Of a DNA stretch of 62,785 nt, positions 1 through 62,785 are shown piece after piece. The stretch lies in the NCBI GenBank assembly GCA_001029295.1, contig LDXJ01000043.1, positions 112 through 62,896 on the forward strand. Reading direction: 5' to 3'. A program made the position numbers and the translations under genes. Within the stretch, counting starts at the first letter, position 1; each line of letters begins with the position of its first letter. The notes under the pieces are model-generated. The model worked only from the letters and a program-made list of their open reading frames with translations. It was not told where the DNA came from and ran no database searches. The DNA comes from Peptococcaceae bacterium CEB3. GTDB taxonomy: Bacteria > Bacillota > Desulfitobacteriia > Desulfitobacteriales > Desulfitobacteriaceae.

Positions 1-238
1 TCCTTGCGGTTCCGGGAGCCTCTATTCGGAGCGGAACGTTTTCTGCTCTGTAATTGGCGTTAAATTCTTTGACCTTCGCCATGAAAGCATCGGGGTCTCC
101 TTGATCTTCGAGATACCCGAAGTCTCGAATCGTTCGTTGTTTGGTGGCCATTCCCGGGCCGGGGCGATAGCCCTCGACCACGCGCACCTGCGTCCTGGGT
201 GTTCCATTCGCATTCGTTCTTTTGTCTATTTTGACCAT
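1..238 (-). CDS. IS1634-type transposase, N-terminal part, cut by window edge
   Basis: Reading leftward from an ATG at 238 the frame stays open to the window edge (79 codons). The start carries V-E-G-Y-R-P-G, then K-Q-R-T-I-R-D-F-G-Y-L-E-D, the usual opening of IS1634-family (IS4 superfamily, DDE) transposases. The catalytic part lies outside the window, so whether the element is intact cannot be judged. A ribosome site (AGGTGAT) lies about 6 bases upstream. A promoter and an inward-facing terminator sit behind it, the usual arrangement for an insertion sequence shielded from outside transcription. Family assignment is by pattern recognition only. Confidence 0.72.
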   Translation of the reverse strand, partial: MVKIDKRTNANGTPRTQVRVVEGYRPGPGMATKQRTIRDFGYLEDQGDPDAFMAKVKEFNANYRAENVPLRIEAPGTAR

Positions 239-256
239 GTCACATCACCTACACCC

Positions 257-285
257 ATGTTAGCACATCATTAGCATAACATCAA
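257..285 (-). promoter_or_regulatory. promoter of the transposase
   Basis: On the minus strand, -35 TTGATG (280-285) and -10 TAACAT (257-262) are separated by 17 bases. Both boxes match four of six consensus positions, and the start codon at 238 follows after a short leader. Confidence 0.5.
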
Positions 286-294
286 GTATAATCA

Positions 295-318
295 CAAAAA
301 AACGCGGACCTCCGCGTT
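295..318 (-). terminator. intrinsic terminator facing the transposase gene
   Basis: An 8-bp perfect stem (AACGCGGA/TCCGCGTT, 301-308 and 311-318) with a 2-base loop is followed on the minus strand by a run of seven T. It would stop transcripts entering the transposase gene from its right side. Confidence 0.75.
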
Positions 319-799
319 ACAAAAGGATTTGTTTAGCTGTTCCGGGCTAATTTGCTATGCCAACTGTAAAAGTCAGGCCACGTACCGTGCTTCGGTCGGG
401 GTAGGCTCAGTCTTTGGCCGACATTGTCCACCGGACAATGTCGCCTTCGCCGCGAAGTATTTTTGAGGAAGTCCGTGAATGTGTTTCATCCTCGCAATAG
501 CGACAGTTGGAGGAAATGAGAGAGAAGGCATTTCTAGAAGCAGGGCAGTCTAGAAGAGAACCAATCGCAGACGGGATGCCGCAGGGTGTCCCGTCTGGTC
601 TAGGGGAGGTTTCTGTAAAAAGTTATTCGGGGGGCGGGTATGCAACCGGGATATGTAAAGGTTTAACCAAAGACAGCGTGTCATTGTTGCTTATGAGAGC
701 CAGTCATGCTTGCATGCTTCAGTTCTGCTGAAACATGCAAGAGATGGTTGTGGCAGGGGACACTGTGTTATAATATAAAGGTACATTGGAGGATGAACG
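319..799. other. non-coding stretch with an 11-bp perfect hairpin
   Basis: No convincing gene is seen. The main structure is a perfect inverted repeat at 419-429 and 433-443 (CGACATTGTCC, loop ACC). A second hairpin, GACGGGA/TCCCGTC, lies at 572-597. A 74-codon frame at 507-731 has no recognisable sequence and is not accepted. The final 20 bases lead into the small gene at 800 and include a GGAGG ribosome site. Confidence 0.5.
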
Positions 800-955
800 A
801 TGGACGACCGAACACGGGAAGCAATGCTCAAGATCATTGAGGACAAAAAACGGAAGAGTGCGAGTCAGAAAGGATGGCAGCGTGGTCAGGGCCGCCTGGG
901 CAACCCTCAAAGCGGGGTCAAGAAATACAAAAAAGGCGGCTTGTTCGACAAATAG
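800..955 (+). CDS. small basic hypothetical protein (51 aa)
   Basis: An ATG at 800 follows TTGGAGG with 7-base spacing and opens 51 codons ending at TAG 953-955. The product is lysine/arginine rich, starts M-D-D-R-T-R-E-A-M-L-K-I-I-E-D, and ends K-K-Y-K-K-G-G-L-F-D-K. The N-terminal third looks helical and the rest Gly/Lys rich. The good ribosome site, the lack of a better overlapping frame and the position just before topoisomerase III (27 bases) argue that it is real and co-transcribed. Short proteins with this K-K-G-G-L-F-D-K tail seem familiar from Clostridia, but no function is known to me. The high charge would suit nucleic-acid contact (inference). Confidence 0.62.
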   Translation: MDDRTREAMLKIIEDKKRKSASQKGWQRGQGRLGNPQSGVKKYKKGGLFDK

Positions 956-982
956 AAACCGCGATGAGGTAGGGAGTTCGTC

Positions 983-3049
983 ATGAAACAACTGGTATTA
1001 GCAGAAAAGCCCAGCGTTGCCCGGGAGATCGCCCGGGTTCTTAACTGTCAGGCCAAAAACAAAGGGTACCTGGAAGGGCCTAACTATGTCGTGACCTGGG
1101 CTTTGGGGCATTTGGTCACTCTGGCCGAGCCGGAGGACTATGATCAGAAATACAAACAATGGCGTTTAGAAGATTTACCCATGTTGCCGGAAAATATGAA
1201 GCTGAAGGTCATCCGCCAGACGTCGCAACAGTATCAGGTCGTCTCTCACTTGATGAAACGCCAGGATATCGGGCAGCTGGTGATTGCCACGGATGCCGGG
1301 CGGGAAGGGGAGCTTGTGGCCCGCTGGATTATGAAACTGAGCAACTGGAAAAAACCCTTTAAAAGGCTTTGGATTTCTTCCCAAACGGACGCGGCCATCC
1401 GGGAAGGTTTTGCGACCTTAAAACCGGGTGTGGAGTACAACAATCTCTATGACGCGGCTGTGTGCCGGGCTGAGGCGGATTGGTTGATCGGGCTTAATGT
1501 GACCAGAGCCCTCACTTGTAAATTCAATGCGCAGCTCAACGCGGGCCGGGTGCAAACGCCAACGCTGGCTATGATGGTGCAGAGAGAGGAAGAAATCAAG
1601 AAATTCGTCCCTGTGGACTATTGGACCATCCGGGCGGATTTCGGTGATTACTTCGGTGATTGGCGCGGCCGGGACGGCAATCGGTTGTTTAACTATGCCC
1701 AAGTGGAGGAACTTCTGGCTAAACTGAAAGGGCAGGCCGGTCAAATCGCGGAACTGCGGCGAGAGAGCAAGAGTGAACTCCCTCCTCTTGCCTATGATCT
1801 GACGGAACTTCAGCGGGACGCCAACCGGCGGTACGCCTTCTCCGCGCAGAGGACTCTCAATGTTCTTCAGAATTTGTATGAGCGGCATAAACTCGTGACC
1901 TATCCCCGCACGGATTCCCGCTATATCACCAGAGACATTGTTCCCACGCTGCCTGCCAGGCTCAAAGGGATGGCTGTCGGGCCTTACGCGGATTTGGTGA
2001 AACAGATTTTGCAAAAACCTTTGACTACGTCCAAACGATTTGTCGACGACAGCAAAGTCTCTGACCATCATGCCTTGCTCCCCACGGAGCAGCCCCTGCG
2101 CCTGACAGATCTGACGGGAGATGAAAGAAACCTCTACGATTTGATTGCCTGTCGTTTCCTGGCCGTGCTGTCTCCACCCTACCGCTTTGAACAACTCACC
2201 CTGGTCACCCGGATCAAGGAGGAAAGTTTTTATGCCCGGGGTAAGGTGGTCAAAGATTTAGGCTGGCGGGTAGTGGCTTTTCATCTCGCTGAACGGGAAG
2301 AGGGCAAAGAAGAGAATTTGCCTGAGCAGACGCTGGCCAATGTGAGCCGGGGTGAAGCGAGAACGGTCAAAAGTCTGAAAGCCCAGAAGGGGAAAACAAA
2401 ACCCCCAGCCCGCTACACCGAGGCGACCCTGCTCTCAGCCATGGAAAGTCCGGGCAAATTTATTGAAGACGAGGAACTGCGGGAAAGCATTAAGGGTGGC
2501 GGCTTGGGAACCCCGGCGACCCGGGCCGAGATCATCGAAAAACTCATTTCCACTTTCTATGTTGAACGCAATGGCAAGGAGTTAGTGCCCACGGCCAAAG
2601 GCAGCCAACTCATTGGCCTCGTCGCTCCCGAACTGAGAAGCCCGGAACTCACGGCCCAGTGGGAGCAGAGCTTGACTGACATTGCCCGGGGGAAGGGCAG
2701 CAGGCAGATCTTCATCCGGGGCATCCGTGAGAATACCGCGGCTCTGGTACGGAGTGTCGCTGCGGACAACAGCGTCTACAAAGCGGACAATATTTCCAAG
2801 ACGAAGTGTCCCGTCTGTGGCAAATATATGTTGCTCGTGCAAGGCAAGCGGGGCAAAATGTTCGTCTGTCAAGACCGGAGTTGCGGTCATCGGCAGCCGG
2901 AAAAAGAGAGTCTCGGGTTTACCAGCTCCAAGCGGGCGAGCCAGATGAACCAGAAGCTCATATCTCAATACAGTGACAGCGGCTCGATCGGCAACAACCT
3001 GGGCGATCTGCTCAAGGAAGCGTTAGCCAAACAAGAGCGGGAAGAGTGA
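983..3049 (+). CDS. topB: DNA topoisomerase III (type IA)
   Basis: 688 residues. Type IA topoisomerases cut one DNA strand through a tyrosine, pass the other and reseal; topoisomerase III mainly decatenates and resolves recombination intermediates. The N-terminal Toprim domain shows L-A-E-K-P-S-V-A and the acidic D-A-G-R-E-G-E-L motif. The active-site Tyr is residue 307 in V-T-Y-P-R-T-D-S-R. The C-terminus has a four-cysteine zinc ribbon, C-P-V-C-G-K through C-Q-D-R-S-C-G. The length suits the plasmid/Firmicute topB class, and the chromosomal or mobile origin is undecided. The ATG follows AGGGAG. The downstream gene starts inside its stop codon, so the two are translationally coupled. Confidence 0.95.
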   Translation: MKQLVLAEKPSVAREIARVLNCQAKNKGYLEGPNYVVTWALGHLVTLAEPEDYDQKYKQWRLEDLPMLPENMKLKVIRQTSQQYQVVSHLMKRQDIGQLVIATDAGREGELVARWIMKLSNWKKPFKRLWISSQTDAAIREGFATLKPGVEYNNLYDAAVCRAEADWLIGLNVTRALTCKFNAQLNAGRVQTPTLAMMVQREEEIKKFVPVDYWTIRADFGDYFGDWRGRDGNRLFNYAQVEELLAKLKGQAGQIAELRRESKSELPPLAYDLTELQRDANRRYAFSAQRTLNVLQNLYERHKLVTYPRTDSRYITRDIVPTLPARLKGMAVGPYADLVKQILQKPLTTSKRFVDDSKVSDHHALLPTEQPLRLTDLTGDERNLYDLIACRFLAVLSPPYRFEQLTLVTRIKEESFYARGKVVKDLGWRVVAFHLAEREEGKEENLPEQTLANVSRGEARTVKSLKAQKGKTKPPARYTEATLLSAMESPGKFIEDEELRESIKGGGLGTPATRAEIIEKLISTFYVERNGKELVPTAKGSQLIGLVAPELRSPELTAQWEQSLTDIARGKGSRQIFIRGIRENTAALVRSVAADNSVYKADNISKTKCPVCGKYMLLVQGKRGKMFVCQDRSCGHRQPEKESLGFTSSKRASQMNQKLISQYSDSGSIGNNLGDLLKEALAKQEREE

Positions 3050-3960
3050 GCAATCGAACGCAGACAGCGTATAGGGTCGCAATTCATAGCGGCGAGGATG
3101 CTTCGTTGAGGGAGGGAACTTCTATTATTGAGGTTGGAAAGCTCAACAGACTCAAAATAGCGAACGCGACATCGTTCGGGGTCTATCTGGATGCCGAAAC
3201 AGGAGATAGAAAAGATAATGTTCTGTTACCGGAGAAACAAAAGCCGTTAAAGGCCCAAGTTGGGGATTACTTAGAAGTGTTTATTTACCGCGATTCCGAA
3301 GACCGATTGATTGCAACCACTCGAACCCCTTTGGCTCAGGTTGGAAATCTGGCTTATCTTAAAGTGAGCGCAAGAACGCAGTTCGGTGCATTTATGGATT
3401 TTGGTCTTGAGAGGGGTCTTTTTTTACCGTTTAGCGAGCAAAAATTCCCGATCGTGGTGGGTCAGAGTTATTTGGTCTACGTCTATGTGGACAAGAGTGG
3501 AAGGCTCAGTTGTACGACGGACATTGTCGAGCATTTAACAGCCAAAGGGCAGTATCAGAAAAATGATCAGGTGACTGGAGTCGTCTATCAGATTAAGCCG
3601 GAAATCGGGGTTTTCGTCGCTGTGGATAATCAGTACATGGGGCTCATTCCGCCAACGGAGTACTTTTCTGATATTCAGATAGGTGACCGGATTCAAGCAC
3701 GGGTGATCCGGGTGCGTGAAGACGGAAAGCTCGATTTGTCTCCCAGAAAACTTTCCTATGAACAAATGAATGTGGATGCTCAAACCCTCATCCGATCAAT
3801 GCAAGAACATGACGGAATCCTTCCTTTGAACGAAAAAGCGAATCCCGCAGAGATTGAAGCCAGGTTTCACATGAGCAAAGCGGCTTTCAAAAGAGCCATC
3901 GGGGGACTATTAAGAACTAGGAAAATCCAAAAGACTGAAGAGGGTTTTACACTTCTCTAA
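3046..3960 (+). CDS. S1-like RNA-binding protein, CvfB/YitL family
   Basis: 304 residues from a GTG overlapping the topB stop (GTGA). The family carries S1-type RNA-binding repeats and a C-terminal winged helix. In Staphylococcus CvfB affects virulence-factor expression. Three OB/S1-like segments are visible: V-G-K-L-N-R-L near residue 27, G-N-L-A-Y-L-K-V near 102, and a repeat near 180 containing P-E-I-G-V-F-V-A-V. The last 60 residues (M-S-K-A-A-F-K-R-A-I-G-G-L) fit the winged helix. The first 25 residues have no family match, so a start nearer I-E-V-G-K is possible, but no good internal start codon with a ribosome site was seen. Confidence 0.85.
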   Translation: MSNRTQTAYRVAIHSGEDASLREGTSIIEVGKLNRLKIANATSFGVYLDAETGDRKDNVLLPEKQKPLKAQVGDYLEVFIYRDSEDRLIATTRTPLAQVGNLAYLKVSARTQFGAFMDFGLERGLFLPFSEQKFPIVVGQSYLVYVYVDKSGRLSCTTDIVEHLTAKGQYQKNDQVTGVVYQIKPEIGVFVAVDNQYMGLIPPTEYFSDIQIGDRIQARVIRVREDGKLDLSPRKLSYEQMNVDAQTLIRSMQEHDGILPLNEKANPAEIEARFHMSKAAFKRAIGGLLRTRKIQKTEEGFTLL

Positions 3961-4255
3961 GCTGGGTCCCCCCTGGAAACAGGGATGATTCAGGGATGAT
4001 TTGTATTGCGCCGGATGCACTTTTGAGCTATGATTTGGCTTGAGGAAAAAAGGGAACGAGTCAAAAGAATGCGAGAATTACGGAGCCGTATCCTTTCACT
4101 AGGGTCAGTGCGGTGTACACCAGAAGGCAGGAGTCGCGTAAGAAAAGTGGGAGTTACGTCCGCAAGCGGGAGTTGCGCGAGACAACCGAAATTGCGAAAA
4201 CAGGCGGACGAGAGTGATTTGAGAGGCGAGAGTGATTTAAGAAAGGTTGATGGCC
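3961..4255 (+). other. intergenic spacer before the aminotransferase
   Basis: No gene or clear promoter is recognised. The stretch is rich in GAG/CGAG repeats, including two copies of GAGAGTGATTT just before the aminotransferase ribosome site. A 79-codon frame here is low complexity and is rejected. Confidence 0.4.
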
Positions 4256-5446
4256 ATGATATCAAGTGAGATGCGCGAACAAGTGGAAAACAGTTCCCTC
4301 ATTCGGGCTATGTTTGAGGAGGGAAGACGCCTGGCGGAAATCCACGGAGCGGAGAATGTCTTCGACTTCAGCCTCGGAAACCCCAGTGTGGAACCGCCGG
4401 TCGCGGTCAAAGAGGCAATTCTGGCAATCACAAAGGGTGAAGATCCTAAGAGCATACACGGATACACGAATAACTCGGGTTATGAAGAAGTGCGAGCGGC
4501 CATTGCAAGTTCCATCAACGAGAAATTTAATACGGCTTTGACGCAGAACAATATTGTCATGACGGTTGGGGCGGCGGGTGGACTCAACGTCCTGTTTAAG
4601 ACCTTACTTAACCCAAAGGATGAGGTCATTGTCTTTGCCCCGTTTTTTGGGGAATACAGAAACTATGTCAGAAACTATGCGGGTGAACTGGTGGTGGTCT
4701 CTCCTAACACCGTAGATTTCCAGCCCAATCTGGAAGAATTCAAAGAAAAAATCACTCCCCGAACCAAAGCGGTGCTCATCAATTCTCCCAATAACCCGAC
4801 CGGTGTCGTGTATTCGGCAGAAACTGTCCAAAAACTGGCTGAAATACTGAATACGAAGCAGAAAGAATTTAATAGCGACATTTACCTCATTTCCGATGAA
4901 CCGTACCGGGAACTGGCCTATGATCAGGTTAAAGTGCCTTATCTGACCAAATATTACGCCAGTACCATCGTCGGCTACTCTTTCAGTAAATCCCTTTCTT
5001 TACCCGGCGAGAGGATTGGTTATTTGGTGATCCCTGACGAGGTGGCGGATTTTGCGAATGTCGTTTCCGCCGCGAACATTGCTACACGCATCTTAGGTTT
5101 CGTCAATGCTCCTTCGCTGTTCCAGCTGGTTGTGGCAAAATGCTTAGACGCCCAAGTGGATCTCGGGGCCTACAACAGAAACCGTGAGACCCTGTATAAT
5201 GCGCTCTTATCCTACGGTTATCAATGTATTAAGCCGCAAGGCGCCTTTTATCTTTTTGTTAAGAGTCCTATAGAGGATGATGTGGAATTCTGTAACCTGG
5301 CCAAAAAGAAGAACATTCTCATTGTACCAGGTAAGTCCTTTGCCTGCCCGGGTTATGTCCGGATTGCCTATTGTGTGGCTTACCAGACGATCGAAAGAGC
5401 GTTGCCGGGTTTCAAAGCACTGCTGCAAGAAGTATCAAAGAAATAG
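4256..5446 (+). CDS. pyridoxal-phosphate aminotransferase, class I/II
   Basis: 396 residues. Fold-type I aminotransferase that probably moves an amino group between an amino acid and a 2-oxo acid; the substrate is not readable from sequence. Visible family marks are F-D-F-S-L-G-N-P-S-V near residue 35, N-S-P-N-N-P-T-G-V, S-D-E-P-Y-R-E, and the cofactor lysine in Y-S-F-S-K-S-L-S-L-P-G-E-R. The ATG at 4256 lies 9 bases after AAAGG. Earlier in-frame TTG/ATG codons at 4247 and 4250 crowd the ribosome site. The gene stands alone, about 300 bases from each neighbour. Confidence 0.88.
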   Translation: MISSEMREQVENSSLIRAMFEEGRRLAEIHGAENVFDFSLGNPSVEPPVAVKEAILAITKGEDPKSIHGYTNNSGYEEVRAAIASSINEKFNTALTQNNIVMTVGAAGGLNVLFKTLLNPKDEVIVFAPFFGEYRNYVRNYAGELVVVSPNTVDFQPNLEEFKEKITPRTKAVLINSPNNPTGVVYSAETVQKLAEILNTKQKEFNSDIYLISDEPYRELAYDQVKVPYLTKYYASTIVGYSFSKSLSLPGERIGYLVIPDEVADFANVVSAANIATRILGFVNAPSLFQLVVAKCLDAQVDLGAYNRNRETLYNALLSYGYQCIKPQGAFYLFVKSPIEDDVEFCNLAKKKNILIVPGKSFACPGYVRIAYCVAYQTIERALPGFKALLQEVSKK

Positions 5447-5759
5447 GGTCAACTACTTGTGCAAGTGACATGGCGAAAGTTCAGGCTCGCGGGGGTCCGT
5501 TCTTTACCTGTGCCGGAGAGGCTCGGGCATGAATAAGGAATGGAGAAGGGTGAACTACTCCGGCTAACGCTTCGTTAGGAAGCGGGGACTTCGCCCCGAC
5601 GAGAGGGGGCCGAGCGCCCACATGTGGAAGTGGAAGCAGGCTAAACAAGGGTACCCTCTCGGCGGGCTCCCTGCAGTGCTCTCATATGTGGAAGCGGAAG
5701 TCTCGTGATTGGATAAAAAGCGCTAGGGTACGGATGAAAAGAGGTCGAAGAGGTCGAAG
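5447..5759 (+). other. structured non-coding leader before the LacI regulator
   Basis: No gene is seen. Several inverted repeats follow each other: CTAACG-CTT-CGTTAG near 5564, GGGG-ACTT-CGCCCC near 5583, and a longer pair GAGAGGG / CCCTCTC (about 5600 and 5656) flanked by GCCGAG / CTCGGC. The sequence CATATGTGGAAGCGGAAG near 5683 repeats CACATGTGGAAGTGGAAG near 5619. This may be a structured RNA leader. It lacks the hallmarks of a T-box and has no clear terminator U-run. Confidence 0.4.
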
Positions 5760-6791
5760 ATGAAGCATACAGTTACCATCCGGGACGTTGCCAAAAAGGT
5801 AGGCGTATCGGCTTCGACCGTTTCCCGGGTCATTGCCAAGAGTCCCCTGATCAGTGAGGAGACACAGGAAGTGGTACGGCAGGCGATGAAAGATTTGGGC
5901 TATTTTCCGAATGCCGTGGCACGCAGCCTGGCGAATGCCGAAACCCGCACCATCGCCGTCGTCATGCCTAGTTCAGCGGAATTGGCTTTTCAAAATCCTT
6001 TTTTTCCGGAGGCTATTCGCGGCATCGGGAGTGTGACCAGCGAACAACGCTATGACCTGCTCCTGCTCACTCCGGTCACGGCCGAAGATGAGTATCAGGA
6101 AACCCTGCGTGTCGCCAAGGAACGCAGGGTGGACGGCATAATTTTTCTCTATTCCCGTTCGGACCAAAAGGTCCTGGCAGAACTGGCGGAGATGGGATTT
6201 CCTCAGGTTGTGATCGGGCGTCCTCTTGACAATTTGTCTGTGGCCTGGGTGGACAATGACAACATTGAGGCCAGTCGGCTGGTGACCGCGGAGTTAATCC
6301 GGTTGGGTCATCGAGTCGTGGGTTTCATGTCTGGTCCACCGCATTTTGTCGTTTCCCAAGACCGACTGGAAGGATATAGGCGGGCGCTGGCCGACAGCGG
6401 TATAAAATGGGATCCGGCGTGCGTTTGTGCCGCAGATTTTGTGGAAGAGGAAGGGTATCGGGCGGCGGGACAGCTGTTGGATGTGCGTCCAAACTTAAGC
6501 GCGGTGGTGACGATGGACGACATTATGGCTTTCGGGGTGATGCGCGCCGCTCGTGAGCGCGGTTTGCGGTTGCCGCAGGATCTATCTGTAGTAAGTTTTA
6601 ACAACTCACCGCTGGCCCAACATATGACCCCACCGCTTTCCTCGGTTGAGATTCAGGCCCATGAATTGGGGGCCACCGCGACTCGCTTGCTTCTCCGGCA
6701 GTTGCAACAGCAAGGGGCAACTCCTGAGCATTGTTTTGTCCAGGTTTCACTGGTGCGGCGGAATTCAATCGCTCCGGTTAAATTTTTGTGA
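5760..6791 (+). CDS. LacI-family transcriptional regulator
   Basis: 343 residues. The N-terminal helix-turn-helix (T-I-R-D-V-A-K-K-V-G-V-S-A-S-T-V-S-R-V) and hinge helix (N-A-V-A-R-S-L-A) are canonical; the rest is the periplasmic-binding-like effector and dimer domain. Next downstream are a sugar ABC importer and an alpha-glucosidase, so the regulator probably answers to an alpha-glucoside or maltodextrin and represses that set. Two sequences of the LacI type lie in the gap behind it, at 6848 and 6884. It resembles MalR-type local regulators more than CcpA, based on context, not alignment. Confidence 0.93.
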   Translation: MKHTVTIRDVAKKVGVSASTVSRVIAKSPLISEETQEVVRQAMKDLGYFPNAVARSLANAETRTIAVVMPSSAELAFQNPFFPEAIRGIGSVTSEQRYDLLLLTPVTAEDEYQETLRVAKERRVDGIIFLYSRSDQKVLAELAEMGFPQVVIGRPLDNLSVAWVDNDNIEASRLVTAELIRLGHRVVGFMSGPPHFVVSQDRLEGYRRALADSGIKWDPACVCAADFVEEEGYRAAGQLLDVRPNLSAVVTMDDIMAFGVMRAARERGLRLPQDLSVVSFNNSPLAQHMTPPLSSVEIQAHELGATATRLLLRQLQQQGATPEHCFVQVSLVRRNSIAPVKFL

Positions 6792-6847
6792 GTCAAGTGA
6801 ATTTTCCGGAAGGGAATTGCGCAAAAAGAGCGAATATATATCTTAGC

Positions 6848-6859
6848 GCAACCGTTTGC
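6848..6859. promoter_or_regulatory. LacI-type operator, distal copy
   Basis: GCAACCGTTTGC, a 12-bp near-palindrome (two mismatched positions) of the GCAA-N4-TTGC type bound by MalR-like LacI proteins. It lies 57 bases after the regulator gene and 37 bases centre-to-centre from the second site. Confidence 0.7.
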
Positions 6860-6883
6860 ATCAAATGGTTTTTTAGGGTCTTG

Positions 6884-6897
6884 TGCAACCGGTTGCA
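6884..6897. promoter_or_regulatory. LacI-type operator, perfect palindrome
   Basis: TGCAACCGGTTGCA is a perfect 14-bp palindrome with the central CG expected of LacI-family operators. Together with the 6848 site it probably lets the regulator control the importer operon. No confident -35/-10 pair could be placed between the sites. Confidence 0.8.
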
Positions 6898-7015
6898 GGA
6901 ACAAACCCTCGGCGGGTGACAAAATCATATGGAGGTGGACTCAGTGGAGGGATTGAGAGGAGGTGAAGGGGAAGCCGGATTGTTCATTTCTATCAAAAAA
7001 AGGGGAGGAACCAGA

Positions 7016-8284
7016 ATGTCAAAGAGTAAGAGTAAGGCCTTATCGGGTATCGTTGCCTTGATTTTAGTCCTCACGACCTTCCTCGGTGGTTGTGGTTCGG
7101 TTAAGACGCCCACCACAGCGCCGGGTAAGGCTCAGGTTACGCTTAATCTTTGGGAACAGATGGAACAGCCTGTCGGGAAGGCTTTCGATGCACAAATGAA
7201 GATTTTCGAACAAGAGAACCCTGGGATTAAGATCAACCGGGTGCATTATCAGACAGAGGATTTGAGGAGTCAGTTCCAGACGGCTGTGCTCTCGGGAAAA
7301 GGACCTGAGCTGATCTATGGGCCCAACGATAATATGGGGCCTCTCTCGCTGGGCAAACTCATCATCCCTCTCAATCAGTTTATGGGGCAGGATTACTGGA
7401 ACAAATTTGACCCCGGTATTTTGGACACTGTCAAGATTGGCAATGACATATGGGCCGTGCCGATCGTGAATGGCAACAATTTAAGTTTACTGTACAATAA
7501 GAAATTGGTCCCCAAAGCTCCGCAGAGCTTTAATGATATCATCGCTTTGGCCAAGAAGTATAATGACGGAAAAACTTATGCGATGGTGACCAATGAAAAT
7601 GAACCCTACTGGTTCGTGCCTTTCTTAGGAGCCTACGGCGGGAAAGTGTTTGATAGCAATGGTAAGATAACCGTCGATACCCCCGCGATGATAAACGCGT
7701 TTAAGTATTTGCGTGATTTGAAATATGTCTACAAGGTGATGCCTAAACAGGAGAGCCAACAAGTGGCGGAAGGCCTGTTTAAAGAGGGAAAGGCAGCGAC
7801 ATTGATCGACGGAGCCTGGTGTTTCAGTGATATGCACAAGACTTTGGGCAAAGATTTGGGCATAACGTTATTTCCGAAGGTTGGTGATACAGGTAACTAT
7901 GGGTCGCCTTATTACGGCTCTACAGGTTTCTCCGTATCAGCCAACGTCAAGGACCCCAAAGTGAAAGACGCGATCAAAAAGTTCTTCGAGTTTGTGACCT
8001 CCAAGGGTTTCCAAGTAAACTTTGCGCAGCAAATGGGGCAAATGCCCTCCACGACAGAGGCACTGAAAGATCCTTCGATAACCAGCGATTCGTTTATCAA
8101 AATGTCCATTGAACAAATGAAACACGGCACGCCCATGCCGATTCAGGCGGAAATGCGGGCGGTTTGGGATGCCATGAGACCGGAGCTTGAAGCTGTTATG
8201 GCCAATCAAAAGACACCCGCGCAGGCGGCCAAAGACATGCAGACTAAAGCGGAACAACTCGCCAAGGATTTGACGAAAAAGTAA
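7016..8284 (+). CDS. sugar ABC transporter substrate-binding lipoprotein
   Basis: 422 residues. Captures an extracellular oligosaccharide for the two permeases that follow. The signal peptide ends in a lipobox L-G-G-C with Cys26 as the lipidated residue. The mature protein has the family-1 solute-binding pattern (L-N-L-W-E-Q, then F-E-Q-E-N-P-G-I-K-I) and an A-P-Q-S-F-N-D segment. The ATG at 7016 follows GGGGAGG with 7-base spacing; an in-frame start at 6929 would bury the signal peptide. Substrate is inferred from the neighbouring GH31 enzyme and LacI operators: probably a malto- or isomalto-oligosaccharide. Confidence 0.9.
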   Translation: MSKSKSKALSGIVALILVLTTFLGGCGSVKTPTTAPGKAQVTLNLWEQMEQPVGKAFDAQMKIFEQENPGIKINRVHYQTEDLRSQFQTAVLSGKGPELIYGPNDNMGPLSLGKLIIPLNQFMGQDYWNKFDPGILDTVKIGNDIWAVPIVNGNNLSLLYNKKLVPKAPQSFNDIIALAKKYNDGKTYAMVTNENEPYWFVPFLGAYGGKVFDSNGKITVDTPAMINAFKYLRDLKYVYKVMPKQESQQVAEGLFKEGKAATLIDGAWCFSDMHKTLGKDLGITLFPKVGDTGNYGSPYYGSTGFSVSANVKDPKVKDAIKKFFEFVTSKGFQVNFAQQMGQMPSTTEALKDPSITSDSFIKMSIEQMKHGTPMPIQAEMRAVWDAMRPELEAVMANQKTPAQAAKDMQTKAEQLAKDLTKK

Positions 8285-8332
8285 CTCGAAGCACGTTATG
8301 AAAGTGCACGTTGTCCGGTAATGACGGTCAAA

Positions 8333-8380
8333 AGCGGAGTCTGCCCCCGCCAAAGCAAAGTATGGGGGTATCACTCCGCT
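8333..8380 (+). repeat. intergenic stem-loop between binding protein and permease genes
   Basis: AGCGGAGT (8333-8340) pairs with ACTCCGCT (8373-8380), with an inner CCCCC/GGGGG pair. There is no U-run, so this looks like an mRNA-stabilising or expression-balancing hairpin, common between binding-protein and permease genes. The flank CCGCTTATGAAGC recurs about 65 bases downstream. The whole gap 8285-8580 holds no gene. Confidence 0.55.
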
Positions 8381-8580
8381 TATGAAGCTTGAAGAAAGAG
8401 AGACACTTCGCTAGATTCAGGTTCTAGCGGAGTACCACTCCCGCTTATGAAGCGTGTGGAACCCGGTGGAAGCGGGAGCCTCGCCCTTGGATGAACAGCA
8501 GGGAAGTCGCGGATGGGCGTGGTAACCATCCATTGCTTCGTCACGCTGGGGTCGGTTGGTCTAAAAAGGAGGAGCAGGGG

Positions 8581-9573
8581 ATGGAAAGAAGAACCAGGAA
8601 GAAACCCAGCATTGTTCGCAAAAATCCCAGACGCAGAAGGACAAGATCCCTGCAACAGAAGTGGTGGACTCCATACCTTTTTGTGAGCCCGTCTTTTCTG
8701 ATTGTGCTCTTCATTATCCTCCTTCCCCTTCTCTTTGAGTTCATCATGTCGACCTTCGACATCAGATTGCAGAACATGATGAGCCTAAAAGAAGTGGGGA
8801 TTAACATTTTCAAGTTCCCTGGGATTTTCAAGAATCAGTTTGTCGGACTGGGGAACTACAGGGAGATCATTAGCAGCAAGGTCTTTGCCAGTGTGTTTTT
8901 GAGGACGGTTGTCTGGACCGCTAGCAATGTCTTTTTTCACGTGGTGATTGGAGTCTGGCTGGCCGTCTTGCTGAATCGCAAATTGCCTGGGAAGTCTGTT
9001 TTTAGAGTTCTTTTGGTTCTCCCTTGGGCTATCCCGGAATACGTCGCGGCTGTAACCTGGAAAGGAATGCTTAACTATCAATTCGGGGCGATCAATGTTC
9101 TACTGGGTAAATTGGGCATACCGGCCATTAACTGGCTGGGAAACCCGACAAATACGCTGATCGGGGCGACACTAACCAATATCTGGCTAGGTGTGCCCTT
9201 TATGATGATGATTGCCTTGGGGGGACTCCAGGGCATCCCGCACGACTTGTACGAAGCGGCGGATATTGACGGGGCAACGGGGTGGCAGAAATTCCGGCAT
9301 ATCACCGCGCCTTTGTTAAAACCTGTGATGGTTCCCGCCATTATCCTGGGTGTAGTTTGGACCTTCAACAAACTGAGCATCCTCTATATTCTCAAAGACG
9401 GTCAGCCCAGTGATGCGGTGAACATTCTCGTACTCAAGATGTACAGGGACGGATTTGACCTCTATCGCTATGGTTATGCGGCGGCTTTGTCTGTGGTGAT
9501 ATTCGTCATTCTTATTGTCTTTAGCCTTGTCTACCTCAGGGTAAACAGAACGTCGGAGGAGGCTGAACTATGA
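8581..9573 (+). CDS. sugar ABC transporter permease (MalF/UgpA type)
   Basis: 330 residues with a basic N-terminus and about six membrane segments. The EAA loop that docks the ATPase is visible as Y-E-A-A-D-I-D-G-A-T-G-W-Q-K-F. The ATG at 8581 follows AAAAAGGAGGAGCAGGGG; an earlier in-frame start at 8491 lacks a ribosome site. It overlaps the next permease by ATGA. Partner of the lipoprotein at 7016 and the permease at 9570. No ATPase is encoded here, so a shared MsmK/UgpC-type ATPase elsewhere is likely. Confidence 0.92.
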   Translation: MERRTRKKPSIVRKNPRRRRTRSLQQKWWTPYLFVSPSFLIVLFIILLPLLFEFIMSTFDIRLQNMMSLKEVGINIFKFPGIFKNQFVGLGNYREIISSKVFASVFLRTVVWTASNVFFHVVIGVWLAVLLNRKLPGKSVFRVLLVLPWAIPEYVAAVTWKGMLNYQFGAINVLLGKLGIPAINWLGNPTNTLIGATLTNIWLGVPFMMMIALGGLQGIPHDLYEAADIDGATGWQKFRHITAPLLKPVMVPAIILGVVWTFNKLSILYILKDGQPSDAVNILVLKMYRDGFDLYRYGYAAALSVVIFVILIVFSLVYLRVNRTSEEAEL

Positions 9574-10433
9574 GGGGGTTCTTACGGGATAACTATTTTG
9601 AAAGAAACGACTCAACGCCTAAAATAATATTGATTTATTTGGCTTTAATCGTTATGACGTTGATCGCAATATATCCGATATTGAATATCCTGGCGGCTGC
9701 CTTAAGACCCGATAATCAGATGTTTTCTACATCTTTGGCGATAATACCTAAAGATGCGTCTTGGGCCAATTTTAAAGCAGCTTTTACGCAAATTCAGCTT
9801 ATGCGTTGGGTATACAACAGCGCCTTTATCTCTCTCCTAACTACCGTGGTCACTCTATTTTTTGCAACCACGGCTGGGTATGCATTTTCGCGATATCGTT
9901 TTTTGGGACGGAGTGGCGGTATGATCGTTCTGCTTGTAACCCAGATGTTTCCGGCCACTATGATTCTCCTCCCGCTCAACATTCTGCTCACAAATCTGGA
10001 TCTAAGCGACAAGCTCTGGGCGTTGGTCATCCCCTACGTCTCAACGGTGGTTCCCTTCAGCATCTGGCTTCTCAAAGGTTATTTTGACACCATTCCGGTG
10101 TCAATCGAAGAGAGTGCTTATGTGGACGGGTGCAGCACGTTCAGGACCTTCTACACCATCGTTCTGCCTTTGTCCAAACCCGCTTTGGCCGTGGCTTCCA
10201 TCTTCGCCTTCATGGGGGCTTGGTCGGAATATATTGTCGTCCGGGTGTTGATCCATAACGAAAGTCTTTACACATTGCCACTTGGCCTTGTGACGCTTCA
10301 GGGACAGTACAACACACAATGGGGAGTCTATTCGGCGGCGGCACTCATTACGGTCATTCCGGTTATGGTCATATTTGTCATTCTTTCAAGATACCTTGTG
10401 AGTGGTTTGACATTGGGCAGCGTCAAGGGATAG
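9570..10433 (+). CDS. sugar ABC transporter permease (MalG type)
   Basis: 287 residues, about six membrane segments, with the EAA-loop signature E-S-A-Y-V-D-G-C-S-T-F near residue 182. Its ATG overlaps the stop of the upstream permease (ATGA), which implies coupled translation of a heterodimeric channel. The C-terminus (G-L-T-L-G-S-V-K-G) is typical of MalG-like subunits. The next gene, alpha-glucosidase, starts 13 bases later, so importer and hydrolase are one transcription unit. Confidence 0.92.
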   Translation: MRGFLRDNYFERNDSTPKIILIYLALIVMTLIAIYPILNILAAALRPDNQMFSTSLAIIPKDASWANFKAAFTQIQLMRWVYNSAFISLLTTVVTLFFATTAGYAFSRYRFLGRSGGMIVLLVTQMFPATMILLPLNILLTNLDLSDKLWALVIPYVSTVVPFSIWLLKGYFDTIPVSIEESAYVDGCSTFRTFYTIVLPLSKPALAVASIFAFMGAWSEYIVVRVLIHNESLYTLPLGLVTLQGQYNTQWGVYSAAALITVIPVMVIFVILSRYLVSGLTLGSVKG

Positions 10434-10446
10434 GCGGTGGAAATAG

Positions 10447-12741
10447 ATGAAACAGTGCCAATTTGATCGAATCGAATCGAAAGCAGATAGGAATGGAATC
10501 TTGGAATTACACTCCGGAACCCAGGTTTTGCAGATATCTCTCTGTGGGGAGTCCGTTATCCGGCTGCGCTACCACGGACTGGGGCGGTTTGATTCCCCGG
10601 CCGCGGCGGCTACAGGTTTGCCGCCGCTTCTGGTCAAAGAAGCGGTGCCTTTAGCCGTACAATGGCTGGAAACCCCGCGGGGCTGGAAGTTACAGGGGAA
10701 CGGACTGAAAGTAAAGATCACAGTCGAGAGAGATCCGTTCGTTTTGACGATTGCGGATGGTGAAGGGAATATCTTGTTGTCTCAATCCGGAACGGGCGCC
10801 TACCATCAGCAAGGATCGCGCGTGTCCTCAACCTGGCGCTGGGATGGAAAAACGGTCGTTGGCCTTGGGGAAAAAATGGGCCCGTTGGATAAGCGCGGCA
10901 GGCGCTGGGTCTTGTGGAACACGGATAATGTGCCGCACTTGCCGAACACAGACCCGCTCTACCAGTCTATTCCCTGGCTGCTCAGTCCTCACTGGGGTCT
11001 CTTTGTGCAGAACAGTCACCGGACGGAATGGGATCTTGGGCAGACGCAGCCGGAGGAACTCGTGCTTAGGGCTGACGGCGGCCCCCTCGATCAGTGGATT
11101 TTCCTGGGCGAAGGTCCGCAGGCTATACTAACTCAGTGGTCGGAGTGGGTGGGCAAGATGTCCCTGCCTCCCTTGTGGGCCCTTGGGCACCACCAAAGCC
11201 GTTATTCTTACTACCCCCAGAGCCGGGTCATAGAAGTGGCCCAGACGCTGCGGGAGAGGCACATTCCCTGCGACGTAATTCATCTGGACATTGACCACAT
11301 GGACGGCTATCGCGACTTCACCTGGGATCCGCGGGAATTCCCCGACCCAGACGCCATGAACCGCGAACTGCACGCTCTGGGTTATCATGTGGTGGGCATT
11401 GTAGATCCCGGGGTCAAAAAAGACGACACCTATGATGTTTGCGCCGCCGGTTTAGCCGAGGACGTCTTCTGCGCCAAAGAGACCGGGGAGGTTTTTGTCG
11501 GAGATGTCTGGCCCGGCCCGGCTCTCTTCCCCGACTTTGCCTGTCTGCGGGTGCGCGATTGGTGGGCAAAACAGCAGGCTAAACACCTTGCTCACGGTCT
11601 GGACGGGATCTGGAACGACATGAACGAGCCCTCGGTCTTCAACGTTCCGGGGAAGACCTTTCCGCCCGATGTGCGTCACGGAGAAGAAGCTGAACTCACG
11701 CACGCGGAAATCCATAACCGCTATGGCAGTCTCATGTCTCAGGCGGCCTGCGAGGGACTGCAAAGGTTTGCGCCGGAGAAACGCCCTTTCGTTTTGACGC
11801 GCGCCGGTTTTGCCGGCGTGCAGCGCCACGCGGCTGTCTGGCTGGGAGATAACTCCAGTTGGTGGTATCACCTGGCTGAGGCGGTGCCAATGTGTCTCAA
11901 CATGGGGCTCTCCGGAGTACCCTTTGTGGGGACGGATATCGGCGGCTTCATGGAAGACGGCGAAAAAGAACTGCTTCTGCGCTGGATTCAGCTGGGGATT
12001 TTTACCCCTTTCTGCCGCAATCATTCCAATATCCATAGCCGGGCCCAGGAACCCTGGGCTTTTGACGCGGAGACGGAGAATATCTACCGGCAGGCGCTGG
12101 AACTGCGCTACCGACTGTTGCCCACGCTCTACACCCTGTTTGAAGAAGCGTCTCGGACCGGCGACCCCATGATGCGGGCGTTGTTGCTGGAATTTCCGAA
12201 CGATGAGGTAGCTTGGCGGACTAACGACGAGTTTCTGCTGGGAAGGGATTGTCTGGTCGCTCCGGTCGTGCAGAAGGGAGCGCGTGAGCGCTTGGTTTAC
12301 CTTCCCGCAGGGACCTGGCAGGAGCGGGCAACCGGGAAGATTTTCGTGGGACCGGCTCATGTGGTGGTGGCTGCGGGCTTGTCCCAGATTCCGATTCTTC
12401 TGCGGCAAGGGGCTATGCTGGCTCTCGGCTGCGGCGGACAATTCACCCGGCCCGAGCTATTGGCGGTGGAGACCCTGGAGGTCTACGCCCAGGCACCCTT
12501 TGAGCAGGAGACGAGTTTTTACGCTGACGAGGGAGAGGGCTATGCTTTCCGAGCGGGCGAATACCGGCGCTTAACAGTCAAGGGAAGTTTCGACGGGCGG
12601 ACCTTGAGACTCAAAGCGGAGCAGGAAGGTAATTGGCAGCCCCAAGAGCGGGTGAAGGTCGAAATCCATTGGCGCGGAAGTGTGAGCCGACAGGAGTGGG
12701 TCTTAGCCGAAGAGTTCTGTCACATTGAAGGACAGGGTTAA
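10447..12741 (+). CDS. alpha-glucosidase-like glycoside hydrolase, family GH31
   Basis: 764 residues. Retaining exo-hydrolase, probably cytoplasmic because no signal peptide is present, that releases glucose (or xylose) from imported oligosaccharide. The catalytic nucleophile is Asp391 in G-I-W-N-D-M-N-E-P-S. The acid/base is probably Asp468 in W-L-G-D-N-S-S-W. Also visible are the H-L-D-I-D-H-M-D barrel strand and F-C-R-N-H-S. It begins with the N-terminal beta domain and ends with a C-terminal beta domain. GH31 also contains alpha-xylosidases and other activities; alpha-glucosidase is the context-based guess. Last gene of the LacI-controlled set. Confidence 0.92.
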   Translation: MKQCQFDRIESKADRNGILELHSGTQVLQISLCGESVIRLRYHGLGRFDSPAAAATGLPPLLVKEAVPLAVQWLETPRGWKLQGNGLKVKITVERDPFVLTIADGEGNILLSQSGTGAYHQQGSRVSSTWRWDGKTVVGLGEKMGPLDKRGRRWVLWNTDNVPHLPNTDPLYQSIPWLLSPHWGLFVQNSHRTEWDLGQTQPEELVLRADGGPLDQWIFLGEGPQAILTQWSEWVGKMSLPPLWALGHHQSRYSYYPQSRVIEVAQTLRERHIPCDVIHLDIDHMDGYRDFTWDPREFPDPDAMNRELHALGYHVVGIVDPGVKKDDTYDVCAAGLAEDVFCAKETGEVFVGDVWPGPALFPDFACLRVRDWWAKQQAKHLAHGLDGIWNDMNEPSVFNVPGKTFPPDVRHGEEAELTHAEIHNRYGSLMSQAACEGLQRFAPEKRPFVLTRAGFAGVQRHAAVWLGDNSSWWYHLAEAVPMCLNMGLSGVPFVGTDIGGFMEDGEKELLLRWIQLGIFTPFCRNHSNIHSRAQEPWAFDAETENIYRQALELRYRLLPTLYTLFEEASRTGDPMMRALLLEFPNDEVAWRTNDEFLLGRDCLVAPVVQKGARERLVYLPAGTWQERATGKIFVGPAHVVVAAGLSQIPILLRQGAMLALGCGGQFTRPELLAVETLEVYAQAPFEQETSFYADEGEGYAFRAGEYRRLTVKGSFDGRTLRLKAEQEGNWQPQERVKVEIHWRGSVSRQEWVLAEEFCHIEGQG

Positions 12742-12755
12742 GATTAATGGCGCGG

Positions 12756-14423
12756 CTATGGGGTCAGGCGGCCGCGACTGGCCTGAACCATGAGGCGCAT
12801 GCTTACCCAGTAATTCCGTTCCGCGCGGGTGCAGGCGTTTTGCGCCCTCAGGCGGCAGTTCTCCTCGGAGAACCACCAATCGCAGCTCAGCTTGCCCAGA
12901 TCTAGGTTTCTCTTGATCTCAGCGCCGATCTTGGGGCTCCAACCTCTGCTTCGGGTATAGGTCAGGACTTGTTCAGACAGGTTTTTATAAACCGGGTGAA
13001 TGAAGTCCTGACTCTCTTGATCATATTCCAAATCGAGAATGGGAACGACCCCGGCCAGATCGCGGGAAATGTCAGCCAGCAAGTCCTGCTCCTCGTTGGA
13101 TGAACCAATATACAGGTAGTAGAGCCTGGCCATCTGCTTTTTACCGGAAGAGCGCAGAATCCTGCCTAATCTCTGGATGCGCTGACGATCGCTGGCTGTG
13201 GAGGAAGCAATAATCCCGATGTCGGTTGCCGGTACATTCAAGCCTTCATCCAAAGCCCGGCAGCTGACGAGAATGCGAATTTGGGCATCTTGATAGTTAC
13301 GCAGAATATCCCGGCGGCTGCGCTCATCCATCTCGGAATGATAGCGCCCCACCTGCCCGGGAAAGACCAGCCGCAAAGTTTCATAAAGTGTGTCCGCCAA
13401 CTCAATCCTTTCGCTAAAAATCAATACCTTGGATGTGAGCGGAAGCCGGGTGAGAAGATCCTTGACACAGCTTAGCCTGGATTCCGCCCGATAGACCAAA
13501 TCTTTACGCTGGAGAGCTTGGTTGAGAAATAAACGCGCCGCGTTAGCCAGTTGATGATCGTCGGATTGTTGAGCCAATTGCTCGAGACGGGCGAAAAAGT
13601 GGGGTTTGGTTAAGCCCTTGAGAAAAGGGCAGACGCCCATCAGGAATTTTAGGGCACGAACGAGTCGATCGCTTAACTCCAGATATTTCCCTTCCTCATA
13701 GGGAGTGAAGGCCAATTTGAGGTTAAAGATAGCAAATGAACTAATGATTTTGGCATTCAAAGCGTCAGTAAAACCGTATTTATAGATGACAGGTCCCAGG
13801 GCGGGAACCAGTTTTTCTTGAAAGGCGGCTGTCTCCGGGGTCGCGGACAAGCCTAGGGTGTAGTAGGGGGAAGCCGGATGCCGGGAAGGTATTTGGGACA
13901 TATAATCGAAGATGCGCGAATTTTCCGGGCTGCCGTAGTGATGGCACTCATCAGCGATCAACAAGAGAGAACTGCCTCGCTGATAGTCGGCCAGGAAGTG
14001 TTTGGCCAAAGTATCGCGCGCCGAGTTTACGACATAGATCATATACTTGCGGGTGGGAGGGTCTTTGTGGATACCGGAGTAAACGCCGATCTCAGCCTTA
14101 GGCACAGCCAGATCTTCCTCCAGGCTGTGAGCCCATTGCTTGGCCAAAAAGACCTTGGGTACGACAATCTTGATTTTTAGAGCAGGCGCATTTTTTGCGG
14201 CTAATGTCTGTTCTAACCTGGCTATGGCTCCCAGGGCCAGGATAGTTTTACCGGCTCCGGTCACCACGTTGATGATCCCTTTACCTTGTTGCTGAAACCA
14301 GAGATCCAGGCATTCTTCTTGCCAAAGAAATAACCGTTTTGTCAACCGGGCATAGAAGTCGGAACCGGATTTGGTTGTTCCCGCGGCATTCTGCCTTTGT
14401 TCAAGGGGCATTCTTTTTATCAC
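12756..14423 (-). CDS. superfamily II DEAD/DEAH-type helicase
   Basis: About 555 residues from a GTG at 14423, or 551 from the ATG at 14411, which has GGGTGAT upstream. Motif I is V-T-G-A-G-K-T. Motif II is D-E-C-H. Motif VI is Q-R-L-G-R-I-L-R-S, in the order of XPB/RAD25-like and restriction-type helicases. The N-terminal F-L-W-Q-E-E-C-L resembles the Q-tip region of such helicases. The C-terminal 120 residues contain W-W-F-S-E-E-N-C and no recognised nuclease. It is transcribed away from the three-gene ATPase set starting at 14610 and ends 15 bases from the GH31 stop. Partnership with the ATPases is inferred from divergence, not proven. Confidence 0.88.
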   Translation of the reverse strand: MIKRMPLEQRQNAAGTTKSGSDFYARLTKRLFLWQEECLDLWFQQQGKGIINVVTGAGKTILALGAIARLEQTLAAKNAPALKIKIVVPKVFLAKQWAHSLEEDLAVPKAEIGVYSGIHKDPPTRKYMIYVVNSARDTLAKHFLADYQRGSSLLLIADECHHYGSPENSRIFDYMSQIPSRHPASPYYTLGLSATPETAAFQEKLVPALGPVIYKYGFTDALNAKIISSFAIFNLKLAFTPYEEGKYLELSDRLVRALKFLMGVCPFLKGLTKPHFFARLEQLAQQSDDHQLANAARLFLNQALQRKDLVYRAESRLSCVKDLLTRLPLTSKVLIFSERIELADTLYETLRLVFPGQVGRYHSEMDERSRRDILRNYQDAQIRILVSCRALDEGLNVPATDIGIIASSTASDRQRIQRLGRILRSSGKKQMARLYYLYIGSSNEEQDLLADISRDLAGVVPILDLEYDQESQDFIHPVYKNLSEQVLTYTRSRGWSPKIGAEIKRNLDLGKLSCDWWFSEENCRLRAQNACTRAERNYWVSMRLMVQASRGRLTP

Positions 14424-14609
14424 CCGTTTCCCACTTTTAAATGGATGCCGCTGCCAGTCCGCGATCTGGGACTGCGACAGCGAGAAAGGAAGGATATCTC
14501 TGTTTTGTGTCGAATTCTAGTTTAAGAAGATCATAATTTATTATACCCCGGTTCGTTCAAGCCAGGAAGGGGACGAAGGGAACAAAAAGTGGGACAAAGG
14601 AGCATGAGA
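14424..14609. promoter_or_regulatory. shared divergent control region of helicase and ATPase genes
   Basis: An AT-rich core near 14530-14560 contains TATAAT on the minus strand (GGGGTATAATAAATT) for the helicase and TTTATTATA on the plus strand. A small hairpin, CAGTCC/GGACTG, lies between the core and the helicase start. The -35 boxes are weak, so exact promoters are not assigned. Confidence 0.4.
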
Positions 14610-15422
14610 ATGGCTGATTATGAGGACTTACTCAAAAAGATGGCGGTGGCGGAAAAAGAGCTTAAGGATAAGATCAGTGGACTGCAAAAGCTGTATAAGA
14701 GTTTAAGTAAAAGTATGGAAAAAGGCGATCTCAAGAGTTGGAACAGGGATCTGGGGGCTATGCGTGCCAGCCTGAAGGAACAAGAAATCATGATGGAAGC
14801 CATGCAGGCTCAGGTTGACGACTTTGGCATTCGCGCTTATGTGGAAAATGGTGAGTTTGCCGAGCAGATGCTTTTATGCTGCGATCGTTTGGAAGTAGAT
14901 GTCAAAGGTGAATTCCCTATGTATGAGATGTTTCCTTTTCGGGTCCGGGTGGATACCGAGAATCTGGACTTATACCTGGACCGCAAACGAGTCCAATGTT
15001 TGCGCCCTCTGGCGTTTGTGCAGGATGTCAAAGCCAGCCGGGATAAACTTCTCAAGGCCGCTTTTGATCCCAAGGGCTTTGTTAAGGAACTGGCGGCCGC
15101 TTATGACTTAATGCTACTGAAACAGAATCAGGGTAAATTGACCACCGTAGCAGTAGGAGACATATATTTGAAGAATCTCTACACTCTTTTAACCCCCATG
15201 AGGCGTTTTCGCAGGGATTATGACCAACAGAGCTTCGCTTTTGATCTGGCCCGTCTGTATGGTTCAGACCTGCGTTCTACGGAGGATGGGCGACAGTTCC
15301 AGTTTGGCCCCAGCCGCAACATCAACAAGGCGATTCGCATCTTGGATCAAGACGGCCGGGAACAGTATCTGGCTACCATTCGCTTTTTCGAACCAGTGGC
15401 GTCTGAACAAGAATTAGCCTGA
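14610..15422 (+). CDS. coiled-coil protein of unknown family, first of ATPase operon
   Basis: 270 residues from the ATG at 14610, which lies 7 bases after AAAGGAG; a GTG at 14589 is possible. Residues 1-75 are strongly heptad-like and charged (K-K-M-A-V-A-E-K-E-L-K-D-K, then E-K-G-D-L). The remainder is a mixed globular part with D-R-K-R-V-Q-C-L-R-P-L-A-F-V and R-R-F-R-R-D-Y-D. No membrane segment, signal or catalytic motif is recognised. It is followed after 51 bases by two BREX-like ATPase genes, suggesting a structural or DNA-loading partner. I do not recognise the family. Confidence 0.72.
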   Translation: MADYEDLLKKMAVAEKELKDKISGLQKLYKSLSKSMEKGDLKSWNRDLGAMRASLKEQEIMMEAMQAQVDDFGIRAYVENGEFAEQMLLCCDRLEVDVKGEFPMYEMFPFRVRVDTENLDLYLDRKRVQCLRPLAFVQDVKASRDKLLKAAFDPKGFVKELAAAYDLMLLKQNQGKLTTVAVGDIYLKNLYTLLTPMRRFRRDYDQQSFAFDLARLYGSDLRSTEDGRQFQFGPSRNINKAIRILDQDGREQYLATIRFFEPVASEQELA

Positions 15423-15473
15423 TCCAGCTTCCGACATCCGACTTCTGACTTCTAATTTTAGGGGGTAACAGTA

Positions 15474-16691
15474 TTGGAGAGCACCCAATCCGCCTTGTCA
15501 CGCCTTAAGAAGGGACAGGCTCCCGGTAATCGGCAAATCTTAGAGGAAATATCGGTGGGCAGCGATTTCATGCTCGATTTTTGGCGGGAAAAATATCTCG
15601 CGAGTTATCTGGTTGCGGGTGGCAGCAAGATAAAGTTTTTGACAGGCCGGACCGGCAGCGGAAAAACTCACTTTTTAGAGATGCTGGCTTTGACCGCGGA
15701 AAACCTGGGTTATATCCCGGTTAACCTTTCGGCGCTGGAAATAGGCATTCATGATTTTAAGGAAATCTATACGGCGATCTTGCGCCAGGTCAATTTGCCG
15801 GAACGACTGCGGCTGTGCAGCCACGAGGTCATCCGGCAGCTTGGCTATGAGCCTGCCAAGGTCCCGGCGGATCTTAGTTTGGCCGACTATTTGTCCGGCC
15901 AGGGCCTGTTGGATCCGCTGACTAAGCGGGAGATAAGACAGCAGCTGGAGAAAGTATTTCTTACCAACCCCCTGATGGACAACAATTTCGCTTTGGCCTG
16001 TGCTCACTTAACCGGTGGTATTTTAGGACACCCACTTCTGGAAGAAGCCAGCCGCAAACTCTTGCTTCTGTGGCTGGAGGGGAGCCGGGAAGCCAAACTG
16101 CCCTCCATCCGCCGTCTGGGCCTTTCGCCCAGCAGGATTACCAAGTACAATGCCAGACATATGCTGCGTTCCTTGGTCGAAGTCTGTTGCCTGGCCGGGT
16201 ACAAGGGGTTGATTATATCCATTGATAATATGGAGGTCCTGTTGGGTGGGGAGCCGGAAAGCATGCGTTATACCCGGGGGAAACGGGAAGATGCTTACGA
16301 GAGTATCCGCGAGCTGATCGATGAAATCGATACCCTAAAACATACCATGTTCGTTTTCTCTTTCGATCGAGCCTTGATGGATGATGACAGCAAAGGGTTA
16401 AAGTCCTATCAGGCCCTGTGGATGCGGATTCAGAATGAGATTGAAAGCACCCGTTTCAACCGGTTCGCCGACATTGTGGATCTTGATCGCCTGATTGATG
16501 AGGTCTATACGCCTGAGAGGATTGTGGAGATGTCTACCCGCCTGGCCCAGGTGATCAACCGCCTTGATGAAGAGGCCAGCCCCATCGACATGAGCACAGC
16601 GGAGGAACTCTATGCCAGGTCGAAGTTTGGCAAAGTATCTTTGCCCAGGCGGGTCGTCCTGAGTACTTTGCGGGAAGGAGCAGAGCAATAA
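15474..16691 (+). CDS. P-loop ATPase resembling BREX BrxC/BrxD (first copy)
   Basis: 405 residues from a TTG after AGGGGGTAACAGTA. Walker A is G-R-T-G-S-G-K-T near residue 62. The likely Walker B strand is L-I-I-S-I-D-N-M-E, with Asn where a catalytic Glu is usual. The layout resembles the BrxC/BrxD group (Pfam DUF2791), AAA-like ATPases of BREX and Ter-linked systems. The following gene encodes a similar-sized ATPase and begins within its stop codon (TAATG), so the two are probably made in equal amounts. The altered Walker B suggests a structural or regulatory role beside an active partner (inference). Confidence 0.75.
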   Translation: MESTQSALSRLKKGQAPGNRQILEEISVGSDFMLDFWREKYLASYLVAGGSKIKFLTGRTGSGKTHFLEMLALTAENLGYIPVNLSALEIGIHDFKEIYTAILRQVNLPERLRLCSHEVIRQLGYEPAKVPADLSLADYLSGQGLLDPLTKREIRQQLEKVFLTNPLMDNNFALACAHLTGGILGHPLLEEASRKLLLLWLEGSREAKLPSIRRLGLSPSRITKYNARHMLRSLVEVCCLAGYKGLIISIDNMEVLLGGEPESMRYTRGKREDAYESIRELIDEIDTLKHTMFVFSFDRALMDDDSKGLKSYQALWMRIQNEIESTRFNRFADIVDLDRLIDEVYTPERIVEMSTRLAQVINRLDEEASPIDMSTAEELYARSKFGKVSLPRRVVLSTLREGAEQ

Positions 16692-17908
16692 TGGATTTCG
16701 AGGCTCAGCGGGTTATTGAGGCTCTGCGCTCGGGAGTTTCTTCCCGGGCGGTGGGACACTATTTCTCCTCTGCCCGTCCCGAACTCATGGAACAGATCTC
16801 TCACCAGTTAGATCGAGTGAAAGATGGCGGTGAAGCGAGTGGTATGGTCGTCTCCGGGAAATACGGAGAAGGTAAGACCCACCTTCTGAATACCGTGTTT
16901 AATATGGCCCATAGCAACAATATGGCTGTCAGCCTGCTTTCCCTGAGTAAAGAGACCCCCTTTGACAAACTCTATCTGGTTTATCAGAAACTGATCAGCA
17001 ACACGTATCTGCCTCAGCGCCTGCAGCCGGGATTTCAGCATGTGTTGCAGGAAATGACCCCGAACAACCCTACGGCCGTCGATCTGCTTTCCTTCACCGG
17101 CAAGCATTTGGAAACTGATAAGCTGTTTTTCGTTTTACGTTCTTACCTAAATGTGGATGATCCGGATGACAAATATTTACTGATGGCCGATCTGGAGGGT
17201 GACTTCATCAACAATACTTACTTGCGTCAAATCTACAAGAGGATCTTTTCCCAACCGGTCCGTTTCACTGTTCCCTTCAGCAAAACCCGTCATAGTATGG
17301 ACTACTTCACGATGCTGAGTCATCTGTTTAAATTGCTGGGTTTCAACGGGTGGGTCATACTGTTCGACGAAACCGAGTTGCTGGGCCGTCTCGGTAAAAA
17401 GTCACGCCTCAACGCTTACAAAAATATGGCCTCTTTCTTGTTTCCCGACAAATATTCGAGGTTGGAGTCCACTTTTACGATGTTTGCCCTGGGAGCCTCT
17501 TACCGGGAAGATGTCATAGAATCTAAGCATGACTTTGACAACCTCACGACGGTCTATGTGGATCGGGTTCAACGTGAGCCCATTGAGAAGGTGCTGAACC
17601 TCATCGTGAGCGCACCCCAGTTGCAGCCGCTTAACCAGGATGAAATCCTGAAGGTTCTGGAACAGGTCCAGATTTTTCATGGTCGGGCTTACGACTGGCA
17701 GCCTCATCTGGATGTGCGTGAGGTCTTAAAAGCTTCGGCCAACCGGGGCTACTTGCTGAGAACCCGCATTCGCGCCGCTGTAGAAGTGCTGGACCAGCTT
17801 TACCAGTACGGTGAGGCGGGCGATATCCGGATCAATGACCTGGGAGAGCCACACTATCAGGAAGAGGAATTGCCTTCTCTGGATGGCTGCATTGTCGATG
17901 AAAATTGA
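16691..17908 (+). CDS. P-loop ATPase resembling BREX BrxD (second copy)
   Basis: 405 residues. The N-terminus (R-V-I-E-A-L-R-S-G-V, then Q-L-D-R-V) and G-K-Y-G-E-G-K-T-H-L-L Walker A near residue 57 follow the BrxD plan. It continues with L-S-K-E-T-P-F-D-K-L-Y-L-V-Y and a normal Walker B, W-V-I-L-F-D-E-T-E. BrxD proteins accompany BREX type 2 phage-defence loci. Here PglZ, PglX and PglW are absent, so this is not a complete BREX set. It overlaps the previous ATPase gene by one base and ends the operon; a bidirectional terminator lies 240 bases on. Confidence 0.8.
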   Translation: MDFEAQRVIEALRSGVSSRAVGHYFSSARPELMEQISHQLDRVKDGGEASGMVVSGKYGEGKTHLLNTVFNMAHSNNMAVSLLSLSKETPFDKLYLVYQKLISNTYLPQRLQPGFQHVLQEMTPNNPTAVDLLSFTGKHLETDKLFFVLRSYLNVDDPDDKYLLMADLEGDFINNTYLRQIYKRIFSQPVRFTVPFSKTRHSMDYFTMLSHLFKLLGFNGWVILFDETELLGRLGKKSRLNAYKNMASFLFPDKYSRLESTFTMFALGASYREDVIESKHDFDNLTTVYVDRVQREPIEKVLNLIVSAPQLQPLNQDEILKVLEQVQIFHGRAYDWQPHLDVREVLKASANRGYLLRTRIRAAVEVLDQLYQYGEAGDIRINDLGEPHYQEEELPSLDGCIVDEN

Positions 17909-18146
17909 TGTCACTTGCACCCAAAGTGCTTTTGAGTTATTATGAAGAAAATGTTGAACTCACGTTGCCGGCGATATCGTGAAACGAGTCGCACGGTTTG
18001 TGGGGGAGCTTTTCCGGTGTGCCGGTTCACTCACTTACCCGTTCGGAGGGACGAGTGAGGTCATGAACCCAGAATGGTTACCTGGATAAGAACTGAAACG
18101 AAATTGACCGCTTGGATCAGTGGGACCGAGACGGTGTGCAGGAAAA

Positions 18147-18188
18147 GCCCAGGCACCTTCACGCCAATTGGAGGTGCCTGGGCCATTT
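18147..18188. terminator. strong hairpin, probable terminator of the ATPase operon
   Basis: A 12-bp perfect stem (18147-18158 with 18172-18183; GCCCAGGCACCT) is flanked by AAAA on the left and ATTTT on the right, so it could end transcription from either side. The rest of 17909-18296 shows only a weak hairpin (CTCACT/AGTGAG near 18029) and no gene. Confidence 0.6.
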
Positions 18189-18296
18189 TCATGCTCTGAC
18201 GGTGCCACCTTGGTGGCTAGGGAGTTAATTGCTAGCTGCGTTGTATGTTTAAAAGCGAGCTCTTTGCTTACAATAATCCTGGGGAGGTTGAGGCCA

Positions 18297-18677
18297 GTGT
18301 TCAGAACGATGATGAAGTCTAAGATTCACCGTGCGGTGGTCACGGAAGCCAATCTGAAGTATGTGGGCAGTATTACCATCGACGAGGCTCTCATGCGGGC
18401 GGCCGATATACTGCCTAATGAAAAAGTGCAGATCGTCAACAATAACAATGGAGCGCGTTTGGAGACCTATGTCATTCCCGGGGGGGAAAATTCCGGCATC
18501 ATTTGCTTGAACGGAGCCGCGGCGCGCTTAGTGCAGGTGGGCGATGAGGTGATCATTATTTCGTACGCTATCTTCACGGACGAAGCCGCCGGCCAATACA
18601 GGCCCAAGGTCGTCTTTGTCGACGCCGAAAACCGGCCGCTAAAAGTTGCGCCGGAGGAGAAGCACGGGGAATCCTGA
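18297..18677 (+). CDS. panD: aspartate 1-decarboxylase
   Basis: 126 residues. Converts L-aspartate to beta-alanine for pantothenate and coenzyme A. The pyruvoyl group forms by self-cleavage at Gly24-Ser25 in Y-V-G-S-I-T-I-D, clearly present. N-N-G-A-R-L-E-T-Y and G-A-A-A-R-L complete the family core. The GTG at 18297, 9 bases after GGGGAGG, gives the family N-terminus [12 protein letters not shown]; the ATG codons at 18309 lie too far from the ribosome site. panB and panC are not adjacent, so the gene stands apart from the usual operon. Confidence 0.95.
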
Positions 18678-18698
18678 CATCCGGGCAGGCGTCGCACC

Positions 18699-19397
18699 TC
18701 AGGGGGTGCAGACATAGATGGCTGCCCGCTTACCGACATCAAGCCGCTCTACGGCGGAAAAGACACCGCGCATTTCTGTTTCCCCTCTGTGAATGAAATT
18801 GAAATAATCCCCGCCTTCCGCCCACTCGGCCAGATCCGTGAATAGCCCCCGCTGTGAATTGTAATCATAAAAGAGGATCTGTTGTCTGGCCAGACGCCGT
18901 GCCTCCAGCATAACCTTCAGGCGCAGTTCGGCTATCAAGCCATGCAGAACATAAGCGGAGACGACGAGGTCAAAGCTTTTGTCCGGAAAAGGCAGGCCGG
19001 TCGTGGCATCGACTTCTACCAGCTCAACCAGGCCGCCGCTCGACTTGGCCGCGGCTCCCAGCATGTTTTTCGAGAAATCGACGCCGGTCGCCTTATATCC
19101 CAATTTGGCAAAACAGGTGGCAAATGCTCCGGTGCCGCAGCCGATGTCCAGCACTGTAGGCGCGGAGGTTTGGGGTAAGTCCGGTGGCGGCATAGCACCT
19201 TTTTGGTACGAGGATGCCGAAAGGTGGGAGGATGCCGGAAGTTTGAGGAATTCCTGCTGCCCTTCCAGGACCTGACAGTAGTTCGTAAGCTGACCTTGAA
19301 AGAACAAATTGTAAACTGGGGCAATGAGGTTAAATATGCGAAGGTGGTGTTCCTGCTGACGTTTCCGCTCTGCCAATTCAAATCTTGTCCTCATCAT
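18699..19397 (-). CDS. class I SAM-dependent methyltransferase
   Basis: 232 residues from the ATG at 19397. Motif I is V-L-D-I-G-C-G-T-G-A-F, followed by G-V-D-F-S-K-N-M-L and a UbiE-like post-I region, F-D-L-V-V-S-A-Y-V-L-H-G. Substrate unknown; small-molecule or quinone-type methylation is typical of the fold. The N-terminal I-F-N-L-I-A-P-V-Y-N-L-F resembles the F-D-x-I-A-x-x-Y-D opening of UbiE/COQ5 relatives. Its ribosome site (GGGGAGGAAG) lies inside the end of the adjacent IS605-like remnant, so the insertion has replaced the native leader. It converges with panD. Confidence 0.88.
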   Translation of the reverse strand: MMRTRFELAERKRQQEHHLRIFNLIAPVYNLFFQGQLTNYCQVLEGQQEFLKLPASSHLSASSYQKGAMPPPDLPQTSAPTVLDIGCGTGAFATCFAKLGYKATGVDFSKNMLGAAAKSSGGLVELVEVDATTGLPFPDKSFDLVVSAYVLHGLIAELRLKVMLEARRLARQQILFYDYNSQRGLFTDLAEWAEGGDYFNFIHRGETEMRGVFSAVERLDVGKRAAIYVCTP

Positions 19398-19401
19398 AAT
19401 A

Positions 19402-19510
19402 TTGACTTCCTCCCCGCGTTGAAACGCGAGGATTCCCAAGTCTCCTTGCGGAGCTTGGCAGGTCGTACAAGTGGCCTCTATGCGGTCGCCGTTAGGCCGC
19501 CGCTTTACTT
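19402..19510 (-). ncRNA. orphan omega-RNA-like scaffold
   Basis: In IS605 elements the transcript across the tnpB 3' end and right end is the omega RNA that guides TnpB, and the bases just beyond the element act as guide. Here the scaffold keeps a hairpin AAGCTCC-GCAA-GGAGACTT (GNRA-type loop), while the copy at 61.8 kb has a TTCG loop in the same stem. That change retains the stem. The guide would read into the methyltransferase start. Expression is not shown. Confidence 0.5.
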
Positions 19511-19706
19511 GTTCCTTATGCTCGAAACTTTTACCCCGGCAAGCCTTTCTGCCGAGAACCCCATAGTTTCAGTTTTCAAAGAACCGAGTATATTTTACCA
19601 CAAACCAAGCCAATATGCATGTCATGGTTTGAGGGAAGCGTTCTCGTCAGGGAAGCGCTTTCATCCCCGGAATCGAAATTCCGAGGTTCTCTGGCGCACC
19701 TTCTAT
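19402..19706 (-). mobile_element. IS605-type remnant lacking tnpB (PATE-like)
   Basis: The end at 19402-19510 closely matches the right end of the TnpB element at 61743-61851, in the same orientation. It includes the last codons of tnpB (AAAGCGGCGGCCTAA on the minus strand) and the terminal hairpin CGCGTT/AACGCG. The other end probably lies past the hairpin CGGAAT-CGAA-ATTCCG (19668-19683). The interior, about 150 bases, has no tnpB, so this is a deletion derivative able to move only with help in trans. The left boundary is uncertain to about 20 bases. Frames across it are spurious. Confidence 0.72.
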
Positions 19707-19723
19707 AAGGGGGGTTGAGTGAG

Positions 19724-20824
19724 ATGTTGGAAAAAGGAATTTGTGCTTTTGCCGGTCTGGGCTATTCCCCGGAGCAGAACAGCCGCTACCTGCGTCTGGC
19801 GAGAGAGTGCGGGTTTACAAGACTCTTTACCTCCCTGCAGATTCCGGAGGCCAAGGTGGGGAACCTTGAGGAGGAATTCCGGCTTTTAGTCGCGGAGGCG
19901 GCAAGGCTTGGGTTTCAGACCACCGCGGATATTTCGCCCGCAACGTTCAATCTTCTGGAAGTGGACTTGTCCCGGCCGGAACAGCTTCACACCCTCGGCT
20001 TGCAGGCGCTGCGGCTGGATTTTGGCTTTTCGCCAGCGGAGATAGCCCGCTTGTCTAAGGAGAGTGGGCTCGAGCTCGACCTCAATGCCAGTACGATCAG
20101 TGAAGATGTCCTGGAAGCGATCATGGGAGCGGGGGCCGATTCCACCCGGCTGCGGGCCTGCCATAATTATTACCCGCGGCCGGAAACCGGCCTTTCATAC
20201 GAGTTCTTTGCCGAGCGCACTCAGATCTGTCACACCCATGGAATTCGCGTTTCAGCCTTTATCCCTTCTCGCGCCAACCCGCGCGGTCCGATTTATGCGG
20301 GGCTGCCGACGCTGGAGGCACACCGGCATTGGGAGCCGCTCCAAGCGGCTAAGCAGTTGGCGGCCGAGGGTTTGGAGGGGATTCTCTTCGGGGATCCATT
20401 GGCGACAGCCGAAGAATTGACCGAAGTCGGCAGGGTGGACTCGTCTCTTATAGAGATTCAAGTGAAGACCAAGCCTGGACTCACGGAAAATGAACGGAAA
20501 ATTCTCTTTGCCCCCCGGCATACAAACCGGCCGGACCCCGGCGAACGCGTCGCCCGCTCGCAAGAGGCCAGGGGGTTGTGCCGGGAAGAGATTCCGGCTC
20601 ACCTGCAAGGATCACGGCCGCGGGGAAGTGTTACGCTGGATAATTCCGGATATCGGCGCTACATGGGAGAACTGCAAGTGGTTATGAAGGATCTGCCTGC
20701 CGATCCCAGGGTCAATGTGGTGGCCAAGGTCATCCCGGAAGAAATGTTTCTGCTCGATGCGCTGAAGCCGGGACGGGCTTTTTGCTTCAAGGAGAAAACG
20801 GAAAAGCGGGTGGACAAGGGATGA
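19724..20824 (+). CDS. mupG: 6-phospho-N-acetylmuramidase, MupG/DUF871 family
   Basis: 366 residues. MupG cleaves MurNAc-6-phosphate-GlcNAc inside the cell, giving MurNAc-6P and GlcNAc during wall recycling. The TIM-barrel start G-I-C-A-F, the L-F-T-S-L-Q-I-P-E strand, T-A-D-I-S-P, A-L-R-L-D-F-G-F and C-H-N-Y-Y-P-R-P-E-T-G-L match the DUF871 pattern. The ATG at 19724 lies 9 bases after AGGGGGG; a TTG at 19715 touches the ribosome site. It overlaps murQ by ATGA. That pairing is what the biochemistry predicts, as MurQ uses the MurNAc-6P product. Confidence 0.87.
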   Translation: MLEKGICAFAGLGYSPEQNSRYLRLARECGFTRLFTSLQIPEAKVGNLEEEFRLLVAEAARLGFQTTADISPATFNLLEVDLSRPEQLHTLGLQALRLDFGFSPAEIARLSKESGLELDLNASTISEDVLEAIMGAGADSTRLRACHNYYPRPETGLSYEFFAERTQICHTHGIRVSAFIPSRANPRGPIYAGLPTLEAHRHWEPLQAAKQLAAEGLEGILFGDPLATAEELTEVGRVDSSLIEIQVKTKPGLTENERKILFAPRHTNRPDPGERVARSQEARGLCREEIPAHLQGSRPRGSVTLDNSGYRRYMGELQVVMKDLPADPRVNVVAKVIPEEMFLLDALKPGRAFCFKEKTEKRVDKG

Positions 20825-21729
20825 ACCTAGACGAGATCTTGACGGAAGCGCGCAACCCGAATACGGAAAAGATCGATCAACTGCCTACAGAAGGGATCCT
20901 GCGCCTCATCAATGAAGAGGATCTAAAAGTCGCCCCCGCCGTGGGGCGGGTCCTTCCCCAAATTGCCCAAGCAGTAGAGTGGATCGTGGAAAGCCTGCGG
21001 GCAGAAGGGAGACTTTTCTACCTGGGGGCGGGCACTAGCGGCCGCCTCGGTATTCTTGACGCCTCAGAATTGCCGCCAACCTACGGGATTTCCCCGGAAC
21101 AGGTCCAGGGGCTCATCGCGGGCGGGGAAAAGGCTGCCTTTCGCGCGATTGAAAACGCGGAGGATTCACCAGCAATGGGGGTGGAAGATTTGAGGGCCCG
21201 CGGCTTACGGGGAAAAGACGTGGTGGTCGGTCTTGCGGCCAGCGGGCGGACGCCGTACGTTCTCGGGGGACTGCGGTACGCGCGCGGTTGCGGCTGCCAC
21301 ACTGTCGCCGTGGTCTGCACGCCGGATTCGGAAATGCAAAAGGAGGCTGAACTTACGATCGCGGTTTTGGTTGGCCCGGAAGTTATCATGGGTTCAACCC
21401 GGATGAAAGCGGGTACTGCCCAGAAGCTCGTTCTGAACATGCTGACGACCACAGCCATGATCCGCCTGGGCAAAGTCTACGGCAATTTGATGGTGGATGT
21501 CCAAGCCACGAACGCAAAACTGGTTGAACGTTCCCAAAGAATTGTCTGTCTGGCCACCGGTGTCAGCAGGGCAGAGGCCGAGAAGGCGATTGAACTGGCG
21601 GGCGGTTCTGTTAAGACAGCCGTGACCCTGCTCCTGGCCGGGGTCTCCGCCGAGCGGGCCGAGGCAGCTTTGAACGCGACAGATGGGATTGTTTCCCAGG
21701 CGTTAAAACATCTGAGCGGTTTACTATGA
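20821..21729 (+). CDS. murQ: N-acetylmuramic acid 6-phosphate etherase
   Basis: 302 residues. Removes D-lactate from MurNAc-6P to give GlcNAc-6P, linking wall recycling to amino-sugar metabolism. The SIS domain is clear: L-G-A-G-T-S-G-R-L-G-I-L-D-A-S-E-L. Glu83 and Glu114 (the latter in N-A-E-D-S-P) fall at the numbering of the catalytic pair known in Escherichia coli MurQ. The ATG at 20821 sits in the mupG stop; an upstream in-frame start at 20782 would overlap mupG by 43 bases. It overlaps the activator gene at 21726. Confidence 0.95.
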   Translation: MNLDEILTEARNPNTEKIDQLPTEGILRLINEEDLKVAPAVGRVLPQIAQAVEWIVESLRAEGRLFYLGAGTSGRLGILDASELPPTYGISPEQVQGLIAGGEKAAFRAIENAEDSPAMGVEDLRARGLRGKDVVVGLAASGRTPYVLGGLRYARGCGCHTVAVVCTPDSEMQKEAELTIAVLVGPEVIMGSTRMKAGTAQKLVLNMLTTTAMIRLGKVYGNLMVDVQATNAKLVERSQRIVCLATGVSRAEAEKAIELAGGSVKTAVTLLLAGVSAERAEAALNATDGIVSQALKHLSGLL

Positions 21730-24425
21730 GAATCGATAACGTTTATGAGATGCTGAAGAAACTTTGTCTCGAACAGGACCGGAATCTCGGGCGCGTTCAC
21801 GGGGTCTCCGCCCGGGAGATCGCGGCACGTTTAAACCTGCAGCGAACCAATGTCTCAAGTGATTTAAACAAGCTCTGTCTTGAGGAAAAGATCGCAAAAA
21901 CGGCGGGCAAACCGGTTTTATACAGGCTGAAGGAGAGCGATATCTTAGCCGGCAGGAGCGCTGGTAACTTCACGGACGCCTTTGGCAGCGTCATCGGGGC
22001 GGAGCTCAGTCTCAAGAACGCGGTCCGGCAGGCGAAGGCGGCGATTATCTATCCGCCGAAAGGTTTACACACTTTGCTGTTGGGTGAAACAGGTACGGGG
22101 AAGTCAATGTTTGCCGAGATCATGTTCGAGTTTGCCAAAGACGAAGGGAGGATTAAGCGCAATGCGCCTTTTGTCGCTTTTAATTGCGCCGACTATGCTC
22201 ACAATCCCCAACTTCTGATGTCACAGTTGTTTGGTGTCCGAAAAGGGGCCTACACGGGTGCGGACAGGGAGCGGAGCGGGATTGTTGAGAAAGCGGACGG
22301 CGGCATTCTCTTTCTTGATGAAGTGCACAGGCTCCCCCCAGAGGGGCAGGAAATGCTTTTTTTCCTCATTGATAAGGGTTTATATATGAAGCTGGGGGAA
22401 ACCGAAGCCCAGCACCGGGCGGAGATTCTTATCATTTGCGCCACGACGGAAAATGTGGAGTCGACCCTTTTGAAGACCTTTACCCGCAGGATACCGATGG
22501 CTATCAATCTGCCGCCGCTAAAGGATAGGACCTTCAAGGAGCGGTATGAATTAGTCGAATACTTCTTCAATACCGAAGCTTCGCGGATCGCTACCGAGAT
22601 CGTGGTCACTCCCAATGTGATGAAAGCCTTTCTCCTTTATGACTGCCAGGCCAATATCGGACAGCTGAAAAGTGACGTCAAGCTCTGCTGTGCCAAGGCT
22701 TTCCTCAGTTTTATCATGAAGCGGGAGGGGCAGGTATGGGTCCACAGTGAGGATTTACCGGACTATATCCGCAGGGGTTTATTCAAGTATAAAGAGAACA
22801 AGGACAAGATCGACCGGTATGTGGGAGACGGAAACGTTACTTTTGCCTTCGGCAAGAATGAGAGAAACATGGTGGAGGAGGGGGGCTACAATTTCTATGA
22901 AGCTCTGGAAGAGAAACTCAACGTACTCGAACTGAACGGGCTTGACGACAAGGAAATTAAACTCATCATGGGCCTGGATATTGAAACTTACCTGAAAAAG
23001 TACCTTCTGAACGCCGAGAAGAAGAACTTGGAGGATCTCTATAAGCTCGTTGACAAGAGAATCGTGAATATCGTGGACGATTTTCTGGTCTATGCTTCGA
23101 AAAAGCTCAAGCGGGAATTTAGCCCCCGAATTTTGCATGGCCTTTCCATGCACATTGCCAGTTCCATTGAGAGGTTGTCCAAGGGTAAAGCGATTCAAAA
23201 CCATCAGCTGGAAGAAATCAAGAGGTCTCATAAAGCGGAATACGAATTGGCGCAAGGATTGAAAAAAAAGCTGCAGAATGAATTTAAAGTCGACTTCCCT
23301 GAAGATGAGGTGGGCTTCATCGCCATGTTGTTGTCCCTCGATGAAGAGAAGGACAAGAGTGAGGAAGGCGTGGGGGTTCTGGTGGCTATGCACGGCGAGT
23401 CGACCGCTACCTCCATGGTCAATGTCTGCAACCGCCTTTTGGGTGTGGACTATGCCGTGGGCTATAATATGCCGCTTGAGCAAAAGCCGGAGACAGCGCT
23501 GGAGGAAATAACCGCTCTTGTGAAAAAACTGGACCGAGGTAAGGGGGTGCTCCTCATGGTGGACATGGGCTCCCTCGTGTTCTTCGGGGACATGATTCGC
23601 GAACGCCTCGGCATACCCGTGAAGACGGTCCGCATGGTCTCGACCCTGACAGTCATTGAAGCGGGGAGAAAAGCCATGTTGAGTGCCCCTTTGGAGGAAG
23701 TGTATCGATCTGTATCCCCGCTTCAGCCTGGCTGGGATCCGCTTCCGGAGAGCGAGATCAGGCCTGATTCAGGTGAGAAAGAGGATGTGGTCATCACGGC
23801 TTGCCTTACGGGCGAAGGGACGGCTCTGAAGTTAAAGTCCATTTTGGAAAACAAATTTAACCTGGGCGAAAAAAATATCGAGGTCATTCCAATCGATATT
23901 GCCAGTCAGGCTGAATACAGGCGCAGGATTAAAAGAATCGCGCGGGAAAAGAACGTGCTGGCGGTCGTCAGCGCCATCAAACCGGATGAAGATTCGCTCC
24001 CCTATCTTTCAACGACGGATCTTTTGGACGAAAGGAAAATCGAAAAAGTAAAGGAGAAAATTGAGGCCCTGAGCAGCACGAAACTCATCGCCAATATGAC
24101 GGACGTCATAAGAGAAAATGTAAGGATAGATGCCGACAAGTTCGGCCGGGTTTTTCAACGCTTCCATGCCGACCTCCGGCACAGAGGTGTCCGGGCCGAC
24201 CACAATACACTGACCGGGCTGATGTTACACATAGCGTGTGTGATTGAACGAGTTCAGAGTGGAAAGGAATTACATCGTCTGAAAAATTACCGCGGCTTAA
24301 TCAGGGATAATCCCGAGAGATTCCGGCTTGTGCGGGAGACGACGGGGCTTTTCGAACACGAGTTTGCGGTTCAGCTGTCAGATGCGGAATGTGTGAGTAT
24401 TATGCGGATCTTATTTGCCTTGTGA
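21726..24425 (+). CDS. LevR-type sigma-54 activator with PTS regulation domains
   Basis: 899 residues. N-terminal winged helix (1-70), then the AAA+ sigma-54 activator domain with Walker A G-E-T-G-T-G-K-S near 120-127, the sigma-54 contact loop G-A-Y-T-G-A near 174-179, and I-L-F-L-D-E-V-H. PRD1 lies around 440-545, an EIIA-mannose-like domain from about 548 with His in A-M-H-G-E-S, an EIIB-like segment with Cys near 693 (I-T-A-C-L-T-G-E-G), and PRD2 around 790-890. Such proteins turn on PTS operons when the sugar flux changes their phosphorylation. A matching promoter and repeats lie immediately downstream, before the PTS genes. Its gene overlaps murQ. Confidence 0.93.
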   Translation: MRIDNVYEMLKKLCLEQDRNLGRVHGVSAREIAARLNLQRTNVSSDLNKLCLEEKIAKTAGKPVLYRLKESDILAGRSAGNFTDAFGSVIGAELSLKNAVRQAKAAIIYPPKGLHTLLLGETGTGKSMFAEIMFEFAKDEGRIKRNAPFVAFNCADYAHNPQLLMSQLFGVRKGAYTGADRERSGIVEKADGGILFLDEVHRLPPEGQEMLFFLIDKGLYMKLGETEAQHRAEILIICATTENVESTLLKTFTRRIPMAINLPPLKDRTFKERYELVEYFFNTEASRIATEIVVTPNVMKAFLLYDCQANIGQLKSDVKLCCAKAFLSFIMKREGQVWVHSEDLPDYIRRGLFKYKENKDKIDRYVGDGNVTFAFGKNERNMVEEGGYNFYEALEEKLNVLELNGLDDKEIKLIMGLDIETYLKKYLLNAEKKNLEDLYKLVDKRIVNIVDDFLVYASKKLKREFSPRILHGLSMHIASSIERLSKGKAIQNHQLEEIKRSHKAEYELAQGLKKKLQNEFKVDFPEDEVGFIAMLLSLDEEKDKSEEGVGVLVAMHGESTATSMVNVCNRLLGVDYAVGYNMPLEQKPETALEEITALVKKLDRGKGVLLMVDMGSLVFFGDMIRERLGIPVKTVRMVSTLTVIEAGRKAMLSAPLEEVYRSVSPLQPGWDPLPESEIRPDSGEKEDVVITACLTGEGTALKLKSILENKFNLGEKNIEVIPIDIASQAEYRRRIKRIAREKNVLAVVSAIKPDEDSLPYLSTTDLLDERKIEKVKEKIEALSSTKLIANMTDVIRENVRIDADKFGRVFQRFHADLRHRGVRADHNTLTGLMLHIACVIERVQSGKELHRLKNYRGLIRDNPERFRLVRETTGLFEHEFAVQLSDAECVSIMRILFAL

Positions 24426-24440
24426 ACCAGATGTTGGCCG

Positions 24441-24520
24441 CCTGTGACACCCTGTGACACCCTGTGATACCCCATGATACCCTGTGACACCCTGTGATAA
24501 CCCTTGATACCCCGTGATAC
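24441..24520 (+). repeat. eight tandem 10-bp repeats, probable activator-binding array
   Basis: Eight units of exactly 10 bases with consensus CCTGTGAYAC run without gaps. One turn of DNA per unit would place a bound protein on one face. They lie 104-183 bases upstream of the sigma-54 promoter, where enhancer-binding proteins usually sit. The reverse-strand frame that reads through them (Y-H-R-V-S-Q-G repeats) is an artefact. Confidence 0.75.
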
Positions 24521-24534
24521 AGATATGTGTATCA
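24515..24534. promoter_or_regulatory. near-palindromic enhancer site for the LevR-type activator
   Basis: TGATACAGATATGTGTATCA is palindromic at 18 of 20 positions. Its left arm is the end of the last 10-bp repeat (GTGATAC), so the repeats look like half-sites of the same protein. Its centre lies about 100 bases before the -24 box, a suitable distance for looping. Confidence 0.72.
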
Positions 24535-24623
24535 TGGCAGCCTCGGGACAATACGGATCAATTCGGTAAATGAGATGGCCCACAGAAGCTTTTCCCAGCG
24601 AGCTTCGCGGGCTGTTTAATTTT

Positions 24624-24640
24624 TTGGCATGAGAATTGCA
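24624..24640 (+). promoter_or_regulatory. sigma-54 (-24/-12) promoter of the PTS operon
   Basis: TTGGCATGAGAATTGCA matches the TTGGCAC-N5-TTGCA consensus at all but one position, with the exact GG-to-GC spacing. It lies 80 bases before the IIB gene and directly after the gene of a sigma-54 activator, so the assignment is strong. Confidence 0.9.
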
Positions 24641-24720
24641 ATAATCTGCAACCTAGATGTGACTTCTAACAAGTCCAGACAAAAGTTCAGAAAAAACGGT
24701 TCAGGAAAGGAGAACGAAAG

Positions 24721-25023
24721 ATGAATATCTTGCTCGTTTGCGTGGCCGGGATGTCCACGAGTCTGCTCGTTAAGAAGATGGAAAAAGAGGCTGCAGCCAG
24801 AAATTTGCAGGCCAGGATTATGGCCAAGCCCATTGATGACCTGGAAAATGTTATTGACGGCTTTGATGTCGTTCTGGTAGGACCGCAGATCAAGTACAAA
24901 GAGAAATATGTTAAAGAAATCGCGGAGCGCCAAGGGAAAAAGTATGCCGTCATCCCCTTCACCATGTACGGAATGGTGGACGGAAAAGGGGCATTGGACC
25001 TGGCTTTGAGGTTAATGGACTAG
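24721..25023 (+). CDS. PTS EIIB component, lactose/cellobiose family
   Basis: 100 residues. Carries phosphate on Cys7 (I-L-L-V-C-V-A-G-M-S-T-S), passing it from EIIA to the incoming sugar. Length and the M-S-T-S loop fit the Lac/Cel class, which takes beta-diglycosides such as cellobiose, chitobiose and lactose. GGAAAGGAGAACGAAAG precedes the ATG. First gene behind the sigma-54 promoter. Together with mupG and murQ upstream, a MurNAc-containing disaccharide is a plausible substrate, though not shown. Confidence 0.93.
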   Translation: MNILLVCVAGMSTSLLVKKMEKEAAARNLQARIMAKPIDDLENVIDGFDVVLVGPQIKYKEKYVKEIAERQGKKYAVIPFTMYGMVDGKGALDLALRLMD

Positions 25024-25056
25024 GAGAAAGGCTAATGGACTTAGGAGATGAGAATA

Positions 25057-25371
25057 ATGGATTTTGAGGAAGTGGTATTTACTTTAATCGCCCGCTCCGG
25101 CAATGCCAAAGGGCTGTGCTTTCAGGCCTTGGACGCGGCCAGAAAGGGACATCCGGATGAGTCTGACGCACTTATGGAGAAAGCGAAAGAGGAGCTCTTG
25201 GCAGCACACCATGTTCAGACGGAGCTGATTCAGGAGGAGGCGTCCGGCGCAAAACATGAGATGAATCTCTTGATGGCGCACGCCCAGGACCATCTGATGA
25301 ATGCCTCCTTGGCCAAGGACCTGATCACGGAACTCATCCTCATGTACAAAGAGACGGCCAAACATGACTAA
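25057..25371 (+). CDS. PTS EIIA component, lactose/cellobiose family
   Basis: 104 residues, all-helical EIIA. The phosphate-accepting histidine is His75 or His79 in L-L-M-A-H-A-Q-D-H-L-M. The ATG at 25057 is 9 bases past AGGAG; the ATG at 25048 abuts it. It receives phosphate from HPr and gives it to the EIIB at 24721. EI and HPr are encoded elsewhere. Confidence 0.93.
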   Translation: MDFEEVVFTLIARSGNAKGLCFQALDAARKGHPDESDALMEKAKEELLAAHHVQTELIQEEASGAKHEMNLLMAHAQDHLMNASLAKDLITELILMYKETAKHD

Positions 25372-25391
25372 TATTTCGGGAGGTGGACCGA

Positions 25392-26678
25392 ATGTCATTT
25401 ATCGACAAAACAAGCAAGATCATCGAGGACAAGATTGCCCCCCCGCTCATTAAAGTTTCTGAGAATAAATATATCGACGCCATTCAGAAGACCTTCGTGT
25501 CGTTTATGCCGCTTCTTATTATCGGGTCTGTCTTTATTCTGATTGCGGCCTTGCCGATTCCCGGCTGGGATAAGATCGTGGCTCCGCTGAGCGGTAAGCT
25601 TTGGGGAGCCGTAAACAGCACCTTCGGCCTGATGTCCATCGGTATAGCTTTGGGTGTGGGTTACTACCTTTCTTCTTATTATCACAAGAAAGACAGCGAA
25701 GTGGATCCTTTCTCCGGTGCGCTCATAACCTTGTTCTGCTTTTTGAGCCTCTATCCGGTCGGTGCGAACGCCAACGGGTCAACTTTCATTACTGCCGATA
25801 ATCTGGGCAGTACGGGTATTTTCGCCGCCATCATCGTCGGGATCATTACCGTGGAAATTTACAGAATTCTCATCAACAAAAGAATAACTATCAAGATGCC
25901 GGAGGGTGTTCCTCCCATGGTGGCGGGTGCCTTTACCGCGCTCATACCCGGCTTCGTGGCCATAACCCTGTGGTGGTTGGTGAGACAGGTCATGAACATC
26001 GACATTCCGGTCCTGATCATGAATGCTTTCAAACCGCTGGTGGCGGCAGGCTCCAGTGTCTATGCCCAAGGGGCGGCTTTCCTGATTGACCGGCTGCTCT
26101 GGTTCGTTGGGATCCACGGTACAAATGTCGTAACATCCGTCATGGAGCCGATCTGGACTCAGATGTTGGCCCAAAACGTGGCCGCCGTCAAGGCCGCGCT
26201 GCCGGCACCCGAAATTGTCACAGAACCCTTCCTCAACGTTTTTGTCCGGGTGAGTTTTCTCCCGCTGATCGTGCTTATGCTGCGGTCAAAAGTAAAAAGA
26301 TACCGGACCTTGGGGAAACTGGCGCTTCCTGCCGCGGTATTCAATATCGCGGAGCCGATCATGTACGGACTTCCCCTGGTGCTGAACCCGCTCCTCTTTA
26401 TTCCCTGGATCGTCGGTTATATGTTTGTCTTTGTCTTCGACTTCGTTATGGTTGCCATTCATCTGGTACCGGTTCCTTATATTATGGTTCCTTGGACTAT
26501 GCCCGGACCGATTGCCGCTTTTCTGGGGACCGGGGGCAGTGTAGCCGCGGCGATCCTTTCGACTGCAAGTTATGTCATCATGGGCTTCATCTGGTACCCG
26601 TTCTTCAAGGCCCTTGAGAAGAGGACGTTGAGGGAGGAAGGAAATGAAGAGTCTGACTCTGGTATGAATTTGGGCTGA
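25392..26678 (+). CDS. PTS EIIC permease, lactose/cellobiose family
   Basis: 428 residues with about ten membrane segments. It moves and helps phosphorylate the disaccharide. Family marks are the cytoplasmic N-terminus K-I-I-E-D-K-I-A-P-P-L, the W-F-V-G-I-H-G loop, and F-N-I-A-E-P-I-M-Y-G-L-P containing the sugar-binding glutamate. The ATG at 25392 is 8 bases past GGGAGG. Standard length for CelB/ChbC-like permeases. The next gene starts 17 bases later. Confidence 0.94.
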   Translation: MSFIDKTSKIIEDKIAPPLIKVSENKYIDAIQKTFVSFMPLLIIGSVFILIAALPIPGWDKIVAPLSGKLWGAVNSTFGLMSIGIALGVGYYLSSYYHKKDSEVDPFSGALITLFCFLSLYPVGANANGSTFITADNLGSTGIFAAIIVGIITVEIYRILINKRITIKMPEGVPPMVAGAFTALIPGFVAITLWWLVRQVMNIDIPVLIMNAFKPLVAAGSSVYAQGAAFLIDRLLWFVGIHGTNVVTSVMEPIWTQMLAQNVAAVKAALPAPEIVTEPFLNVFVRVSFLPLIVLMLRSKVKRYRTLGKLALPAAVFNIAEPIMYGLPLVLNPLLFIPWIVGYMFVFVFDFVMVAIHLVPVPYIMVPWTMPGPIAAFLGTGGSVAAAILSTASYVIMGFIWYPFFKALEKRTLREEGNEESDSGMNLG

Positions 26679-26695
26679 AGCAGAGGTGAGTTTTA

Positions 26696-27640
26696 ATGTA
26701 CAAGATCCGGAGTTACTCCTACAAAGATGAGAAAGAAGTCCTTAAGCTGTGGAATATCTGCCTCACCCGTGACCCCATTAACCGTGACGTTTTTCATAAG
26801 AAAGTCTTGCTCGATCCGAACTTTGAGGAAAAGCTCTGTCTCGTGGCGGAGGCCGACAGACAGATAGTGGGCTTTATTCTCGGGATGGTGCGCAAGTATC
26901 CCTATGAAGAGAGAGGACTCGAGCCGGAGAGAGGGTGGATTTCTGTCGTCTTTGTTCACCCGGCCCTACGCAGGGAGGGCATTGCCCGGGCTTTAGTGGA
27001 AAAGGTGGAAGATGAATTGAGGAGACTCGGCCGCAAAAACGTAACCCTCGCGTCCTACAGTCCGAATTACTTTTTTCCGGGTCCGGACAAAGACGTCTAT
27101 GGCGATTCCATCGAGTTCTTTCAGAAGATGGGCTATGAGGTATTGGGCGAAGCTGTGGGCATGGATGCCGTCCTCTATGATTTTAGTATTCCGCAGCGCG
27201 TAGCGGAAATGGAACGGGCATTGGAGGCTGCCGGGTATCGGTTTGAAATCTTCGATGGAACCTACACCCTGCCCTTGCTTAGGTTTCTTCATGAGCATTT
27301 TCCGGGGGGCTGGGTCAGGAATGTCCGGGATACTCTCCTCAAGGGGCGAGGGGAAGAGAGGCTCATGCTCGCCTTTGACAAGGAAGGAAAAATCGTCGGC
27401 TATTGCCAGAGGGCGATGGACGATCTGGCAGGGCATTTTGGTCCCTTCGGGGTGGACGAACGCTTGCGGGGGCAAAAGATAGGAACGGTGCTCTTTTACA
27501 AAATGCTATTTGACATGTATTCTCGGGGTATCTACCATGTCTGGCTGGCTTGGACGGACGGGGAAGCGCAGAAGTTTTATGAGAGAGCGGGCATGAAAGT
27601 AAACAAGAGACACGCTGTCATGAAAAAGTCTTTGAAGTAG
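26696..27640 (+). CDS. tandem GNAT-family N-acetyltransferase
   Basis: 314 residues with two GNAT folds. The N-terminal one (about 1-150) has V-H-P-A-L-R-R-E-G-I-A-R-A-L, the acetyl-CoA loop. The C-terminal one (about 170-310) has V-D-E-R-L-R-G-Q-K-I-G-T-V-L-F. Both loops look usable. The gene lies between a PTS permease and a PIG-L protein in an amino-sugar operon, so it may add acetyl groups to a sugar amine or peptide (inference). AGAGGTGAG precedes the ATG. Amino-acid or antibiotic substrates cannot be excluded. Confidence 0.85.
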   Translation: MYKIRSYSYKDEKEVLKLWNICLTRDPINRDVFHKKVLLDPNFEEKLCLVAEADRQIVGFILGMVRKYPYEERGLEPERGWISVVFVHPALRREGIARALVEKVEDELRRLGRKNVTLASYSPNYFFPGPDKDVYGDSIEFFQKMGYEVLGEAVGMDAVLYDFSIPQRVAEMERALEAAGYRFEIFDGTYTLPLLRFLHEHFPGGWVRNVRDTLLKGRGEERLMLAFDKEGKIVGYCQRAMDDLAGHFGPFGVDERLRGQKIGTVLFYKMLFDMYSRGIYHVWLAWTDGEAQKFYERAGMKVNKRHAVMKKSLK

Positions 27641-27651
27641 GGGGCAGTAAG

Positions 27652-28338
27652 ATGGAGAAGCATATTATGGTGTTCGGTGCCCACGCCCTTGATGCTGAAC
27701 TGATGGGCGGGCCGGTCTTGGCGAAATTCTGTAAGCGAGGTTACCAAGGCACAATTGTTCATCTCACCCGGGGGGAACGGGGGAACCCGAAAAAACCTCC
27801 GGAGGTTTACGGGAAGCAAATTGAAGAAGAGATGGTGAGAGTGGCGCAAGGCCTCGGAGCACAAGCCGTGTGGATGGGTTACCCGGCCGGCTCTCTGCCT
27901 CCCCTTGAGCAAATTGCTCTCGACATCTGCAAACTCATCCGGGAGAAGAAGCCCACCGTCGTGATCACACACTGGCGCGGGAGCCTCCACCCAAGACATG
28001 TGCTCACCCATGATGCGGTCGTTGAAGGGATTCGCCTAGCCGCCGACGGGAAGATTGAGACGGGGAGCAAGGCCTATAAGGTGCCTCATCTGTACTTTGG
28101 CGAGAATTGCGAGGACCTGAACGGATTTATTCCTCAAGTCTATATCGACATTGAAGACACTTTCGAAGAGTGGTTTGCGGCTTTAAGAAACTATGAACTC
28201 TTCAGGGGAGGTATATTGAGCGTCCCCTATGAGGATTACTATCGAACGATGGCGAAAATCAGGGGAATTGAAGTAGGACTTAAGCTTTGCCGGGCCTTTA
28301 TGGTCGCGCCGCACGTGCAGGATTCGTTGGATGAATAG
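27652..28338 (+). CDS. PIG-L/LmbE-family deacetylase-like protein
   Basis: 228 residues. The family removes acetyl groups from N-acetylglucosamine derivatives using zinc. The first motif, usually A-H-P-D-D-E, reads A-H-A-L-D-A-E here. His11 and Asp14 (metal ligands by analogy with MshB) remain, but the position of the general-base Asp is Leu13. The second motif region H-P-R-H-V-L-T-H-D-A is present. So the fold is clear while standard catalysis is doubtful. Last gene of the PTS operon, followed by a strong terminator. Confidence 0.83.
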   Translation: MEKHIMVFGAHALDAELMGGPVLAKFCKRGYQGTIVHLTRGERGNPKKPPEVYGKQIEEEMVRVAQGLGAQAVWMGYPAGSLPPLEQIALDICKLIREKKPTVVITHWRGSLHPRHVLTHDAVVEGIRLAADGKIETGSKAYKVPHLYFGENCEDLNGFIPQVYIDIEDTFEEWFAALRNYELFRGGILSVPYEDYYRTMAKIRGIEVGLKLCRAFMVAPHVQDSLDE

Positions 28339-28367
28339 GCATAGGGTTCACGGAATAGGGTTCACGG

Positions 28368-28397
28368 AAATAGCCGGCACAAGCCGGCTATTTCTTT
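28368..28397 (+). terminator. terminator of the PTS operon
   Basis: An 11-bp perfect stem (AAATAGCCGGC, loop ACAA) followed by TCTTT. Two copies of ATAGGGTTCACGGA lie just before it (from about 28341). Confidence 0.85.
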
Positions 28398-28442
28398 ACG
28401 AGATATTCAGAAAAACTTTTTGTCCGGCCGGTTGGCTGACAC

Positions 28443-28475
28443 AAAAACCCGCAGACTTGAGGAGGGGCCTGCGGG
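28443..28475 (-). terminator. terminator of the DUF2680-type gene
   Basis: CCCGCAG (28448-28454) pairs with CTGCGGG (28469-28475), and on the minus strand the stem is followed by TTTTTGT. It ends the leftward transcript of the secreted-protein gene and faces the PTS terminator. Confidence 0.75.
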
Positions 28476-28554
28476 CCAGCTGAAGCTTACGGTGTCAAAA
28501 GGTTCACGTCCCGGTTCGATGGGATCTGCCTTCTCCGAAAGGAACTGGTTCCCA

Positions 28555-29076
28555 TCAATTAGCAACTGCGCCACTCGGGCTCGGGACGGAACTCGCTTTC
28601 GGAGCAGTACCTGCCCAGGGTCCGGCACCACCCCGGGGTCCTGCTCCGCCTCGAGGTCCTGTGCCACCCCAAGGTCCTGCACAAGAACCGGGAACAAAAG
28701 TGCCGTCCTGAATCGCCTTGAGGCGGGTCTGCGTCCTGTCGGATATAGCTTGTTTTTGGGCCGCGGTGAGGGGTTGGCCGTTGTTGAACTGGGGACCCGA
28801 GCCCATTCCGGGCACGGGGGCCTGGCCGTTGGCCAGTGCTTGTTCACGCAACTGCTCCCGCTGGCTGATGAAGTTTTTCGCATCCTGACCCTGCTCTTTG
28901 GTCAGCAGCCCGGCACCGACCTCCTTATCGACGATCTGCTGTTGAAGGCCGAACATTTGCTGCGTAAGGCTTTTGATTTGGGCCAAGCCGGATGTGTCTG
29001 TCGCTCCGAGAGCCGCTCCGGCGCCACCAACCAGGAGAACCCCGCTGAGCAGAGCAACAACCCATTTCTTCTGCAT
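28555..29076 (-). CDS. secreted small protein, DUF2680-like with Gly/Pro-rich tail
   Basis: 173 residues from the ATG at 29076 (GGAGG 11 bases upstream). A clear signal peptide (M-Q-K-K-W-V-V-A-L-L, ending A-A-L-G-A) precedes a helical segment, I-K-S-L-T-Q-Q-M-F-G-L-Q-Q-Q-I-V-D-K-E-V, then G-L-L-T-K-E-Q-G, typical of DUF2680. The last 45 residues are made of G-P-x-G-G-A repeats encoded by near-identical 15-base units. Function unknown; exported or wall-associated. The plus-strand frame over the same bases is a shadow. Confidence 0.8.
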   Translation of the reverse strand: MQKKWVVALLSGVLLVGGAGAALGATDTSGLAQIKSLTQQMFGLQQQIVDKEVGAGLLTKEQGQDAKNFISQREQLREQALANGQAPVPGMGSGPQFNNGQPLTAAQKQAISDRTQTRLKAIQDGTFVPGSCAGPWGGTGPRGGAGPRGGAGPWAGTAPKASSVPSPSGAVAN

Positions 29077-29335
29077 TGTCAATGTACACCTCCTTGATTT
29101 CCTTGATTGTCTCATTAGCACCTCGAAATTTCTAACCGGGACACTGCTAATATACCCAGAAATAATGGCAAAACTGTGGCAAAACGAGAGAAGCAGCAAT
29201 TTTTCTTCGCCACGGTATCTTCGCATCTTCTCGGATCACCAAATTTGCTCTTGGCTATTTCATGGTGCCATGGTTCCGCCGCGGCGGAAGCGATGTCAAG
29301 TTAGCAGAATTGAGACGAATATACTCAGGGTACTC

Positions 29336-29363
29336 TTGCATTTACCCGTATCTGGTATATAAT
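29336..29363 (+). promoter_or_regulatory. promoter with CsoR/CstR-like operator, FmdE operon
   Basis: -35 TTGCAT (29336-29341), 16-base spacer, -10 TATAAT (29358-29363). The spacer holds TTACC-N7-GGTAT (29342-29358), whose last T is the first base of the -10 box. The same arrangement occurs at 31421 and 34827. The rest of 29077-29660 contains a perfect palindrome TTCCGCCGCGGCGGAA (29274-29289) and no gene. Confidence 0.75.
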
Positions 29364-29660
29364 AATATCGTAATTGACTAATAGATGGAGATATTCGTGG
29401 GCGCACATTATTTTTGCCTGGCTGGGTAGAATATCTTCGAAAAAGAAGAAGAAGAGTGCGGGTCAAGCGGGAAAAGTAGGATCCTGGGGCGCGGAGCTCG
29501 GGGATTAGACAAGGAGGTTTTGATTCGCGACTGTTTCAGATTTCCTATCTAGGAAAAGTGAGAGTGGACCAAAGAAACCCTGAGGCAAAACAGCACAAGC
29601 TAGAAGGAAAACAGCCTTGGGGGAAAAGCAAGAATGAGATAAAAGGAGATGTCGGCGGTT

Positions 29661-30317
29661 ATGTCCAATGTTAAGGATTCCCCGCTTCCGGGTCTGTCGA
29701 AACACGAATTGCCGGATTGGGCCTTTGAATTTCACGGACACAAGTGCCCGTTTATGCCGTTGGGCTACCGGATGGGCCGATACGCCATGGAATTGTTAGG
29801 CGTGGAAAAAGAAAAGGATCACGGCATGTTTGTCTTTTCCGAGATGGGGGAAGGGCATCCGCAAACTTGCATGATGGACGGTCTGCAAATCGCAACCGGC
29901 TGTACCTATGGCAAGAACCTTCTGACCCGGCTGAACTATGGCAAGGTCGCTGCGGTTTTCTATCATCCGCAAAAAGGTGCAGTGAGGATTAGTGTTCCGA
30001 CCAAGTTCCAAGAAGAGATTGGCAAGTTTGAGTTCTTCGTTTACCGGAAGAAAGGTATAGAGCCGTCTGCCATACCCGATGAGGTTGTTGATGAAGTCGT
30101 ACACTACGTGATGACCCAACCCATTGAAACCATGGCCCAGGTGCGTCAATTGCCTGACTTCAAATATGCCCCCACTCCGGGTTCTTTCAATAAGGTCGTT
30201 TGCAGCGAATGTGGGGAAACGGTATTTGAGAGGTATGCCAGGACAGTCGGTGGCAAGGTGCTTTGTATTCCCTGCTCGGGTTATGAACGGACCCTGGGCC
30301 GTAAACCCATTCTCTAG
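29661..30317 (+). CDS. FmdE-family protein with C-terminal zinc ribbon (first copy)
   Basis: 218 residues if started at ATG 29661; ATG 29649 directly abuts the GGAG. The FmdE domain (named for subunit E of formylmethanofuran dehydrogenase) shows F-H-G-H-K-C-P-F-M-P-L-G, D-G-L-Q-I-A-T-G-C-T-Y-G-K and a helical middle. The C-terminal zinc ribbon has C-S-E-C-G near 188 and C-I-P-C near 206. Bacterial FmdE proteins have no settled role; links to molybdo- or tungsto-enzymes and metal binding are proposed. Its neighbours are another FmdE and a TauE permease. No methanofuran pathway is seen. Confidence 0.87.
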   Translation: MSNVKDSPLPGLSKHELPDWAFEFHGHKCPFMPLGYRMGRYAMELLGVEKEKDHGMFVFSEMGEGHPQTCMMDGLQIATGCTYGKNLLTRLNYGKVAAVFYHPQKGAVRISVPTKFQEEIGKFEFFVYRKKGIEPSAIPDEVVDEVVHYVMTQPIETMAQVRQLPDFKYAPTPGSFNKVVCSECGETVFERYARTVGGKVLCIPCSGYERTLGRKPIL

Positions 30318-30455
30318 CAGGGCTGCAAAGTCGTACAACGCGACCAAAGAAAAAGCTGGGATGGGGCCCCTGGTGTGAATACCACCCAATAACGGCAAGA
30401 AGCAAAATGGATGGCTGTCGGGCCGTCGGGGATTAAATTTGATCGACGCCATGCG

Positions 30456-30491
30456 TGGTTTACGCTATGGTTTATGCTACGGTTTACGCGG
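30456..30491 (+). repeat. three tandem 12-bp repeats before the second FmdE gene
   Basis: Units TGGTTTACGCTA, TGGTTTATGCTA and CGGTTTACGCGG follow without gaps 38 bases before the FmdE start. No -10/-35 pair is clear. It may be a protein-binding array. Confidence 0.5.
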
Positions 30492-30528
30492 ATAAGTTCA
30501 AGCTAATTTTGAAGGAGATGCTTTTGAC

Positions 30529-31176
30529 ATGTTGGAAGTAAAAAATGAAACTCCAATCACAGATGAAGAACTCAAAGGAGCTCAGTTTTTTCATGGCCAC
30601 ATCTGTCCGGCCATGCCACAGGGATTAAGGGCCGGTCATTTGGCCATGGATATTTTAGGTGTCAAGCGGGCCCGCACCGGGGGTGAACTTATGATGATCG
30701 TGGAAATCGGCGACAATCACTTTTCCGGATGCCTGGCGGACGGGCTGCAATACGCCACAGGTTGCACCTTTGGCAAGAGCAATATTGTCAAGAAACCCCT
30801 GGGGAAGTTTGCCTTTACCCTGATTGACCCGAAGACCAAGCGAGCGGTCCGTGTCTCCGCGAAACATGATCGCATGAAAACTTGTCTGACTATGCCCTTT
30901 TTTGAAGAACGCAAGAAGGGGATCCCTCCCTATGATTTAGACCCCAGTGTGGTCCTGCCGCTGATCGAAGATACCCGGACGCGCGATTGGCATGAGATGT
31001 TCGATGTGACACTTTTTGAGAATTATCCCGTGGTCAAAGCCGGGGAAACTTTCGAGGCTGAGCAGTGTCATGAGTGCAAAGAAATGGTGGTGACAAATTA
31101 CGCTCAAAAGCTCGGCGAAGACTGGTACTGCCAAACCTGCTTTGATGCCTTGACTCATCGCAAGCAACAAGATTAG
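30529..31176 (+). CDS. FmdE-family protein with C-terminal zinc ribbon (second copy)
   Basis: 215 residues. The same plan as the upstream paralogue: F-F-H-G-H-I-C-P-A-M-P-Q-G, D-G-L-Q-Y-A-T-G-C-T-F-G-K, then C-H-E-C-K and C-Q-T-C zinc ligands. The sequence has clearly diverged from its neighbour, so the pair is an old duplication. GAAGGAG precedes ATG with 10-base spacing. A decayed third copy exists at 34592, reduced to its leader and last codons. Ends in a terminator at 31272. Confidence 0.87.
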   Translation: MLEVKNETPITDEELKGAQFFHGHICPAMPQGLRAGHLAMDILGVKRARTGGELMMIVEIGDNHFSGCLADGLQYATGCTFGKSNIVKKPLGKFAFTLIDPKTKRAVRVSAKHDRMKTCLTMPFFEERKKGIPPYDLDPSVVLPLIEDTRTRDWHEMFDVTLFENYPVVKAGETFEAEQCHECKEMVVTNYAQKLGEDWYCQTCFDALTHRKQQD

Positions 31177-31271
31177 CGGGCCATGGGCAGCAGCCGGTTT
31201 GGACAATGGGCCAAGGACCCTCTCCCACAAGGGTAGAAAAAGTTCAAAAAGTTCACTGTGGGAACCACTGG

Positions 31272-31318
31272 AGCCTGCCTATAGGGCCTATAGGACCTAT
31301 AAACAGGCTTACTTTTAT
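31272..31318 (+). terminator. terminator of the FmdE pair
   Basis: AGCCTG (31272-31277) pairs with CAGGCT (31304-31309), with inner CCTATAGG pairs, followed by TTACTTTTAT. A homologous, more perfect copy lies at 34727. Confidence 0.7.
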
Positions 31319-31413
31319 ACTTTGTGGGATAAAAGAAGATTCGTTCGTGCTCAAGCAAGAAGATTCGTGCCTTCTTAGTGAAAATTGCGGCTGAATTTGT
31401 TCAAAGCCACGAC

Positions 31414-31442
31414 TTGATCGATACCACGGTAGGGTATATAAT
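31414..31442 (+). promoter_or_regulatory. promoter with CsoR/CstR-like operator, first TauE gene
   Basis: -35 TTGATC (31414-31419), 17-base spacer, -10 TATAAT (31437-31442). ATACC-N7-GGTAT (31421-31437) ends on the first base of the -10 box. A leader of about 160 bases without a gene follows. Confidence 0.78.
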
Positions 31443-31609
31443 ATATAAGAGAAACATAATATTGCAATGAGGAGATGGGAAGGTTACGTGTATATTGATC
31501 GATTCGCCATTTTCGCGGCTCCACCCCATATCCTTTTAAGGGGGATGATCTTGTCAAGAGTCTCGGGGTCTTTTAGTTCGGAAAATGCTGGGAAAGATGG
31601 TGGTTTAGA

Positions 31610-32377
31610 ATGTATCTGTACATCTGGGGATTTATGGCGACCTTAATCTTAAATTCTTTCATGTCTATGGGTGGGGTAGGGGGAGCGTTTATCCTGGTTC
31701 CGATCTTTTATTGGTTGGGGGTCCCGCTTCCGCAGGCCGCAGCGGTGGGTTTGATGCTGGGGATCTTGAACACCGGAGTCGCCTCACTTAATTTTGCCAA
31801 GGATAAACTGGTTAATTTCAAAGTCGCTATACCTCTGGTCATCTCCATCTTTGTTTTCTCGCCGTTGGGAGTCTACACATCCAACGTGGTTGACAAAAAC
31901 ATCTTGCTGGCCATTTTCGCCGCCTTTTTACTCGTCGCGGGTACCATGATGCTGTTCTATCACCCGAATAAGGGTGGGGCCGAGAAAGATGTGAAAACCA
32001 GGCCACTGGCCAGCATTCTCATAGGCAGCTTCGTTGGCTTTCTCAGCGGTATGCTGGGTGTCGGAGGGGGAGCTTTTCTGGGACCGTTTTTGGTTTGGAT
32101 AGGCATGGATGGCAAAAATGTGGCCGCAACGAGCGCTTTTGTGGTTATGTTCTCCTCACTCGTTGGTTTTCTGGGTCACATCGGACTTCAATACAGCCAC
32201 CTGAATTACTGGTTTATGGTGGTTACAGGTGTCGCATCCGTTATGGCCGGCTTCATCGGTTCCTGGCTGACCCGTTTCAAGTTGACCGGCAAGCAGGTTA
32301 AGCAGGTTATCGGTGTGTTCCAATATTTGATAGCTATCAAGATCATTGTCGATTTGGTCAAGGTTTGGGCAAAATAG
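31610..32377 (+). CDS. TauE/SafE-family membrane permease (first copy)
   Basis: 255 residues, about eight membrane segments in two inverted halves. The glycine-rich half-signatures M-S-M-G-G-V-G-G-A-F and S-G-M-L-G-V-G-G-G-A-F are clear. The family is thought to move sulfite, sulfoacetate, thiosulfate or other sulfur anions. The CstR-like operator in its promoter and the FmdE neighbours suggest a sulfur-stress or metalloid role (inference). The ATG has only a weak ribosome site. Confidence 0.88.
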   Translation: MYLYIWGFMATLILNSFMSMGGVGGAFILVPIFYWLGVPLPQAAAVGLMLGILNTGVASLNFAKDKLVNFKVAIPLVISIFVFSPLGVYTSNVVDKNILLAIFAAFLLVAGTMMLFYHPNKGGAEKDVKTRPLASILIGSFVGFLSGMLGVGGGAFLGPFLVWIGMDGKNVAATSAFVVMFSSLVGFLGHIGLQYSHLNYWFMVVTGVASVMAGFIGSWLTRFKLTGKQVKQVIGVFQYLIAIKIIVDLVKVWAK

Positions 32378-32407
32378 GCGGCTGACTTATTGTTGTTAGC
32401 AGTGTCA

Positions 32408-32590
32408 TTAATGCCGTTGGAGGCAAAAGAAACGGTCATGAACTGCGTCCACAAAGTAGAATGAAAATGTCACTGGAACCATCATGGCGGGGCCAAAGGC
32501 CGTCAGGCCCATTTTGAAAAAGGTGAGAAAGATTTCCGCGAGACTTATTTCCCTTGTGGCAGGTTTGCTTGTCGTTGAGGGTTGATCCAT
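32408..32590 (-). pseudogene. chromate transporter N-terminal fragment
   Basis: 60 codons. The first 38 residues contain I-S-L-A-E-I-F-L-T-F-F-K-M-G-L-T-A-F-G-P-A-M-M, which is the start of a CHR-family chromate transporter. Then the match ends and the sequence runs into unrelated residues and a stop. Full proteins have about 170-400 residues. The ribosome site (AAAGGAG) is retained. It sits between the TauE gene and a terminator in a patch of gene decay. Confidence 0.65.
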
Positions 32591-32719
32591 TTCAGCTCAG
32601 GCTCCTTTCGAAGTTGGTATTTTGCCATAGCAAATGCGGATATTAGAGGTATGTAGGAAGGAGGAAAGCCGGAGAGCCGGAGCGCCGTGCTTATCGCAGC
32701 TCTCCCAGGGTCAGATCAG

Positions 32720-32997
32720 TCAGAATCCCGGCTGAAAGGGAACCCTAGCCGGCCCTTTTTTTTGGCCGCTGGCGGGCGTGTCCCCGGTTTTAGCCGTGGG
32801 TTGCAAAAGGGTAAGCGTTTTTTGGATTTCCGCCAGCTGTGCCCCCAGAGCTTCTTTCGCCTGTACAAGACGCGAAACGCGTTCCTCATGGGTTAGATAA
32901 GCCCAGCCATGTCCGCCAAAGTGGGCGCCGTGAGCGTACCCCCCGCACTGCCATAGTGTTCCCCGTGGCAGCCGTAGCCATGGTGACCGGATCCCAC
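32720..32997 (-). pseudogene. His/Gly-rich small protein broken at a six-base homopolymer
   Basis: From a GTG at 32997 the frame gives V-G-S-G-H-H-G-Y-G-C-H-G-E-H-Y-G-S-A-G-G. At a run of six G (minus strand, 32939-32944) the sensible reading shifts to Y-A-H-G-A-H-F-G-G-H-G-W-A-Y-L, then a heptad-rich E-E-R-V-S-R-L-V-Q-A-K-E-A-L. One extra G would join them into a single His-rich protein of about 93 residues, with metal binding likely. No good start with a ribosome site remains. Could be a sequencing error, phase variation or real decay. Confidence 0.42.
32728..32763 (+). terminator. plus-strand intrinsic terminator
   Basis: CCGGCT (32728-32733) pairs with AGCCGG (32747-32752), with an inner AGGG/CCCT pair, followed by CCC and eight T. 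It would end transcripts from the TauE gene. It overlaps the tail of the decayed minus-strand gene. Confidence 0.8.
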
Positions 32998-33154
32998 GAG
33001 GATAAAAAATGATTCCCAAAGTTATTCGTCGTGAGGGGTGACGGGATATATTTATATTTATTTTATAGATCCCTGGGTTTGTCGGTCCGACGGAAGGTTG
33101 TCGGGTTGAGACCTTGACGGACGCGCTTTCATGATGTACCATAAACTACAATGA

Positions 33155-33172
33155 TATCCACATATATGGATA
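33155..33172. promoter_or_regulatory. ArsR-type operator before arsR at 33231
   Basis: TATCCA-CATATA-TGGATA, palindromic at 16 of 18 bases, lies 58 bases before the ArsR start, as expected for an autoregulated ArsR/SmtB gene. Promoter boxes around it are weak. Confidence 0.55.
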
Positions 33173-33230
33173 CAGGTATATGACGTGATTGGAAATCAGG
33201 ACGATTCTTCTCAGGAGGGCTAAATTACGT

Positions 33231-33602
33231 ATGGATAATTTAATGCAATTTTTCAACATCCTGTCGGATGAGACCCGGTTACGCATCTTGACCATTTTAG
33301 CGGGGCAAGAGCTTTGTGTCTGTGAATTGGCCGAAATCCTGGATGTGTCCCAGCCGAAAGTGTCACGACATTTGGGGAAGTTGCGCGATGTGGGTTTAGT
33401 CAAGGATATGAGGAGAGGGCAGTGGGTCTTTTACGGTCTGAGCGCTAATGAACCGTTGGAGGAGGATATTCTAGCGATGATTGTCCAACAACGTGAGAAA
33501 TATCCCGTCCTTCTGGCAGATGTCAAGGGTCTGGAGTTAAGAAGGCGAGAGGGGAAAATGTGTAGCAGGGCCAGCTCAAGAGAGGAGCTGAAGCTTGTTT
33601 GA
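33231..33602 (+). CDS. ArsR-family metalloregulator (first)
   Basis: 123 residues from the ATG at 33231, 12 bases after AGGAGG; an earlier frame start at 33189 precedes the ribosome site. Winged helix with the thiol sensor E-L-C-V-C-E-L in the recognition-helix region, as in As(III)-responsive ArsR, and P-K-V-S-R-H-L. Further cysteine near the C-terminus (K-M-C-S-R). It probably represses itself and the DUF169 gene downstream until As(III) or Sb(III) binds. Confidence 0.9.
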   Translation: MDNLMQFFNILSDETRLRILTILAGQELCVCELAEILDVSQPKVSRHLGKLRDVGLVKDMRRGQWVFYGLSANEPLEEDILAMIVQQREKYPVLLADVKGLELRRREGKMCSRASSREELKLV

Positions 33603-33708
33603 CCTTGACGAGGAACAGAAGAAGGTCGTTTTATCGATGTTCAGCTCAAGCTGAACGAGAATTTTTCAGAGCGGAGCCTTTGGCGGATAAAAAGACAAGA
33701 ACTAGCGC

Positions 33709-33737
33709 TTGACGAATCTATAAGAATAACGTATTAT
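33709..33737 (+). promoter_or_regulatory. promoter of the DUF169 gene
   Basis: -35 TTGACG (33709-33714), 17-base spacer, -10 TATTAT (33732-33737). Immediately downstream the sequence CATATACG occurs twice, 16 bases apart (33741 and 33757), a possible repressor site over the start point. Confidence 0.75.
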
Positions 33738-33822
33738 AGACATATACGCAATAACGCATATACGGAGAAGCACAAAGAGTGTGTGACAAAAGTTTTTCAA
33801 TGACATGAAAGAGGTGTTTAAG

Positions 33823-34581
33823 ATGATGCAACGATCCGAACAAGCCGCGATCCTGAAAAGTATTCTGCAACTAAACCGGGAACCGGTCGGCGTTAAGTTT
33901 TTGACCACAGAGGAGTATGGAAAGCTTCAAGATTCGTATGATAGTACCACCAAAACCAGATACTGCCAGGCGCTTATGCGTGCCGGTCAGGGTGCCAAAA
34001 TTATTATCACGGCCGGAAACATCAGTTGTCCCGCCTCTGCGGCAGCGTTTGGTCTCAAGCCCCTGCCGGAAGTGCTTCGCTCGGGACAAATGCTTCTGAA
34101 CATGGGGTTATTTGCCAGTTTGGACGCAGGCAAAAAAGCCATGGAGGGTATGACCAGACTTGAGCAGGGAGCCTATCAGGCGGTTCTTCTCAGTCCGTTG
34201 AAGGATATAGAAGTTGAACCCGATGTCGTCGTATTGGAATCAAAACCGGAACATCTTATGTGGACATCCCTCGCGTCTATATATACAACTGGCGAGAGGT
34301 TGCACTACTCTACGGCGGTTTTCCAGGCGACTTGTGTCGATGCGACCGTGATTCCATTTGTGAAGGGTATTGTGAATTCTACGCTCGGCTGTTATGGTTG
34401 CCGTGATGCCACCAATATCAACGACACGGAAGGTCTGACTGGGTTTCCTTATCGGTTTTTGGAAGATATACTCAGAAATTTGGTCAGCCTGTCACAAAAG
34501 GCGATGCCGGTCGCCCGGTCGAAGAAGGCTTACCAAGTCTTTCATCCGGAACAGGTTCAAGAATCGACACAGATGCAGTAA
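33823..34581 (+). CDS. DUF169-family protein
   Basis: 252 residues from the ATG at 33823 (AGAGGTG 6 bases upstream). Family marks: R-E-P-V-G-V-K-F near residue 20, Y-C-Q-A-L-M-R-A near 46, N-I-S-C-P-A-S-A-A-A-F-G, and G-C-Y-G-C-R near 205. The conserved cysteines suggest a metal or thiol role, but no function is established. Often found near arsenic or metal genes in anaerobes, as here between ArsR and a TauE block. No signal peptide or membrane segment. Confidence 0.82.
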   Translation: MMQRSEQAAILKSILQLNREPVGVKFLTTEEYGKLQDSYDSTTKTRYCQALMRAGQGAKIIITAGNISCPASAAAFGLKPLPEVLRSGQMLLNMGLFASLDAGKKAMEGMTRLEQGAYQAVLLSPLKDIEVEPDVVVLESKPEHLMWTSLASIYTTGERLHYSTAVFQATCVDATVIPFVKGIVNSTLGCYGCRDATNINDTEGLTGFPYRFLEDILRNLVSLSQKAMPVARSKKAYQVFHPEQVQESTQMQ

Positions 34582-34591
34582 ATTTACACTT

Positions 34592-34642
34592 AAGCTAATT
34601 TTGAAGGAGATGCTTTTGATTCATCGCAAGCAACAAGACTAA
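34592..34642 (+). pseudogene. scar of a third FmdE gene: leader fused to last codons
   Basis: Bases 34592-34619 are identical over 28 positions to the leader of the FmdE gene at 30529 (30500-30527, including AAGGAGATGC). They run directly into that gene's final codons (H-R-K-Q-Q-D-stop, as at 31157-31176). About 626 bases have been lost between TTGA repeats present at both joints. The homologous terminator and promoter follow, showing that the whole FmdE-terminator-promoter-TauE block was once duplicated. Confidence 0.8.
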
Positions 34643-34726
34643 AGGGACAGGGGACGGCAGCTGGTTTGACCAATTGCCAAGGACCCGCTCCTACAAGGGT
34701 AAAAAATTCACTGTGAGAACTACTGG

Positions 34727-34773
34727 AGCCTGCTTATAGGTCCTATAGGAGACCTATAAGCAGGCTCACTTTT
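34727..34773 (+). terminator. terminator, duplicate of the one at 31272
   Basis: A 16-bp perfect stem (34727-34742 with 34751-34766) and 8-base loop followed by CACTTTTAT. It now follows the FmdE scar and would end DUF169 transcripts. Confidence 0.85.
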
Positions 34774-34819
34774 ATGCCCATTAGGTGTAGGAAAAGTCAA
34801 ATCTATCCGGAATCACGAC

Positions 34820-34848
34820 TTGCATGATACCATGGGAGGGTATATAAT
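34820..34848 (+). promoter_or_regulatory. promoter with CsoR/CstR-like operator, second TauE gene
   Basis: -35 TTGCAT (34820-34825), 17-base spacer, -10 TATAAT (34843-34848). ATACC-N7-GGTAT (34827-34843) again ends on the first base of the -10 box. About 185 bases of leader without a gene follow. Confidence 0.78.
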
Positions 34849-35034
34849 ATATGAGTAAAAGATAGTATTGCAATAAGGAGATGAACAAGCTGTTCCGGCT
34901 CAAAGTCTGGGGAAAATAAAAGCGCAATTACATTTACTGTAAGAGAAGAAGCGATGTGAGAAAACGATGAGGGGTAAAGAAAAAAGAGATTGTTTAGTAA
35001 CCGCAGAATTTAGGATTGACAGGAGGAGAGTCAG

Positions 35035-35871
35035 TTGTTGATTGGATCAAGTCTCATCATCTTTGCTTTTTCTATTCTTGCAGGGTTTATCGGGTCGTTG
35101 TTGGGTCTGGGTGGCGGGATTATCATCATTCCTGCCTTAACATTGTTTTTGAATGTTCCTATTCATGAGGCGATTGGCGCGAGTATCGTCTCGGTCATTG
35201 CCACGTCCAGTGGGGCCGCGATCGCCTATGTCCGGGACAAGATCACCAATATCCGGATCGGGATGTTTTTGGAGACCGCGACCACCCTGGGCGCGATCAG
35301 CGGGGCTTTCATCGCCGGTCTCGTTGAACCCAAGGTGCTGTACATCATTTTTGCCTTATTGATGATGTATTCCGCCGCCGCCATGTTTCAGAAAAGGCAC
35401 TCGGAGCTGCCTATGGATGTCGTGGAACATCCGATAGCCACCCGTCTGAAATTGAGCAGTGAGTATTACGATAAAGCGCTCGACGAAACCGTGGCTTACA
35501 AAGTCACCGGGGTTTATCCTGGCTATGCGGTGATGTACGGAGCGGGCGTCATTTCAGGTTTGTTGGGAATCGGGAGCGGGGTTTTTAAAGTCCTCGGCAT
35601 GGATGTTTTCATGAAGCTGCCGATGAAAGTGTCCACAGCTACCAGCAATTTTATGATAGGGGTGACAGCCGCCGCCAGCGCGGGGGTCTATTTTTCGCGT
35701 GGGGATATCAATCCCCTGGTGGCCGGCCCTGTGGCTCTGGGAGTGCTCCTGGGGGCGCAGGCGGGAACCAAAGTCATGGAACGCTTAAATAACAAGACTT
35801 TGCGTCTCATCTTCATTCCCATCTTGCTCTATGTCGCCCTGCAAATGCTCTGGAAAGGTTGGTGGATGTAA
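35035..35871 (+). CDS. TauE/SafE-family membrane permease (second copy)
   Basis: 278 residues from a TTG after AGGAGGAGAGTCAG. Half-signatures G-S-L-L-G-L-G-G-G-I-I-I-I-P and S-G-L-L-G-I-G-S-G-V-F-K. A loop of about 45 residues (R-H-S-E-L-P-M-D through V-Y-P-G-Y) between halves is longer than in the first copy. Probable exporter of sulfur anions. Coupled to a DUF1634 gene, a frequent partner of this TauE subtype, which may be its small subunit. Confidence 0.88.
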   Translation: MLIGSSLIIFAFSILAGFIGSLLGLGGGIIIIPALTLFLNVPIHEAIGASIVSVIATSSGAAIAYVRDKITNIRIGMFLETATTLGAISGAFIAGLVEPKVLYIIFALLMMYSAAAMFQKRHSELPMDVVEHPIATRLKLSSEYYDKALDETVAYKVTGVYPGYAVMYGAGVISGLLGIGSGVFKVLGMDVFMKLPMKVSTATSNFMIGVTAAASAGVYFSRGDINPLVAGPVALGVLLGAQAGTKVMERLNNKTLRLIFIPILLYVALQMLWKGWWM

Positions 35872-36245
35872 TGGGCAAGGAACCCGCCGGTCAGACCCAT
35901 TTATTTGATGCGGAATTGTTTATCAGTTCCAGCTTGCGTTTTGGCGTTTATTTGTCCGCCGTTGTCATGGCCTTGGGCTTAGTGCTTTTATTTGCCAGGG
36001 GGGTTTCGGGCTATCCGGCCGATGTTTTTCCCACTTCAATTCCTCTCCTTTGGTCGGGAATTATCCTGTTTAGACCCGCCGCAGTCATCACTTTGGGACT
36101 GGTCCTTCTGATTGCCACGCCGGTTTTCCGGGTGGCGGCTTCTGTCCTATTGTTTCTTGTTGAAAAAGACCATCTGTACACGTTTATCACTTTGTTTGTT
36201 CTGGCCATTCTGATCACGAGTTTTTTGATTGGCAAAGCTCTTTAG
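35871..36245 (+). CDS. DUF1634-family membrane protein
   Basis: 124 residues, three membrane segments, with a short polar start. The ATG shares its A with the TauE stop (TAATG), so translation is coupled. DUF1634 proteins almost always sit beside TauE/SafE permeases. Function unknown, probably an accessory subunit. Its last 32 bases overlap the end of the convergent BASS gene. Confidence 0.85.
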   Translation: MGKEPAGQTHLFDAELFISSSLRFGVYLSAVVMALGLVLLFARGVSGYPADVFPTSIPLLWSGIILFRPAAVITLGLVLLIATPVFRVAASVLLFLVEKDHLYTFITLFVLAILITSFLIGKAL

Positions 36246-37146
36246 TTATTTTAACCATGGCGGGTGACGAAATCATCTGCACAACGGCATAAAAGGCGGA
36301 AGGGATGACCAGAGCGGTATTTAGTTTCATCGTTTCCACTGCCGCGGAAGCGATGCCAAATTCTTTGCTGCTAACCAGGAACAGAAGGGGAAGAAACGTG
36401 TCTTTCTGCTTAAAGACAAGTCTGGACAAATAGGCTAGCATAAAGCCAAAGAGATTCAGAGCGATTTCTGCCAACACGATGAATAAGGCAAACGTTTTTA
36501 AGGCTATGATTGCTTTGGCATTGGACGAAACCACAACAAACAGAAGTGCTATGTAACACAGGGAGGCGATACCCGACCAAAGTTGTTCTTTTTCACGGAC
36601 CTTGGCCGAGCGGTAGTTTAAGAAGATGCCTATGACGACCGGTATGATAATGATCCCGGTCAATTCCCCAACCAAATAGGATACAGGCACTTTGAAAGTA
36701 ACTCCGCCGAACCAAGCAAGCACATTGGGCAAAACAAAAGGGGTGAGAGCCATGGCCACGACCAGCATTGCCGTTGCCAGGGCCGTGCTGCCTCCGGCTA
36801 GATAAACCATCAGTGGGGCCGAAACATCAGCCGGGAGGCTGCCTAAAAGCAATTGCCCGGTACTAATACCGGTCTGCTGGGTAAATAATTTGCCCAGCAA
36901 TAAAGCGAAGAGGGACATGGGGATAAATTGCAGAAACACGCTCCAGAAAATCATAAAGGGATATCGCTTGACCTGTTTCAAATCTTCCGCTTTGATGGTC
37001 AGGCTTACGTTGAGAACCATGATGGCCAGGACGGGTGTCACGGTCCAACTCAGGGAAGAGCCGGGTCCGGGAAAAAGGAGCGAAAAAGCGCCTACGACGA
37101 GGACGAAAAGCAATAAGTGGTCGGAAATCCAGGTGAATAGTTTCAT
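36214..37146 (-). CDS. BASS-family (bile acid:sodium symporter-like) transporter
   Basis: 310 residues, about ten membrane segments. The G-S-L-P-A-D-V-S-A-P-L-M-V-Y-L-A-G-G and S-S-K-E-F-G-I-A-S-A segments are typical of the BASS/Acr3 superfamily. ATG 37146 follows GGAGGG by 8 bases. Substrate unknown: organic anions for most BASS members, arsenite for the Acr3 branch; the sequence lacks Acr3's A-R-C-I-A motif. Converges with the DUF1634 gene and overlaps it by 32 bases. Confidence 0.83.
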   Translation of the reverse strand: MKLFTWISDHLLLFVLVVGAFSLLFPGPGSSLSWTVTPVLAIMVLNVSLTIKAEDLKQVKRYPFMIFWSVFLQFIPMSLFALLLGKLFTQQTGISTGQLLLGSLPADVSAPLMVYLAGGSTALATAMLVVAMALTPFVLPNVLAWFGGVTFKVPVSYLVGELTGIIIIPVVIGIFLNYRSAKVREKEQLWSGIASLCYIALLFVVVSSNAKAIIALKTFALFIVLAEIALNLFGFMLAYLSRLVFKQKDTFLPLLFLVSSKEFGIASAAVETMKLNTALVIPSAFYAVVQMISSPAMVKITKELCQSKNS

Positions 37147-37182
37147 GCCAAACACCCTCCTTGAGTCTTTGCTCACCAAGAC

Positions 37183-37213
37183 AAAAAGCCTACAACCAAA
37201 TCCAGTTGTAGGC
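37183..37213 (-). terminator. terminator of the MFS gene
   Basis: GCCTACAAC pairs with GTTGTAGGC (37188-37196 and 37205-37213), followed on the minus strand by TTTTTGT. It separates the MFS gene from the BASS gene. Confidence 0.8.
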
Positions 37214-37286
37214 GTCATTGCCTTATCTTACGCCACTTTAGTATACATCACAGAGGGGCAGTTGTATAGGCCAGGTTCATTTTTGG

Positions 37287-38714
37287 TCAGGCTTTCTTGC
37301 CGTTGACGATCGGTAGAGGCTTGCTGTGACCGCGATTGAGTGAAAAGAGTGCTCCGATGATGCTCAAGCCTGCGGCCAAATAGTAGACGGTGGCGGCGCT
37401 GGGGGCGAAGGCATCAGGATAGGCGAGTCCGGTCCGCGCGCGCATGCCGTATTGGAAGACAGCCACGGATAACGTGATCCCCAAGACCATGCCCAGATTT
37501 TTAACTAATTGACTGATGCCGGTGGCGATGCCCAGTTTGTTCTTAGGAACGTTACCCATAATGCAGGAGTTATTAGGAGCTTGAAAAAGACCGAGAGAAG
37601 CACCCATTCCGAACACCGCGAGGAGCACTTGAACGAGAGGGGTGCGCAAGCCGACATTGGCCAGGAGGATCAAGGCGAGGGCATTGAGGACCATTCCCCC
37701 GGTGGTCAGCAGAGCATACCCTATCTTGTCGGAAAGCCGTCCCGCAAAAACGGCCATCACGGCCATCCCTAAGGGAAAGGCTATCATGAACAGGCCTGCG
37801 GCCTGCGGCGAGTAGCCCAGGACCTTTTGGTAATAGAAGGGGATGAGGATGGTGCTGGAGTACATCGTGATGAAGGAAATGAGGGCCGCGATGATGGAGG
37901 TCCAGAAAATACGTACTTTGAACAGTTCAAAATCGAGAACGGGGTTCTCCGCCCGGCGTTCCTGAATGGCAACAGCCAAGATGCTGAGAAGGAAGAGAGC
38001 AAGGGAGATGAGAATTGCCGGAGAACTCCAACCGAAGTCGTTCAAATTGGAGATGGCATAGATGAAGCTGACCATCCCGACAATCACATAAAGGGAACCC
38101 CAGGCATCAAACTCCTTCGCTTTCCCTTTCCCCCGATCGGCGGGAATGATAAAGTGGGAAACGGTAAAGCCTAAGGCAGCGACCAGGCAGTTCAGAATGA
38201 AAATCCAGCGCCAACCCCATAGCCCGATCACGATTCCGCCGAGGGAAGGACCGGCCAAACTGCCGATGGCGGCGACAGAGGCTAAGGTACCGATATTTTT
38301 GCCGCGTTGTTCAGGGGGATAATTTTCCGTCGCAATGGCGAGGCCGTTGGCCATGATCATAGCGCCCCCGACCCCCTGTAGCAGGCGGGTCAAAATAAGT
38401 AAAGAAATATTGTTGGTCAGGGCGCAAAGGATGGAAAAAACAGCAACCACGGCATAGCCGCCATTGTAGATATGCTTGCGCCCATACATATCGGCCAGGG
38501 TGCCAAAGATGATCAGGAGAGCGGACATGGTGAGGAGATAGACCGAGGGTACCCACTGGATCATGGAGATGCTTACCCTAAACTCAGCCGCCATTTTAGG
38601 CAGGCCGACATTGACCACGCCACCGTCAAAGGTCGAAAGAAAAGCTCCGACAGCGACACTGGTTAAAATATACTTTTTCCTTGGGGGAGTCTGTTGCAGA
38701 ACTTGACTGGACAT
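37287..38714 (-). CDS. MFS multidrug-type exporter, DHA2 (14-TM) family
   Basis: 475 residues. Proton-driven efflux pump; 14 membrane segments are expected. Motif A-like G-T-L-A-D-M-Y-G-R-K-H and motif C-like G-P-S-L-G-G-I-V-I-G-L-W-G-W-R-W-I-F are clear, as is the opening T-F-D-G-G-V-V-N-V-G-L-P. The ATG follows AAGGAGG with 11-base spacing. A short peptide-coding frame with its own strong ribosome site lies about 70 bases upstream (38781-38822) and may control it. Substrate unknown. Confidence 0.92.
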   Translation of the reverse strand: MSSQVLQQTPPRKKYILTSVAVGAFLSTFDGGVVNVGLPKMAAEFRVSISMIQWVPSVYLLTMSALLIIFGTLADMYGRKHIYNGGYAVVAVFSILCALTNNISLLILTRLLQGVGGAMIMANGLAIATENYPPEQRGKNIGTLASVAAIGSLAGPSLGGIVIGLWGWRWIFILNCLVAALGFTVSHFIIPADRGKGKAKEFDAWGSLYVIVGMVSFIYAISNLNDFGWSSPAILISLALFLLSILAVAIQERRAENPVLDFELFKVRIFWTSIIAALISFITMYSSTILIPFYYQKVLGYSPQAAGLFMIAFPLGMAVMAVFAGRLSDKIGYALLTTGGMVLNALALILLANVGLRTPLVQVLLAVFGMGASLGLFQAPNNSCIMGNVPKNKLGIATGISQLVKNLGMVLGITLSVAVFQYGMRARTGLAYPDAFAPSAATVYYLAAGLSIIGALFSLNRGHSKPLPIVNGKKA

Positions 38715-38780
38715 GAATAGACGACCTCCTTACGCTTGTTGAAAGTGTTTGGACATTCCTTAGATTTCAGGTGATGCTTC

Positions 38781-38822
38781 TTAATCTTGAATGATTTTGA
38801 ATGAGCTTGACCGGTCGCACAC
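38781..38822 (-). CDS. possible 13-residue leader peptide of the MFS gene
   Basis: AAGGAGG (38829-38835, minus strand) followed by 6 bases and GTG opens 13 codons (V-C-D-R-S-S-S-F-K-I-I-Q-D) and a TAA. Too short to judge by sequence. The strong ribosome site far from any other gene, upstream of a drug-type exporter, suggests translational attenuation as seen with other efflux genes. No clear paired hairpins were found. Confidence 0.35.
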   Translation of the reverse strand: MCDRSSSFKIIQD

Positions 38823-38866
38823 TAAACACCTCCTTGCTGTGGATAGGACATGCTCAAAATAGGGAA

Positions 38867-38894
38867 AGTATATACCCGAATTAGAATATGATAA
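38867..38894 (-). promoter_or_regulatory. possible promoter of the MFS gene
   Basis: On the minus strand, -35 TTATCA (38889-38894), 16-base spacer and -10 TATACT (38867-38872). Apart from the leader peptide, 38715-39110 shows no other gene. Confidence 0.45.
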
Positions 38895-39110
38895 TGTAGT
38901 TGAGGGTATTATATAGGGAACCTTCGATTTTGGCAAGGGCCAAAATCAAGAAAATCCTATCCGAGAAAAGATTCGATTCGAGAAAAGATTCGACCAGAGC
39001 CGAGAAATACCCCATGTGAGCCTTAAAACGGCGGGACGGTCTATTGACTCAGGCCAGGGCGAGAGCTAGGCGAGGATGATGCGGAAGTAGGAAATATTTA
39101 AAGCTGCCTC

Positions 39111-39149
39111 TTGACCAGTTTTACATATTAGTATATGATTAATATGTAA
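39111..39149 (+). promoter_or_regulatory. promoter and perfect 10-bp-arm operator of the DGC gene
   Basis: -35 TTGACC (39111-39116), 17-base spacer, -10 TATGAT (39134-39139). A perfect inverted repeat TTACATATTA-N9-TAATATGTAA (39121-39149) covers the -10 box, the right geometry for a repressor of ArsR or similar type. Confidence 0.8.
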
Positions 39150-39188
39150 TAGATGCGAGTTAAGTCGCTGGAAGAGGGGAGTTTATTT

Positions 39189-39635
39189 ATGGAGAAGATG
39201 CCCGTCGATGCTATTAAAATGGAGACGGCCCGGAAGACAATCGTGGCTCAGCATGACAAGTACGCTAAAACAATAGGTGTTAACGGTTGTTTTGGAAGTT
39301 CAAATGTCGGACAGATGACTGGTTTCATGCCGCGTGAGATCGTGCGGACAATTCCCAGTGCGTTCATGCGCTGTCCGCTGGCCCTGTATCCAGAAATCGA
39401 AGGTCCAAGTCAGGTCTTGCTCTATGATGATTATCAAGTGGTGATCGATGGCTGTGAAGCGCGCTGTTTAGCTAAAGCACTAACCAAGGCGGGGGTAAAA
39501 ATTGATCTCAGTTATGCCCTTGACGAGGATTTTAATCTGGAGAAAACACCGGGACCGGATTTTGACGAGGGCAAGATGAAAGAGATCACGCAGAAGATCA
39601 TGGCGGATATTCGTAAGTTAAGTACCGAACCGTGA
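39189..39635 (+). CDS. DGC-domain putative zinc-binding protein
   Basis: 148 residues from the ATG at 39189 (GAGGGGAG 7 bases upstream). Marks of the DGC family: G-V-N-G-C-F-G-S-S-N-V-G, R-C-P-L-A-L-Y-P, and the name-giving I-D-G-C-E-A-R-C. Conserved cysteines suggest metal binding. Function unknown; such genes often lie near arsenic or molybdenum genes. Monocistronic: strong promoter-operator before and a hairpin after it. Confidence 0.82.
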   Translation: MEKMPVDAIKMETARKTIVAQHDKYAKTIGVNGCFGSSNVGQMTGFMPREIVRTIPSAFMRCPLALYPEIEGPSQVLLYDDYQVVIDGCEARCLAKALTKAGVKIDLSYALDEDFNLEKTPGPDFDEGKMKEITQKIMADIRKLSTEP

Positions 39636-39710
39636 CGGAAACAACCTAGCTAGGGTATGGCCAACCTGGCAAAAGTCTGATGAGCGGGTAGGCTTGACTG
39701 TCGAGCGAAT

Positions 39711-39752
39711 GGGACACTTTCGGTGCGCTGGCACCGTCAGTGTCCCTATTTT
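39711..39752 (+). terminator. hairpin after the DGC gene
   Basis: A 16-bp stem with two mismatches (GGGACACT...AGTGTCCC with inner GGTGC/GCACC) followed by TATTTT. Probable terminator. 39636-39882 holds no gene. Confidence 0.55.
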
Positions 39753-39882
39753 GGGATCTCGGGTTTAAGAAGTCAGGGACAAGGACCGAAAGAAAGAAGA
39801 GAAGAAGTCCTTGCGAGCGGGCAGCCCGGAATCAGTATCAATGGGGGACGCCGGGCTTGATAAAATATTTAGGAACAACATA

Positions 39883-39910
39883 TTGACATATATACGGATG
39901 TGATTATAAT
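39883..39910 (+). promoter_or_regulatory. consensus promoter of the second arsR
   Basis: -35 TTGACA (39883-39888), 16-base spacer, -10 TATAAT (39905-39910): both boxes are perfect. The spacer contains CATATATACG, like the CATATACG repeats at 33741, so the same or a related ArsR may bind both. Confidence 0.85.
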
Positions 39911-39953
39911 AATGTTTGAGAGTTACTTTCGATTGGCCGATCTGAAAGGATTT

Positions 39954-40253
39954 ATGAGAAGGGAGAAAGGAACAGTGACGGAAGAACTACCCATGGTCGG
40001 GCGCTTGCCCGAATTTAATGAAGCTGAAATCCGGCGGGAAGTCAAACGCTACAAAGCTCTGGGAGATGAGACGCGTCTCAAAATGTTTCGGGTTTTGGAA
40101 ACCGGTGAGCATTGCGTGTGCGAGTTGATGGAGATTTTTCGGCTGAATCAATCGCTCGTTTCCCATCATGTCAAGATCTTGGAAAATGCCGGCCTGGTCC
40201 AAGGACAGAGGGTGGGGAAATTTGTCTACTATCACGTGGTTGACGGTTCGTAA
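39954..40253 (+). CDS. ArsR-family metalloregulator (second)
   Basis: 99 residues from the ATG at 39954, which follows AAAGGA closely; a GTG at 39975 is also possible. Starts further upstream would lie inside the promoter. Winged helix with sensor E-H-C-V-C-E-L and L-V-S-H-H-V-K-I-L. Followed by an ArsP-type permease and a redox thioredoxin, which it probably controls. Confidence 0.88.
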   Translation: MRREKGTVTEELPMVGRLPEFNEAEIRREVKRYKALGDETRLKMFRVLETGEHCVCELMEIFRLNQSLVSHHVKILENAGLVQGQRVGKFVYYHVVDGS

Positions 40254-40338
40254 CTGATCAGGGCGAACATAGCACTCGTGGGGGTTCAGTCACAGAGATG
40301 GCTCAAACTTATTCTCAATAGAGAGAGGAGAAATTTAT

Positions 40339-41286
40339 ATGTTGCAGGCTTTTGCGGATTTTGTCACCTTCAAGCTGTTCAAGCTTCTGCCCACCAGCCG
40401 CTTGGGGGCGGCTCTGGACTTTTTTATCAATGATACCCTTAAGATATTTATCATGTTGGCTGTGATCATTTTCCTTGTCTCTTTACTCCGGAGCTTTTTC
40501 TCACCGGAGAGGACGCGGAAAATTCTCAGTCAGAAAAAAGAGTTCGTCGGCAACGTTCTCGCGGCTCTTCTGGGAATCGTGACTCCGTTTTGTTCTTGCT
40601 CGGCGGTCCCGGTGTTCATCGGTTTTGTGGAAGCCGGGGTGCCTCTTGGGGTGACCTTTTCCTTCCTGATTTCCTCGCCGATGGTCAACGAAGTGGCTTT
40701 GGTTATGCTTTGGGGCATGTTCGGGTGGAGAATCGCGGCCATTTACATCGCCACCGGCGTCATTGTGGCCATCGTCGGGGGATTGATCATCGGCCGGCTG
40801 AAATTGGAGCACTTGGTCGAGGAGTATGTGTATGACATTAAGATGGGTGAGTCCGAGTTGGCGACTCTGACTTGGCGGGAACGCGTGGATTATGCTTGGG
40901 GGTATGTCGTCGATATACTGAAGAGGGTTTGGTTGTACGTTATCATCGGGATCGCCATCGGAGGTTTTATGCATGGCTATGCTCCCGCGGATTTCCTGGT
41001 CAAATATGCCGGCCCCCACAGCTGGTATGCGGTGCCACTGGTCGTAGCCGTCGGGGTGCCTCTTTATTCCAATGCCGCCGGGATTATACCGATTGTCAAT
41101 GTGCTGTTTGAGAAAGGGATGGCTCTGGGAACCGTGTTGGCCTTTATGATGTCCGTGACCGCCTTGAGTCTGCCGGAGATGATCATCTTGCGCAAGGTCC
41201 TCAAACCGAAACTCATTGGTATTTTCGTGGGGATCCTGACGGTCACTATCCTTTTCGTGGGGTACCTGTTCAATTGGATCATGTAA
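40339..41286 (+). CDS. ArsP/DUF318-type permease
   Basis: 315 residues, about eight membrane segments. The signature T-P-F-C-S-C-S-A-V-P near residue 85 and S-S-P-M-V-N-E-V are diagnostic of the DUF318 (SO_0444) permeases, which include ArsP, an exporter of trivalent organoarsenicals. The paired cysteines may bind the metalloid. GAGAGGAG precedes the ATG. Placed between arsR and a small thioredoxin, a common trio in arsenic loci. With arsM in the same window, methylarsenite is the natural candidate (inference). Confidence 0.88.
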   Translation: MLQAFADFVTFKLFKLLPTSRLGAALDFFINDTLKIFIMLAVIIFLVSLLRSFFSPERTRKILSQKKEFVGNVLAALLGIVTPFCSCSAVPVFIGFVEAGVPLGVTFSFLISSPMVNEVALVMLWGMFGWRIAAIYIATGVIVAIVGGLIIGRLKLEHLVEEYVYDIKMGESELATLTWRERVDYAWGYVVDILKRVWLYVIIGIAIGGFMHGYAPADFLVKYAGPHSWYAVPLVVAVGVPLYSNAAGIIPIVNVLFEKGMALGTVLAFMMSVTALSLPEMIILRKVLKPKLIGIFVGILTVTILFVGYLFNWIM

Positions 41287-41396
41287 TAGACGGGTTACAC
41301 CGCTGGAGGCGAAGGTATCCGGATAGGTCTTAACAGAAGAGGAACGAATGTGGTATGATAATATTAGACTTAACGAAATTAGAGGAGCGATGCGAC

Positions 41397-41642
41397 ATGA
41401 ACGTCAAAATCCTGGGATCCGGTTGTTCCAACTGTGCCAAACTGGAAAAAGTAGTGCGTCAGGCCATTGATGATTTGGGGATTGTGGTGGAAGTTGAGAA
41501 AGTGCAGGATGTGGCCGGTATTGTTTCCTATGGTGTGATGAGCACTCCGGCCCTGGTCATCGACGAACAGGTCAAACTGGTGGGCAAGGTGCCAAACCGG
41601 GTCCGTATGGTGGAAATTTTGAAAGAAGCTCTGCCGAAGTGA
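41397..41642 (+). CDS. small thioredoxin-like redox protein (TM0996/MTH895 type)
   Basis: 81 residues from the ATG at 41397 (GAGGAG about 6 bases upstream; the longer frame from 41355 lacks one). Glutaredoxin fold with active C-S-N-C in G-S-G-C-S-N-C-A-K-L and cis-Pro in M-S-T-P-A-L-V-I. Typical partner of DUF318 permeases; may deliver or reduce the thiol-bound metalloid. Confidence 0.9.
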   Translation: MNVKILGSGCSNCAKLEKVVRQAIDDLGIVVEVEKVQDVAGIVSYGVMSTPALVIDEQVKLVGKVPNRVRMVEILKEALPK

Positions 41643-41729
41643 CTGGAAGAAGTGTCAGTGCGGGCGGAGACAATGAGGGCACTCCCTTGTTTCCCTTATT
41701 AATGGCGGCACTTCCTGATGAAGTAACAG

Positions 41730-41759
41730 TAAAGGCACACTCGTTCGAGTGTGCCTTTA
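41730..41759. terminator. long hairpin between convergent genes
   Basis: A 14-bp perfect stem (TAAAGGCACACTCG, 2-base loop TT) lies between the thioredoxin gene and the convergent ccdA gene. U-runs are poor on both sides, so termination strength is uncertain. Confidence 0.55.
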
Positions 41760-41878
41760 CCCGTTTCCATTCGTGAGGTAACCACACAAATACGTAGTTA
41801 TCCTCATGGATTCCCAGTGATAAGGCATGATGGACCCTCTCTCTTTAATTTGGTGTCAGGTCACGTGGAGCGTAGTCC

Positions 41879-42568
41879 CTAAGCCCCCCAAATTAAGTAA
41901 ATGGAAATGAGGATCAAGATAAAACCCGCTATTTTTCCAAAGGCCCGGGACCAGCGAGCCATTCCCGGTAATCCTTTAGCGTAACCGGTGAAGGTTCCTG
42001 CTATCATGACCGGTATGCCCCGGCCCAGACCGTAAATAAAGAGAAGGATAGCACCGTAAGCGATCCGGCCTTTGCTCATAACCAGGGAAAGGATGGCAAA
42101 GAGAACCGGGGTTCCGCATTGAGAACCGGCCAGGCCTATCAGGAGTCCCATGACATAAGCTGCCCCCAAGCCCTGCCGGGTGGGCCTGCGCACAATCCGG
42201 GTACCGAAATTCGGTAAGGAGAAGTTTAGAATACCCAACATTTTCAATCCTACGGCCAGACTCACGGCAGCGGCAATATAGATGAGTACCTGCTTGGACG
42301 CGCCAAAAATTCCGCCGATGAGGGAGACTATGACCCCTAATAAAGCGAAGGTTGTGGAAGTTCCTAAGGTAAAGAACAAAGACAACCTAAAACTGTGGAG
42401 ACGTCCCTTTTGCGCTGTTCCACCAACATAGGCCATTAACAGCGGAATCATGGATAGGTTGCAGGGGCCGATGCTTGTAATAATCCCTCCCATAAAGACT
42501 AAGAGGATGGCCAGGATCGAATAGCCTTGGACTGTGGCGGACAGATAGTGGGTAATGACTTGTTCCAT
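41879..42568 (-). CDS. CcdA/DsbD-type membrane electron carrier
   Basis: 229 residues, about six membrane segments. Passes electrons from cytoplasmic thioredoxin across the membrane through the cysteines in S-I-G-P-C-N-L-S and A-G-S-Q-C-G-T-P. Starts one base after the stop of the outward thioredoxin at 42570, its likely redox partner. This pair could keep extracytoplasmic thiols reduced for the respiratory molybdoenzyme or heme assembly. Confidence 0.9.
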   Translation of the reverse strand: MEQVITHYLSATVQGYSILAILLVFMGGIITSIGPCNLSMIPLLMAYVGGTAQKGRLHSFRLSLFFTLGTSTTFALLGVIVSLIGGIFGASKQVLIYIAAAVSLAVGLKMLGILNFSLPNFGTRIVRRPTRQGLGAAYVMGLLIGLAGSQCGTPVLFAILSLVMSKGRIAYGAILLFIYGLGRGIPVMIAGTFTGYAKGLPGMARWSRAFGKIAGFILILISIYLIWGA

Positions 42569-42569
42569 T

Positions 42570-43001
42570 CTACTGACCCTCTGCCAATTGGTTCAATTTA
42601 AGACGCATGTCTGCCATAGGGATCACGCCCACACTTTGGAAGATGATCTTTCCTCGGACGTTCAGAAAATATGTGGTGGGAATGCTTGTTATTTTGAATT
42701 GCTCCAGCAGTTGTTTTTCGTTAGGATTATTGACGTTGATGTTTATGAACGCCACTTTACCTTTAAATTCCGGTTTCAAAGCCTGGCAAATTTTCTCCAT
42801 CTCGATACATGAGGCACAAGTCGTTGAATGAAATAAGAGCCAGACGGGTTGCCCCTGTTCTTTCGCTCGTTCAATGGCCGATACCTGAGAAGGAGCGGGT
42901 GCAGGTTTCCCTTTGGTGTCAAGAGTGCCTAAAGTTTTCAGGGCGATCAAAACCACAATTCCAATTGTCAATCCAACCAGGATCATTGATCTAAATTTCA
43001 C
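42570..43001 (-). CDS. membrane-anchored thioredoxin-fold protein
   Basis: 143 residues from a GTG at 43001, 8 bases after AGGGGG. One N-terminal membrane anchor (M-I-L-V-G-L-T-I-G-I-V), a Pro/Ala linker, then a thioredoxin domain with C-A-S-C and cis-Pro in T-S-I-P-T-T-Y-F. The catalytic domain lies outside the membrane. Forms an operon with ccdA. Confidence 0.88.
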   Translation of the reverse strand: MKFRSMILVGLTIGIVVLIALKTLGTLDTKGKPAPAPSQVSAIERAKEQGQPVWLLFHSTTCASCIEMEKICQALKPEFKGKVAFININVNNPNEKQLLEQFKITSIPTTYFLNVRGKIIFQSVGVIPMADMRLKLNQLAEGQ

Positions 43002-43177
43002 GCGTAATTCCCCCTTCATCAATTTGCCAATATTGGATCTATGACAGAATTACCATATTACAATAGGGCTATAAATATAACGACTTGGACAAAGAAAAGA
43101 TCTGTCTGAACCACCATCTGATTTTTCTCGATTCGCAGGACATGCTATACTTGAAAGGCCGAAGGGAGGAAGGAAGA

Positions 43178-44104
43178 GTGAGGCGGAAAGCGTGGCTCAC
43201 CTTTGGATTAACACTCATCATTCTATTCTCTGTCACCGGTTGCCAAACGAACGCTCCGGAAAATATCGATTTGCAGAAGACTGTGACAGCGGCGCAACTG
43301 CGAGCCATGGTTAAAACCAAGAGTAAATACTATTATGTCGGTTTCGATCGGAGATTGGAGCCCAGCGAAGATGTCAAGATGTATGTGCCGTTGTTGCATT
43401 ATCTGGAGCGGAAGACGGGCTATAAGTTCCGGCTGAGGGTTTTTCCCCAAGATGCGGATATCGCCCGGGAAATGGAGCAAAAGCAGATTCAGTTTGCCAT
43501 CATTGGGCCGGTAAGTTTGCTCCGGGCCGAAAAATACGGGGTTAAAAGCCTGGTTATGGGTATCACGGCCAAGGGGATCTCCCGCTACCGGGCCATGATC
43601 GTCACTCAACCGGGAAGTTCGATTAAAACAATCAGGGATTTACGCGGACGGACCCTGGCCTTTGGCTCCAGGACTTCAACTCAGGGGTACCTGATTCCGC
43701 GCATCATGCTGGCGCAAGCGGGGCTTGATTTGGGCGATTTGGCTTCATTTGAATCTTTCCAGTCTCATGCCGACGCGGCCAATGCGGTGCTCAGCGGACG
43801 TTTTGCAGCGGCGGCCCTGCAGGATACTCTGGCCGAAAAACTAGCCGCTGAGGGTTTGGTGAAGATCGTGGCGACCTCTGCTTATTATCCTTGCAGTGGA
43901 GTATCTGTGACTCCCGGAGTCGATCCGGCGGTCGCAGCGGCCGTCCGCCAAGCTCTCCTGGATTTTGAACCGCAGGGAAAAGACCGCAAAGGTCTTTATC
44001 AATGGAATAATTCGGAAATGCCTAAAGGGTTTGCCAAGGTTGAGGGAGATCCTTATGCGGTGCTCCGTCCCTGGGCTCAGCGTTTTGGTCTTCTTAATGG
44101 ATGA
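43178..44104 (+). CDS. PhnD-like substrate-binding lipoprotein
   Basis: 308 residues from a GTG after GGAGGAAGGAAGA. Lipobox V-T-G-C with Cys22. The mature part has the phosphonate/phosphate-binding pattern V-G-F-D-R-R-L-E, F-A-I-I-G-P-V-S-L, D-L-R-G-R-T-L-A-F-G and S-T-Q-G-Y-L-I-P. No ABC permease or ATPase follows; a histidine kinase does. That matches AioX/ArrX-type sensors, in which such proteins bind arsenite or arsenate and signal to a kinase. Ligand not proven. Confidence 0.85.
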   Translation: MRRKAWLTFGLTLIILFSVTGCQTNAPENIDLQKTVTAAQLRAMVKTKSKYYYVGFDRRLEPSEDVKMYVPLLHYLERKTGYKFRLRVFPQDADIAREMEQKQIQFAIIGPVSLLRAEKYGVKSLVMGITAKGISRYRAMIVTQPGSSIKTIRDLRGRTLAFGSRTSTQGYLIPRIMLAQAGLDLGDLASFESFQSHADAANAVLSGRFAAAALQDTLAEKLAAEGLVKIVATSAYYPCSGVSVTPGVDPAVAAAVRQALLDFEPQGKDRKGLYQWNNSEMPKGFAKVEGDPYAVLRPWAQRFGLLNG

Positions 44105-44138
44105 TTAAGGTGGACGAGGCTGGGAGGTGAAATTGGGG

Positions 44139-45626
44139 ATGCGGTTAAGTCATAAAATAATACTCGTGACATCGGGTATCGTGGCAGTCATGGGTTTGAT
44201 TACAATAGTAGCAATTAATGGTGTTGTCAAAAGTGTTGTGCGTAACGGCATTGAACAAAACGGGGTTGTCTTAGCGGAAACCACCGCCGCCAATGTTGCG
44301 GATCAATATTTGGATGGCAAACTTCTCACTGTCAAAAGTATTTTGGCCAATCAGTTAGACAGCAACCACTATCTGGTGTATGCCTATATTCTGAATCGAG
44401 ATAACGGTAGTGTGGTGGACACGTTCCCGCAAGGCTTTCCGGAAGGGATGATCCAGGCGGATCCGCTCCCGGACGGTAGTACCTCAGTCAGCAAAATGTT
44501 GAATTTGAACGGAAATCTGGTTAGGGATACTGGGGTATCATTGGTCAGCGGATTGGACAGTATCGAATTACATATGGGTATGAGTGAGAGTGCTTTGCTC
44601 GCGCCCTTAGCTGGGATTTCCTGGTTGATTGCTATCATGACGCTTATCGGCATTATTATCGGAAGTGTGGCGGCTCTTTTGCTCAGCCGCTTCATCACCG
44701 GTCCCTTAGAGACGTTGACCAGGCAGGCGGTGCGCATTGGAGAGGGGAATCTGGAGAGTGAAATCCAGTTTGACAGCCGGGATGAGGTGGGGAACCTGGC
44801 CCGCAGCTTTAACCGGATGGCGGCCCAGTTAAAAGAGACGATTCAGGCTCTACAGCGGCGCAACCAGGAACTGTCGATGCTCTCGCAGAAGCTGGGTGAG
44901 AGGGAGGAGCTCTTGGGTAAGCTCTGGCACCAGGTTATTTCCGCCCAAGAGGAGGAAAGGAAACGGATTGCCCGGGAACTGCATGACGAAACAACCCAGT
45001 CGCTGGCAGCGATTACGGTTGGTTTAAAAACGGCAGAAGAAATTATCCACAGCGACCAGCGGAAAGGCCTGCGTTTTCTGGAGCAACTTCGCAATATGGC
45101 CGGCCAAGTGGTCAAAGAATTGCATAATTTGGTCTATGATCTGAGGCCGACGATCCTGGATGACCTCGGTTTGGTTCCGGCTCTGCGCTGGTATGCGGAA
45201 ACTCGTCTGGGGGCCAAAGGAGTGAAATTCGAGCTGCAGGTGAAGGGGGTCAACCGGCGTTTTCCGGCTGAAGTGGAGACGACCCTCTTCCGGATTGGCC
45301 AGGAGGCGATAAGTAACGTTTTTAAACACGCACAAGCCCGTAAAGTTGTGTTGCTTTTGGCGTTCCAAGGCAAAAGTTTGATCATGCGGATTCAAGATGA
45401 CGGGCGGGGTTTTGCCAGCCAAGAGATAGGGCGGACAACGGATGAACGGGTACGTCTCGGGCTTTTGGGTATGCGTGAAAGGGCGGGCTTGTTGGGCGGA
45501 ACCATTGACATCGATTCGCGGGTGGGTGAGGGAACGGTGGTGGCGGTTAAATTAGAATTATCTGAGACCGAATCTGAAAAGGAGGGAAACCCGTTTGGCA
45601 ACGATTCGCATCTTGCTGGTGGATGA
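44139..45626 (+). CDS. sensor histidine kinase, NarX/DegS-like (HisKA_3)
   Basis: 495 residues from the ATG at 44139; the GTG at 44127 is fused to the ribosome site. Two membrane segments (about 8-30 and 160-185) flank an extracytoplasmic sensor domain. HAMP follows (L-L-S-R-F-I-T-G-P), then a coiled coil, the HisKA_3 helix E-R-K-R-I-A-R-E-L-H-D with His282, and an ATPase domain (Q-E-A-I-S-N-V-F-K-H-A, D-D-G-R-G-F). Overlaps the response-regulator gene by 32 bases. Probably takes its signal from the PhnD-like lipoprotein. Confidence 0.92.
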   Translation: MRLSHKIILVTSGIVAVMGLITIVAINGVVKSVVRNGIEQNGVVLAETTAANVADQYLDGKLLTVKSILANQLDSNHYLVYAYILNRDNGSVVDTFPQGFPEGMIQADPLPDGSTSVSKMLNLNGNLVRDTGVSLVSGLDSIELHMGMSESALLAPLAGISWLIAIMTLIGIIIGSVAALLLSRFITGPLETLTRQAVRIGEGNLESEIQFDSRDEVGNLARSFNRMAAQLKETIQALQRRNQELSMLSQKLGEREELLGKLWHQVISAQEEERKRIARELHDETTQSLAAITVGLKTAEEIIHSDQRKGLRFLEQLRNMAGQVVKELHNLVYDLRPTILDDLGLVPALRWYAETRLGAKGVKFELQVKGVNRRFPAEVETTLFRIGQEAISNVFKHAQARKVVLLLAFQGKSLIMRIQDDGRGFASQEIGRTTDERVRLGLLGMRERAGLLGGTIDIDSRVGEGTVVAVKLELSETESEKEGNPFGNDSHLAGG

Positions 45627-46242
45627 TCATACGATTTTTCGGGCCGGCGTCCGGGTGCTTTTAGAGATGCAGCCGGATTTCAAAGTGATTGGAGAGGCCG
45701 AAGATGGGGTAGAGGCTATAACACTCGTCCGTGAACTACATCCGGACATTGTGCTCATGGATATTGCCATGCCTGGAGTGGATGGGTTAAGCGCCGCCAG
45801 GCAGATTAAAGAGACTCAGCCCGCTGCGAAAATCATTCTGCTCACCCAGCATGAGAACAAAGAGTATATTCAGCCGGCTTTGAAAATCGGAGCGGCGGGA
45901 TATGTCTTAAAACGCGCGGCTGCAGACGAACTGGTTATGGCCATTCGCACGGTTCACCAGGGCAAATCATTTCTTGATTCCAACGTAACTTCGACGATTT
46001 TGGCGGATTACCGCCAAGAGGCAAGGAGCGGCACGGAGACGGATTATGAGAAGCTGTCGGAGCGGGAGCGTGAGATTCTGGTGATGTTGGCGCACGGTTA
46101 CAGCAATCGGCAAATCGGGGAACTTCTTCAGATCAGCCCAAAAACGGTGGATTTTCACCGTACCCGGATCATGAAGAAGCTGGGCGTTAAAGGAAGGGTG
46201 GCTTTGGCGCAATATGCTTTGCGGCATGGGTTGATCGAATAA
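45595..46242 (+). CDS. NarL/FixJ-type response regulator
   Basis: 215 residues from a TTG after AAAAGGAGG. Receiver domain with phosphoacceptor Asp56 in [11 protein letters not shown] and the L-V-D-D-H acidic pocket. LuxR-type helix-turn-helix [13 protein letters not shown] and S-P-K-T-V-D-F-H-R. Located right before the respiratory molybdoenzyme operon, which it probably activates. Confidence 0.94.
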
Positions 46243-46462
46243 GCTAGTATTTTTCCCAGGTCGTGATCAAGGCAATCGGATAGAAAATCCGTTCAGTTTG
46301 CCAGTTACTTACTCTTCTTCGTTTTGTTACACTTTACTTGAACCTGTATCTTTTTCAAAGGGCTTTTCAGAAGGAGGCTTTGTTCTTGATGGGCTTATCA
46401 CAAAGAAGCCGAAAAACCCGGACCAACGAGACGACGATATTTCAAGTAAAGGGGGTTCTTCA

Positions 46463-47368
46463 GTGTCGAAAAACGATCTTTTAAAGGAAAACGGAGAAAA
46501 GACGGAATCCCGGAGGGGTACCCTGGCCAAGGGTTTGGCGCTGGGATTAGGTCTGCTGACGCTGGATGCGTGGACCGGCAAAGCAGCGCAGGCGGCTTCC
46601 GGAGGCGGGCAAGTGTCGAAAGACTCAGAAATTCCCACGCTGCCTCCGCCGGTTGATCCGTGGCAGGAAGATGTGACCTTAGTCATGCGACAAGATTTGA
46701 AGCGCGCGCTGAGCAAGCCCGTGGACAAGAGGCATTGGGGGATGGTTATAGATCTTCAACGCTGTATTGGCTGCCAAGGTTGCACGATCAGCTGTATTAA
46801 CGAAAACAAGTTACCGCCCGGGGTGGTTTACCGTCCGGTGCTGGAGGAAACGAGCGGGACCTTTCCGAACGTGAGCAAACATTTTTTGCCCCGGCCCTGC
46901 ATGCAGTGTGATAATCCTCCCTGTGTGCCGGTTTGCCCTGTGGGAGCGACGTACAAACGTCCGGACGGGATCGTGGCGATTGACTACAATGCCTGTATCG
47001 GCTGTCGCTACTGCATTACAGCCTGCCCCTACAGTGCCCGGACTTTTGACTGGGGGGAATTCTACGGAGACATCGTCCTCAGTGGACCGCTGCCCTATGA
47101 GGAAGTTCCGTCCTTGGAATATGGAAAGGTATGGGTGCGCGAAGCGGGAAAATCACCGATAGAGAATACGCGTAAATGCACTTTCTGCCTGGAGCGGGTG
47201 GAGCGCGGGCTGCTGCCGGCGTGCACGGACACTTGCTTTGGGCGGGCTACCTATTTTGGCGATCTGAATGATCCGGAAGCTTTAGTCAACCGGGTGCGCC
47301 AGAACCGGCAGGTGAATCAGTTAAAATCTGAACTGGGCACTCATCCCAGTGTTTATTATCTGCTCTAA
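46463..47368 (+). CDS. 4x[4Fe-4S] electron-transfer subunit with Tat signal
   Basis: 301 residues from a GTG at 46463, 7 bases after AAAGGGGG; the open frame extends back to 46298 but without a fitting start. Twin-arginine signal [11 protein letters not shown] near residue 18. Four cysteine clusters: [35 protein letters not shown]; and C-T-F-C with C-T-D-T-C. This is the PsrB/ArrB/TtrB type that passes electrons from the NrfD anchor to the catalytic subunit on the outer face. Confidence 0.93.
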
Positions 47369-47410
47369 AAAATTTTGGGGGAATTAGTCTCAACGGAAAG
47401 GACGGTTGTA

Positions 47411-48697
47411 ATGGAACAGATGAATTTGGCGGATCAACGGGGTTCCCAAGTGTCGATTTCCCCAGGATCCCGTGCCTTAATGGTCGCCGGTGCGGTGATC
47501 TGGCTGGCTTTGTTCGTTTTTGGCCTGCATGGACTGTATGATCGGCTGGCCTTCGGCAGCCTAAAAACAGCGATGGATAGCTATATTCCCTGGGGGCTTT
47601 GGGTATCAAGCTACATTTGGTTTATTGGATTATCTGCCGGCTCTTTTCTCCTCTCCACCCTGGTTTATGTCTTTAAGCTCAAACAACTGGAGAAAGTAGC
47701 TCCGCTGGCTCTGGTGGTGGCCTTGATCACCCTGATTATGGCTCTCTTGTCTATTTGGTTCGATTTGGGCCACATGGGCCGCTTCTACCGGGTTTACCTG
47801 CATCCGAATTTTCGTTCGGCCATGGCCTGGATGGTCTGGCTTTATACGGCCTACTTTGTCCTTCTGATTTTTGAAACTTATTTTGCTTTGCGGGCTTCAT
47901 TGGTCCGTGGACGCTCCCTGCCGGGCTTGGCCGGAGGAATTTCCCGCCTCCTGACTGGAGGACGCCAACAGGCTTTGAGCGAAGAGGAAGTTCGCCGCGA
48001 CCGCCGAAAAGTTACAATTTTAGCCACAGTGGGCATTCCTTTGGCCATCGCTTTCCATGGCGGGGTGGGGGCCTTGTTCGCGACTGTGGTGGCGCGGGAT
48101 GTTTGGCATACCGCCATTTATCCGATCATCTTCCTGGTAGGGGCGTTTTTGTCAGGAGGGGCACTGTTTACCGGCTTGATTGCCTTCTTCTGGCCTAAAC
48201 GTGATGACTACTGGCGGGCGACCGTGCGTCTCTTAGGCCGGGTCACGTTGGGGCTGCTCCTGCTGGAAGCACTCTTGACCTGGGCAGAACTTTCCGTCCC
48301 TATGTGGTACGGTGTGGGCCCGGAATATGAAGAACTTAAGTATATGCTCTTTGGGCCCTACGGTTGGGTATTCTGGGTGGTTCAACTGGGCCTGTGCACG
48401 CTGGTGCCTTTAATTTTGCTGGTGAGCGGCGGTAAGTCGCCCCGGGCCACCGGCTGGGCTGGAATCCTGATAGCGGTCACTTTTCTCAGTACGCGTTTGA
48501 ACTTGGTGCTGCCCGGTTTAGTTACCCCGGAACTGGCCGGCTTGCAATTCAGCTACCATGATGGACGCCTCATCTATAATTATCTGCCGTCTTGGCCGGA
48601 ATGGCAGCTTTTGGCCTTTGTTATTTCCGTAGGGATCGCTCTGTTTGTCTTTGCCGTTAAAATGTTACCAACCTTGACTGGGAGGGATGTTGCATGA
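47411..48697 (+). CDS. NrfD/PsrC-type membrane quinol-oxidising subunit
   Basis: 428 residues, from the ATG at 47411 (AAAGGA 8 bases upstream). About ten membrane segments with W-F-D-L-G-H-M-G-R-F and an opening Y-I-P-W-G-L-W-V-S. It anchors the complex and takes electrons from menaquinol. Overlaps the catalytic-subunit gene by ATGA. The order FeS-NrfD-MopA is found in Psr, Ttr, Arr and related operons. Confidence 0.92.
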   Translation: MEQMNLADQRGSQVSISPGSRALMVAGAVIWLALFVFGLHGLYDRLAFGSLKTAMDSYIPWGLWVSSYIWFIGLSAGSFLLSTLVYVFKLKQLEKVAPLALVVALITLIMALLSIWFDLGHMGRFYRVYLHPNFRSAMAWMVWLYTAYFVLLIFETYFALRASLVRGRSLPGLAGGISRLLTGGRQQALSEEEVRRDRRKVTILATVGIPLAIAFHGGVGALFATVVARDVWHTAIYPIIFLVGAFLSGGALFTGLIAFFWPKRDDYWRATVRLLGRVTLGLLLLEALLTWAELSVPMWYGVGPEYEELKYMLFGPYGWVFWVVQLGLCTLVPLILLVSGGKSPRATGWAGILIAVTFLSTRLNLVLPGLVTPELAGLQFSYHDGRLIYNYLPSWPEWQLLAFVISVGIALFVFAVKMLPTLTGRDVA

Positions 48698-51498
48698 AGA
48701 GTTTATCGCGTCGCCAATTTGTGGGAGGAAGTGCCGCAGCGATGGCAGCCATGGGCTTTTGGGCTTCGGGGTCGTTTGCCTTGGCAGCCGGTACCAAGAA
48801 ATTCACGGACTCCGACCCGGAGCAAGCGGTGCTGGGCGAGGAAAAAGCAGTCTATACTTCGGATGCCTTTTGTGCTTCGGAATGCGGACTGAAAGTTACG
48901 ACGGTGGATGGGGTGATCACCACTATTTACGGAAATGTCCACGTTCCTTACAATGCCGGGACAGTGTGCAGCAAGGGGGCCAGCGGCAAACAGGTGGTTT
49001 ATAACCCGTATCGTCTCAAATATCCGCTGATCCGCACAGGAAACAGGGGAGAAGGAAAGTTCCGCCGGGCCAGTTGGGAGGAAGCGATCCAATATATTGC
49101 CCAGCGGCTGGGAAACATCAAGAAAAAGTATGGCCCGGAAAGTGTGATTATGGACGGGGGAGATATGACTGACCAAACCCCTTACTGGCGGCTCTTCTAC
49201 TATTATGGTACACCTAACTGTGCCCAACATGGAGCGATCTGTGATACCCCGCGCAGGGTCGGACCCTATTTGGTCGAAGGCGGGATGCGCATTGAGCCGG
49301 ATCTTATGCGGCCTGTGCTCGTGCGCCAGCCGGATGGCACGCTGAAAAACGATTATTCTTATCAAAATAAGTTGATCATTTATGTCGGTTGGAACCCCTT
49401 TACCGCGACTCGGATCAACTATGAGTCCCGAGGGACGGTGGCTGCCAAGCAAAACGGGGCTAAGGTGGTGGTTGTGGATCCCGCCTTCAGCAACACAGCG
49501 GTCCATGCCGATAAGTGGCTGCCCATCCGGCCTGGAGCGGATGCGGACCTCTTTGCCGCGATGCTTCGCTACATCCTGGCCAACAACAACCCGGTTAATC
49601 CGGAACGCCGTTATGTCGATCCTGGGTACTTGGCTTACAGTACAGGCTGGCCGGAGTTCGAAACGGAGTTTCGCAGCTGGTGGGACAAAAAAGATCCCGT
49701 CAATAATTTGCCCTACTTCTCTCTGGAGTGGGGTGCTCAGCGCACGGGCCTGGCCGGCGAGGATATCGCGGAATTGGCCCACATGTTTGGAATTACCAAA
49801 CCTGCGGCTTTAGTTTGGGGCATGAACGGTACGGGTCATCACTTTAACGGTGAGGTGACCAGTACCCTGGGTACGGCTCTGAACGTGATCACTGGTAACT
49901 TTGACGTGCCCGGTGGGGTGATTGACACGGCTTTAGTGCGTTCGGACAAAGGTGGCAATGACGGGACTGACTATATCAAGGGTAAGGTGATCGAACGCAC
50001 GGTTAACGGGAAAACGGTGACAGGCAAAGCTTGGGATTTGGAGATGGATAATAACGGGGACTGGCCGGCGGCTTTCTGGGGCGCCCTCGGGGCTTATCCC
50101 AAGCAGTTTAAAGAGGGTGTTAAAATAGCCTACGGGCCGTTTGCCGGTTATAGCTACCCGATCAAAGGATTCTTTGTGCGGGGAGGGAATCCCGCATCCA
50201 GTGGTTCTACGATTCAGCGCTGGCATGACGTGCTCACGGCTAAGGATGGCAACGGCAATTATCAGACAGAACTTGTCGCCTATGTGGATACCGCCTATCT
50301 GGAGACCGGAATGTATGCGGATGTCATTTTACCGGAGGCCAGTTACCTGGAGCGGATGGGGCTTTCCGATATCTACCCTTCAGAACCGGTGATGTACCTG
50401 CGTGATGTGGTGGTGCCGCCGCTGTACGAGGCAAAGAACCAGGTCGAGATCATGAATCTCTTGGCTAAGGCCTTGCATGATGCCGGAGATGCCGATATCC
50501 AGGGGAAAGATTTCTGGGACAAATATAAGAAAGAAGAAGACTTCTGGAACGAGATGTTGCTCAAGTCTCCCGGGCGCAACAACGTGGGGACTCCTCTGCC
50601 GTACCCGCAGTATCCGGAAGGGTATAAAATCCTGGGTACGCCGGATTCTCTGGAAGCAGGCAAGGTTAAAATCGACTCTGCGAAAAAGGTGGTCCAAGGG
50701 CAGCCGCTCACGGCGGAATGGCTGCGCGCCCATAACGGAGTGGCCGTCTGGCCGATGGCCTGGTACCGCCATCAGGCGAAGTCCGGGGGGATTATCTCCA
50801 CCAAAAGCAAGAAGATGGAGTTCCATTTCGGGTATCTGGAAGCCGTCAATAAACTCATTCAGCAATCCGGGGGAACGGTTCCCTATATGTTGCAAAAAAT
50901 CGGTCTGTCCCAGTTTCCAACCACATTTTTCTGGTATGAAACCGTGTGGAATCCGTATACGAATCCCAACTATGCGAAATATAAACAGGAATATCCTTTC
51001 CAACTGATTTCCGGACGGATTCACCAATCCATGAGCGCGACTCAATATGTGGACTGGCTGGGACGTATTTCGGGAGAACACCTATGGATGCCGCTCAATG
51101 AGGAGAAGACGGTTCATCCCACCGTGCTTAATGAAAAAGGGGTAGAGGTCCTAGCCGGAACAAAGCGGATCCGGGCCGGTTCCTGGTCAGTGGCTGTGAT
51201 TCAAATGAATGCCGGCGATGCCAGGCAGTTAAGCTTGAAAACAGGGGACCTGGTGAAATTGCGCAATCCTCAAGGCGAGGAAACTCAGGGGAGGATCATG
51301 GCCAGTGAATTTATCCGCCCAGGCGTTCTCCGTGTCCCGCCGGGCGCAGGGAACCGTACTTCGCCGGGGTTGGGGCAAACTTATGAATACCGGCAGACCA
51401 CGCCCAGTTCCAACCGGCTCCTGGATCCAGATCTGTCCTCACCCATTACCGGGATGTCCACCTATAACGATATGGTGGTGAAAGTCATCAAGGTCTGA
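48694..51498 (+). CDS. molybdopterin oxidoreductase, ArrA/PsrA/TtrA type
   Basis: 934 residues with Tat signal L-S-R-R-Q-F-V-G-G. The FeS0 site has D57-x2-C60-x3-C64-x27-C92: the spacing is that reported for arsenate reductase ArrA (C-x2-C-x3-C-x27-C), but the first ligand is Asp. The likely Mo ligand is Cys183 in Q-H-G-A-I-C-D-T-P. Substrate is either arsenate or a sulfur oxyanion; arsenic genes on both sides favour arsenate. Coupled to nrfD, with its own chaperone (TorD) downstream. Length is between typical ArrA (about 850) and TtrA (about 1020). Confidence 0.88.
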   Translation: MKSLSRRQFVGGSAAAMAAMGFWASGSFALAAGTKKFTDSDPEQAVLGEEKAVYTSDAFCASECGLKVTTVDGVITTIYGNVHVPYNAGTVCSKGASGKQVVYNPYRLKYPLIRTGNRGEGKFRRASWEEAIQYIAQRLGNIKKKYGPESVIMDGGDMTDQTPYWRLFYYYGTPNCAQHGAICDTPRRVGPYLVEGGMRIEPDLMRPVLVRQPDGTLKNDYSYQNKLIIYVGWNPFTATRINYESRGTVAAKQNGAKVVVVDPAFSNTAVHADKWLPIRPGADADLFAAMLRYILANNNPVNPERRYVDPGYLAYSTGWPEFETEFRSWWDKKDPVNNLPYFSLEWGAQRTGLAGEDIAELAHMFGITKPAALVWGMNGTGHHFNGEVTSTLGTALNVITGNFDVPGGVIDTALVRSDKGGNDGTDYIKGKVIERTVNGKTVTGKAWDLEMDNNGDWPAAFWGALGAYPKQFKEGVKIAYGPFAGYSYPIKGFFVRGGNPASSGSTIQRWHDVLTAKDGNGNYQTELVAYVDTAYLETGMYADVILPEASYLERMGLSDIYPSEPVMYLRDVVVPPLYEAKNQVEIMNLLAKALHDAGDADIQGKDFWDKYKKEEDFWNEMLLKSPGRNNVGTPLPYPQYPEGYKILGTPDSLEAGKVKIDSAKKVVQGQPLTAEWLRAHNGVAVWPMAWYRHQAKSGGIISTKSKKMEFHFGYLEAVNKLIQQSGGTVPYMLQKIGLSQFPTTFFWYETVWNPYTNPNYAKYKQEYPFQLISGRIHQSMSATQYVDWLGRISGEHLWMPLNEEKTVHPTVLNEKGVEVLAGTKRIRAGSWSVAVIQMNAGDARQLSLKTGDLVKLRNPQGEETQGRIMASEFIRPGVLRVPPGAGNRTSPGLGQTYEYRQTTPSSNRLLDPDLSSPITGMSTYNDMVVKVIKV

Positions 51499-51765
51499 AA
51501 TCAGAGGTCAGAAATCAGAGGCCAGAGGTCAGAATCAGAAATCAGAGGTCAGAGGTCAGAGGTCAGAAATCAGAGGCGTGAGTGTCCGGTACGTGAGTGT
51601 CCGGTGGACACTCACGCCTGAGGCGCTACTTCAGAGGACGCTAACCGCCGAAGGATCCACTCACGCTACGAGGCCATCACTGAAGATTTAACTCATGGCC
51701 GAGTGGATCAGAGGTTAGAGGTCAGAATCAGAGAATAACTTTTTCGCTGAGGGCTGTTCGCTTCT
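51497..51765 (+). repeat. AGAGGTCAGAAATC repeats and large hairpins
   Basis: 51497-51580 is a run of imperfect CAGAGGTCAGAAAT units. Next is a perfect 11-bp hairpin, CGTGAGTGTCC-GGT-GGACACTCACG (51592-51616). Then a long stem, GATCCACTC/GAGTGGATC enclosing GGCCAT/ATGGCC (about 51655-51710). No gene is present. The structures lie between the catalytic and chaperone genes and may uncouple their expression. Confidence 0.6.
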
Positions 51766-51825
51766 GTGCCCCGATGGTGCGTTAGGTAAGATACAATCAG
51801 GAAAAACGAAAGGGGGATTAGAGAT

Positions 51826-52449
51826 ATGGCTCTGGAAACGGTCTCTACGGATATCACAGCAGGAGGTGAAGAGCTGGAGCGGCTGCAGATGTTAAGAGAT
51901 CTATTTGCGGCAGCGCCGGATGAAGAACAGCTCAGGCGGTTGGCTCAGCGGGCCGAACATGACCAAACATTTCAGCCGTTGGCGCAGAGGGCCCGTGAGG
52001 AGACAGGGGGAATATTGGCGGCTGAATGGATGCGCTTATTTGAAGGTCCCGGCCGTTTCCCTGTGGTCCTTTTTGGCAGCTACTATTTGGATGGGGGGAA
52101 ACTAATGGAGGCGTCGACCTTGGCGGTACGGCAGTATTACCGTCAGCATGGGATGGAACCTGTCGCCAACATTCCCGCCGATCATTTGGCGTATGAACTG
52201 GGCTTCCTGGGTTTTTTGACGGCGTCGGCCGACGTGGCGGCGGACGCGACCGGACGGGAGGAGTCCCTCGCGGCCCGGTCGGAGTTTTTGTACCGGTTTA
52301 TGTTGCCATGGATGACAAAGATGGTGCGGGTGTTGCGTGAGTCGACAACGATTCCGTTTTTTCTTACACTGGGCGATCTCCTTTTGTCCGTGCTTCAGGG
52401 GATGGAGCAGAAGACGCGGGGAGTGCAAGCTTTCCGGGCTGAGCGCTGA
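51826..52449 (+). CDS. TorD-family molybdoenzyme chaperone
   Basis: 207 residues, all helical. Binds the Tat signal and apo-catalytic subunit before cofactor insertion and export. Y-Y-L-D-G-G-K-L-M near residue 85 and P-A-D-H-L-A-Y-E-L-G-F-L near 119 are the TorD/NarJ-like core. AAAGGGGG precedes the ATG. Serves the molybdoenzyme at 48694. Confidence 0.88.
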   Translation: MALETVSTDITAGGEELERLQMLRDLFAAAPDEEQLRRLAQRAEHDQTFQPLAQRAREETGGILAAEWMRLFEGPGRFPVVLFGSYYLDGGKLMEASTLAVRQYYRQHGMEPVANIPADHLAYELGFLGFLTASADVAADATGREESLAARSEFLYRFMLPWMTKMVRVLRESTTIPFFLTLGDLLLSVLQGMEQKTRGVQAFRAER

Positions 52450-52546
52450 TAGACGGGGTGGGGCGTCAAAAGGATGCCAAGCTACGTTTAGCCTTGCCAA
52501 ACTGATAACAAAGGTCTAACGGTTGCGAAAGACAGGGGTGATAACT

Positions 52547-52750
52547 GTGCTTACAACGTTTGGGTTCCTATCTCCACTGGAAATGGGGGTAATTCTTGTC
52601 CTTGCCCTGATTATTTTTGGCCCGGGAAAGTTACCGGAAGTAGGAAAGTCATTGGGCCGGGGGATCAGTGAATTTAAGTCGGCAGCCAATAATGATGGGA
52701 TATTAGAAAAACCGGAAAGCAAAGAAGAGCAAAATACTAAAGCTCTATAA
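52547..52750 (+). CDS. tatA: Tat translocase subunit TatA
   Basis: 67 residues from a GTG at 52547 after AGGGGTG. One membrane segment followed by the hinge [14 protein letters not shown] and an amphipathic helix with an acidic tail. Forms the pore for folded Tat substrates such as the FeS and catalytic subunits here. No tatC is seen in the window. Confidence 0.93.
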
Positions 52751-52838
52751 ATTCGACCACGGATGGAAAAGCGTTAGTGTCGCGGTATGGGACGAGAAAA
52801 ACTTGCTGGAATTTGGGGAATAGCATAGATGAGGAGAA

Positions 52839-52875
52839 CGACTCCCTACTGTTGCGGTAAGGAGTCGCTCTTTTT
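52839..52875 (+). terminator. terminator of the respiratory operon
   Basis: CGACTCC (52839-52845) pairs with GGAGTCG (52861-52867), followed by CTCTTTTT. Confidence 0.75.
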
Positions 52876-52922
52876 GGACAAAGACCTTGTAAAAAGAATG
52901 CTCCTTGCAGTCGCATTTGGCT

Positions 52923-53007
52923 CCCTGAAAGAATATACGCGGCAAATTGGGGCGGATTTTAAATTCTAAGGCCCCAGTTTTTTGGAGGTCTTACATCAAG
53001 AACATTT
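52923..53007 (+). pseudogene. 85-bp duplicate of an arsR 3' end and terminator
   Basis: Almost identical to 56300-56384 (only a few differing bases). It encodes the last residues L-K-E-Y-T-R-Q-I-G-A-D-F-K-F of the ArsR at 56041, its stop and terminator. The copy breaks inside the palindrome that follows the terminator. It is a recombination remnant and contains no whole gene. It also gives a second terminator (GGGGC/GCCCC, T6) before the convergent cadC gene. Confidence 0.82.
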
Positions 53008-53010
53008 AGA

Positions 53011-53451
53011 TCAACGCTCGTCATTATGGTTAAGTCCCTGACGATAAAGCTCTAAGACATGGGGATCATGCACTGAGTAGTAGACCATTTTCCCCTCCCG
53101 CCGGTATTTGACAAGAGCATGGTTGCGAAGTACCCGCAGCTGGTGCGATGTGGCCGATTGGCTCAAGCCTAATAATTCCGTCAGATCGCAAACGCAGAAC
53201 TCCGATTTTGCCAAAGCATCCATGATTCTGATTCTGGTCGGATCGCCCAGTGTCTTAAATAATTCCGATAAGTTATTTGCTCTGTCGAGAGTAATCAGTT
53301 GGTCAGAATATTTATCGATCAATTCGTGGTGTACACAGATGCACTCACAGATAGGATTCTCTGCAGTTTTTTCCATCTCTGAGTTTTGCGGCACCGGATT
53401 TATTCTTTGTTCAACTTTGGCAGTGTCAGCGTCGGGTTTGTCCAAAATCAT
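53011..53451 (-). CDS. CadC/SmtB-type ArsR metalloregulator (third)
   Basis: 146 residues. The N-terminal C-E-C-I-C-V-H-H and the helix motif F-C-V-C-D-L form the CadC-like thiol site for Cd/Pb/Zn/As, followed by S-Q-S-A-T-S-H-Q-L-R-V-L. ATG 53451 has GGGGTG 10 bases upstream; a shorter start at M-E-K-T-A-E-N is possible. Lies downstream of, and is probably the repressor for, the metal ATPase gene at 53626. Confidence 0.88.
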   Translation of the reverse strand: MILDKPDADTAKVEQRINPVPQNSEMEKTAENPICECICVHHELIDKYSDQLITLDRANNLSELFKTLGDPTRIRIMDALAKSEFCVCDLTELLGLSQSATSHQLRVLRNHALVKYRREGKMVYYSVHDPHVLELYRQGLNHNDER

Positions 53452-53625
53452 CCTAATTTTTCACCCCAACTTTAAGATAGATTTGCCCACTTAAGCATAT
53501 CCATTTTAACATAATAGTTCTCTCAGTGCGACGTATCGCGCGAAGCACACTGTGGACTAACGGGATTCTTGCCGCCTGATAGCCAACTGAACCTTTGGAC
53601 CAGACCCATGTGTATTCAGGAGGGT

Positions 53626-55821
53626 TTAGAGAGTCGGCTCTTGTAGTGCCGACGACGATGAGCTTGTCTGAGGAAATTTTTCCGGGTTATGATACCGCCT
53701 GACCCGAAGGGCATTAAGAATAGCCAGCAAAGCGACTCCCTCGTCGGCAAACACGGCCATCCACATGTTGGCAAGTCCGAAAATCCCCAGGAAAATAACC
53801 ACAAGCTTTACGGCCAAAGCAAAAGCGATATTTTGCCAAATAATCATTTTTGTGTACCGGGCGATGTGGATGGCGTCCACGAGTTTGCCGGGTTGATCGT
53901 CCATGATCACGACATCCGCCGCCTCAATCGCTGCATCCGAACCTAACCCCCCCATAGCTATACCCACATCTGCTTGCGCTAAAACCGGAGCATCATTGAG
54001 CCCATCGCCTACGAACGCGACTTTACCCTGTCGTTTGGACTGACGAAGTGTTTCCAGCCAAGAAACCTTATCTTCCGGCAATAAATCGGCGTGATATTCG
54101 CTCACTGTCAGTTCTTCAGCTACAGCTGCAGCGACGCTTTGGTGATCCCCGGTCAGCACGACCGTCTTCATTCCCATGTGGTTCAAGCGCGCGACCGTTT
54201 CTCGGGAATCTGCTTTTACCCGGTCAGAGATCAGCAATTGTCCCGCGTACTCTTGGTCGACAGAAATGTAAACAACCGTCCCCAGTCCTTGGTCAACAGC
54301 AAGACTCGGGATTTGAATCCCGGCTTGCTCCAATAATTCAGCTTTACCAACCAACACGGTCTTTCCGTTGACAAGAGCGCGAATTCCCCTGCCACTTATT
54401 TCCTCGTAGTTTTGAACTTCTGTCAAATCACGGTCTTGACCATATTTCTCTCGGATTGATTTAGCAATAGGGTGAGGGGAATGGGCTTCGGCATTGGCCG
54501 CGATTTCCAAAAGCTGTTTTTTAGTATAGCCAACGGCCGGGTTGATTTCTACAACTTGGAAAATGCCTTCAGTCAGGGTACCCGTCTTGTCAAAGACCAC
54601 GGTACGAACATCTGTCAACGCCTCTAAATAGTTCGCTCCTTTGACCAGGATTCCCTGCTTTGAAGCTCCCCCGATCCCGGCGAAATAGCCCAAGGGGATG
54701 GAAATCACTAGGGCGCAAGGACAGGAAATGACTAAGACTGTCAGTGCCCGATAGAGCCAATCCTGAAAGTCTCCACCTATCAGGAGCGGCGGCAATAAGG
54801 CAAGTCCCAAAGCCGCGATGACAACGGCAGGTGTATAGTAGCGGGCAAATGTTGTAATGAATTTTTCCGTGGTTGCTTTGTGGGTACCCGCGTTCTCCAC
54901 CAAGTCCAAAATCTTCTGCACGGACGACTGAGCAAACTCTCGCACAACACGAAGCGTTAAGAGACCGGAGGAATTGATCATTCCGGCTAAAACGGTATCC
55001 CCCGCCTGGACTTTCCTCGGCACTGACTCCCCTGTGAGAGCGGATGTATCGACAAATGAACTTCCAGACATAACTTCACCGTCTAGAGGAACCCTTTCAC
55101 CCGGGCGGACCAGAATCTGCTGACCGACTCGCACTTCCTCGGGGTCAACTTTTGTCACATTCAGTTGATGAATCAGATTGGCAAAATCCGGACGAATACT
55201 TACTAAAGTCTGAATGGATCGACGTGAACGGTTGACTGCCCGCTCCTCTAAATATTCACCTACGGAATAGAATAACATGACTGCGACGGCCTCGGGCAAT
55301 TCATGAATAGCAATTGCTCCGACAGTGGCTAGAGACATGAGAAAGTTCTCATCGAACATCTGTCCTCTGGCTATGTTGCGGACGGCCTGCCACAAGACTT
55401 TGTAGCCTACCATAAAATAAGCCGTTAAGTTCAGTAAATACTCAAGAACTTGCCCAGAACTGTTTTTCCAATACGGTGCAAAAGCCAAACCGACCGCAAA
55501 TAACGCACAAGCAGTCATGATTCTGAAGAGTCTCCGGTGCTTCGCCTTTTCCAACGTTGCGGTACGATCTGCAGTGTCCGCGTTTGGCTGTGCTCGGATC
55601 GGAACGAGCTCAACTCCAGGTTCAATTCTTCCCATAATATCCTGAGCCTGCATGACTAGAGAAGGAAGCAAGAAAACAGTCTTGGCCGCATAATTGATCG
55701 TTGTCTCTCCCATTCCTTCCGTTGCACTCAGCACTCTTTCCATCTTCGCGGAACAATTGGCACAGAATTCTCCTTCAATACGATACTTGACGCGTTTCTC
55801 TACAGGATGTTCTTTGGACAT
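53626..55821 (-). CDS. heavy-metal P1B-type ATPase, CadA/ZntA class
   Basis: 731 residues. Exports divalent soft metals (Cd, Zn, Pb) using ATP. N-terminal metal-binding domain with F-C-A-N-C, the membrane C-P-C motif in I-S-C-P-C-A-L-V-I, phosphorylation site D-K-T-G-T-L-T, actuator T-G-E-S and hinge G-D-G-L-N-D-A-P. H-S-P-H-P is the nucleotide-domain mark of P1B pumps. The tail after A-L-R-V-R-R-Y is a Ser-rich extension. The ATG follows GGGAGGG. Confidence 0.94.
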   Translation of the reverse strand: MSKEHPVEKRVKYRIEGEFCANCSAKMERVLSATEGMGETTINYAAKTVFLLPSLVMQAQDIMGRIEPGVELVPIRAQPNADTADRTATLEKAKHRRLFRIMTACALFAVGLAFAPYWKNSSGQVLEYLLNLTAYFMVGYKVLWQAVRNIARGQMFDENFLMSLATVGAIAIHELPEAVAVMLFYSVGEYLEERAVNRSRRSIQTLVSIRPDFANLIHQLNVTKVDPEEVRVGQQILVRPGERVPLDGEVMSGSSFVDTSALTGESVPRKVQAGDTVLAGMINSSGLLTLRVVREFAQSSVQKILDLVENAGTHKATTEKFITTFARYYTPAVVIAALGLALLPPLLIGGDFQDWLYRALTVLVISCPCALVISIPLGYFAGIGGASKQGILVKGANYLEALTDVRTVVFDKTGTLTEGIFQVVEINPAVGYTKKQLLEIAANAEAHSPHPIAKSIREKYGQDRDLTEVQNYEEISGRGIRALVNGKTVLVGKAELLEQAGIQIPSLAVDQGLGTVVYISVDQEYAGQLLISDRVKADSRETVARLNHMGMKTVVLTGDHQSVAAAVAEELTVSEYHADLLPEDKVSWLETLRQSKRQGKVAFVGDGLNDAPVLAQADVGIAMGGLGSDAAIEAADVVIMDDQPGKLVDAIHIARYTKMIIWQNIAFALAVKLVVIFLGIFGLANMWMAVFADEGVALLAILNALRVRRYHNPEKFPQTSSSSSALQEPTL

Positions 55822-56003
55822 CTCTTTCCCTCCCGACGATATACAATACGTATGTTCATGCGTTCATGTTATGATTATAATCGAGTGGTTGGGTTTTAGC
55901 AAGCAAAATCTTATTAATTTAATTCTATAAGGCTGCGGCCTTGCTACTGTTTCAATAGTTTATGTTGCCATGGACGACAAAGGTGGTGCGGGTCATCAAT
56001 CTC
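55822..56003 (-). promoter_or_regulatory. control region of the metal ATPase gene
   Basis: The minus strand holds AT-rich sequence with TATAAT near 55875, a direct repeat ATGAACGCATGAAC and TTGTATATC closer to the start. These fit an ArsR/CadC-regulated promoter, but no unique -35/-10 pair can be assigned. Confidence 0.35.
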
Positions 56004-56031
56004 TTGACTTATCAACATTTCTTGATATAAT
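56004..56031 (+). promoter_or_regulatory. arsR promoter with ATCAA-N6-TTGAT operator
   Basis: -35 TTGACT (56004-56009), 16-base spacer, -10 TATAAT (56026-56031). The spacer and -10 hold a perfect repeat TATCAA-N6-TTGATA (56010-56027). Only 9 bases separate the -10 from the ATG at 56041, so the mRNA is expected to be leaderless. Confidence 0.85.
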
Positions 56032-56040
56032 AGAGATACT

Positions 56041-56346
56041 ATGATTGACGTTGTGAAGATTTCCAAAGCTTTGAGCGACCCAATTCGCTACAAAATACTG
56101 TTGATGCTTGTAGATCATCAGAGCAACGAACTGTTATGTTGCTCACCGGCCCTTGAGGGCGCCTGCAATTGTGAGATTATGGCGGAGTTTGGGATGATTC
56201 AGTCCAGGGTTTCGTACCATATGAAGGAGCTTACCGGAGCAGGACTCGTAACCGAAGAGCCTAGAGGCAAATGGAAATTCTATTCTTTAAACATGGATAC
56301 CCTGAAAGAATATACGCGGCAAATTGGGGCCGATTTTAAATTCTAA
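56041..56346 (+). CDS. arsR: ArsR-family metalloregulator (fourth), head of arsM-arsD-arsA set
   Basis: 101 residues. Winged helix with I-S-K-A-L-S-D-P-I-R-Y-K-I-L and H-M-K-E-L recognition region. Cysteines lie in L-L-C-C-S-P-A-L-E-G-A-C-N-C-E-I-M, a different sensor layout from the C-V-C type of the other three. The ATG has no ribosome site, consistent with a leaderless mRNA. A terminator overlaps its stop, so full operon expression may need readthrough. Confidence 0.88.
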   Translation: MIDVVKISKALSDPIRYKILLMLVDHQSNELLCCSPALEGACNCEIMAEFGMIQSRVSYHMKELTGAGLVTEEPRGKWKFYSLNMDTLKEYTRQIGADFKF

Positions 56347-56360
56347 GGCCCCGGTTTTTT
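56326..56360 (+). terminator. terminator overlapping the arsR stop codon
   Basis: GGGGCC (56326-56331) pairs with GGCCCC (56347-56352), followed by GGTTTTTT. It would uncouple arsR from arsM. Confidence 0.65.
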
Positions 56361-56367
56361 GGGGGTC

Positions 56368-56393
56368 TTACATCAAGAACATTTGATGTAAGA
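56368..56393. promoter_or_regulatory. second ATCAA-N6-TTGAT site, before arsM
   Basis: A perfect 10-bp-arm repeat, CTTACATCAA-N6-TTGATGTAAG. Its core equals the arsR operator at 56011-56026. Probably a second binding site for the same repressor controlling arsM. No clear -35/-10 pair is seen next to it. Confidence 0.6.
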
Positions 56394-56479
56394 AAAGAAT
56401 GGATGAAGGTAGGACAATCGGCAGATCATAGCAGATCATAGTGGCAGATAGGGCTGAAATAAGGGGAGGTAATAAAATA

Positions 56480-57304
56480 ATGTCAAATGTCGAAAATGAT
56501 CACATACGTCAATCGGTACGGAAAAACTATGCTTCCATCGCGCTTCAAGGAAAGGGCAGTTGTTGTTCACCAGGCACCAACTGCTGTGGTAGTGAAGACT
56601 CCGGTCTCATGACGCAAATTTCCCAACAGCTGGGTTATTCCTCCTCAGAACTTGGGGAAGTGCCGGATGGAGCCAATATGGGTTTAGGGTGTGGTAATCC
56701 TCAGGCGATAGCAAACCTGAAACTGGGTGAGGTTGTTCTGGATTTGGGTAGCGGAGGCGGGTTCGATTGTTTTCTGGCCGCTAAACAAGTGGGAACGGCG
56801 GGGCGCGTGATTGGGGTGGATATGACTCCGGAGATGGTGAGTAAGGCCAGAAAAAATGCCGCTGCCACCGATTATCATAATGTTGATTTTCGTTTGAGTG
56901 AAATTGAGAACTTGCCGGTGGCGGATAATTCAGTTGATGTGATCATTTCTAACTGTGTGATCAACTTGTCTCCGGATAAACAAAGGGTATTTGATGAGGC
57001 CTATCGTGTGCTCAAGCCGGGCGGGCGCTTGGCTATTTCTGATGTGGTGGCTTCAGCGCCCCTGCCGGAGGAAATCCGGAAAGACCTGGAGCTCTATGCC
57101 GGCTGCGTGGCGGGCGCCAGCCTTGTGGATGACTTAGAGCAGATGCTGCAAAAATCAGGGTTTAGAAACATCCGCATTCGGCCGAAAAGTGAATCGCGGG
57201 AGTTTATCCGGGAGTGGGCCCCGGACAGGCAGATTGAGGATTTTGTTGTATCTGCGACGATCGAAGCACTTAAGCCCGCCGGCAAAAGCGATCTGCAAGG
57301 TTAG
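56480..57304 (+). CDS. arsM: arsenite S-adenosylmethionine methyltransferase
   Basis: 274 residues from the ATG at 56480 after GGGGAGG; the frame back to 56441 lacks a ribosome site. Methylates As(III). Motif I is V-L-D-L-G-S-G-G-G-F-D. Arsenic-ligand cysteines appear in S-C-C-S-P-G-T-N-C-C near the start, S-N-C-V-I-N-L-S and Y-A-G-C-V-A-G-A. The C-terminus has S-A-T-I-E-A. The small gene at 57305 starts directly after its stop. Confidence 0.94.
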   Translation: MSNVENDHIRQSVRKNYASIALQGKGSCCSPGTNCCGSEDSGLMTQISQQLGYSSSELGEVPDGANMGLGCGNPQAIANLKLGEVVLDLGSGGGFDCFLAAKQVGTAGRVIGVDMTPEMVSKARKNAAATDYHNVDFRLSEIENLPVADNSVDVIISNCVINLSPDKQRVFDEAYRVLKPGGRLAISDVVASAPLPEEIRKDLELYAGCVAGASLVDDLEQMLQKSGFRNIRIRPKSESREFIREWAPDRQIEDFVVSATIEALKPAGKSDLQG

Positions 57305-57502
57305 GTGGAGCTGAGATTTCTGGATATTCTGCAGGATGATTTGGCAGATTATCAGTATGCCCGCCAAAGGCTGGAACGAGGCTGTGTGATGCCGCTGACG
57401 GCGATCAACGGCAAGATGCGCTTCTACGGCCCGGTGGCACCGGCTTTAGTGTATGAACAGGCCAAGAAATCAGCCGATGCCTTCGTGTTTGAAATGAAAT
57501 AA
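57305..57502 (+). CDS. small thioredoxin-like protein between arsM and arsD
   Basis: 65 residues from a GTG right after the arsM stop. The C-terminal half, C-V-M-P-L-T-A-I-N-G-K-M-R-F-Y-G, resembles the cis-Pro end of a thioredoxin fold. It shares P-L-T-A-x-N-G-K with the ArsD that follows. The N-terminal CxxC half of a normal thioredoxin is absent. It has one cysteine (Cys27). No function is known; a helper for arsenic handling is suggested by position. Confidence 0.65.
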   Translation: MELRFLDILQDDLADYQYARQRLERGCVMPLTAINGKMRFYGPVAPALVYEQAKKSADAFVFEMK

Positions 57503-57519
57503 GGAATGGAGTGAAAGAT

Positions 57520-57843
57520 ATGTCACAGATGAGGTTGGAATTTTTTGAAGCTCCCATGTGCTGCTCGACCGGGATATGCGGCCCCAGTGTCGATGAACGT
57601 TTGGTCCGCCTCAACGAGAATATTCAGGTCCTACAGAAGAAATATCCGGCCATCCAGGTTGAACGTTATCAGATCAGCCGGCAGCCCCTGAAGTTCAAGG
57701 ATAATGAAGAAGTGTTTGTCAAGGTCAAGGAGCAGGGACAGAGAATCTTACCGCTGACCGCCTGGAACGGCAAGGTTGTTAAAGAAGGGCAATATCCGGA
57801 GTTAGGGGAATTAGAGCAGATTTGCCAAGGGGGGTCCAACTGA
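57520..57843 (+). CDS. arsD: arsenite metallochaperone ArsD
   Basis: 107 residues, from the ATG at 57520 (GGAG 8 bases upstream). Hands As(III) to ArsA. The Cys12/13/18 triad of known ArsD is recognisable in A-P-M-C-C-S-T-G-I-C-G-P. Thioredoxin fold ending P-L-T-A-W-N-G-K. Overlaps arsA by one base. Confidence 0.93.
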   Translation: MSQMRLEFFEAPMCCSTGICGPSVDERLVRLNENIQVLQKKYPAIQVERYQISRQPLKFKDNEEVFVKVKEQGQRILPLTAWNGKVVKEGQYPELGELEQICQGGSN

Positions 57844-59609
57844 TGCCCAAATATCTTTTCTTTTCCGGCAAAGGGGGAGTGGGCAAGACCTCCATGGCCT
57901 GTACCACGGCGGTTTACTATGCGGATCAGGGGAAAAAGACTTTGATCGTGACCACGGATCCGGCATCGAATTTAGCGGATGTGTTTGAGCAGGAAATTGG
58001 GCACAAGATCACTCCCATTACCGGCATGAGTAACTTGTTTGCCATGGAGATCGACCCGGACCGGGCCACAGAAGAGTACAAGGAACGCTCGCTTGCTCCC
58101 CTGAGGGACTTGTTTGACGCAGACATCCTCAAAGTGGCTGACGAACAATTAAGCGGCCCCTGTACGGTGGAGATGGCATCCTTCGACAAGTTCATTGATC
58201 TTCTGGGTACAGATGATTACGAAGTGATCATTTTTGATACGGCACCGACCGGGCACACCCTCAGGCTTTTGGAACTGCCGGTGGACTGGAGCCGGCATAT
58301 TGAAGCAAGTGCTCAGGGCAGCGGTCAAACCTGCATGGGGCCGGTATCCTTGATTCAGGAGAGCAAACTGAAATATGACGAGGCGATTGCCAAGCTGCGC
58401 GATTCCGGTCAGACTGAGTTTCTCTTTGTGATGCAGCCGGCCCAAGTCTCCTTGACCGAAACTGAGCGTTCCGTGGCCGAATTAGCGGAGATGGGGATCA
58501 AAACCACTACAGTGATTGTTAACGGCCTGATCCCGGAAACTGAGGCGGTCAATCAATATTTTCATGCCCGCTATGAGGCCCAGCAGCACTATCTGGAGCT
58601 GGCACACCAGGCATTTCCAAATGTCGAATTAAAAACGATGGAACTGTTTCCTGCTGAACTGAAAGGGCTGGCGCGTTTTCGGGCCAGCGGCCGCCGTTTG
58701 TTCGGCAGCACAAGTCAAGCCTTCCTGCCGGATCTGTTGTTCCCGGCCCTGGGCAAGCAGAAAATGATTTTTTTTGCCGGCAAAGGTGGGGTGGGCAAGA
58801 CCACGCTGGCTTGTCTGACGGCGGTATATACGGCTGTGATGGGGTATAAGACTCTGTTGTTGACCACCGATCCAGCGGCTCATACCGGACAGATCTTGGA
58901 TGTTCCGGTCACGGATACGATCAGCCAGGTGGAAGGGCTAACCAATCTCTATGCAGTTAAAATCGATCAGAAAACAGTCACCGAGGAATACAAAGAAGCT
59001 ATTCTGAGCGAAGCACGGACCAAATATGAACAAGATACGGTGGCGGCCATGGCGGAAGAACTGGATTCCCCCTGCACGGAGGAAATGGCCGCCTTTCAGA
59101 AGTTCATCGACCATACTCTGAACTCAGAGTTTGACATTACGGTCTTTGATACCGCCCCGACCGGACACACCTTGCGCCTGTTGGAACTGCCCATGGATTG
59201 GAGCAGCCAGATAGAATTCAAGGCGGGAGCCGGGACGGGTGTGAGTGCAGGGGAACGGGCCCAACAAGCGCGATTTCAGGCGGCGATTGAGCGTTTGCGG
59301 GATCCTGAGCTTACCACTTTTGCTTTTGTCATGTATCCGGAGAAAACTCCGATCATTGAAGCATACCGGGCCGGTCAGGAACTGGCCGGGATTGGGATCA
59401 AGACGAATCTGGCCGTAGCCAATCAGCTGATCCCGGCTGAAGCAGCGACCACACCCTTTTTCCGCAGCCGGCGGGAGATGCAATTAGGGTATCTGGAAGA
59501 GATCAGGGAGCGTTTTCCCCAAGCCTATCTGCTGGAAATGCCATTGGCCGTGAAGGATGTCCAGGGACGGCATTTTTTATGGGAAATGGCCCGGCAAGTT
59601 TTGGGATAA
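57843..59609 (+). CDS. arsA: arsenite-stimulated ATPase ArsA (two-domain)
   Basis: 588 residues from the ATG at 57843, overlapping the arsD stop. Two homologous nucleotide-binding halves: G-K-G-G-V-G-K-T-S near residue 10 and G-K-G-G-V-G-K-T-T near 314. Each has the D-T-A-P-T-G-H-T-L-R-L-L signature and a G-P-C-T/S-P-C-T-E-E-M cysteine site for As(III). Normally drives ArsB; here the exporter nearby is Acr3, a pairing known in several anaerobes. Confidence 0.95.
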   Translation: MPKYLFFSGKGGVGKTSMACTTAVYYADQGKKTLIVTTDPASNLADVFEQEIGHKITPITGMSNLFAMEIDPDRATEEYKERSLAPLRDLFDADILKVADEQLSGPCTVEMASFDKFIDLLGTDDYEVIIFDTAPTGHTLRLLELPVDWSRHIEASAQGSGQTCMGPVSLIQESKLKYDEAIAKLRDSGQTEFLFVMQPAQVSLTETERSVAELAEMGIKTTTVIVNGLIPETEAVNQYFHARYEAQQHYLELAHQAFPNVELKTMELFPAELKGLARFRASGRRLFGSTSQAFLPDLLFPALGKQKMIFFAGKGGVGKTTLACLTAVYTAVMGYKTLLLTTDPAAHTGQILDVPVTDTISQVEGLTNLYAVKIDQKTVTEEYKEAILSEARTKYEQDTVAAMAEELDSPCTEEMAAFQKFIDHTLNSEFDITVFDTAPTGHTLRLLELPMDWSSQIEFKAGAGTGVSAGERAQQARFQAAIERLRDPELTTFAFVMYPEKTPIIEAYRAGQELAGIGIKTNLAVANQLIPAEAATTPFFRSRREMQLGYLEEIRERFPQAYLLEMPLAVKDVQGRHFLWEMARQVLG

Positions 59610-59645
59610 TGGTCGAGAAAACATTTCCTCAGTGTTCAAAGGTCC

Positions 59646-59673
59646 TTGACACAAATACAACAATCAGTATAAT
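59646..59673 (+). promoter_or_regulatory. consensus promoter before the HesB-like gene and acr3
   Basis: -35 TTGACA (59646-59651), 16-base spacer, -10 TATAAT (59668-59673), both perfect. A leader of about 155 bases follows, with no gene in it. Confidence 0.85.
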
Positions 59674-59836
59674 AAATAGATAAGGATATGATTATGAGTA
59701 CCATTGGCGGAAAAGGATGGTCAGAGACCCCGTTCTTTGGGGGGGATGCGGGATCTGGGCGAGCAAGTTTTGGGATGTGCGGTTCACCAGGGTGTTTACG
59801 CCGGCATGCGGAAGAAGCGGAGGAGGTGAGAACTGG

Positions 59837-60130
59837 ATGAACATCCACATCACCCCGCAGGCGGCGGCTGTCATCCGCCGCCAGGGAGGGCAGGTGATCC
59901 TATTCGAAGGCCGGCTCACCGGGTGCATTGCCGGGAATATCCCGGCCCCGATGATGGAAGTGGGCAGACCGAGGCAGACTCCGGATCATTATGTTCTGAT
60001 GAAAGAAGAGGGTGTAGAGGTTTATCTGGACAAGGCCCTGCTCTCATATCCTGGGACGGCAGAATTCAGTGTGGTTCCGCATCGATGGAACAAGGAGAGT
60101 TTGTCCCTTAATTGGAAAACTGAAGTTTAG
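59837..60130 (+). CDS. HesB-like small protein (CC/Se-motif type)
   Basis: 97 residues from the ATG at 59837 after GGAGGAGGTGAG; the longer frame from 59717 is not supported. The opening I-H-I-T-P-Q-A-A-A-V-I and G-Q-V-I-L-F are HesB/IscA-like. The usual CC or C-Sec pair is reduced to one cysteine in L-T-G-C-I-A-G. Followed by V-E-V-Y-L-D-K-A-L-L. Function unknown; Fe-S or metalloid binding is possible. Co-transcribed with acr3. Confidence 0.7.
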   Translation: MNIHITPQAAAVIRRQGGQVILFEGRLTGCIAGNIPAPMMEVGRPRQTPDHYVLMKEEGVEVYLDKALLSYPGTAEFSVVPHRWNKESLSLNWKTEV

Positions 60131-60179
60131 ATGTGTTCGGTTTTAAGGAAATCATAATTTATTGAGGGGGGAAAGAGAA

Positions 60180-61265
60180 ATGAATACTGAATTACCAGCA
60201 AGCCGGAAATTGTCGATGTTGGACCGTTTTTTGACCTTGTGGATTTTCTTGGCTATGGCGGTCGGGATCGGAGCCGGCTTTATGATTCCGGGGATGGCCA
60301 GTTGGCTCAATAGTTTTCAAAGCGGCACGACCAATATTCCCTTGGCCATTGGACTGATTATCATGATGTATCCACCCCTGGCTAAGGTAAAATATGAGGA
60401 AATAGGCAAGGTCTTTAGAAACGGAAGAGTCATGGCCATATCTTTGATCCAAAATTGGATCATCGGTCCGCTGCTCATGTTTGTTTTAGCGGTGATATTT
60501 TTGCATGGGTACCCGGAGTACATGGCCGGTTTGATCATGATCGGTCTGGCCCGCTGCATCGCCATGGTCATCGTCTGGAACAGTCTGGCGAAAGGGGATC
60601 CCGAGTACGCGGCCGCTTTGGTCGCGCTCAATTCCATCTTCCAGGTGATCTTCTACTCATTCTATGCTTATGTCTTTATCTCCGTTTTGCCGCATTGGCT
60701 GGGGTTGACGGCGGACACGGTCAAGCTGAACCTTAGCATATGGGAGATTGCTCAAAGTGTGCTGATTTATCTGGGCATTCCTTTCCTAGGCGGCCTGCTC
60801 ACCAGGCTTATCCTCGTACCGGTCAAAGGGAAGGAATGGTATGAAACAAAATTCGTTCCGAAAATCAGTCCTTTGGCTTTAATCGCCCTGCTTTTTACCA
60901 TCATTCTCATGTTCTCACTTAAAGGCAAATACATTGTATCCCTGCCCATGGATGTCGTGCGCATCGCCATTCCCCTGGTGATCTATTTTGCCGCGATGTT
61001 TACGCTCTCCTTCTTTATGGGTTGGCGGCAGGGTGTTCCTTACTCTCAGACGGTGACACTCGCCTTCACGGCGGCCAGCAACAACTTTGAGCTGGCCATT
61101 GCCGTCGCGGTGGCCGTGTTTGGGATCAATTCCGGTGAGGCCTTTGCGGCGGTCATCGGACCGTTGATTGAAGTGCCGGTGATGATCGGACTGGTGAACT
61201 TTGCCTTGTCTTGGGGAAGAAAGTATTTTAACCCGGATGGAAGTTCCACGCGGGTAAGGGTCTGA
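60180..61265 (+). CDS. acr3: arsenite efflux transporter Acr3
   Basis: 361 residues, ten membrane segments, from the ATG at 60180 (GAGGGGGG 8 bases upstream). The conserved essential cysteine is in [19 protein letters not shown] and [12 protein letters not shown] are family hallmarks. Exports As(III) driven by the proton gradient, perhaps helped by the ArsA upstream. Confidence 0.95.
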
Positions 61266-61270
61266 GTTCG

Positions 61271-61312
61271 AAGAACGGCTCCTCGTTGCTGCAGTGGGGA
61301 GCCGTTCTTTGG
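61271..61312 (+). terminator. terminator of acr3
   Basis: A 12-bp perfect stem AAGAACGGCTCC / GGAGCCGTTCTT (61271-61282 and 61298-61309) followed by TTGG. Confidence 0.75.
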
Positions 61313-61403
61313 TGCGCACGTGGCTGCTTTGTTTCGGGCTCAAACCATCATCGATCTTGAGGTTCGCTAAATGAGGGTTTGAGAAGTCAGGCAAACGCAG
61401 AAC

Positions 61404-61742
61404 TCAGATTTCGCCTAAGTGACCGGGATTCCGATTCTGAAAGGGACACGCCGCCCCCGCCTGACGGGCAAAGAGACGCTTGTGGGAGAGAAACCGGGCC
61501 ACGGTTTCATTGTTGCCCAAGCTGATTCCCCCGAGCCTCCATTCCCGGAAGGTGTGCCAGAATTCTTGTTCCGGTATAGTGTGTGAGTAGTGTTCCGCCT
61601 CGGCATCGTAGGCCCAAAAAACGTCGACCCAAAGCATGCCCTTTCGGCTGAGAACCAAAAGAAAATGATTTAGCTCGGGGTCGGGAGAATCAAGAACTTT
61701 TAGAAGTAGATGTGAACGGCCGTTTGGATAATCAGTGCGGAT
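61404..61742 (-). pseudogene. unknown gene truncated by the IS605-type insertion
   Basis: The minus-strand frame runs from the element edge at 61742 to 61404. It reads I-R-T-D-Y-P-N-G-R-S-H-L-L-L-K-V-L, later F-W-A-Y-D-A-E-A-E-H-Y and W-H-T-F-R-E-W-R-L-G-G. No start codon with a ribosome site exists in the host part, and upstream bases belong to the element. So the original start was displaced or lost. I do not recognise the family; the aromatic-rich, acidic content looks like a genuine soluble protein. Confidence 0.55.
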
Positions 61743-61851
61743 TTGACTTCCTCCCCGCGTTGAAACGCGAGGATTCCCAAGTCTCCCGAAAGAGCTTGGC
61801 AGGCTGTACAAGTAACCTCTATACGGTCGCCGTTAGGCCGCCGCTTTACTT
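61743..61851 (-). ncRNA. omega-RNA scaffold region of the TnpB element
   Basis: Lies after the tnpB stop and ends at the element boundary. It keeps hairpin AAGCTCT-TTC-GGGAGACTT (UUCG-type loop) and the terminal hairpin. By family knowledge this becomes the guide RNA scaffold; the guide would be the first bases of the truncated host gene (ATCCGCACTGATTATC on the minus strand). Confidence 0.6.
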
Positions 61852-62785
61852 TTGAGTGCACGCTTCTTGACCGTTGCCAGCGGGTAGAGTCTCATGGAAT
61901 TTAGACATAGTGCATGGCTTACCCGCGACAAGTCAATCCCCGGACAGGCTTTGCGCAGAATATTAGCCGCCCCGTTTAAGTCAGCGTTTACGGCTTGCCC
62001 ATTTGCACTGCGATAGAGTCCCCGCTTTACCCGTTTACCGCTGAACACGTACTTTTCTGTATGCTCAGGGTCGAATTCCGGCAATAGATCTCGGTCTAGA
62101 AAGCTGGCCTTGGAAGTATAGCTCTCCGTTATTTCTACGTACTCAATGCCATTCTTTTCACACAGGTACGCCAGAAACCGCCGAAACTTCCAGAATGGGA
62201 TCTGCACAAAGTTTTGATTGTTCACATGACCGATGTTTATTTCCTGCTTCCAGCCGGGATTCACACCCACAACTACCCGCCCGATTTTGTTGTCAAGGCA
62301 ATGCTGCAAAATCAAGTGACCGGCTTTGCTCAGGTAGTCGCGCATGAAGTTTTCCCGGTTGTAGGCGATCAACGCCAGTTTATTGGTTTCGCCCTTGATC
62401 CCTTGCAGGTCTTTCATTGATTGGAGTCTGGAACGTTCCTTGTTATACCATTGATTGGCTGATTTCAGCCGCTTTCCGTCGATCAAAAACGCGGTTCCGG
62501 CGGTACTAACACCGGCTGCCAGGGTATTTACCCCTAGATCCAGAGCTAAAGTTTCCGGCTCCCATACAGGTTGGGCCTTATCCGCTGTTTTATACACAAA
62601 CTCCGCTTCCAAGAAGCGGGCATGGTGAATGGGGTTTAGGCGTACCTCACGGAGAGGTTGGTTAGCTATACGATCCGGCACACGAATTTTGATGGCTAAG
62701 CCTGGATGCTCCTTCATGAATCGATTGGACATGGGGATCTGAAAATAGCCGTCGTGAACAGTGATCGCATTGGTCGAACAAAGAA
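61833..62785 (-). CDS. tnpB: TnpB, RNA-guided endonuclease of IS605 family (partial)
   Basis: At least 317 codons; the frame remains open to the window edge, so the N-terminus is missing. RuvC-I is L-A-L-D-L-G-V-N-T and RuvC-III is N-A-D-L-N-G-A-A-N-I-L. The usual RuvC-II glutamate (E-D-L) is not at its place; the strand reads V-V-V-G-V-N-P-G-W-K-Q-E-I. The C-x-x-C zinc finger is absent, replaced by Y-T-S-K-A-S-F-L-D. These features mark a known TnpB subgroup with a shifted active site. Ends K-S-K-A-A-A. Confidence 0.88.
   Translation of the reverse strand, partial: LCSTNAITVHDGYFQIPMSNRFMKEHPGLAIKIRVPDRIANQPLREVRLNPIHHARFLEAEFVYKTADKAQPVWEPETLALDLGVNTLAAGVSTAGTAFLIDGKRLKSANQWYNKERSRLQSMKDLQGIKGETNKLALIAYNRENFMRDYLSKAGHLILQHCLDNKIGRVVVGVNPGWKQEINIGHVNNQNFVQIPFWKFRRFLAYLCEKNGIEYVEITESYTSKASFLDRDLLPEFDPEHTEKYVFSGKRVKRGLYRSANGQAVNADLNGAANILRKACPGIDLSRVSHALCLNSMRLYPLATVKKRALKSKAAA

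What the first reader, a model, noticed from the sequence alone, without database searches (positions are those of the whole stretch)
12756..17908. Four-gene helicase / coiled-coil / twin BREX-like ATPase module without any BREX effector
Two 405-residue P-loop ATPases resembling BrxC/BrxD are coupled (TAATG) and preceded by an unrecognised coiled-coil protein. A superfamily II helicase diverges from the same control region. BREX loci pair BrxD with a helicase and PglZ, a methylase and others; none is here. Ter-linked ATPase-helicase sets have also been described. This could be a minimal DNA-surveillance or anti-phage system, or a chromosome-maintenance complex. The functional link of the helicase is an inference from layout.
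Basis: partly seen in the sequence, partly recalled or inferred. Interest (0 to 1): 0.78.

Follow-up and report, generated by a model that had tools for sequence, protein, structure and literature searches.

The report
Portable split-ATPase helicase cassette, probably defence
A small portable gene set found in scattered bacteria encodes two mutually dependent molecular motors, a new adaptor protein and a DNA-unwinding enzyme; its more distant relatives sit inside bacterial immune systems (CRISPR and BREX), so it is probably an uncatalogued piece of antiviral machinery.

Summary
All four genes are real and always found together in the window's own clade: helicase diverging from coiled-coil (CC), ATPase D1, ATPase D2, at mostly unrelated genomic sites. 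They form a portable accessory cassette (CC in 9 of 74 genomes of the order, 19 of 398 in the phylum). More distantly, only CC-D1-D2 stays together (29 loci). The neighbouring helicase changes: XPB/PbeA-like (window), BrxHI/SngC-like, SNF2, or a type I Cas3. Relatives lie inside CRISPR type I-A, I-B and I-D operons and beside BREX genes, which supports immunity. The clearest new result concerns the ATPases: BrxD keeps both the catalytic Walker B glutamate (25/25) and a presumed arginine finger (25/25). Here the two are divided: D2 keeps the glutamate (29/29) but lacks the finger motif (0/29); D1 keeps the finger (29/29) but rarely the glutamate (3/29). So D1 and D2 probably form an obligate hetero-oligomer, likely loading or controlling a helicase on DNA. 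It is not BREX, Shango or Pbe: the genome has no PglZ, TerB or DndC above cut-off. CC matches no known family. Function is untested; defence is inferred from context.

The parts
12756..14423 (-). HEL: 555-aa SF2 DECH-box helicase, XPB/PbeA-like core, without the N-terminal HKD/PLD nuclease of PbeA
   Evidence: Pfam ResIII and Helicase_C; best PADLOC PbeA 9.6e-58, matching only the helicase part of the models; TIGR04095 150 bits against a 600 cut-off; best solved relatives XPBII/RAD25
14424..14609 (.). Divergent control region between HEL and CC; conserved TGTCGAA (0A-box-like) at 14508-14514
   Evidence: Alignment of 10 relatives, 28% mean identity overall; TGTCGAA exact in 7 and one mismatch in 3
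14610..15422 (+). CC: 270-aa orphan protein, N-terminal coiled-coil hairpin, C-terminal region with winged-helix-like helix/strand order
   Evidence: No family match; AF2 model mean pLDDT 64.6, hairpin well predicted, rest poor; found in all 29 core loci
15474..16691 (+). D1: BrxD-like ORC/Cdc6-type ATPase that keeps the presumed arginine finger (R318) but lacks the Walker B glutamate (N252)
   Evidence: PF10923 3.4e-30; finger Arg 29/29, Walker B Glu 3/29, Walker A Lys 23/29 among homologues
16691..17908 (+). D2: BrxD-like ATPase with intact Walker A and DExE Walker B, lacking the finger motif; start overlaps D1 stop (TAATG)
   Evidence: PF10923 1.5e-26; Walker A Lys, Walker B Asp and Glu all 29/29, finger motif 0/29 among homologues

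Best explanation
This is a portable, probably defence-related DNA-surveillance cassette. D1 and D2 arose by an old duplication of a BrxD-like ORC/Cdc6-type AAA+ ATPase and now probably form an obligate hetero-oligomer: D2 binds and hydrolyses ATP, and D1 supplies the arginine finger to D2's site. CC is probably the scaffold that carries the ATPases and touches DNA. The ATPase assembly recognises or clamps some feature of incoming or actively processed DNA, then loads or controls the SF2 helicase, which strips or unwinds the DNA and blocks replication or hands it to host nucleases. Shown by computation: gene set, co-inheritance, divided catalytic features, exchange of neighbouring helicases, mobility, immune context of distant relatives. 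Inferred: hetero-oligomer, arginine-finger role, CC as adaptor, helicase loading, outcome against invaders.
For: Core never split: CC-D1-D2 in order in 29 loci; pairwise identities correlate 0.89-0.94 among CC, D1, D2 and 0.92-0.94 with HEL in its clade. D1 and D2 form two main clades (22 rows each, 100/100 and 100/99) apart from the BrxD clade, with matching sub-clades. Divided catalytic features. Helicase neighbours of different kinds: PbeA/XPB-like, BrxHI/SngC-like, SNF2, Cas3. HEL lies elsewhere in genome G066, which carries the core without an adjacent helicase. Immune context: type I-D with Cas10d, Cas5d, Cas3d, Cas1, Cas4 and a 30-copy array (L049), Cas3b and Cas1 (L050), I-A (L051), Cas6 (L052), BREX type 3 genes (L054), BREX type 2 genes (L070), BrxL (L057). 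Mobility: flanks of 15 close loci nearly all differ. BrxD with BrxHI is already proposed as a helicase-loading dyad (PMC12839542).
Against: No experiment. In the window's clade most neighbours are housekeeping genes. No nuclease or other obvious effector in the cassette. Several core loci (L054, L056, L058-L060, L062, L063) have no recognised helicase directly adjacent. Three D1 (L047, L070, L105) still have the glutamate. The D2 structure model failed (pLDDT 43.5) and the CC model is weak, so the finger assignment rests on alignment position and motif. No relative in the phage set or viral contigs.
Confidence: 0.6

Rival explanations
1. A Shango-type system in which the TerB protein SngA has been replaced by CC and the ATPase SngB duplicated, acting by the Shango mechanism.
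For: ATPases match SngB (1.9e-16, 1.4e-13); L070 and L105 carry BrxHI/SngC-like helicases directly after D2.
Against: No TerB in the genome; CC shows no TerB match; window helicase is PbeA/XPB-like with no SngC among the 25 best hits; two ATPases with divided features instead of one.
Confidence: 0.15
2. A chromosome-maintenance or DNA-repair complex (XPB-like helicase with ORC/Cdc6-like loader) not aimed at invaders.
For: Helicase's best solved relatives are XPBII/RAD25; window-clade neighbours are mostly housekeeping; a conserved 0A-box-like site suggests growth-phase control.
Against: Rare and patchy, mobile, one remnant copy (L107), relatives within CRISPR and BREX loci.
Confidence: 0.15
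3. A phosphorothioate-dependent Pbe-like restriction remnant.
For: Helicase best matches PbeA and the dnd_restrict_1 family.
Against: No DndC over cut-off in the genome; PbeB, PbeC and PbeD counterparts not seen beside it; the HKD nuclease that PMC10853773 describes in PbeA is absent; the NCBIfam match is far below its cut-off.
Confidence: 0.04

Closest known systems
BrxD-BrxHI dyad of type 2 BREX
   Same: ORC/Cdc6-type ATPase of the same Pfam family next to an SF2 helicase; in L070 the CC-D1-D2-helicase block directly follows PglX-PglZ-BrxD-BrxHI
   Different: Two diverged ATPases with divided catalytic features, the CC protein, a different helicase in the window, no PglX/PglZ/PglW
Shango (SngABC)
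   Same: Stand-alone small module of BrxD-like ATPase plus SF2 helicase plus a third protein; antiphage activity shown (PMC10250203)
   Different: CC instead of TerB, two ATPases instead of one, non-SngC helicase, divergent layout
PbeABCD / CxC ABC-ATPase systems
   Same: Helicase core related to PbeA
   Different: No HKD nuclease, no CxC ABC ATPase, no DndE, no phosphorothioation genes
Eukaryotic ORC and other hetero-oligomeric AAA+ complexes (own knowledge)
   Same: Division of labour between ATP-hydrolysing and finger-donating subunits
   Different: Only an analogy; no origin or replication role shown

Membership tests
BREX | PglZ present | tested here: not met
   No PglZ in the genome
BREX | BrxC/BrxD-type ORC/Cdc6 ATPase | tested here: met
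   PF10923 above cut-off for both, but NCBIfam BrxD 75.5 and 51.2 bits against a 350 cut-off
BREX | PglX/BrxX methyltransferase and BrxC in the locus | tested here: not met
   None among the genes flanking the cassette (by reading); only two PF10923 genes in the genome
Shango | TerB-domain protein SngA | tested here: not met
   No TerB in the genome; CC and 17 homologues without TerB match
Shango | SngB-like ATPase | tested here: met
   PADLOC SngB 1.9e-16 and 1.4e-13; two copies rather than one
Shango | SngC-like helicase | tested here: not met
   Window helicase best hits are PbeA models; SngC not among the best 25; relatives L070 and L105 do have one
PbeABCD | Phosphorothioation genes (DndC) | tested here: not met
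   Only a 22.6-bit partial hit against a 290.4 cut-off
PbeABCD | PbeA-type helicase | tested here: inconclusive
   Helicase part matches (9.6e-58) but the N-terminal part of the model does not, and TIGR04095 is below cut-off
CRISPR-Cas accessory module | Located in a cas operon | tested here: not met
   Not for the window; Cas1 lies on another contig. Met for relatives L049-L052
Antiphage defence system | Protects cells from phage or plasmid | not testable with these tools

The most novel reading that the evidence does not exclude
CC-D1-D2 is a previously undescribed plug-in AAA+ module with one ATPase site shared between two subunits, adopted separately by stand-alone cassettes, BREX and at least three CRISPR type I subtypes to load or control whichever SF2 helicase, including Cas3, the host system uses.
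Probability: 0.35. Interest if true: 0.82.

Novelty: new variant of a known kind. Interest (0 to 1): 0.66.

Why it matters
The biochemical role of BrxD- and SngB-type ATPases is, to my knowledge, unresolved. A relative in which the glutamate and the finger sit on different polypeptides makes their oligomeric mechanism directly testable with two point mutants. The presence of the same three genes inside CRISPR type I-A, I-B and I-D operons and beside BREX suggests that separate immune systems share a helicase-control module. The libraries searched here (PADLOC 2.0.0, Pfam, NCBIfam) have no model at all for CC.

Tried and rejected
CC as a TerB, known nuclease or known BREX part: no family match, and conserved positions are mostly hydrophobic, Gly, Pro or aromatic. 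CC fold search: best E 0.45, no usable match, model too weak. D2 structure: pLDDT 43.5, not used further. Solved-structure search for CC and D2: nothing significant. Viral contigs, phages and plasmids: no close relative, except a weak D2 hit that led to the Aulosira plasmid locus L070. Rfam on the whole window: nothing. CC versus the coiled-coil proteins of the three-ATPase loci L101-L103: weak collinear similarity, probability 37% and then 10%, homology left open. A search centred outside the phylum failed because the tool needs a genome handle. Base composition: no clear break at the cassette edges.

Full report
Observation. D1 and D2 are coupled by TAATG, CC precedes D1 by 51 bases, and the helicase diverges. 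Homologues start CC at the ATG at 14610. Both ATPases are above the Pfam cut-off for BrxC_BrxD and are the only members in the genome. CC is an orphan. The helicase has an intact DECH core, best matched by PbeA models and, among solved structures, by XPBII and RAD25, and it lacks the nuclease part of PbeA.

Close relatives. A scan with D2 gave 14 loci, and a search of the order gave CC in 9 of 74 genomes, the window's own included. Wherever a close relative's contig covers the place, HEL, CC, D1 and D2 occur in the same order and orientation. Two more distant members of the order (L062, L063) have CC-D1-D2 without an adjacent helicase; one of these genomes (G066) carries a HEL homologue on another contig, in two pieces. 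Flanking genes of 15 close loci are almost all different, apart from one closely related pair (L022/L023) and a few generic paralogues, so the cassette is portable. L107 holds the remains of a decayed copy.

Distant relatives. In the phylum sample CC is found in 17 of 398 genomes, and in 19 with a wider profile. CC-D1-D2 occurs together, in that order and on one strand, in all 29 loci examined. In this sample the intact loci with exactly two tandem ATPase genes carry CC; loci with three such genes (L101-L103) carry another protein of about 280-300 aa and a helicase, BrxHI/SngC-like where scanned.

Partners. Neighbours differ by clade. L049: type I-D CRISPR (Cas10d, Cas5d, Cas3d upstream; Cas1, Cas4 and a 30-copy array downstream). 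L050: Cas3 of type I-B with Cas1. L051: type I-A genes Cas8a, Cas5a, Cas7 and a Cas3. L052: Cas6. L049 and L051 also carry a DUF4282 protein beside the core. L053 and L104: a protein of about 190 aa and a helicase; in L053 it is a ZorD/DpdE-like SNF2 enzyme, and L104 has the same layout. L054: BrxF, BrxC and PglXI, the genes of type 3 BREX, within 7 kb. L057: BrxL follows D2. L070, a cyanobacterial plasmid: PglX, PglZ, BrxD and BrxHI, then CC, D1, D2 and a second BrxHI/SngC-like helicase. L056 is followed by an Hsp70-like protein and others. Loci L058-L060 have no recognised helicase or defence gene adjacent.

Divided catalytic features. In one alignment of 25 BrxD-type proteins, 29 D1 and 29 D2, the Walker A lysine is present in 25, 23 and 29; the Walker B aspartate in 25, 28 and 29; the Walker B glutamate in 25, 3 and 29; and the arginine just before strand 5, in a motif like SYxALxxR, in 25, 29 and 5 (the motif itself in 24, 29 and 0). 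The five D2 arginines are in the four CRISPR-linked rows and one SNF2-clade row, without the motif. [quoted passage not shown] I equate the two by position, since no reliable model was obtained. Complementary loss of this kind is what one expects if a homo-oligomer became an obligate hetero-oligomer. In the tree D1 and D2 form separate clades apart from the BrxD clade, with matching sub-clades; the long-branched rows L070 and L105 are placed less surely.

Mechanism. BrxD with BrxHI has been proposed to work like a helicase loader (PMC12839542). The present set fits that idea better than any other I considered: a two-subunit ATPase, an adaptor, and helicases of several SF2 kinds. Whether the helicase acts on invading DNA, and what harms the invader, is not shown; the cassette has no recognisable nuclease.

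Comparison. It is not BREX (no PglZ), not Shango (no TerB; other helicase) and not Pbe (no DndC over cut-off). It works most like a duplicated BrxD-helicase dyad. I found no paper that describes it in the library available, which holds only open-licence papers, so earlier description elsewhere cannot be excluded.

Limits. Sampling outside the phylum was not possible except through the plasmid, phage and viral sets and the one genome-contig scan. Defence context comes from more distant clades; in the window's clade neighbours are mostly housekeeping. Co-inheritance figures come from related sequences and are not independent. Some neighbour assignments (small proteins, flanks of close loci) were read from the sequence rather than tested.

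Noticed in passing
window 14508-14514: TGTCGAA, identical to the Spo0A box as I recall it, is exact in 7 of 10 HEL-CC intergenic regions and has one mismatch in the other 3, although the region is otherwise poorly conserved; the seven-base word itself is no rarer or commoner than chance in the window. Possible growth-phase or sporulation control.
   Followed up: partly
L049 5890-6249, L051 9780-10148: A DUF4282 small protein lies beside the core in two CRISPR-linked loci of different subtype.
   Followed up: partly
L101 7303-14036, L102 4785-11277, L103 7495-13978: A related set with three BrxD-like ATPases, another protein of about 280-300 aa and a helicase; the third ATPase lacks the finger motif, the first two keep it. 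In L102/L103 it lies among flagellar genes.
   Followed up: partly
L056 3901-10509: The core is followed by a 437-aa orphan, an Hsp70-like protein, a 545-aa orphan and a metallo-beta-lactamase-fold protein, possibly one operon.
   Followed up: no
L054, L058, L059 upstream of CC: A protein of about 350-420 aa (HTH domain found in L058) precedes CC in three related loci, perhaps a regulator.
   Followed up: no
window 18147-18183: Strong terminator-like hairpin (15 pairs) between the cassette and the panD-like gene.
   Followed up: no
L107 885-2488: Decayed copy: fragments of D2, D1 and HEL with CC and the facing halves of D1 and HEL missing.
   Followed up: no
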